20,452 nucleotides of DNA from a virus: the IMG/VR virus record IMGVR_UViG_3300021122_000007, positions 1 to 20,452 of that record, one strand, 5' to 3'. Made by a program: the position numbers and the translations under genes. Below the pieces are notes generated by a model. It ran no database searches. It saw only the letters and a program-made list of their open reading frames with translations, and was not told where the DNA came from. Positions within the stretch are counted from its first letter, which is position 1. Each line of letters begins with the position of its first letter. Of the stretch, positions 1-20,452 are shown piece by piece.

Positions 1-736
1 CTGCACATAACAGATAGGTTTTTAGAGGGCTTGGGTACTCCCATATCCACATTGCCTTATCGAGTCCCCTTCTTTCGATAGGCTCTAAGACCATGTTTTC
101 TTCATACCAACTTAGTATGTCTGGGATGATGACAGTATTACCCGATGAACTAAAGTCACAATCACACTCTTGCGCAGCCATTCTAACTCCAAGGTCTTGA
201 TCTTGTCTATCTCTCCAAGGTTGACTTCTTTCTGGGTGTACTGTCCAAGGAAGTGATACTGGTACAAAGCTGTTTTCTTTTTTCTGCGCTTTTATATATG
301 TTTTGTGGAACCAATTACCTACGCCGTTTGGAGTCGATAATGCTATACATTTACCACCGGTTGCCAAGGTTTGCTGAGCAGAACCAAAAAGATCCTCTGC
401 ATTATCTATGAAAGCGCAATTATGACTAACTACATCATTTGTATAATATTCGTTTTTATTCTTTACGTTTACTAAATCATAAACTTCGAATTCTTCTTCT
501 ATAATATCAATAGAAATAATAGAAATATTCCCAAATAGTATATCGCCTACTCTCAATAAACACGCTTCTAGAAACTCACCATTTGGAAATTTAAGACAAT
601 GCCCCTCTGTACACTTTATAAAAGAATTATTTGATAATTTTATATGAAAAATGATATTAGTAATCTTTGATAAAATTCCATCAAAATCACTAAACCCGGT
701 TGGAGTTAAAATTTCATATTTAGTATTTTTTATCAT
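1..736 (-). CDS. terL: Terminase large subunit, C-terminal fragment (split-intein C-part plus C-extein), partial
   Basis: This is the second half of a fractured terminase gene and it runs off the left edge. Residues 1-106 form the C-terminal part of an intein. They include the block-B-like KCTEGHCLKF, then VYDLVNV, and end in VVSHN. Asn106 is the expected cyclising residue and Cys107 is the +1 nucleophile of the C-extein. The extein starts CAFIDN, which lines up with the IDECAFIPN region of T4 gp17. It continues with the ATPase coupling motif (LSTPNG, around residues 134-139) and the start of the nuclease domain (QECDCDF...SSGNTVI). The catalytic nuclease residues lie mostly outside the window. 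The ATG overlaps the TGA of the endonuclease gene (ATGA), so translation is probably coupled. After trans-splicing, the product is the packaging motor ATPase/nuclease at the prohead portal. The intein part is visibly more AT-rich than the extein. Confidence 0.93.
   Translation of the reverse strand, partial: MIKNTKYEILTPTGFSDFDGILSKITNIIFHIKLSNNSFIKCTEGHCLKFPNGEFLEACLLRVGDILFGNISIISIDIIEEEFEVYDLVNVKNKNEYYTNDVVSHNCAFIDNAEDLFGSAQQTLATGGKCIALSTPNGVGNWFHKTYIKAQKKENSFVPVSLPWTVHPERSQPWRDRQDQDLGVRMAAQECDCDFSSSGNTVIIPDILSWYEENMVLEPIERRGLDKAMWIWEYPSPLKTYLLCA
419..736 (-). other. Intein C-terminal fragment (IntC, 106 aa)
   Basis: The fragment runs from the start Met to the terminal His-Asn (HN|C). The early YEILTPTGFSDFDGI stretch resembles, from memory, the C-part of the atypically split AceL-TerL intein, which sits in terminase and has a very short N-part and an IntC of about 104 residues. 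The splice boundary is set by the HN/Cys junction and by resumption of the gp17-like extein at position 418. Confidence 0.92.
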
Positions 737-1440
737 TTTAAAAATTGTCTCATCGATTTTAATAACTGGGGTTGTTCTTCATAATTAATCATATTCGCAT
801 TTTTCTTAAACCAACTATCTGAAATTATTACCATTTTATAAGAATTATCTTTACACCATGATAATGCGCTTTTAAATTTAATTATATTTTTAGGATCCGA
901 TTTTAATTTTGATGGTTTTATTTCATATAAAATTTTTTTGTCAAAATCAACGAAATCTACTATATAAGATGATACTTTATTTTGATATTCATATTGTATT
1001 CTTACTTTTTCGTAGTCTAGATGTTGATTTAATAGAAAAAATACAGCTTCCCAATTACTTCTGAATTTTTTTATGTCATCTTTAATTTTAATATAGCTTT
1101 TCCAATTTGTCCAACTATTAGTTATGCATGGCGTAAATTTACCTTCTTTTATAAGTCTCTTTAATCTTATTGAATTCTGTCTTCGTGCTTCTATTACTCT
1201 AGGACTACTCTTAATCTTTTCTTTATGTTCCTGTGTCGATACAGTTTTTTTATTTGATTCTACTCTTTTTCTTTTTGTTTCTTCTGAATCTTTATGGTGA
1301 TTATGTGAAGTCCAACATGGTTGAGTACAGTATTTTTTATTTTCTTTTTTTGTTAAATATCTCTTTCCACATCCGGAACATTCTTTTTCTATAGGTTCTT
1401 TCCAATTCCACGAGTGTTTTTTAATATTCTCTATAAACAT
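733..1440 (-). CDS. Homing endonuclease, zinc finger plus PD-(D/E)XK (Vsr-like) nuclease, lying between the two intein halves
   Basis: This 235-aa protein sits exactly between the two terminase/intein fragments. The N-terminus has a four-Cys cluster (C21, C24, C38, C42), probably a zinc finger. Residues about 50-75 are basic with a SEETKRKR...SNKK pattern like NUMOD3 DNA-binding motifs. The C-terminal domain has the order RSNWE (E131), YIVDF (D162), YEIK (E173, K175). This fits the E...D...ExK core of the PD-(D/E)XK nucleases related to Vsr that are found as phage homing endonucleases and with fractured split-intein genes. The expected job is to cut intein-less terminase alleles so that the intein and endonuclease cassette spreads. 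An ATATTTATA motif lies 10 bases before the ATG, so it may have its own promoter. Its stop overlaps the start of the downstream terminase part. It is very AT-rich, unlike the exteins. The biochemical activity is inferred. Confidence 0.85.
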   Translation of the reverse strand: MFIENIKKHSWNWKEPIEKECSGCGKRYLTKKENKKYCTQPCWTSHNHHKDSEETKRKRVESNKKTVSTQEHKEKIKSSPRVIEARRQNSIRLKRLIKEGKFTPCITNSWTNWKSYIKIKDDIKKFRSNWEAVFFLLNQHLDYEKVRIQYEYQNKVSSYIVDFVDFDKKILYEIKPSKLKSDPKNIIKFKSALSWCKDNSYKMVIISDSWFKKNANMINYEEQPQLLKSMRQFLK

Positions 1441-1450
1441 TTGCTTTTAC

Positions 1451-1458
1451 TATAAATA
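1451..1458 (-). promoter_or_regulatory. Candidate late promoter (ATATTTATA motif) before the endonuclease gene
   Basis: The sense sequence TGATATTTATAG overlaps the TGA that ends the terminase N-part and ends 10 bases before the endonuclease ATG. It is the same 9-mer seen before six other genes. Confidence 0.5.
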
Positions 1459-2058
1459 TCAATAATGTCCAGATAATTTATTTTTTAATTCATTTATTGT
1501 TGTCTTTTCTATTTCGCCAGTATTTTTATTCTTAATTAATATTTCAGTATCTCCAGTTACACATTCATCCATCACAAGAAGAGATACTGCTTCAGAACGA
1601 GCTGAGTCGCTTGCTCCTGACACTGCCTTTATCTGAGAACCGTTTGTGAGTCGTAAACTTAGCCTGTTGTCTTCAGTAGCTCCTATCTTCAACCAAGCTG
1701 GAAGGTTATCGTATGCAAATCGTACCTTTGTGACCATATTCTTGGCCGTCTCTTGCTTTGTTGCTATGACCAGTACGTTCTTATCTTTGTGGAATACCAT
1801 GAGCCAGAGCGCATAAGCAGACACCAACGTTGATATCCCCAGCTGTCTTGACTTGTTTATTATTACATTTTGGTCTCCTGAAAAGACCTTTAGCATGGAT
1901 TCTTGGAATGGGTATAGATCAAAGAGCATCCTGCCTCTTTGAGGGTGTTGGATCATGTAATACTTCTTCATGAAATATACCGGGTCTGTGGCGCATTTCA
2001 CAAATTCTTCTCGTATCTTATCTTTGATAGTGGATTGCCTCGTAATCGGTTCGGGCAT
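1459..2058 (-). CDS. terL: Terminase large subunit, N-terminal fragment (N-extein plus split-intein N-part)
   Basis: Residues 1-165 are the N-terminal half of a gp17-type ATPase. They contain a Walker A-like KSRQLGIS (69-76), which matches T4 SRQLGKT but with Ile at the usual Lys position, a variant seen in related terminases. Walker B is SLLVMDE (159-165). Immediately after the catalytic Asp-Glu the sequence becomes CVTGDTEILI, a classic intein block A with catalytic Cys166. It ends after only 34 intein residues at a TGA stop. The frame resumes in the gene at 736, beyond the endonuclease. Read without the intein, MDE joins CAFIDN as in uninterrupted gp17 proteins. The gene is therefore not a broken pseudogene but one half of a trans-spliced protein. 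Start ATG 2058 follows an ATATTTATA motif by 12 bases. Confidence 0.95.
   Translation of the reverse strand: MPEPITRQSTIKDKIREEFVKCATDPVYFMKKYYMIQHPQRGRMLFDLYPFQESMLKVFSGDQNVIINKSRQLGISTLVSAYALWLMVFHKDKNVLVIATKQETAKNMVTKVRFAYDNLPAWLKIGATEDNRLSLRLTNGSQIKAVSGASDSARSEAVSLLVMDECVTGDTEILIKNKNTGEIEKTTINELKNKLSGHY
1462..1563 (-). other. Intein N-terminal fragment (IntN, 34 aa)
   Basis: Begins at Cys166 of the reading frame (CVTGDT, block A) and ends at the TGA at 1459. Most natural split inteins have an N-part of about 100 residues, so this is an atypical split after block A. Confidence 0.93.
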
Positions 2059-2070
2059 AAAACTTTTGTT

Positions 2071-2078
2071 TATAAATA
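2071..2078 (-). promoter_or_regulatory. Candidate late promoter before terL
   Basis: Sense ATATATTTATAAAC, ending 12 bases before the terminase ATG. A T4-like TATAAATA also occurs about 20 bases further upstream in the sense direction, inside the 104-base spacer 2059-2162, which holds no convincing gene. Confidence 0.5.
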
Positions 2079-2162
2079 TATCGGATTTGACTGAGTATAT
2101 TTATAAGTCTCCTGCATCAATATAATCTTCAATGTTGATTTTAAAAAGTCTATCTTTGCAGT

Positions 2163-2621
2163 TTAAGTAGTTTCTTCAGGAGTCTCTGGTTTTTCCTTTG
2201 GTTTTTCTTCTTTTTTTGTTGGAAGCTCTTCTGACCTTGGTCCTTCTTCGCTCTCTGGACCTTCAGACTTTGATTTTGCTCCATATCTCTGTATCCTATT
2301 GATCGCCATAGTAGCCCTTTGGATGTCTCCTATGTTCATCAGATAGTAGCGCTTGCCTTGCACACCTGCTTCGTACGCTTTTCCCATGAACGTCATAAAG
2401 AAGTACTGATTGTTTTTTAGCAGTATCTTGAAGGTGGTCGGCTTTCCAGATATTATGAATATTCCATCCAAGTATTCTTCAAAGTTATCTCCCATCAAAG
2501 TTATTAGGTTCTTGTTGAGCCTTTTATACTTTCTCAGGATGTAGCCCATAGGATCTGCATCAAACTCTGGATTTGTGTGATCTTCATGTACTTCTTTGAG
2601 TATGTCTATCAGTTTTATCAT
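2163..2621 (-). CDS. Conserved phage protein with capsid-targeting-like N-terminus
   Basis: A 152-aa protein of unknown function. It opens with MIKLIDILKE, shared with several neighbours, and I read this as a capsid-targeting propeptide with a possible prohead-protease site after LKE (T4 gp21 cuts after L/I-x-E). The middle (about residues 30-115) is a compact mixed domain (GDNFEEYLDG, KILLKNNQYFFMTF, GKRYYLMNIGDIQRAT). The tail from about 118 is a low-complexity Glu/Lys/Pro segment. The start overlaps the stop of the upstream gene (TAATG), so the two are probably translated together. It lies just upstream of terL in a late gene group. No enzymatic motif is visible. Confidence 0.8.
   Translation of the reverse strand: MIKLIDILKEVHEDHTNPEFDADPMGYILRKYKRLNKNLITLMGDNFEEYLDGIFIISGKPTTFKILLKNNQYFFMTFMGKAYEAGVQGKRYYLMNIGDIQRATMAINRIQRYGAKSKSEGPESEEGPRSEELPTKKEEKPKEKPETPEETT
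2592..2621 (-). repeat. Repeated 5' gene module encoding MIKLIDILKE, copy 1
   Basis: Sense start ATGATAAAACTGATAGACAT. Near-identical 30-base modules open the genes starting at 3248, 4125 and 8278. Confidence 0.8.
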
Positions 2622-2881
2622 TATTTTTCTATTTGTCTTAATGCCACTATAAGATCGAGTATTTTATCAGAAATATAATCTTCATAATCTGAACTTACTT
2701 CTTTTCCCCTAAGATAATAATCTTTCGTATAATCATCTATCTCAATATCATAAAAATCTTTTAGATCATCTATGATATCTTTATCTAACTTTTTAGATAT
2801 TCTTAATTTTACTATAATATCATCTAAAGATCTTATAAGATTATCTATATCTTTATTACTTTCTAAAAGTTTATTTGACAT
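2621..2881 (-). CDS. Small acidic protein of unknown function
   Basis: An 86-aa, mostly helical, strongly acidic protein rich in Asp, Lys and Ile, for example DIDNLIRSLDDIIVKL and YEDYISDKILDLIVAL. There is no Cys, signal peptide or membrane segment, and I do not recognise a family. Its 5' end overlaps the upstream gene by 11 bases and its stop overlaps the next start, so it lies within a tightly packed late operon. It is more AT-rich than most neighbours. Confidence 0.65.
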   Translation of the reverse strand: MSNKLLESNKDIDNLIRSLDDIIVKLRISKKLDKDIIDDLKDFYDIEIDDYTKDYYLRGKEVSSDYEDYISDKILDLIVALRQIEK

Positions 2882-3248
2882 ACCCTCTATCTTTTAGTTT
2901 TGATATGATATTGTCTACCTTATTTGATATCTTTTTATAGTGAGATTTCATTATAGATTCATCAAAAGATTCATCTACTCTAGATATTGGTTCTATACTA
3001 TACCCAAAATAATTTTCTTTATCCTCTGGATTATAATATCGAGTTCTAGTTGTAAAAATATAATCATCAACTCTAGGATCATAGTCTTCTACTCCACGTT
3101 CCTCCCATTCATTTGATTCAACCCAACTTTCTGCTTCGTCTTTTGAATCAAAAATTCTGCTTGTAGGGAATTCTTCATCTCCATAATCTGTAAATACTAC
3201 TCTGTATTTTATTATACTCTCTTTGGGTATGTCTATGAGTTTTATCAT
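2871..3248 (-). CDS. Small phage protein with MIKLIDI N-terminus
   Basis: A 125-aa protein of unknown function. The N-terminus MIKLIDIPKE is the same module as in neighbouring genes, but Pro replaces the Leu needed for an L-x-E protease site, so cleavage may be lost. The remainder is acidic and Tyr-rich. Residues about 15-50 (KYRVVFTDYGDEEF, IFDSKDEAESWVES) look like a small alpha/beta module, and the C-terminal 30 residues are basic and helical. The ATG is supported by identity of the first 7 codons with other members of the group. Confidence 0.7.
   Translation of the reverse strand: MIKLIDIPKESIIKYRVVFTDYGDEEFPTSRIFDSKDEAESWVESNEWEERGVEDYDPRVDDYIFTTRTRYYNPEDKENYFGYSIEPISRVDESFDESIMKSHYKKISNKVDNIISKLKDRGYVK
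3219..3248 (-). repeat. Repeated 5' gene module, copy 2 (MIKLIDIPKE)
   Basis: Sense start ATGATAAAACTCATAGACAT. It differs from copy 1 at a few bases, including the one giving Pro instead of Leu. Confidence 0.75.
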
Positions 3249-3259
3249 TGTAATTATGT

Positions 3260-3859
3260 TTAAGCAACTTCTGATGCATATTCTGCTACGCTATGCATGT
3301 AATCACTAGCAAGAGTTATATATGCTGCAACCCATCCAGGAAGCTCTGTTCCTGGTTCTACCATGCTGTAAAGCTTTGATGCGTTAGATATCAGATCTTT
3401 AAGTTCAGCTCTTGCCATAGTGGCTTGGTGTCCAGAATCAGGTTTCCCCCAAACATCTCCACACTGGGCGCATTTTCCATTTACCATTTCCTCTCCACAG
3501 TCTGTGCAAACCTCTTCTGCTATTGGGTGTGTTGATTTTATTGCATTCATATCCTGATTGTCAAATGATGGCTGCTTAAAATATCTTCTTTTTTCATTTC
3601 CGTAGTATATCTCTGGAGTCTCTGCTGGATTTGGGGTAAACTCCTTTAAATTCCTCATCTTTGGAATAAAATGATCTTTTATCCAGTCCTGAGTCTTTTG
3701 GCTAAGCTGTTTTCTTGGAAAGTCTCTCTTAAACAGATTTTGAAGATGTAATCCTCGCTTTTTTAACTCTTTTTCTACGTAATCAGGAACATCTACTTCC
3801 ATTTTTTTAGGATTTAGTGCTTCTGCTAAAAGTTTTGTTATGAGGCTCTTTTTTGTCAT
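3260..3859 (-). CDS. Conserved T4-like phage protein with zinc ribbon
   Basis: A 199-aa protein. I start it at ATG 3859 (MTKKSLITKLLAEAL) rather than the in-frame GTG 30 bases upstream, because that GTG lies in the ATATTTATA motif and overlaps the upstream stop. The N-terminus again contains a possible prohead-protease site (LLAE|A). A zinc ribbon is formed by C118, C121, C130 and C133 (CTDCG...CAQCG). The C-terminal 55 residues (ARAELKDLISNASKLY, ELPGWVAAYITLASDYMHS) match, from memory, a short helical domain common at the end of hypothetical proteins in marine T4-like phages. The function is unknown. Head or virion association is an inference from the N-terminus and location. Confidence 0.75.
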   Translation of the reverse strand: MTKKSLITKLLAEALNPKKMEVDVPDYVEKELKKRGLHLQNLFKRDFPRKQLSQKTQDWIKDHFIPKMRNLKEFTPNPAETPEIYYGNEKRRYFKQPSFDNQDMNAIKSTHPIAEEVCTDCGEEMVNGKCAQCGDVWGKPDSGHQATMARAELKDLISNASKLYSMVEPGTELPGWVAAYITLASDYMHSVAEYASEVA

Positions 3860-3877
3860 ATCTGCTGTTTTATATAG

Positions 3878-3885
3878 TATAAATA
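3878..3885 (-). promoter_or_regulatory. Candidate late promoter (ATATTTATA motif)
   Basis: Sense TGATATTTATAC. It begins at the stop codon of the upstream gene and ends 18 bases before ATG 3859. Confidence 0.45.
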
Positions 3886-4125
3886 TCACTTAGGTTCGAA
3901 CCAATCACTACACCATTTTCTAGGATCTTTTATGTCCATCACAGCGTTTCCGTTCCATGCCTCGTAGTATTGGTTTCCACAGATGTGTTGGTCATTCTCG
4001 TAGCTGTAGTACTTGCATACTGCGCAGCTAAAGCCATCAGGACTGTACATGAAAGGTTCATGGTTTGTTGGGAGAGTTATGTCCCCTTTGATCTCTTCTT
4101 TAAGTAAGTCTGTAAGCTTTATCAT
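3886..4125 (-). CDS. Small four-cysteine protein (HiPIP-like) with capsid-targeting-like N-terminus
   Basis: A 79-aa protein. The first ten residues, MIKLTDLLKE, are a variant of the shared N-terminal module and contain an L-x-E site. The body has four Cys, C34, C37, C49 and C72, in the pattern FSCAVCKYY ... HICGNQ ... WCSDWFEP. This resembles the layout of high-potential iron-sulphur proteins and of small HiPIP-like proteins I recall from T4-like marine phages. A metal or Fe-S cluster is therefore likely, but which one cannot be told. If the leader is cleaved, a mature protein of about 69 residues would be packaged or assembled in the head. Confidence 0.7.
   Translation of the reverse strand: MIKLTDLLKEEIKGDITLPTNHEPFMYSPDGFSCAVCKYYSYENDQHICGNQYYEAWNGNAVMDIKDPRKWCSDWFEPK
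4096..4125 (-). repeat. Repeated 5' gene module, copy 3 (MIKLTDLLKE)
   Basis: The most diverged copy: sense start ATGATAAAGCTTACAGACTT. The amino acid pattern is kept. Confidence 0.7.
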
Positions 4126-4129
4126 ATTT

Positions 4130-4894
4130 TTAGTTTTTTCTTCCCCACTGTATGCCTTCTTTTCCGCTTTGCAACCACATCTTTACGTAGTTCTTTTGTC
4201 TTTCTGTGGCTTTGTATCCTTGCTTTTTTATAGAGTTCATGATCCCATCTAGGTAATCATCTTGCTTGCTCCTCTTTGCTATGTTGTTCACTCTGTTCCA
4301 CTCTTGCTCTCCAAACGGCTGTAAATTCTTCCAATCTTCTTTTAGAAAGTCTGATAGCTTTATCGTCTTGCTCTCTTTAATGCTAGCAAGAGCTTTTAAT
4401 TCTTTGTTTGCGTCGTCTATTTTATAGAGGTATTTTTTTATCTTTGTAGAAAAGAAACTTACTATCTTATTGAGGTACAATTTGACTTTATCTGCAGTTG
4501 ATGCTTCAGATAGTTTTCCTATGGTAAATCTAGTGGATACTTTTCTTACAGTAGACTCTTCTTCTTCTAGCTTCTTACAAACTGCTTTTGTAGCTTCATT
4601 CAGCTTGGTTAGCGCATATTCATATGCTTTTTTATATTTGTGAACTTGAGACTCATATGCCGGTTGCTTAATAGTTATTATGTAATACTCTGAAACCGCT
4701 GTTTTTTCTTCAAGCTGCTTCATTGTTTCAAACATCGGAGCTAGATCTTTTGCAAATTCACCATATTTTTTTTCCATAACTTTCATTCTGTCAGACAGCT
4801 CATCTATCTCATTTTGTAGATGGTAGAATTTTTCTAGTTGTGCAACTATTGCTGGATCCTGGATCTCAATTTCTTTAAGGTAGTTTTTTTTCAT
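4130..4894 (-). CDS. Coiled-coil phage protein, apparently a fusion with an internal targeting-like motif
   Basis: A 254-aa protein. Residues 1-175 are largely helical and predicted to form coiled coils (QNEIDELSDRMKVMEKKY, KKLEEEESTVRK). They resemble conserved proteins of T4-like marine phages that begin MKYLKE.... The start MKKNYLKE itself offers an L-x-E site. At residues 177-186 lies TIKLSDFLKE, which looks like the N-terminal module of neighbouring genes without its Met. A separate basic domain of about 65 residues follows (NRVNNIAKRSKQDDYLDG ... QKNYVKMWLQSGK). The layout suggests that two genes fused and the second kept its leader. The ATG overlaps the TGA of the upstream membrane protein gene. 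The role is unknown. Confidence 0.75.
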   Translation of the reverse strand: MKKNYLKEIEIQDPAIVAQLEKFYHLQNEIDELSDRMKVMEKKYGEFAKDLAPMFETMKQLEEKTAVSEYYIITIKQPAYESQVHKYKKAYEYALTKLNEATKAVCKKLEEEESTVRKVSTRFTIGKLSEASTADKVKLYLNKIVSFFSTKIKKYLYKIDDANKELKALASIKESKTIKLSDFLKEDWKNLQPFGEQEWNRVNNIAKRSKQDDYLDGIMNSIKKQGYKATERQKNYVKMWLQSGKEGIQWGRKN

Positions 4895-5103
4895 CTCTTT
4901 TCTTTTTTAGGACGTAATAAGATATATAAACCAAAGAACAATCCCGCTATACAGTACAAAACGAAGTTTGCTCTCCATAAACTTCCTGTCTTTAGAAATA
5001 GCCAATATTGAACTGCATCGAACCCAAACGGGTTGAAGAACATCGCTGCCATCAGACAGATCGTTGCCAAGTTTTGTTTTAGTGTTTTGTTCCAAGTATT
5101 CAT
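4891..5103 (-). CDS. Small two-TM membrane protein, candidate holin
   Basis: A 70-aa protein with two hydrophobic segments (about 13-36, including ATICLMAAMFFNPFGF, and about 45-63, including VLYCIAGLFFGLYILL) and a basic C-terminal tail (RPKKEKR). Size and topology fit a class II-like holin. It lies downstream of an endolysin without a signal peptide, which needs a holin to reach the wall. No sequence family is recognised, so the call rests on topology and context. A perfect 12-base palindrome, GTTAACGTTAAC (5131-5142), lies in the spacer just upstream. Confidence 0.6.
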   Translation of the reverse strand: MNTWNKTLKQNLATICLMAAMFFNPFGFDAVQYWLFLKTGSLWRANFVLYCIAGLFFGLYILLRPKKEKR

Positions 5104-5151
5104 GTCTACTATCGGGGTCCATATTACGGGGTTAACGTTAACAATACAAGA

Positions 5152-5796
5152 TCAATTCATAGAGAACTTGAATCCTGTTAATTTTTCAACATCTGCGATT
5201 TGTACCTTCCAGTGGTCTATCCCTTTAGGTTTATCTGTCGTGTTATCAAATATGTAAGCTTCATACGCCTTTGTCTTTTTTACATAGATCACCTTCCAAC
5301 ATTTAGTAGGCACGGTAGTAGTTCCTATCTTTTTTGCAGATCCAATAGAACCACACCAAACGTAGACTGAATCTTGGTTGTCTACTATAAGCCTTGTTTT
5401 CGTTTCCAATGACTTCCAATCTCCAGCATTCAGAGAGTGGTATTGAGCCGCCATGTTTGAGAAATAAAAACACTCTGCTTGTTGTTTTGCGCCAAAGCAA
5501 AGGTTGTCTGCTGCTGGACACATATGGCCACGGTCTGTGCCTGAACCAACATAGTCCTTTGCCAAATTCGTTTCTGAAGGAAGAAGAGGATCTGGAGCAA
5601 ATTGGTCTTTCCTTGCCAGGGGACTTTTGCAACCAACTCTCGCTTTTGTGTCCCACCATTGAACCAAAACTGGGTAATGAAAGGACTTACTGTACGTGGT
5701 CTTGTATGCCTCGTGTACTAAAGTTACTGTGTCTTGTGCTGAGCTGGTTAGTATGCAAAACAGTATTGCTGCAACCGTAGCGATTATATTTTTCAT
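5152..5796 (-). CDS. Exported DNA/RNA non-specific endonuclease (NUC1/Endonuclease_NS family)
   Basis: A 214-aa protein. Residues 1-20 are a clear signal peptide with predicted cleavage SSA|QD, typical of Bacteroidota. The mature protein carries the family hallmark TDRGHMCPAAD (87-97) with catalytic His91, followed by the metal-binding Asn of YFSNMAAQ (N114) and LNAGDWKSLE. Members are Mg-dependent sugar-non-specific nucleases, usually secreted or periplasmic. The gene lies directly downstream of the endolysin with a 4-base gap and upstream of the candidate holin, so it is probably expressed at lysis. Possible roles are thinning the lysate by degrading released host DNA, scavenging nucleotides, or destroying DNA injected by competing phages. 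The role is inferred and the family call is strong. Confidence 0.93.
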   Translation of the reverse strand: MKNIIATVAAILFCILTSSAQDTVTLVHEAYKTTYSKSFHYPVLVQWWDTKARVGCKSPLARKDQFAPDPLLPSETNLAKDYVGSGTDRGHMCPAADNLCFGAKQQAECFYFSNMAAQYHSLNAGDWKSLETKTRLIVDNQDSVYVWCGSIGSAKKIGTTTVPTKCWKVIYVKKTKAYEAYIFDNTTDKPKGIDHWKVQIADVEKLTGFKFSMN

Positions 5797-5800
5797 GTTT

Positions 5801-6400
5801 TTATTTTAAAAGTGAATAATACTCATTGAAGTGTTTGATTCTATCGTCATTTCCTATAGTCCCACCGTTCACTCTCTTTGTGATCTTGGTGACTGTATCA
5901 ACTGTTGCGCCTTCGTCTGCTATCTTGTGAAGACCGTTTTTGTGGAAGAACCACGCTGCAGAAGCCAAAGGGTATTTAGTTGCTACCAGATCAGGACTAG
6001 CCACACAATCTTCGTTTATTGCTTTTGAAAACGCAGCGTAGTTGTCTTTTCCTGTCAGTTGAATACAGCCGCGACCACGGAATTTGTATCCTTCTCCAGA
6101 TGATTCAGGACCGTTGCCCATGCGGCCTCCATAGACTAAATTAGCTATCTTTTCGGGTTTTCTTTCATACTCCAAAGCTTTTGCGTCTGTTGGGAAATAC
6201 TTGCCGAATATGCTACGAAGTCCTTTTGCTCCGTAATTCAGATTCTCGTTTAACACTTTGAAACCACCTGATTCGTGTCCTGCTTGAGCAAGGAAATGCG
6301 CTAAACGCAGCGGGGTGTTCAATTCAAACTTTGCCATCGTATCTGGCAGTTGGGCGATGATGTTGTCTGGAACGTGTCCTTTTAAACTCTCTAGATTCAT
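5801..6400 (-). CDS. Endolysin, glycoside hydrolase family 19 (chitinase/lysozyme-like)
   Basis: A 199-aa, single-domain GH19 enzyme. The active-site region LAQAGHESGGF (37-47) supplies the catalytic Glu43, with a second acidic residue Glu52 in the following NENLNYGA. Further family signatures are FRGRGCIQLTGKDNY (about 108-122) and the C-terminal KITKRVNGG. Phage GH19 enzymes cleave peptidoglycan glycan strands. There is no signal peptide, membrane anchor or separate wall-binding domain, so release through a holin is expected. It sits in the lysis region between membrane protein genes and the exported nuclease. Confidence 0.95.
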   Translation of the reverse strand: MNLESLKGHVPDNIIAQLPDTMAKFELNTPLRLAHFLAQAGHESGGFKVLNENLNYGAKGLRSIFGKYFPTDAKALEYERKPEKIANLVYGGRMGNGPESSGEGYKFRGRGCIQLTGKDNYAAFSKAINEDCVASPDLVATKYPLASAAWFFHKNGLHKIADEGATVDTVTKITKRVNGGTIGNDDRIKHFNEYYSLLK

Positions 6401-6415
6401 ACTTTATTTTTGTTT

Positions 6416-7123
6416 TTATTTTTTAAAATAGTAGGCGTGTATCATGTCTGCCGTCATTCCAAGCACTGCTGCTACAAGACCGCCTTCTATGAATGCCCTT
6501 GTGGTTTTGTACCTGGTAGCTTTCTCTTCATATTCAAGCTTGTACTTATAGTCCTCAAGTTTCATCTCTGTCGTGGTCTTGTATAGTTCAAACTTACCTT
6601 GTACATCTGTCTTTGACATATCTACCCTCAGTCTTTCAAAGTCTAACCGGTAGTTCATAGCCTTGATGGTATCATTCAGACTAGCAACATTCTGGGTCAG
6701 CTTGTAGTTCTTATCGGCTATCAAGTTCAGTTCACCTTCAAGATCTCTGTTCTTTATCCATACAGCATGACTATAATCACTCAAGAAAAGATTGGCAGCA
6801 TTTAAAGTATCTACCAACCTATGGAAACTCTTCATGCTATCTTTGAACATCGTAAACCTTCTGTTCATGTCCTTTCCTTGCTGTACTGTCATCACTACTA
6901 CTGTATCATCATCCAGGATCCTAGTCATGGGGTATTGCGCCTGTGATTTAGGAGTCGGAAGCGCTGTCGGTAATTGAGCAGTATTCAGGGCAGGTGTAGC
7001 CGTAACACTATTCGTTATCGCCGGAACTGGGTTTGCTGTCGCTATTTGGTTCGTTGACTGGCAGTAGGTTGAAATGCTTATTAACATTAACAACAGTGTC
7101 ACCAAGCTTCGCTTTAAGTTCAT
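6416..7123 (-). CDS. Exported/membrane coiled-coil protein in the lysis region
   Basis: A 235-aa protein with an N-terminal signal peptide (KRSLVTLLLMLISISTYC|QS). An Ala/Thr/Pro-rich linker follows to about residue 65, then a long helical coiled-coil region (about 80-200). Near the C-terminus is a hydrophobic segment (FIEGGLVAAVLGMTADMIHA, about 210-229). The Cys at the end of the signal peptide is preceded by Tyr, so it is not a good lipobox. The first 116 bases overlap the end of the preceding gene in another frame, an arrangement reminiscent of overlapping spanin genes. I cannot place it in a family; an envelope role at lysis is inferred from topology and position. Confidence 0.7.
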   Translation of the reverse strand: MNLKRSLVTLLLMLISISTYCQSTNQIATANPVPAITNSVTATPALNTAQLPTALPTPKSQAQYPMTRILDDDTVVVMTVQQGKDMNRRFTMFKDSMKSFHRLVDTLNAANLFLSDYSHAVWIKNRDLEGELNLIADKNYKLTQNVASLNDTIKAMNYRLDFERLRVDMSKTDVQGKFELYKTTTEMKLEDYKYKLEYEEKATRYKTTRAFIEGGLVAAVLGMTADMIHAYYFKK

Positions 7124-7421
7124 TGTTTTCTTTTTTTAATACTTTGACTTCTGTATGTAAAACTTCTATATTCTTTGCAGTTTTTTCGACTTTTGTGATG
7201 ATCATAGAATCGCTTTTTATGCTCTTCTGTCCCATAGATATCACGTTCTTTTTACTCTTTTCCAGTATGGTATCTACAGGTAATACGTCTGCTTGAGGAG
7301 CTGATACCGTAGTTGAGTCTTTGTGGGAGATGTATTTATCTTTCAAAGACATCAACTGATTTCTTCCAAAAAAGGCTGCTGCAGCTAAAGCTGATATCGC
7401 CATCACTATTTTCTGTTTCAT
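7008..7421 (-). CDS. Single-TM coiled-coil protein, possible inner-membrane spanin-like component
   Basis: A 137-aa protein. The N-terminus (KQKIVMAISALAAAAFFG) is one hydrophobic segment, signal anchor or signal peptide. The rest is hydrophilic with a coiled coil around residues 80-105 (VLHTEVKVLKKENNELKAKL) and a polar tail. Small size, N-terminal anchor, coiled coil and overlap with the next exported protein recall Rz-type i-spanins, but sequence similarity is not evident. It starts 2 bases after the stop of the gene upstream. Confidence 0.65.
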   Translation of the reverse strand: MKQKIVMAISALAAAAFFGRNQLMSLKDKYISHKDSTTVSAPQADVLPVDTILEKSKKNVISMGQKSIKSDSMIITKVEKTAKNIEVLHTEVKVLKKENNELKAKLGDTVVNVNKHFNLLPVNEPNSDSKPSSGDNE

Positions 7422-7423
7422 TC

Positions 7424-7765
7424 CTACTTTATTTTACCGAGTTGTTGTAACACCGCTATTTTGGATTCAGCCGCTGCTAAAGTGCTATCAGATCTTCTAA
7501 GTTGATTGCTTAAGTTCTCTACTCTGACTTCTAACGCCTGTATCTTTTTGCTTTGGTTTTCTATCTGGCCAGTATAATTCATCTTGCCATCTACGTATAA
7601 ATATCCGATCGCGATGAGAACTATGAATAACATCCCTTTTACAGGATCTTTACTGAAGTCCTTGAAGCTTATCGGCATCAATGAAGGTGCTTTGACAGCA
7701 GTCTCTTTGGGCACAACAGCTTTAGGCTTTGCAGCCTTAGGCTTTACAGTTTTAACAGTAGTCAT
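7424..7765 (-). CDS. Single-TM protein with Lys/Ala/Pro-rich N-terminus and coiled-coil C-terminus
   Basis: A 113-aa protein. Residues 1-30 are a basic repeat-like stretch (VKPKAAKPKAVVPKE). A transmembrane segment covers about 44-58 (GMLFIVLIAIGYLYV). Residues about 65-110 form a heptad-rich helix (QSKKIQALEVRVENL, LRRSDSTLAAAESKIAVL). Predicted topology is N-in, C-terminal coil outside. It heads the putative lysis cassette, 15 bases after an ATATTTATA motif. It may be a spanin, a lysis regulator or a membrane scaffold; no family is recognised. Confidence 0.65.
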   Translation of the reverse strand: MTTVKTVKPKAAKPKAVVPKETAVKAPSLMPISFKDFSKDPVKGMLFIVLIAIGYLYVDGKMNYTGQIENQSKKIQALEVRVENLSNQLRRSDSTLAAAESKIAVLQQLGKIK

Positions 7766-7780
7766 TTAGATAGGGTTTGA

Positions 7781-7788
7781 TATAAATA
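7781..7788 (-). promoter_or_regulatory. Candidate late promoter of the lysis cassette
   Basis: Sense CGATATTTATATC in the 42-base spacer, 15 bases before ATG 7765. Confidence 0.5.
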
Positions 7789-7807
7789 TCGAAGTGTTTT
7801 CGTAACC

Positions 7808-8278
7808 TTATGATTTTACAAGCTTAGTCTTATCTACAAAATCTGCTCTTCTTACTGATGGTATCTTTCTGACTCTGTCTTCTATTGTTTTTATAGTACT
7901 TGTGTCAAAAGTTTCAAATGGGGCTGGGTCTATCTTGATGCTGATGTCCACAACATACTTTTTTAACCTTGCTGCCGATGGCTGACGGTTATTTGTAACA
8001 CGTACGATGGTAACTCCAGTTAGAGCCCTGATGTCAGAGAGGATGTCTGCAAGTGATCTCTTTGTAGTATCTGCCATGAGTCTGCCTTCTATCTGATAGA
8101 TCTTAGGACTGAATGTTTCTTTGACAGTAGAATTTATATCTTTAGCCGCTTTCACAGCTTTTTTATATGCTTTACTGCCTTTACGAGCAGGTTTCTCTCC
8201 CCTAGCTCTTTTTGCTCGGATGTTCGCCCAGAGTCCAGGCTTTTCTATTTCCTTCAGTATGTCTATGAGCTTTATCAT
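7808..8278 (-). CDS. Basic phage protein with capsid-targeting-like N-terminus
   Basis: A 156-aa protein. I start it at ATG 8278, which overlaps the stop of the upstream gene (ATGA) and gives the shared leader MIKLIDILKE; a longer in-frame ORF would add 18 implausible residues. Right after the leader is a very basic segment, KPGLWANIRAKRARGEKPAR, followed by KGSKAYKKAVKAAKDIN, a signature I recall in many phage proteins and probably nucleic-acid binding. The C-terminal half (about 70-150) looks like a ferredoxin-like alpha/beta fold (GVTIVRVTNN, KKYVVDISIKI, IKTIEDRVRKIPSV). A packaged DNA-binding or virion protein is a reasonable guess. Confidence 0.75.
   Translation of the reverse strand: MIKLIDILKEIEKPGLWANIRAKRARGEKPARKGSKAYKKAVKAAKDINSTVKETFSPKIYQIEGRLMADTTKRSLADILSDIRALTGVTIVRVTNNRQPSAARLKKYVVDISIKIDPAPFETFDTSTIKTIEDRVRKIPSVRRADFVDKTKLVKS
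8249..8278 (-). repeat. Repeated 5' gene module, copy 4 (MIKLIDILKE)
   Basis: Sense start ATGATAAAGCTCATAGACAT. The encoded decapeptide is identical to copy 1 although the DNA differs at synonymous sites, which suggests selection on the peptide. Confidence 0.8.
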
Positions 8279-8532
8279 GTCTTTTTTATCTTTATCTTTA
8301 CGGATCCGGTTCCTTTTATAGCACGATGCCAAACCCCTCTTGGTATAAATATCTCTCCTTTCATCTTTACAGGTATCTGGTTGTCCATTTGAAACTTCCA
8401 GTCTGTGTCTCCTACCACCTCTATCAACCTATCTTCCTGATCTCTGTGCCACTTAAGCTCTATAGGATCTATGTTCTCATCGAACTCTCTGATCAGGACT
8501 TCATCTTCCAAAATGTCTTTATATGGCCTCAT
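8275..8532 (-). CDS. Small cupin-like protein
   Basis: An 85-aa protein. KWHRDQEDR (27-35), a beta-rich middle (VVGDTDWKFQMDNQIPV) and IFIPRGVWHRAIKG (61-74) follow the pattern of a single-domain cupin or jelly roll, with His29, Asp31/Glu33 and His69 as possible metal ligands. Small proteins with the same WHRD...IPRGxWHR pattern are, from memory, common in T4-like marine phages. No substrate can be deduced. The ATG lies 2 bases after the upstream stop. Confidence 0.7.
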   Translation of the reverse strand: MRPYKDILEDEVLIREFDENIDPIELKWHRDQEDRLIEVVGDTDWKFQMDNQIPVKMKGEIFIPRGVWHRAIKGTGSVKIKIKKT

Positions 8533-8534
8533 GT

Positions 8535-9131
8535 CTACCAGTATCCTGAAAAGTTACTCTTCAATCCCAACAGCTTTGCGTATCGCGGAAGTCTGCACGC
8601 CCAGTACCCAGCATGTGTCTTGTCTTTCTTCTGAGCGCATTTGTGTCTCGCTGCGAAGCTCTTTCTTGCTGCTGGGTTGTTGATCTTTGCGCTAAGTCCT
8701 GTCGTGTCTCCAAAGCTGACCTTCTTTATTCCGCCTGTCTTTGGATTCCTTACGAACACATAGAACTTCTTAGATCCTCCTCTGTGTGGTTTGTTCAAAG
8801 CCGGCTGTTTCTTTTTTGACTTTGCCTTTGCTTCGAGTAAAAAATCTCTCGTCATCGGATAGTCTAGCGGAACTGTAATGCCTTTGTAGTTTCCGGTCAA
8901 TCCTAGGTCAGTTTCTGTCAGGTACCATATATCTTCATCGCCCAACGACAAAAGTCCCCTATTTAGCAACTGGCGCGCTTCTGTGAACAGGGCTACGAAG
9001 TTTGCTGACTGAGGACGATATATGTTTTCGTTCAAGTCGATGGAATTGTCCAAATGGTAAGCAAGCCCCTCAGATATAAGGAGCTTATTTGCAGTTTCAT
9101 GTAAAGTTATCTTGCCTCTATTGCAACACAT
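8535..9131 (-). CDS. Conserved T4-like phage protein with basic Cys-containing C-terminal domain
   Basis: A 198-aa protein. The N-terminal part (about 10-95) has a pattern seen in phage hypothetical or structural proteins (LLISEGLAYHLDNSI, ENIYRPQSANF, LTETDLGLTGNYKG, VPLDYPM). The C-terminal 85 residues form a distinctive conserved domain: NKPHRGGSKKFYVFVRNPKT, KKVSFGDTTGLSAK, ARKSFAARHKCAQKKDKTHA, YWACRLPRYA. I recall this domain from many large myophages, where its function is unknown. Two Cys (in RHKCAQ and WACRLP) and several His could bind metal. It starts one base after the stop of the Dps-like gene. Confidence 0.75.
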   Translation of the reverse strand: MCCNRGKITLHETANKLLISEGLAYHLDNSIDLNENIYRPQSANFVALFTEARQLLNRGLLSLGDEDIWYLTETDLGLTGNYKGITVPLDYPMTRDFLLEAKAKSKKKQPALNKPHRGGSKKFYVFVRNPKTGGIKKVSFGDTTGLSAKINNPAARKSFAARHKCAQKKDKTHAGYWACRLPRYAKLLGLKSNFSGYW

Positions 9132-9132
9132 G

Positions 9133-9507
9133 TTAGTGTAAGTATTGTAGTTTGTAAAGTGTTGTCTCTATCAGCTGGTAGATCTCATCTATCAAGTTCT
9201 GGAGGTATGTGTCATCTTGCAGCATCGTTCTAGTCCTCTCTACATACTGGGAAAGCGCCTTGAAGTATATGACTGGGTTGCCGTCCTCTCTGAAAGTTGT
9301 AGGACCGTCGTATCCTGTGATTATGCCGTATTTGCCTTGGAAAGCTTCTACAAATTCATCGACTGCATCAACTATCTCATCATAGTATTCATTGAGCGCT
9401 TTATGCTCAGCAAAAGAAGATTCGTCCTGTACTTGCCAGTGAAATATATGAGCCTGTGTTCTTGATGCCAGAAGGGTTGATATGAACTTTGCTACTGTTG
9501 GATTCAT
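9133..9507 (-). CDS. Dps/ferritin-like protein
   Basis: A 124-aa protein, starting at ATG 9507, one base after the upstream stop; the longer ORF reaches into the neighbouring gene. The region AHIFHWQVQDESSF followed by EHKALNEYYDEIVDAVDEFVE reproduces the Dps ferroxidase-site layout. His23, His35, Asp50 and Glu54 have spacings 12, 15 and 4, as in E. coli Dps H51, H63, D78 and E82. The fifth ligand (Asp67 in E. coli) would be Asn39 here. Similar proteins in T4-like phages fall, I believe, in an uncharacterised DUF5856-type family. The protein is shorter than bacterial Dps (about 150-170 aa). Iron binding or oxidation, DNA protection or a structural role are all possible. Confidence 0.75.
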   Translation of the reverse strand: MNPTVAKFISTLLASRTQAHIFHWQVQDESSFAEHKALNEYYDEIVDAVDEFVEAFQGKYGIITGYDGPTTFREDGNPVIYFKALSQYVERTRTMLQDDTYLQNLIDEIYQLIETTLYKLQYLH

Positions 9508-9508
9508 G

Positions 9509-10306
9509 CTATAATTCCATTTTTTTAATAGTATTTGTAACAAATCTTGCTGCATCTTTAATAGAATATTCAAACTCTTTTGCTATCCTTTTTAAAAATG
9601 TTTCAACCATTTTTTCCTCAAGTGACAGACTTTTAACAGCTTCATTCACTTTTTTCTTCTTTCCGTCTTCTTGCTCTTCTGATTCTTCTTCTTTCTTAGA
9701 CTTAGAAACTTTTTCGAGTTTATCCATCAGGTCTTCTATCTTGCCTTGGATCTGGGATATGTGTTGTTTGTGTTCTCCTGCATGGTCCGGATTCTCCTTT
9801 GCCATCTTCATGTGGTCTTTTCTTTTAGATTCCAGCTTATCGATCATAGAAGTCAGCTTCTTTGCCACTGTGCCTTTCTTCTCTTCGAGCTTTTTCATCT
9901 CGTCAAGGTGATCTTTATGGAGTCCTTCTGCGCATTTCATCGCCTCGTCTTGGTCTCCGTATACTCCATGGATCGTCTGAGCATCGATGCCTTTGTGGCT
10001 TGCACCCAATACTGGATCTATCTCGTGAACCATGTCTTTTACATCACACCCTGGGTATGGTTTTAGCACTGCGTGGAGAGAACCTACTTTGTTCTCGTAG
10101 TTCTCTTTTACGACTTTCTTAGTCTTTTTCACCTTTACTGGCAGCTTCTTTGTCTTTGTAGATGCAAAGGCAGTAGCTCCTTTCTTGCTTATATGTTTTG
10201 CAACATCTTGAGCTTTTTTAGACACTGAAGATGGTTTTACAGTCCCTTTTTGGATACCGTGTACTATTCCAAAGAATTTCTGTTGTTTTTGGGATTTTGC
10301 TGGCAT
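9509..10306 (-). CDS. DUF3008-type basic protein fused to a coiled-coil domain
   Basis: A 265-aa protein. The first about 60 residues (MPAKSQKQQKFFGIVHGIQK, AKHISKKGATAFASTKTKKL) match the DUF3008 small basic domain widespread in T4-like phages. A middle segment (about 70-125: VGSLHAVLKPYPGCDVKDMV, HKGIDAQTIHGVYGD) and a charged coiled coil (about 128-225) follow, ending in a helical C-terminus. DUF3008 alone is usually under 100 residues, so this is an extended fusion. The function is unknown. An ATATTTATA motif lies 14 bases before the ATG. Confidence 0.75.
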   Translation of the reverse strand: MPAKSQKQQKFFGIVHGIQKGTVKPSSVSKKAQDVAKHISKKGATAFASTKTKKLPVKVKKTKKVVKENYENKVGSLHAVLKPYPGCDVKDMVHEIDPVLGASHKGIDAQTIHGVYGDQDEAMKCAEGLHKDHLDEMKKLEEKKGTVAKKLTSMIDKLESKRKDHMKMAKENPDHAGEHKQHISQIQGKIEDLMDKLEKVSKSKKEEESEEQEDGKKKKVNEAVKSLSLEEKMVETFLKRIAKEFEYSIKDAARFVTNTIKKMEL

Positions 10307-10320
10307 GGATTTGTATTTTC

Positions 10321-10328
10321 TATAAATA
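10321..10328 (-). promoter_or_regulatory. Candidate late promoter before the DUF3008-type gene
   Basis: Sense TATATTTATAG in the 24-base spacer, directly after the upstream TAG and 14 bases before ATG 10306. Confidence 0.5.
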
Positions 10329-10330
10329 TA

Positions 10331-10906
10331 CTAGATTTCGATAGCTTTGATCTTCTTCAGGTTCTCCTTGATCTCGTCGTAAACCTTGGTCTTGTCTCCG
10401 CCTTTCCAGCTTTCGACCTCTCCGTTCTCAGATACAAATGACTCGTCTTGCATCTCAAACCAGGAATCTATCGCCTTTTCTATGTCTTCTAGGGTAGCAT
10501 TCTTGTTTGAGTTCAGAATTCCTTTTTCGTACTCTTCCCAACGACCTTCTTGCTTTATCTTAGACTCCATGTCTATGACGCAGTCAAAGCACATCTGGTG
10601 TATCGAATACATCTTCTTATTGAGATCATGGGATTTCATTGGGTTCAAACACTTTGGACAGCACAAAGGCAGACTCAACAGCTTTTTCACGGAATCCAGC
10701 TTTGTCACTGTCTGTTTTATCCCTCGTTTTATAGTCCAAGTCTTACCATCTTCTTCCCAAATATCGCCCTCTAAATGATCTTCAGCCTTCTTTTCGTATC
10801 CAGACTGTATTTGGGTCTTGTCTCCCGTCTTTCCGGTTAGGAGGTTTCTCAGTCTTGTGACGTCCTTTTTAGAGAACTCTTTTTTTAGGTTTGATTCCTT
10901 TGCCAT
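10331..10906 (-). CDS. Conserved T4-like phage zinc-cluster protein
   Basis: A 191-aa protein. Its recognisable parts are a helical start (FSKKDVTRLRNLLTGKTGDK), GDIWEEDGKTWTIKRGIKQT (48-67), and two Cys pairs, CPKC (83-86) and CFDC (106-109), which form a likely zinc site. The segment WEEYEKG follows and the end is helical. From memory this family (XEGDxWEExGKxWTIKxGIKQ ... CPKC ... CFxCVxDMExxI) is widespread in marine T4-like phages and has no known function. The homing endonuclease gene sits 16 bases upstream and could have separated this gene from its original promoter. Confidence 0.8.
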   Translation of the reverse strand: MAKESNLKKEFSKKDVTRLRNLLTGKTGDKTQIQSGYEKKAEDHLEGDIWEEDGKTWTIKRGIKQTVTKLDSVKKLLSLPLCCPKCLNPMKSHDLNKKMYSIHQMCFDCVIDMESKIKQEGRWEEYEKGILNSNKNATLEDIEKAIDSWFEMQDESFVSENGEVESWKGGDKTKVYDEIKENLKKIKAIEI

Positions 10907-10922
10907 ATTTCGTAACTTTTGA

Positions 10923-11693
10923 TTAATAATATTTTAATTTCACCCCTTTTTGTAAGTCTTTCCACACTTTGGATACACTACATTTATTTTGTCTAGAATA
11001 TTCTGCTAAAGAACAGAAAACTAACCCTGATTCAATTTCTATTATTTTTTTACTTTTTTTAGGATGATTTTTAAGTGCATTACTTAATTTAAGTTTTACA
11101 TCTTTTGAAGTAGTCTTTCCATACATCGGATTTTTTTCTCCTTTTCTATTATCACTTAATGTTTTTCTACTTTTTTTATCCATGTAATGTTTTCCTTTAT
11201 TATTAATCGATATTTTAATTTTATGTTCTTCAGATAAAGATTTTGTTTTTATTCCAAAATTCCAAGGAATATTACCTTTTAGAGATTCTCTTATTTTATT
11301 TTTAATATCGTCTGATATTTTTTTATTTTTATGTATTTTAGAGTTGCTTTTACAAAATTCAATTTTTAATCTTTCATAAACCCGACTAGATACTTTATAT
11401 TCAACTATAGATTTTTTTCTTCTTTTATTACTCATTGCCCATGATATGTATTTTATTTTTTTATTTCTGGGGTATATTTCACAGAGTAAAAGATGACATA
11501 AAAAATGTTCTCCTGCTGTTAGCGGTATTATATTTTCATCATTCCAATTTGAACTTTTACCTTTTCCTCCTAAGCATTTTGGAATAATATGATGTCCTTC
11601 ATAATAACCTCCATTCTTTTTATGTAATTTTCTTTGTTCTAGTTCAGATTTTGCTCTTTGACAGATTTGATTATATATCTTATAGTAATTCAT
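10923..11693 (-). CDS. Free-standing HNH homing endonuclease with NUMOD DNA-binding motifs
   Basis: A 256-aa protein using ATG 11693 (MNYYKIYNQICQRAK), which matches the usual start of this family; an in-frame ATG at 11735 would start inside a predicted RNA stem. The HNH core is YYEGHHIIPKCLGG (30-43), NDENIIPLTAGEHFLCH (51-67) with His34, His35, His63 and His67. NUMOD3-like segments follow (SEEHKIKISINNKGKH; SDNRKGEKNPMYGK), and a NUMOD1-like helix-turn-helix closes the protein (VFCSLAEYSRQNKCSVSKVW). Expected action is site-specific cutting of phage DNA lacking the gene. It is very AT-rich and lies between two complete genes, so it looks like an independent insertion rather than intron-borne. 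Confidence 0.9.
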   Translation of the reverse strand: MNYYKIYNQICQRAKSELEQRKLHKKNGGYYEGHHIIPKCLGGKGKSSNWNDENIIPLTAGEHFLCHLLLCEIYPRNKKIKYISWAMSNKRRKKSIVEYKVSSRVYERLKIEFCKSNSKIHKNKKISDDIKNKIRESLKGNIPWNFGIKTKSLSEEHKIKISINNKGKHYMDKKSRKTLSDNRKGEKNPMYGKTTSKDVKLKLSNALKNHPKKSKKIIEIESGLVFCSLAEYSRQNKCSVSKVWKDLQKGVKLKYY

Positions 11694-11816
11694 AAAAAAA
11701 TAGGCCGAAGATAAAAGAGTTCTAGTCCAACTCAAAAATCAAACGGCCAATAAATTCATATTTATAATAGCTAGGACTAGTAGTATTATCTACTATAAAT
11801 ATTAGTCTTTTGAAAT
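11694..11816 (-). promoter_or_regulatory. Structured leader of the HNH endonuclease gene
   Basis: In the sense direction this spacer holds an outer stem GGCCG/CGGCC (11744-11748 with 11703-11707) enclosing a hairpin GAGTT/AACTC (11729-11733 with 11717-11721). The 7-base loop GGACTAG (11722-11728) is perfectly complementary to upstream CTAGTCC (11774-11780). Seven Ts follow and abut the ATG. The spacer also has an ATATTTATA motif (11794-11801). It could be a terminator, a translation-blocking structure, or both. Confidence 0.45.
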
Positions 11817-12179
11817 TTACTCATATATATCTGGGCATATTTTACCCCACTCTCTTAGACAAATTCCAGCTACATCATGAGCATCGTTCTCTATTGGGCT
11901 TCCAGTCTCTCCAGATTTTGGCCCCAGAGTTCCCATCTCGTTCTGCTTGTGGTGAGTCATTTCATGCGCCAGAGTCCTACATATGTCAGCGAGGTTTCTG
12001 TTCTTTATGTAAACGACTAGAGATCTTGTCTCATTGGTGTACTCTCCCATGGTGCCTTTCTTCTTAGACCAGGCGTTGTCAGATATGAATTTGATCTTTG
12101 GAAGAGCCTCAAGGTCGAGAGCTTCTTTTGTGAAATTTATGAAGTCGGCGATTATTTCAGCCCTTTTTTGTAGTTCCAT
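11817..12179 (-). CDS. Small zincin metallopeptidase-like protein
   Basis: A 120-aa protein with the zinc-protease motif HEMTH (72-76: zinc ligands His72 and His76, catalytic Glu73). Downstream SPIENDAHDVAG (94-105) offers Glu97 as a third ligand, in gluzincin fashion. Upstream TMGEYTNETRSLVVYIKNRN is the beta-strand edge usual before the active-site helix. Small proteins with this LAHExxHHKQ...IENxA pattern are, as I recall, conserved in T4-like marine phages. No signal peptide, so it acts in the host cytoplasm or in the particle. The substrate is unknown. An ATATTTATA motif ends only 4 bases before the ATG. Confidence 0.82.
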   Translation of the reverse strand: MELQKRAEIIADFINFTKEALDLEALPKIKFISDNAWSKKKGTMGEYTNETRSLVVYIKNRNLADICRTLAHEMTHHKQNEMGTLGPKSGETGSPIENDAHDVAGICLREWGKICPDIYE

Positions 12180-12183
12180 ATAT

Positions 12184-12191
12184 TATAAATA
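12184..12191 (-). promoter_or_regulatory. Candidate late promoter (ATATTTATA motif), unusually close to ATG
   Basis: Sense GCATATTTATAATATATG lies right after the TAG of the 46/47-like gene. If it is a -10 element, the transcript would be nearly leaderless or would start inside the gene. Confidence 0.4.
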
Positions 12192-12193
12192 TG

Positions 12194-15100
12194 CTACTCG
12201 TGGTATACCTTTGAAAAACCGTCTTTGACTTTGTCTATGGAGATCTGATGATCTACTATGTCTTTTATGGATTCTATGTGAGATATTATGACCACAAATT
12301 TGAACTGAGTCTTTAGGTATTCCATCAATATAGAGACGTTTCTAAGATTTCCTTGGTCTAAAGTTCCCCAGCCCTCATCTATAACCAGGAAGTTAGGTCT
12401 TGGCAAAGAAGTCAAATTTATCAAAGAAGACCTTATTGCTAGAGAAGATATGAATTTTTCCATGCCACTGGACAGCTCTATTGGCCACTTTTTGGTCTCA
12501 TCATACACTATATAAGCATTTATGTTCTTACCGTCAGACTGTATTGAGATACAGAAATCTACTATCTGAGCCAGTATGTTGTTTATCTCATCCTGTATTT
12601 TTGGTATCACCGAGCTTATCAAATCATATGGAAGTCCGTCTCTTCCTGTTGCAGAAAGATAATACTCGTAGTATTTGAACTTATCTTCTAAAGCCTTCAG
12701 GTTGTTTATGTTTAGGTTTGTTTTTGCTATCTCTTCTTCACACACGTTGATGTTTGTATTACAGCTCATAACGTATCCAGACACCTTAGAAAGATCAGAC
12801 TTTAAAGAAGATATCTCAGCCTGTAAAACATTTAGCCTTGATCTTATGTCTTTGTTCGATTCTATGGCGGCTTCTTTTTCATCATGCAGTTTGATCTTCG
12901 ACTCTACATCCTTTATTGATGTCTCATTTTTATGAAGGTCCAGATCTATCTTATTCAGATCAGACTCTGTCTTCATCTTTTCATTCTTCTTCTTTGTTAA
13001 ATTTACTTGGGCAGATTCATACGATGCAACTTTTGTATTTAAAATTTGAACTCTTCCTTTTAATTCCTCCAGCTCTAATACTACTTTTTTTGAATTTTCT
13101 TTGTCAGATTCTATAGAACCTTTTGTGGCTATTGCATCTTTCACAAATGCATTTTCCATGCAATACTTGCAGCTTTCATCATATTTTAAATCCTCAAGCT
13201 TTTTCATCTTTTCTAGCTTCTGGGATATATCATACTTTAGATTTTCTGAAAGTATAGACAGCTGAGCTATCTTATCAGTAGAATTTTTGAGATCAAGCTT
13301 TGCATCATTATAGCTCAATTCATCTGATTTTTGAGCTTCATCTTCTGCTTTTTTTAGCTCTAATTCATTGTCTTTTAGCTTTTTTTCAAGGTCTTTCTTT
13401 TTATCATTTAAAGCAGATCTTACGTCAGTCATTGCTTTCTTTTGTGATTCTAACCTCTCTATGTCAAGTATATCTGAGTCTATCACCGCCAACTTTGAGC
13501 TCATTTTGACGTAATCTTCAGTTGCAATGTCTATTTGCTCTTCCAATATTTTTTTCTTTTCTTCGAGCTCTCTGTATTCTACAGAATACGATTTTAGACT
13601 TGAGTCTAGATCCTTCAACTTTGAAAAGTAGTCGTATTTTTTGTATTCTTTTATGAGCACTGAATACTCTTTTATATTCTCACTTGCAATGCTGTTTAGG
13701 TCTTCAAAAACTTTTATGTCCAAAAACTGAGACAGCAGATCCTTTCTTTCAGACTGCCCCATATCAATAAAACCAATGTTGTTATTCTGCATTGACATGC
13801 TAGTAAGAACAAAATCGTCATATGTTCCTATCACCGATCTTATTGATGCATTTGTGTCTGCTCTATCTTTACCGTTAAGGAGGATGATATTTCCTTGATC
13901 ATCTGCGTAATAAAAGCTTACATCTTGCTTTACACTGTCTGAGTTAGATCTGTATGACGCTCTTCTCTCTATGGTATAGATGTTTCCATCAAGTTCAAAT
14001 TCAAATTTGCAATAGAAGTCATTGCTGCGGTTGTTCATAACCATTGCTGCTTTGTTAGTCTTGGATGACTTGTCAAAAAGACAATACACAAGTGCTTCTA
14101 TTGCAGAGCTTTTTCCAGATGCATTTCTGGCAAACACTCCATAAGATCCATTCATATCTGTAAAGTCTATTACATTGTCTTTTCCATAGCTGAACATGTT
14201 AGAGAACTCAAATCTCTTTGGATTCCAGTGTATGTTTCTTATAGAATCTGTCTTTGGCAAGCTTTTATTTATCTCTGTGTTGAGTTCACACACCTTTTCT
14301 ATATCTTCTTGAGATAATCCAAATTTAGACTTTAAATGATCTGTCAGCAGAAAGTTTTGATATGACACATCTCTTACATTAGAGTTGTTTACATTAACAA
14401 GAGATGCAGATGTTTGGTCTTTTACAACCTGTTGAGTAAGCTCTATGACATTTTTTTGATCTTTTATTTCAGCCACTATGCTTTTTATTTCTGCTGGAGA
14501 AGTGTTTTTTGATCTTATCTTCAAGTATATGTTTACAGGAAGATCTTTTGGGAGGTCTTTGTATATACCATTTTCTACGTCTATAGTATAAAACGCTGTA
14601 TCATTTTGTATCCTTACAAATTCTGAAGTTTTTGACTCTACATCCCACACAAGTATTCCATGGTCTAAAGACTCTCCATGGTCTTGTTGTATCAGGCTTC
14701 CTGGATAAGCTGCTGTCTTCTTGTCATTTACATACTGGCACGCAACATGTATGTCTCCAAGCAGTGCAAGATCAAACCCACCAAAGTCAGATGGGCTTAC
14801 GCTATTGCCAGTAAGCTTGAACCCAAGATCAGTGTAAGAATCATTAACTGGTCCGTGGTACAGACATATCTTACATTCAGACTTTATATCAGACGCTTTT
14901 ATGTAGTTTTTTACGTCATCAAATACTGACCAATGTACAAAATCTATGTTTGCTATCTTAAATACCCCGCTGTCTTTTAGATAAGTTATATTCTTGTCTG
15001 CCATTGCATTTATGATAGGACTTAAGCTATCTAGCCTATCATTGTTGTTTAGATTTGCGTCATGATTGCCAGGTATAACTACAACTGGCAACAGCGCACT

Positions 15101-15319
15101 CATCATCCTTAAGAACTCTTGCACTTCTTGCACAAGCTCCGGCGTTATGTCTGTTTTTGAATGCACAACATCTCCAGTTATGCAAATTATGCTTTCATCT
15201 GTCTTTGTATTTTTTATGTAGTCTGAGACTTTTTGAAACACCCTTTTGTATTCAGCGTGTCTTTTAAAATTTCGCAGATGTATGTCTGATATGTGGTAGA
15301 TCTTTTTTATTTTTAGCAT
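12194..15319 (-). CDS. Fused Mre11/Rad50-like (T4 gp47+gp46, SbcDC) recombination nuclease
   Basis: One 1041-aa protein carries both subunits. Residues 1 to about 340 are an Mre11/SbcD calcineurin-like phosphoesterase: SDIHL (11-15), ITGDVV (47-52), PGNHD (83-87), LYHGP (153-157), LGDIHV (187-192). From about 365 an SbcC/Rad50 ATPase begins: Walker A region FARNASGKSS (396-405), a long coiled coil (about 550-880) with zinc hook CKYC (717-720) at its tip, ABC signature ELSSGMEKF (948-956) and Walker B FLVIDEGWGTLD (977-988). T4 gp47 and gp46 are separate proteins that process DNA ends for recombination-dependent replication and host DNA breakdown. The P-loop has Ala where the first Gly is usual. 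The gene overlaps the primase gene by 7 bases. Confidence 0.95.
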   Translation of the reverse strand: MLKIKKIYHISDIHLRNFKRHAEYKRVFQKVSDYIKNTKTDESIICITGDVVHSKTDITPELVQEVQEFLRMMSALLPVVVIPGNHDANLNNNDRLDSLSPIINAMADKNITYLKDSGVFKIANIDFVHWSVFDDVKNYIKASDIKSECKICLYHGPVNDSYTDLGFKLTGNSVSPSDFGGFDLALLGDIHVACQYVNDKKTAAYPGSLIQQDHGESLDHGILVWDVESKTSEFVRIQNDTAFYTIDVENGIYKDLPKDLPVNIYLKIRSKNTSPAEIKSIVAEIKDQKNVIELTQQVVKDQTSASLVNVNNSNVRDVSYQNFLLTDHLKSKFGLSQEDIEKVCELNTEINKSLPKTDSIRNIHWNPKRFEFSNMFSYGKDNVIDFTDMNGSYGVFARNASGKSSAIEALVYCLFDKSSKTNKAAMVMNNRSNDFYCKFEFELDGNIYTIERRASYRSNSDSVKQDVSFYYADDQGNIILLNGKDRADTNASIRSVIGTYDDFVLTSMSMQNNNIGFIDMGQSERKDLLSQFLDIKVFEDLNSIASENIKEYSVLIKEYKKYDYFSKLKDLDSSLKSYSVEYRELEEKKKILEEQIDIATEDYVKMSSKLAVIDSDILDIERLESQKKAMTDVRSALNDKKKDLEKKLKDNELELKKAEDEAQKSDELSYNDAKLDLKNSTDKIAQLSILSENLKYDISQKLEKMKKLEDLKYDESCKYCMENAFVKDAIATKGSIESDKENSKKVVLELEELKGRVQILNTKVASYESAQVNLTKKKNEKMKTESDLNKIDLDLHKNETSIKDVESKIKLHDEKEAAIESNKDIRSRLNVLQAEISSLKSDLSKVSGYVMSCNTNINVCEEEIAKTNLNINNLKALEDKFKYYEYYLSATGRDGLPYDLISSVIPKIQDEINNILAQIVDFCISIQSDGKNINAYIVYDETKKWPIELSSGMEKFISSLAIRSSLINLTSLPRPNFLVIDEGWGTLDQGNLRNVSILMEYLKTQFKFVVIISHIESIKDIVDHQISIDKVKDGFSKVYHE

Positions 15320-16251
15320 AATGCTGTTTGCATTTTTAACATTAATAAACTTGATGCTGTCAAAGGTTTTGCCTTATGTAAGTATTCTATCGTTCCTTTA
15401 AATCCTATCTCAGAAGGATCTTTTCCTTCAAGCTTGATCAGGTAAACTTCCTTTCCAAAGTCTAGTAGCTTTTGTGCGTGGTCTATAGATTCCATTAGAG
15501 CATCTTCATCCAAAGCAAGATATATGGTCTTGACTTCATGTTGAAGCAGCTTGATCATTAGTGCCTTTGATATTGTCTTTCCAAATAATGGAACTGCATT
15601 TCTTTTTACAGCCATAGCGTCAAATATGCCTTCGCACAATATGATCGGAACTTCCCAGTTTATATAATATTCAAAGCCGATGATCTCAGATTTTTTGCAT
15701 TCTGGAGAGTCTATCTTAAGCTTAGGCTCCTTTTCAAAAGACCTAGCTATAAAATAATTGATCTTGCCATCTTTGTTGTAGGATGGTATGATAACTTTGT
15801 TTTTATATCTGCCTGAAGCACAATACCCTATGTTGTATTTTTTGATATCTAAGTCTGTTAAATTTCTCTTTTTTAGATAGATCATAGCCTGTCTTTTTTC
15901 TAAACTCAAATCAGAGTTGTCTAACAAGCTAACAAACTCTTTAGGCATAGATACAGATTTCTGTTCTTTATCTACATCAACACTTGTAGTATCATTTAAA
16001 AAATAGCTCTTCATCTCTCTTATGGCTTCAGATGGAGCTTCTATCTTTTTTAACAAAGATACTGGAGTTTTCCCCTTTGTTGCAGGGTGGCACGTAAAGC
16101 AGTTGTAGTTTCCAGAAATAACATTGATTATAAGCTTTGGATTTTTATGCTTACATATAGGACAATAGAATGATACATCTCCTTTTGAAAGATTTTTACC
16201 TTTTCCTATATAAACTTCAAGTAAACTTTGAACCAATCGGGAATTATCCAT
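15313..16251 (-). CDS. DNA primase (T4 gp61/DnaG-type, zinc finger plus TOPRIM)
   Basis: A 312-aa protein starting at ATG 16251 (MDNSRLVQSLL); the longer ORF would add a hydrophobic, low-complexity stretch from the intergenic region. The N-terminal zinc-binding domain has C30, C33 (FYCPIC) and C51, C54 (YNCFTC). The catalytic core includes NKVIIPSYNKDGKINYFIAR and the TOPRIM residues Glu207 (LCEGIFDAM) and Asp248/Asp250 (LALDED), with KDPSE (277-281) downstream. It synthesises RNA primers for lagging-strand replication with the phage helicase. Size matches gp61 (about 340 aa). It is the first gene of the leftward block, overlapping the recombination nuclease gene. Confidence 0.92.
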   Translation of the reverse strand: MDNSRLVQSLLEVYIGKGKNLSKGDVSFYCPICKHKNPKLIINVISGNYNCFTCHPATKGKTPVSLLKKIEAPSEAIREMKSYFLNDTTSVDVDKEQKSVSMPKEFVSLLDNSDLSLEKRQAMIYLKKRNLTDLDIKKYNIGYCASGRYKNKVIIPSYNKDGKINYFIARSFEKEPKLKIDSPECKKSEIIGFEYYINWEVPIILCEGIFDAMAVKRNAVPLFGKTISKALMIKLLQHEVKTIYLALDEDALMESIDHAQKLLDFGKEVYLIKLEGKDPSEIGFKGTIEYLHKAKPLTASSLLMLKMQTALC

Positions 16252-16464
16252 ATTACAGAATATGATAAAAAACTTATTAATAGATAAATTTAAAAAAAAA
16301 GTGAACAAAAATAATTCCACTTTAAACGAGAATTTTTTTATTCCACAGAATTTTTTATTTTCTCTAAACGGAACGGGGAGATAGTAGTGGAACAAAGGGG
16401 CTGGCGCCCAAGCTACTTAATAACATAAGAATATAATAATACTATAAGTATACTATATAATACT
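16252..16464. promoter_or_regulatory. Divergent intergenic region
   Basis: The 213 bases between primase and the rightward operon must contain promoters for both directions. They hold ATTCCAC twice in the same orientation (16314-16320, 16340-16346) and its inverse GTGGAA (16387-16392), a near-repeat AGAATTTTTT(T)ATT (from 16329 and from 16347), A and T tracts, and a GC-rich hairpin. No tRNA or additional ORF is seen. Confidence 0.6.
16383..16417. other. GC-rich imperfect hairpin in the divergent intergenic region
   Basis: Outer stem AGTAG/CTACT (16383-16387 with 16413-16417) and inner stem GGGC/GCCC (16398-16401 with 16406-16409) with loop TGGC. It is the only GC-rich patch in an AT-rich spacer. 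No T-run follows on the plus strand, so it is not a typical terminator. Confidence 0.4.
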
Positions 16465-16623
16465 ATGAATATAGAAGATTATAAAGACAGAAAAGAATTA
16501 ACTGAAGATGAACTGGACGCATTGTATATGTATCTTGCTATAGAATTAGAAGGAATGCAAGATGAACAAAGAGCTATGTGGGCAGATATTCTTGATAAAA
16601 TTGACCCAGATGACCAGATATAA
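16465..16623 (+). CDS. Small acidic protein (52 aa)
   Basis: A 52-aa ORF beginning MNIEDYKDRKELTEDELDAL and ending DKIDPDDQI. It is strongly acidic and helical with no recognised family. It opens the rightward operon and its last 14 bases overlap the start of the glutaredoxin-like gene, a spacing that suggests translational coupling. Because it has a sensible start, no rare composition and a tight junction, I consider it real. Confidence 0.65.
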   Translation: MNIEDYKDRKELTEDELDALYMYLAIELEGMQDEQRAMWADILDKIDPDDQI

Positions 16624-16936
16624 AATCGTATTAGCAACTCTTACTGGATGTAAGTCTTGCCAAGGACTTAAAGAACTTTTAAATGCAAATCAAATAAAAT
16701 TTGTAGAAGTTCCGTGTGATAAAGATCCTGGAATGTGTGACCAGCTTGAAAAGATAACTGGAAAGTCACACTATCCTATGGCAGTAATAAAGGACTTGAC
16801 TAAAAACTTAGACTACATATATTTCACAAGTTTTGATTATAATGAATTAGGAAAAGAAAGAATTGTTGATGAAAAAGTTAGAGCTGTCCCGTTCTTTTCC
16901 CAGGAAGAAATACTAAAAAAGATAAAAAATATATGA
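16610..16936 (+). CDS. Glutaredoxin/thioredoxin-like protein
   Basis: A 108-aa protein starting at ATG 16610 (MTRYKIVLATL); an upstream in-frame ATG at 16562 would run through the preceding gene. It has the thioredoxin fold order: beta strand, redox motif CKSC (C14, C17), helix, second strand FVEVPC, and the cis-Pro segment SHYPMAVI (P56). Phage glutaredoxins such as T4 NrdC donate electrons to ribonucleotide reductase; that role is plausible but no reductase gene is in the window. The stop overlaps the next start (ATGA). Confidence 0.85.
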   Translation: MTRYKIVLATLTGCKSCQGLKELLNANQIKFVEVPCDKDPGMCDQLEKITGKSHYPMAVIKDLTKNLDYIYFTSFDYNELGKERIVDEKVRAVPFFSQEEILKKIKNI

Positions 16937-17580
16937 TGAAACAACTTACAGAGCAGAAGCTAATAGACAATGTCGCAAAGTTCTATGATCTGATAAATAA
17001 ATATCTTCCAGATAATTCAAGAACAAAGAAGCTGATTAAATTCTATGAAGGAATAGAAGTCACTTTGACCACATCGCCAGCATCTACAAAAATACACCAC
17101 CACAACTGCTTCATAGGAGGATACGTAGATCATGTTATTAGAGTCACAGAAGCTGCACTGGTAATGGACAAGGTTTGGGATAAATTTGGTGCTGCAAAAA
17201 ACCATACAACTGAAGAACTTGTGTTTTCTGCTATAAATCATGATCTTGGGAAGCTTGGTACGAACTCAGATCCATACTATTTACCACAACCGTCAGAGTG
17301 GCACCAAAAGAACCAAGGGAAGTATTTTACTTACAATCCAAAGGTAACTCACATGAAGATAGCAGATAGAAGCCTGTTTTACCTTCAGCAAGCAGGCATA
17401 CAAGTATCTGAAAATGAATACATTGCAATAAAAATACATGACGGACTTTTTGAATCTGGAAATGAATCATATCTAATAACAAGTTCTCCAGACTTACAAC
17501 TGAAAAGCCACCTTCCTTGCATATTGCACCAAGCTGATCTGATGGCATCCAGAGTAGAAAACGACGTAAACAAAGCATAA
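16933..17580 (+). CDS. HD-domain phosphohydrolase
   Basis: A 215-aa protein with a metal-dependent HD site: IHHHNCFIGGYVDHVIRV (54-71, His55-57 and His67), INHDLGKLG (101-109, His103-Asp104), IKIHDGLF (167-174) and LHQADLMASRVE (198-209, Asp202). HD proteins hydrolyse phosphomonoesters or diesters of nucleotides or nucleic acids; related proteins occur near gp55 in other T4-like phages as far as I recall. The substrate cannot be read from the sequence, but nucleotide metabolism fits its neighbours. The gene overlaps the previous one by ATGA. Confidence 0.85.
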   Translation: MMKQLTEQKLIDNVAKFYDLINKYLPDNSRTKKLIKFYEGIEVTLTTSPASTKIHHHNCFIGGYVDHVIRVTEAALVMDKVWDKFGAAKNHTTEELVFSAINHDLGKLGTNSDPYYLPQPSEWHQKNQGKYFTYNPKVTHMKIADRSLFYLQQAGIQVSENEYIAIKIHDGLFESGNESYLITSSPDLQLKSHLPCILHQADLMASRVENDVNKA

Positions 17581-17581
17581 T

Positions 17582-17854
17582 ATGATAGAAGTAATTTCAA
17601 TAGCAATTTGGCCGCTCACAATCATCGGATATGTGATCTGGAATCTATACAACAAGAACGTTAGACTAGAAAAGATGCTCAAAAAGGAAGACGAATTTGT
17701 GAGAAAAGTTTTATCTTTGGCCGATAACATAGACAAGACAGCCGCAAAGATAGATGCAACTATGTGGGTGTCAGCTGATCAAGAGCTCAAGACGATGTTT
17801 GAAGACATCAAGACTATGCAAGAGAGCATAAAACAATTCACAGGTAAACTATGA
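17582..17854 (+). CDS. Small N-terminally anchored membrane protein
   Basis: A 90-aa protein. Residues 1-22 (MIEVISIAIWPLTIIGYVIW) form one membrane segment, followed by a charged helical region (KMLKKEDEFVRKVLSLADNI, LKTMFEDIKTMQESIKQF) likely to be coiled. No family is recognised. It starts one base after the HD gene and its TGA overlaps the sigma factor ATG, so it is co-expressed with it. It might tether or regulate a phage complex at the membrane; that is speculation. Confidence 0.7.
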   Translation: MIEVISIAIWPLTIIGYVIWNLYNKNVRLEKMLKKEDEFVRKVLSLADNIDKTAAKIDATMWVSADQELKTMFEDIKTMQESIKQFTGKL

Positions 17855-18591
17855 GCATGGCAGAAGAAGTTTTACTGACAAAGAAAGGGAATCCTAGAAA
17901 GAGAAAGCCAAAGTCAAAGATAGATTACTTCACTTTAGAGACACAGGATGCGATACTTAGGTACAGAGAGAGTCACAGCCAAGACGAAAGAAACAGGATA
18001 TACAACGCTGAGATCCACAATGCTTTATACAAATTAGCCGAGAACATAATCCACACTTTCAAGTTTTATCACACTGAGGTTGAGAATTTGGAAGATCTAA
18101 AGTATGAAGTGATCTCTTTCATGCTCCAAAAGCTGCATCTGTACGATACTACTAAAGGAAAGGCGTATTCTTATTTTGGCACTATAGCAAAAAGGTATCT
18201 CATAGCATACTGCCAGAGAAACTACAACAAGCTTGTAGAAAAGAAGTCTATAGATAACGTAGACAATGATGAAATGACAATAGACAGCTTGGTAATGACG
18301 CCTGGAAACGGTGAACTTAACAGGCTTGAGGTGATAGACGAGCTCATCCAGCACATAGAACTCAACATGTTCAATATGTTTGAGAAAGAAGATGAGATAA
18401 AAGCAGCAGATGCTGTAGTTGAGATCTTGAGAAGGTCAGATACGATAGACATCTCAAACAAAAAAGTGCTCTACATCTACGTAAAGGAGATAGCGAACGT
18501 AAAATCTACAGCTATAACCCATGTGATAAACCGAATGAAAGTCATCTATAAAGGAATACTCAACAGAAAAATAGAAAACGAGGATTACTAA
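17851..18591 (+). CDS. 55: Late transcription sigma factor (T4 gp55-like)
   Basis: A 246-aa protein. Residues about 45-125 match region 2 of gp55-type sigma factors of T4-like phages: NAEIHNALYKLAENIIHTFK, LEDLKYEVISFMLQKLHLYD, KGKAYSYFGTIAKRYLIAYC. The C-terminal part (about 150-240) is helical and could hold a region-4 or clamp-binding function. T4 gp55 is 185 aa, so this one is longer. gp55 binds host RNA polymerase core and recognises the TATAAATA -10 element of late promoters, with the sliding clamp as activator. The window contains many copies of a related octamer before genes, which this protein is the natural candidate to read. Confidence 0.85.
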   Translation: MSMAEEVLLTKKGNPRKRKPKSKIDYFTLETQDAILRYRESHSQDERNRIYNAEIHNALYKLAENIIHTFKFYHTEVENLEDLKYEVISFMLQKLHLYDTTKGKAYSYFGTIAKRYLIAYCQRNYNKLVEKKSIDNVDNDEMTIDSLVMTPGNGELNRLEVIDELIQHIELNMFNMFEKEDEIKAADAVVEILRRSDTIDISNKKVLYIYVKEIANVKSTAITHVINRMKVIYKGILNRKIENEDY

Positions 18592-18599
18592 TATTTATA
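18592..18599 (+). promoter_or_regulatory. Candidate late promoter (ATATTTATA motif) on the plus strand
   Basis: Sense TAATATTTATATAG directly after the gp55-like stop, 12 bases before ATG 18612. It shows that the motif keeps its orientation relative to the gene on this strand too. Confidence 0.5.
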
Positions 18600-18611
18600 T
18601 AGAAAAGAACT

Positions 18612-18974
18612 ATGGCTTTAGATTTGAGTCAGACAGTGTTTGAGGGCAAAAAGCTTGAAGATCTTGTCAAAGAGGTGTATGATAACCACAAAGATCAAGA
18701 CCAAAAACTAAAAACTGAGATCACTAGGCTAGCCGGGATGATATCTAATCCTGGAGACGCAGTAGTGATCATTCCTATGTTGAAAGGTCTCATGGATTCT
18801 AGCTTAAAGAACGATGAGACTATATTGAAGCTTGTGAATGTGTTCCAGAAAGCTGCAGAAAGCTCCAAAAAAGACGACTCTGAAGATCTTGGGATACTTA
18901 CAGAGAAAGACGTAGAACAGCTTTTTCAAGAGATAAACATTATAAAAGCCCCAAAGGAGAAAGAAAATGTCTGA
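18612..18974 (+). CDS. Small helical phage protein, unknown function
   Basis: A 120-aa soluble protein that is mostly helical (GKKLEDLVKEVYDNHKDQ, KLVNVFQKAAESSKKDDSED, LTEKDVEQLFQEINII) with a Pro/Gly break (MISNPGDAVVIIPMLKG). No motif is recognised. It sits between the late sigma factor and baseplate genes and its end overlaps the next gene by 8 bases, so a late structural or assembly role is likely. Confidence 0.7.
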   Translation: MALDLSQTVFEGKKLEDLVKEVYDNHKDQDQKLKTEITRLAGMISNPGDAVVIIPMLKGLMDSSLKNDETILKLVNVFQKAAESSKKDDSEDLGILTEKDVEQLFQEINIIKAPKEKENV

Positions 18975-19884
18975 TGCTTTAGGTAGGAACCATGGATCTG
19001 GCATAATGCCAAAAGGAAGCACCAGCTTTTTTATGGGACGTGTCAAAAACATAGTCCTTGGTCCGTATTTAGATAATACAAAAACACCAAATCCAGACTA
19101 CAATTCAGCAGCAGATGTAGGAAAGATCATATTTGAGCTTCCTTACGGAGACATAACTAGCACCAAGTACAATAAAGAAAACAGACCAGCATACCCAATG
19201 TTCGGTTTTCTCAGACAGTACCCTTTGATAGGAGAGATAGTTTTTATAGTAGCTGGACCATCTGACAAGCTAAACGATCATAAAGATCACCAAAAGTTGT
19301 TTTACTTGCCTGCGTATGCTCTGTGGAATTCTGTGAACCACAACGTGTTCCCAAACATGCAGGAATTCAACCAATTCCAACAGCAGATAGCAATGAAACC
19401 TGGGTATACAGGATACCCATCTAGGTCAGGCAACCCTCCAGAGTTTCCTAAAGGAAGTACATTTACAGAATCTTCTGACATAAGGACTTTAACTCCGTTT
19501 GAGGGAGATGCTGTGATAGAAGGAAGATTCGGTCAATCTATAAGATTTGGATCTACTGTAAGCAAATTCAAAGGATATAACTCTTGGTCTGATGTTGGGA
19601 CGAATGGATCTCCTATAACTATAATAAGGAATGGTCAGGGCAAAGTTACTAGCCCAAAAGATCCTTTTGCGAGCACAGTAGAAGACATAAACACAGATGG
19701 AGCATCTATATACATGACTTCTGACCAGAGGATAGTTATAGATGATCTTTCAAACTTTCCTATGAATTCTTACGGAAAGTCAATAGTGTCTACTGCAGTG
19801 TCTAATGTGGTGTCAGTGTTTGAAAAGCCTACTTCTAATGACTACTCGGCTGCTTCAGATCAAGACGAAAAAACGTTCAGCTAA
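18967..19884 (+). CDS. Baseplate hub/OB-fold structural protein (gp5-like role)
   Basis: A 305-aa protein. GRVKNIVLGPYLDN (24-37) is like the beginning of gp5/gpV-type OB-fold domains (GRVK.I...). Residues 178-196 (PFEGDAVIEGRFGQSIRFGS) and ITIIRNGQG (about 218-226) are a pattern I recall in phage baseplate or tail proteins. ASIYMTSDQRIVID suggests a beta-rich C-terminal section. There is no lysozyme domain, unlike T4 gp5. The next gene encodes a beta-helical protein, so hub and spike seem to be made as two polypeptides. The family call is moderate. Confidence 0.65.
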   Translation: MSDALGRNHGSGIMPKGSTSFFMGRVKNIVLGPYLDNTKTPNPDYNSAADVGKIIFELPYGDITSTKYNKENRPAYPMFGFLRQYPLIGEIVFIVAGPSDKLNDHKDHQKLFYLPAYALWNSVNHNVFPNMQEFNQFQQQIAMKPGYTGYPSRSGNPPEFPKGSTFTESSDIRTLTPFEGDAVIEGRFGQSIRFGSTVSKFKGYNSWSDVGTNGSPITIIRNGQGKVTSPKDPFASTVEDINTDGASIYMTSDQRIVIDDLSNFPMNSYGKSIVSTAVSNVVSVFEKPTSNDYSAASDQDEKTFS

Positions 19885-20336
19885 TGACAAAACCAGAATT
19901 TCCATTCTTAGGACCACAGACTATAATCAGTTCAGATAGAGTTACTCTCCATTCAAAAAAGGATGGTGTTTTTCTTTTCGGTAAATCGACTGTTGGATTA
20001 TCTTCAGTTGGAACTGTAAATCTGGATTCTAATGAGCAAGTGCTAATAGATGCACCAAAAATAACTTTAGGACATCAAGCAGATATTCTGGGAAATCAAG
20101 CAGTCTTAGGAAATCAGCTTCTTGGATCTTTAAACACTCTGCTAGATTCTTTAAATACTTTAGGAGATGCTCTAGCAAAAGTAGATGGAACTACTCCGAT
20201 TTCTACTAAAATAAGCCTTACCATGCTTAAAGTAGTAGGAGATAATCTAAAACAGGTCGTGACTATAATTAAAACAACGATAAATGATACAGATCCAGAC
20301 GTAGGGATACTGTCAAACACAACATACACAAGGTAA
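19884..20336 (+). CDS. Baseplate spike-like beta-helical protein
   Basis: A 150-aa protein. Residues about 12-65 show short alternating strands with small turns (IISSDRVTLHSKKDGVFLFG, VGLSSVGTVNLDSNEQVLID, APKITLG). This is the pattern of triple-stranded beta-helix or spike domains in gp5 and VgrG proteins. The second half is helical (LLGSLNTLLDSLNTLGDALA; LTMLKVVGDNLKQVVTIIKT). The ATG overlaps the stop of the hub-like gene (TAATG). It most likely trimerises to form the central membrane-piercing spike or its shaft. Confidence 0.65.
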   Translation: MTKPEFPFLGPQTIISSDRVTLHSKKDGVFLFGKSTVGLSSVGTVNLDSNEQVLIDAPKITLGHQADILGNQAVLGNQLLGSLNTLLDSLNTLGDALAKVDGTTPISTKISLTMLKVVGDNLKQVVTIIKTTINDTDPDVGILSNTTYTR

Positions 20337-20452
20337 TGCCACAAAAAACACCAGGACCCATAGCAGATCTTTCAGCATCTTACATGAGATTGATGGAAGC
20401 CTTAAGCACATCTACGGCGATCTCAACGTCTTTAGATGATTCTGTTGGTACT
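20336..20452 (+). CDS. Unknown protein, partial at the right edge
   Basis: The first 39 codons of a gene whose ATG overlaps the spike gene stop (TAATG). It begins MPQKTPGPIADLSASYMRLM and is Ser/Thr-rich. Too short to assign; it is probably another baseplate or tail component by position. Confidence 0.6.
   Translation, partial: MPQKTPGPIADLSASYMRLMEALSTSTAISTSLDDSVGT

What the first reader, a model, noticed from the sequence alone, without database searches (positions are those of the whole stretch)
416..2058. Terminase is a fractured gene with an atypical split intein and needs protein trans-splicing
The terL frame stops 34 codons after the Walker B MDE, and those codons start with intein block A (CVTGDT). 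The rest of the intein opens a second ORF beyond a third gene and ends in HN followed by CAFIDN, exactly where gp17 would continue. The split falls right after block A (34 + 106 residues) instead of at the usual endonuclease position. The C-part resembles the AceL-TerL atypical split intein, known from metagenomic terminase. Here it is seen in genomic context with its endonuclease, inserted at the catalytic Walker B of the packaging motor, so splicing controls ATPase activity.
Basis: partly seen in the sequence, partly recalled or inferred. Interest (0 to 1): 0.88.

Follow-up and report, generated by a model that had tools for sequence, protein, structure and literature searches.

The report
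Phage packaging motor split by intein
A bacterial virus encodes its DNA-packaging motor protein as two separate pieces that should be stitched together by a self-removing protein element with a DNA-cutting gene at its centre; the arrangement is real and well supported, but it belongs to a known kind that is common in related viruses.

Summary
On the minus strand the TerL gene is cut between the codons matching T4 gp17 E256 and C257, directly after the Walker B 'MDE'. The N-half carries a 34-residue IntN. A 235-residue endonuclease gene follows. A second ORF then carries a 106-residue IntC and the rest of TerL. The intein halves keep Cys1, the block B TxxH, and the terminal H-N followed by Cys+1. 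IntC is predicted as a HINT fold (pLDDT 92); its best solved match is Cat, the consensus of the AceL/GOS-TerL atypically split inteins. Close relatives have an uninterrupted gene with Ala at +1. All 78 intein-free alleles examined have Ala; the window and its split relatives at this site have Cys. Protein trans-splicing is by far the best explanation. Corrections: the element sits at Walker B, not at the nuclease-domain site of AceL/GOS/Cat. The same arrangement is already in GenBank phages (HY03, phiR1-RT, TB34, Thanatos-2). The endonuclease is TnsA-like PD-(D/E)XK. Nothing supports regulation of the ATPase by splicing. The wider find is that related TerL genes carry such elements at four or more sites, and one is split into four ORFs by three split inteins.

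The parts
1564..2058 (-). TerL N-extein, 165 aa, ATPase domain up to and including Walker B MDE
   Evidence: Pfam Terminase_6N, 28.6 bits over the 22-bit cut-off; aligns to T4 gp17 ending at residue 256
1462..1563 (-). IntN, 34 aa, starts with Cys1 (block A CVTGDT); stop codon at 1459-1461
   Evidence: NCBIfam intein_Nterm weak, below cut-off; alignable with IntN of 16 other split TerL inteins, Cys1 shared
733..1440 (-). Free-standing endonuclease ORF, 235 aa: CxxC..CxxxC ribbon plus PD-(D/E)XK core (E131, D162, E173-x-K175); stop overlaps the IntC start as ATGA at 733-736
   Evidence: phrog_15427 endonuclease E=3e-27; TnsA-like Pfam in 8 of 9 family members; conserved residues; Foldseek best TnsA then I-Bth0305I, modest
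419..736 (-). IntC, 106 aa, block B T43-E-G-H46, block F D87, terminal H105-N106
   Evidence: 6dsl CatC E=2e-15; invariant residues; model pLDDT 92, TM 0.88 to 6dsl
416..418 (-). Codon of the +1 nucleophile Cys (Ala in all 78 intein-free alleles examined)
2..418 (-). TerL C-extein (first 139 of 369 aa; rest of ATPase domain and nuclease domain), continues off the window
   Evidence: aligns to T4 gp17 from residue 257; complete in L002

Best explanation
This is a fractured terL of a T4-like phage (nearest isolate: Flavobacterium phage immuto, 62% identity in the C-half) carrying a naturally split class-1-type intein of the AceL/GOS/Cat-TerL family at the Walker B site. Three proteins are made from adjacent genes: TerL-N-IntN, a TnsA-like PD-(D/E)XK endonuclease, and IntC-TerL-C. 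IntN and IntC associate into one HINT domain. Cys1 and Cys+1 carry out the acyl shifts, Asn106 cyclises, and a seamless 534-aa TerL (...MDE-CAFID...) is released. The endonuclease gene sits at the split point and most likely drives homing of the whole cassette into intein-free terL alleles, so the element is a mobile parasite made tolerable by splicing. Shown by computation: gene anatomy, catalytic residues, fold of IntC, empty sites, +1 switch, purifying selection, same endonuclease family at this site in distant phages. Inferred: splicing chemistry, association of the halves, DNA cleavage and homing.
For: Exteins join at gp17 256|257 without loss or gain. Intein-free alleles in L004-L007 (91-95% identical C-half) are continuous at the same codon. 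Catalytic positions are invariant or nearly so over 12 and 19 IntC sequences down to 32% identity. IntC model pLDDT 92.2; best PDB match is 6dsl Cat 'with atypical split site', TM 0.88, and the other matches at E<=0.001 are also intein or intein-like structures. +1 is Ala in 78/78 intein-free alleles but Cys in the window, L091 and L085, nested among them; 3 of 3 independent pairs on supported branches go the same way. Purifying selection window vs L091: dN/dS 0.33 IntN, 0.19 endonuclease, 0.25 IntC, with dS comparable to or somewhat below the exteins. The same TnsA-like endonuclease lies at this site in many split relatives, including HY03, phiR1-RT, TB34, Thanatos-2, L085, L086, L091, L113-L116, L152. 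In TB34 and Thanatos-2 it is fused in frame to IntN, indicating that the split point is the endonuclease insertion point.
Against: No experiment. The two-chain HINT complex could not be modelled. IntN alone scores only weakly in family libraries. Only 3 independent occupied/empty contrasts, so the +1 association is not significant on the tree by itself (p 0.25). No raised DNA identity near the junction that would show recent co-conversion. The phage genome is only a fragment, so a second terL elsewhere is not excluded.
Confidence: 0.93

Rival explanations
1. Genes in pieces without splicing: the two TerL halves assemble non-covalently into a working motor and the intein remnants are only dimerisation tails.
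For: [quoted passage not shown]
Against: All splicing residues are kept over deep divergence and the +1 residue is Cys rather than the clade's Ala; neither is needed for mere docking.
Confidence: 0.03
2. Dead or dying element: the split inactivates terL, and the phage is defective or relies on another terL.
For: The genome is incomplete, so a second copy cannot be ruled out.
Against: One terL match in the record; all three ORFs open and under purifying selection; three further contigs with near-identical sequence; many relatives with the same layout.
Confidence: 0.03
3. Splicing is a regulatory switch: timing of trans-splicing, or the endonuclease gene between the halves, is used by the phage to control onset of packaging. 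(This is an addition to the best explanation, not exclusive of it.)
For: Insertion falls at the catalytic Walker B motif; a modulating role for terminase inteins has been speculated for mycobacteriophages (PMC5050341).
Against: Close relatives lack the element and have an uninterrupted terL; inteins prefer such conserved motifs for homing reasons alone; no condition-dependence is known.
Confidence: 0.08
4. RNA-level joining (intron, ribosome hopping) rather than protein splicing.
For: Introns interrupt terL in other phages (ICP1, PMC10448857).
Against: No Rfam match in 300-2200; each half ends or begins with intein motifs, in separate ORFs with their own stop and start.
Confidence: 0.01

Closest known systems
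AceL-TerL, GOS-TerL and the engineered consensus Cat (PDB 6dsl)
   Same: Short IntN (25-37 aa in the literature, 34 here) and about 104-106 aa IntC; same split point; sequence homology E=2e-15 and best structural match TM 0.88; host protein is phage TerL
   Different: 6dsl carries N-extein EFE and +1 CE, and its closest natural relatives found here (L179, L181) sit at EFE^CEFLGS in the nuclease domain; the window intein sits at Walker B MDE^CAFID
Split terL of T4-like isolates: Escherichia phage HY03, Yersinia phage phiR1-RT, Krischvirus TB34, Shewanella phage Thanatos-2
   Same: Same insertion site, IntC 36-41% identical, same endonuclease family at the split point
   Different: Different host lineage; in TB34 and Thanatos-2 the endonuclease is fused to IntN; records are annotated only as two terminase pieces, with an endonuclease between them where it is separate
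Fractured genes with split inteins and free-standing homing endonucleases (Dassa et al. 2009; not readable here)
   Same: Gene broken by a split intein with an endonuclease ORF between the halves
   Different: The endonuclease here has an E..D..ExK TnsA-like core; the 2009 family is, from memory, the VSR-like EDxHD family (I-Bth0305I), which ranks below TnsA in the fold search
Mycobacteriophage TerL inteins (PMC5050341)
   Same: TerL is an intein hot spot, with Walker A and Walker B insertion sites
   Different: The terms 'split intein' and 'multiple inteins' do not occur in that paper; its inteins are assayed as single in-frame elements, some with internal endonuclease domains

Membership tests
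Naturally split class 1 intein | Two fragments on separate ORFs, each fused to one extein, exteins contiguous in homologues | tested here: met
Naturally split class 1 intein | Nucleophile at position 1, block B TxxH, C-terminal His-Asn, nucleophile at +1 | tested here: met
   C1, T43xxH46, H105-N106, C+1; alignments A1/A2
Naturally split class 1 intein | HINT fold | tested here: met
   IntC model pLDDT 92.2, best 40 PDB matches at E<=0.001 are intein or intein-like structures; two-chain complex not modelled
Naturally split class 1 intein | Trans-splicing activity | not testable with these tools
   needs co-expression
AceL/GOS/Cat-TerL atypical split inteins | Split after block A, short IntN and long IntC | tested here: met
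   34 + 106 aa
AceL/GOS/Cat-TerL atypical split inteins | Sequence homology to Cat | tested here: met
   E=2e-15 to CatC
AceL/GOS/Cat-TerL atypical split inteins | Same insertion site (what makes two inteins alleles) | tested here: not met
   Walker B versus nuclease-domain site; related by family, not an allele
Fractured gene with homing endonuclease | Endonuclease ORF between the two halves | tested here: met
   733-1440; phrog_15427 E=3e-27
Fractured gene with homing endonuclease | Endonuclease of the VSR-like EDxHD family (recalled) | tested here: inconclusive
   E..D..ExK motif and TnsA-like Pfam in relatives; Foldseek TnsA first, I-Bth0305I third, both weak
Fractured gene with homing endonuclease | Cuts intein-free allele and homes | not testable with these tools
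   only the patchy distribution and intein-free alleles are seen

The most novel reading that the evidence does not exclude
TerL of T4-like phages is a multi-site target in which endonuclease genes of several unrelated families insert at the same point of one mini-intein family, each insertion converting a cis intein into a split one. Repeated invasion has produced motors assembled from up to four separately translated polypeptides by three split inteins that must pair correctly (contig of L158: Walker A, pre-Walker B and nuclease sites; L184: three split inteins with three different endonucleases). Naturally orthogonal split inteins would thus coexist in one protein.
Probability: 0.6. Interest if true: 0.65.

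Novelty: new member of a known kind. Interest (0 to 1): 0.45.

Why it matters
It places the atypically split TerL inteins, so far known mainly as metagenomic fragments and protein-engineering tools, into a genomic context with close intein-free alleles. It suggests why the split is where it is: that is the endonuclease insertion point. It offers a natural family of many IntN/IntC pairs, some coexisting in one protein, as candidates for new short-IntN and orthogonal ligation tools. The pairs of intein-free and occupied alleles make homing and the +1 Cys requirement directly testable.

Tried and rejected
Rfam search for an intron or other RNA element in 300-2200: nothing at E<=1. PDB search with IntN alone: no hit; with the endonuclease alone: only noise, so an alignment-based model was used. 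Looked for a rise of DNA identity towards the junction as a sign of co-conversion: none clear. Considered that the divergent element in L091 (53-65% aa against 92% for the exteins) is a separate acquisition: synonymous divergence is comparable to or somewhat lower than in the exteins, so common descent with faster protein change is equally possible. Tree test of the +1 Cys association: perfect direction but only 3 independent pairs. A library search for papers on trans-spliced terminase found none; the 2009 fractured-gene paper is not held, and AceL-TerL is named in only one held paper, a review.

Full report
Observation. The minus strand of the window's left end encodes TerL in two ORFs separated by a third. 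TerL-N (2058-1564, 165 aa) ends at the Walker B motif SLLVMDE and continues for 34 codons (CVTGDTEILIKNKNTGEIEKTTINELKNKLSGHY) to a stop. Eighteen bases later a 235-aa ORF starts (1440-733). Its stop overlaps the start of the next ORF (ATGA, 736-733), which encodes 106 residues ending VVSHN and then CAFIDN and the rest of TerL. The window cuts TerL-C, but an overlapping contig (L002) that matches the window exactly in the overlap gives its full 369 aa. The exteins match T4 gp17 up to residue 256 and from residue 257 on, so the break is exact. L003 and L083 repeat the structure with 1 and 0 mismatches over their overlaps.

Intein identity. Against solved structures the IntC finds CatC of 6dsl, the engineered consensus of AceL-TerL and GOS-TerL, at E=2e-15. 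Over 12 IntC from phages and contigs, H46 (of T-x-x-H), D87, N100, H105 and N106 are invariant. In a wider set of 19, D87, N100, S104, H105 and N106 are invariant and H46 nearly so. An AlphaFold2 model of IntC on natural homologues has mean pLDDT 92.2. Foldseek ranks 6dsl first (TM 0.88, 1.8 A), and the 40 matches at E<=0.001 are intein or intein-like structures. IntN is too short for strong library scores but aligns with the IntN of other split TerL inteins, with Cys1 shared.

Empty sites and the +1 residue. A scan of IMG/VR with the C-half gave intein-free terL alleles in L004-L007 at 91-95% identity, continuous at the same codon. All 78 intein-free alleles examined have Ala at +1 (DE|AAFI type), while the window, L091 and L085, which are nested among them in the TerL tree, read MDE|CAFID. 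Cys+1 is the second nucleophile of splicing and is not needed by TerL in this clade, so its presence only with the intein is good evidence for working splicing. The tree supplies only three independent contrasts, all in the expected direction (p 0.25), so this is supportive rather than conclusive by itself. T4 gp17 also has a Cys there, so the Cys may have come with the element from another lineage; this is inference.

Selection. Window against L091 (exteins 92% aa identical): dN/dS 0.03 for both exteins, 0.33 IntN, 0.19 endonuclease, 0.25 IntC. dS is 1.0-1.5 in the element and 1.4-1.9 in the exteins. All three intein-region ORFs are under purifying selection, which argues against decay.

Endonuclease. 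The middle ORF has a CxxC..CxxxC ribbon and an invariant E..D..E-x-K set (E131, D162, E173, K175). PHROG assigns phrog_15427 endonuclease. Eight of nine family members hit the TnsA-like N-terminal domain (best 1.3e-9), though the window's own copy is not among them at that threshold. The model's best PDB matches are TnsA and then the homing endonuclease I-Bth0305I, with modest scores. The same endonuclease family lies at the split point of the same insertion site in T4-like isolates HY03 and phiR1-RT, in TB34 and Thanatos-2 (there fused in frame to IntN), and in contigs such as L085, L086, L091, L113-L116 and L152. Endonuclease-free split versions at this site exist too (L118, L144). In Campylobacter phage NCTC12673 the two halves lie about 26 kb apart on opposite strands. 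In-frame relatives without an endonuclease exist at another TerL site (L119, L175, L182). This pattern fits an endonuclease gene inserting after block A and thereby splitting the intein.

Site. Reading the residues around the Cat fragments in 6dsl (EFE before IntN, CE after IntC), and the natural relatives L179 and L181 (EFE^C ... HN^CEFLGS), puts the AceL/GOS/Cat lineage in the nuclease domain. The window element is at Walker B. It is the same intein family at a different site.

Wider picture. In a motif-based classification of the 80 best plus the known phages there were at least four TerL sites: Walker A GK^T, a pre-Walker-B site, Walker B, and the nuclease site. Several genes carry two or three split inteins. 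L086 and L114 combine Walker B and nuclease sites. The contig of L158 has TerL in four ORFs...SRQAGK^IntN; IntC^TTT...RGKS^IntN; IntC^CSLLYIDE...QEFE^IntN; IntC^CEFQGSS.... L184 has three split inteins whose gaps hold a GIY-YIG-like, the TnsA-like and an EDxHD-like endonuclease by motif inspection.

Mechanism and confidence. I rate trans-splicing of the two halves into intact TerL, with the endonuclease as homing driver, at 0.93. The chemistry, complex formation and cleavage are inferred from the families, not shown here. A regulatory role of splicing is possible but has no support beyond location.

Novelty. The window element is a new member of a known kind. Its type is already in GenBank isolates, though annotated only as broken terminases. 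The multi-fractured TerLs found on the way are the more surprising part; my limited paper searches found no description of them, which is not proof that none exists.

Noticed in passing
window 2595-2621, 3222-3248, 4099-4125, 8252-8278 and 4340-4366 (all minus strand): Four proteins begin with, and a fifth carries internally, the same stretch M-I-K-L-(I/T)-D-(I/L)-(L/P)-K-E; chance expectation 0.01. It recalls capsid-targeting leaders cut by a T4-type prohead protease, which would make these a set of internal head proteins.
   Followed up: partly
window 12194-15319 (-): A single 1041-aa ORF joins a metallophosphoesterase part and an SbcC-like part, i.e. the T4 gp47 and gp46 recombination nuclease subunits appear fused.
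   Followed up: no
window 10923-11735 (-): A second homing endonuclease gene (phrog_655, E=3e-38) lies between ordinary phage genes.
   Followed up: no
L158 1036-4604 and L199 1450-1869 (same contig); L184 366-5658: TerL split into four ORFs by three split inteins; in L184 the three gaps hold different endonuclease types by motif.
   Followed up: partly
L086 2333-5870, L114 1476-5882: TerL in three ORFs with split inteins at both the Walker B and the nuclease site.
   Followed up: partly
Campylobacter phage NCTC12673 GU296433.1 46033-46587 (-) and 72897-73193 (+): TerL-N-IntN and IntC-TerL-C lie about 26 kb apart on opposite strands, neither annotated in this record.
   Followed up: partly
L094 1304-3055, L095 467-2212: The endonuclease is fused in frame behind IntN, an intermediate between an interrupted and a split intein.
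   Followed up: yes
L107 (Proteus phage PM2 UvsW-like helicase), L099/L108 (Campylobacter phage PhoH), L098 (Lak phage): The same TnsA-like endonuclease family sits next to intein pieces split at the canonical position (block B in the N part) in other genes; matches are weak.
   Followed up: partly
L087 1316-5173: One TerL carries both an in-frame intein with a large insert and a split intein at the nuclease site.
   Followed up: no
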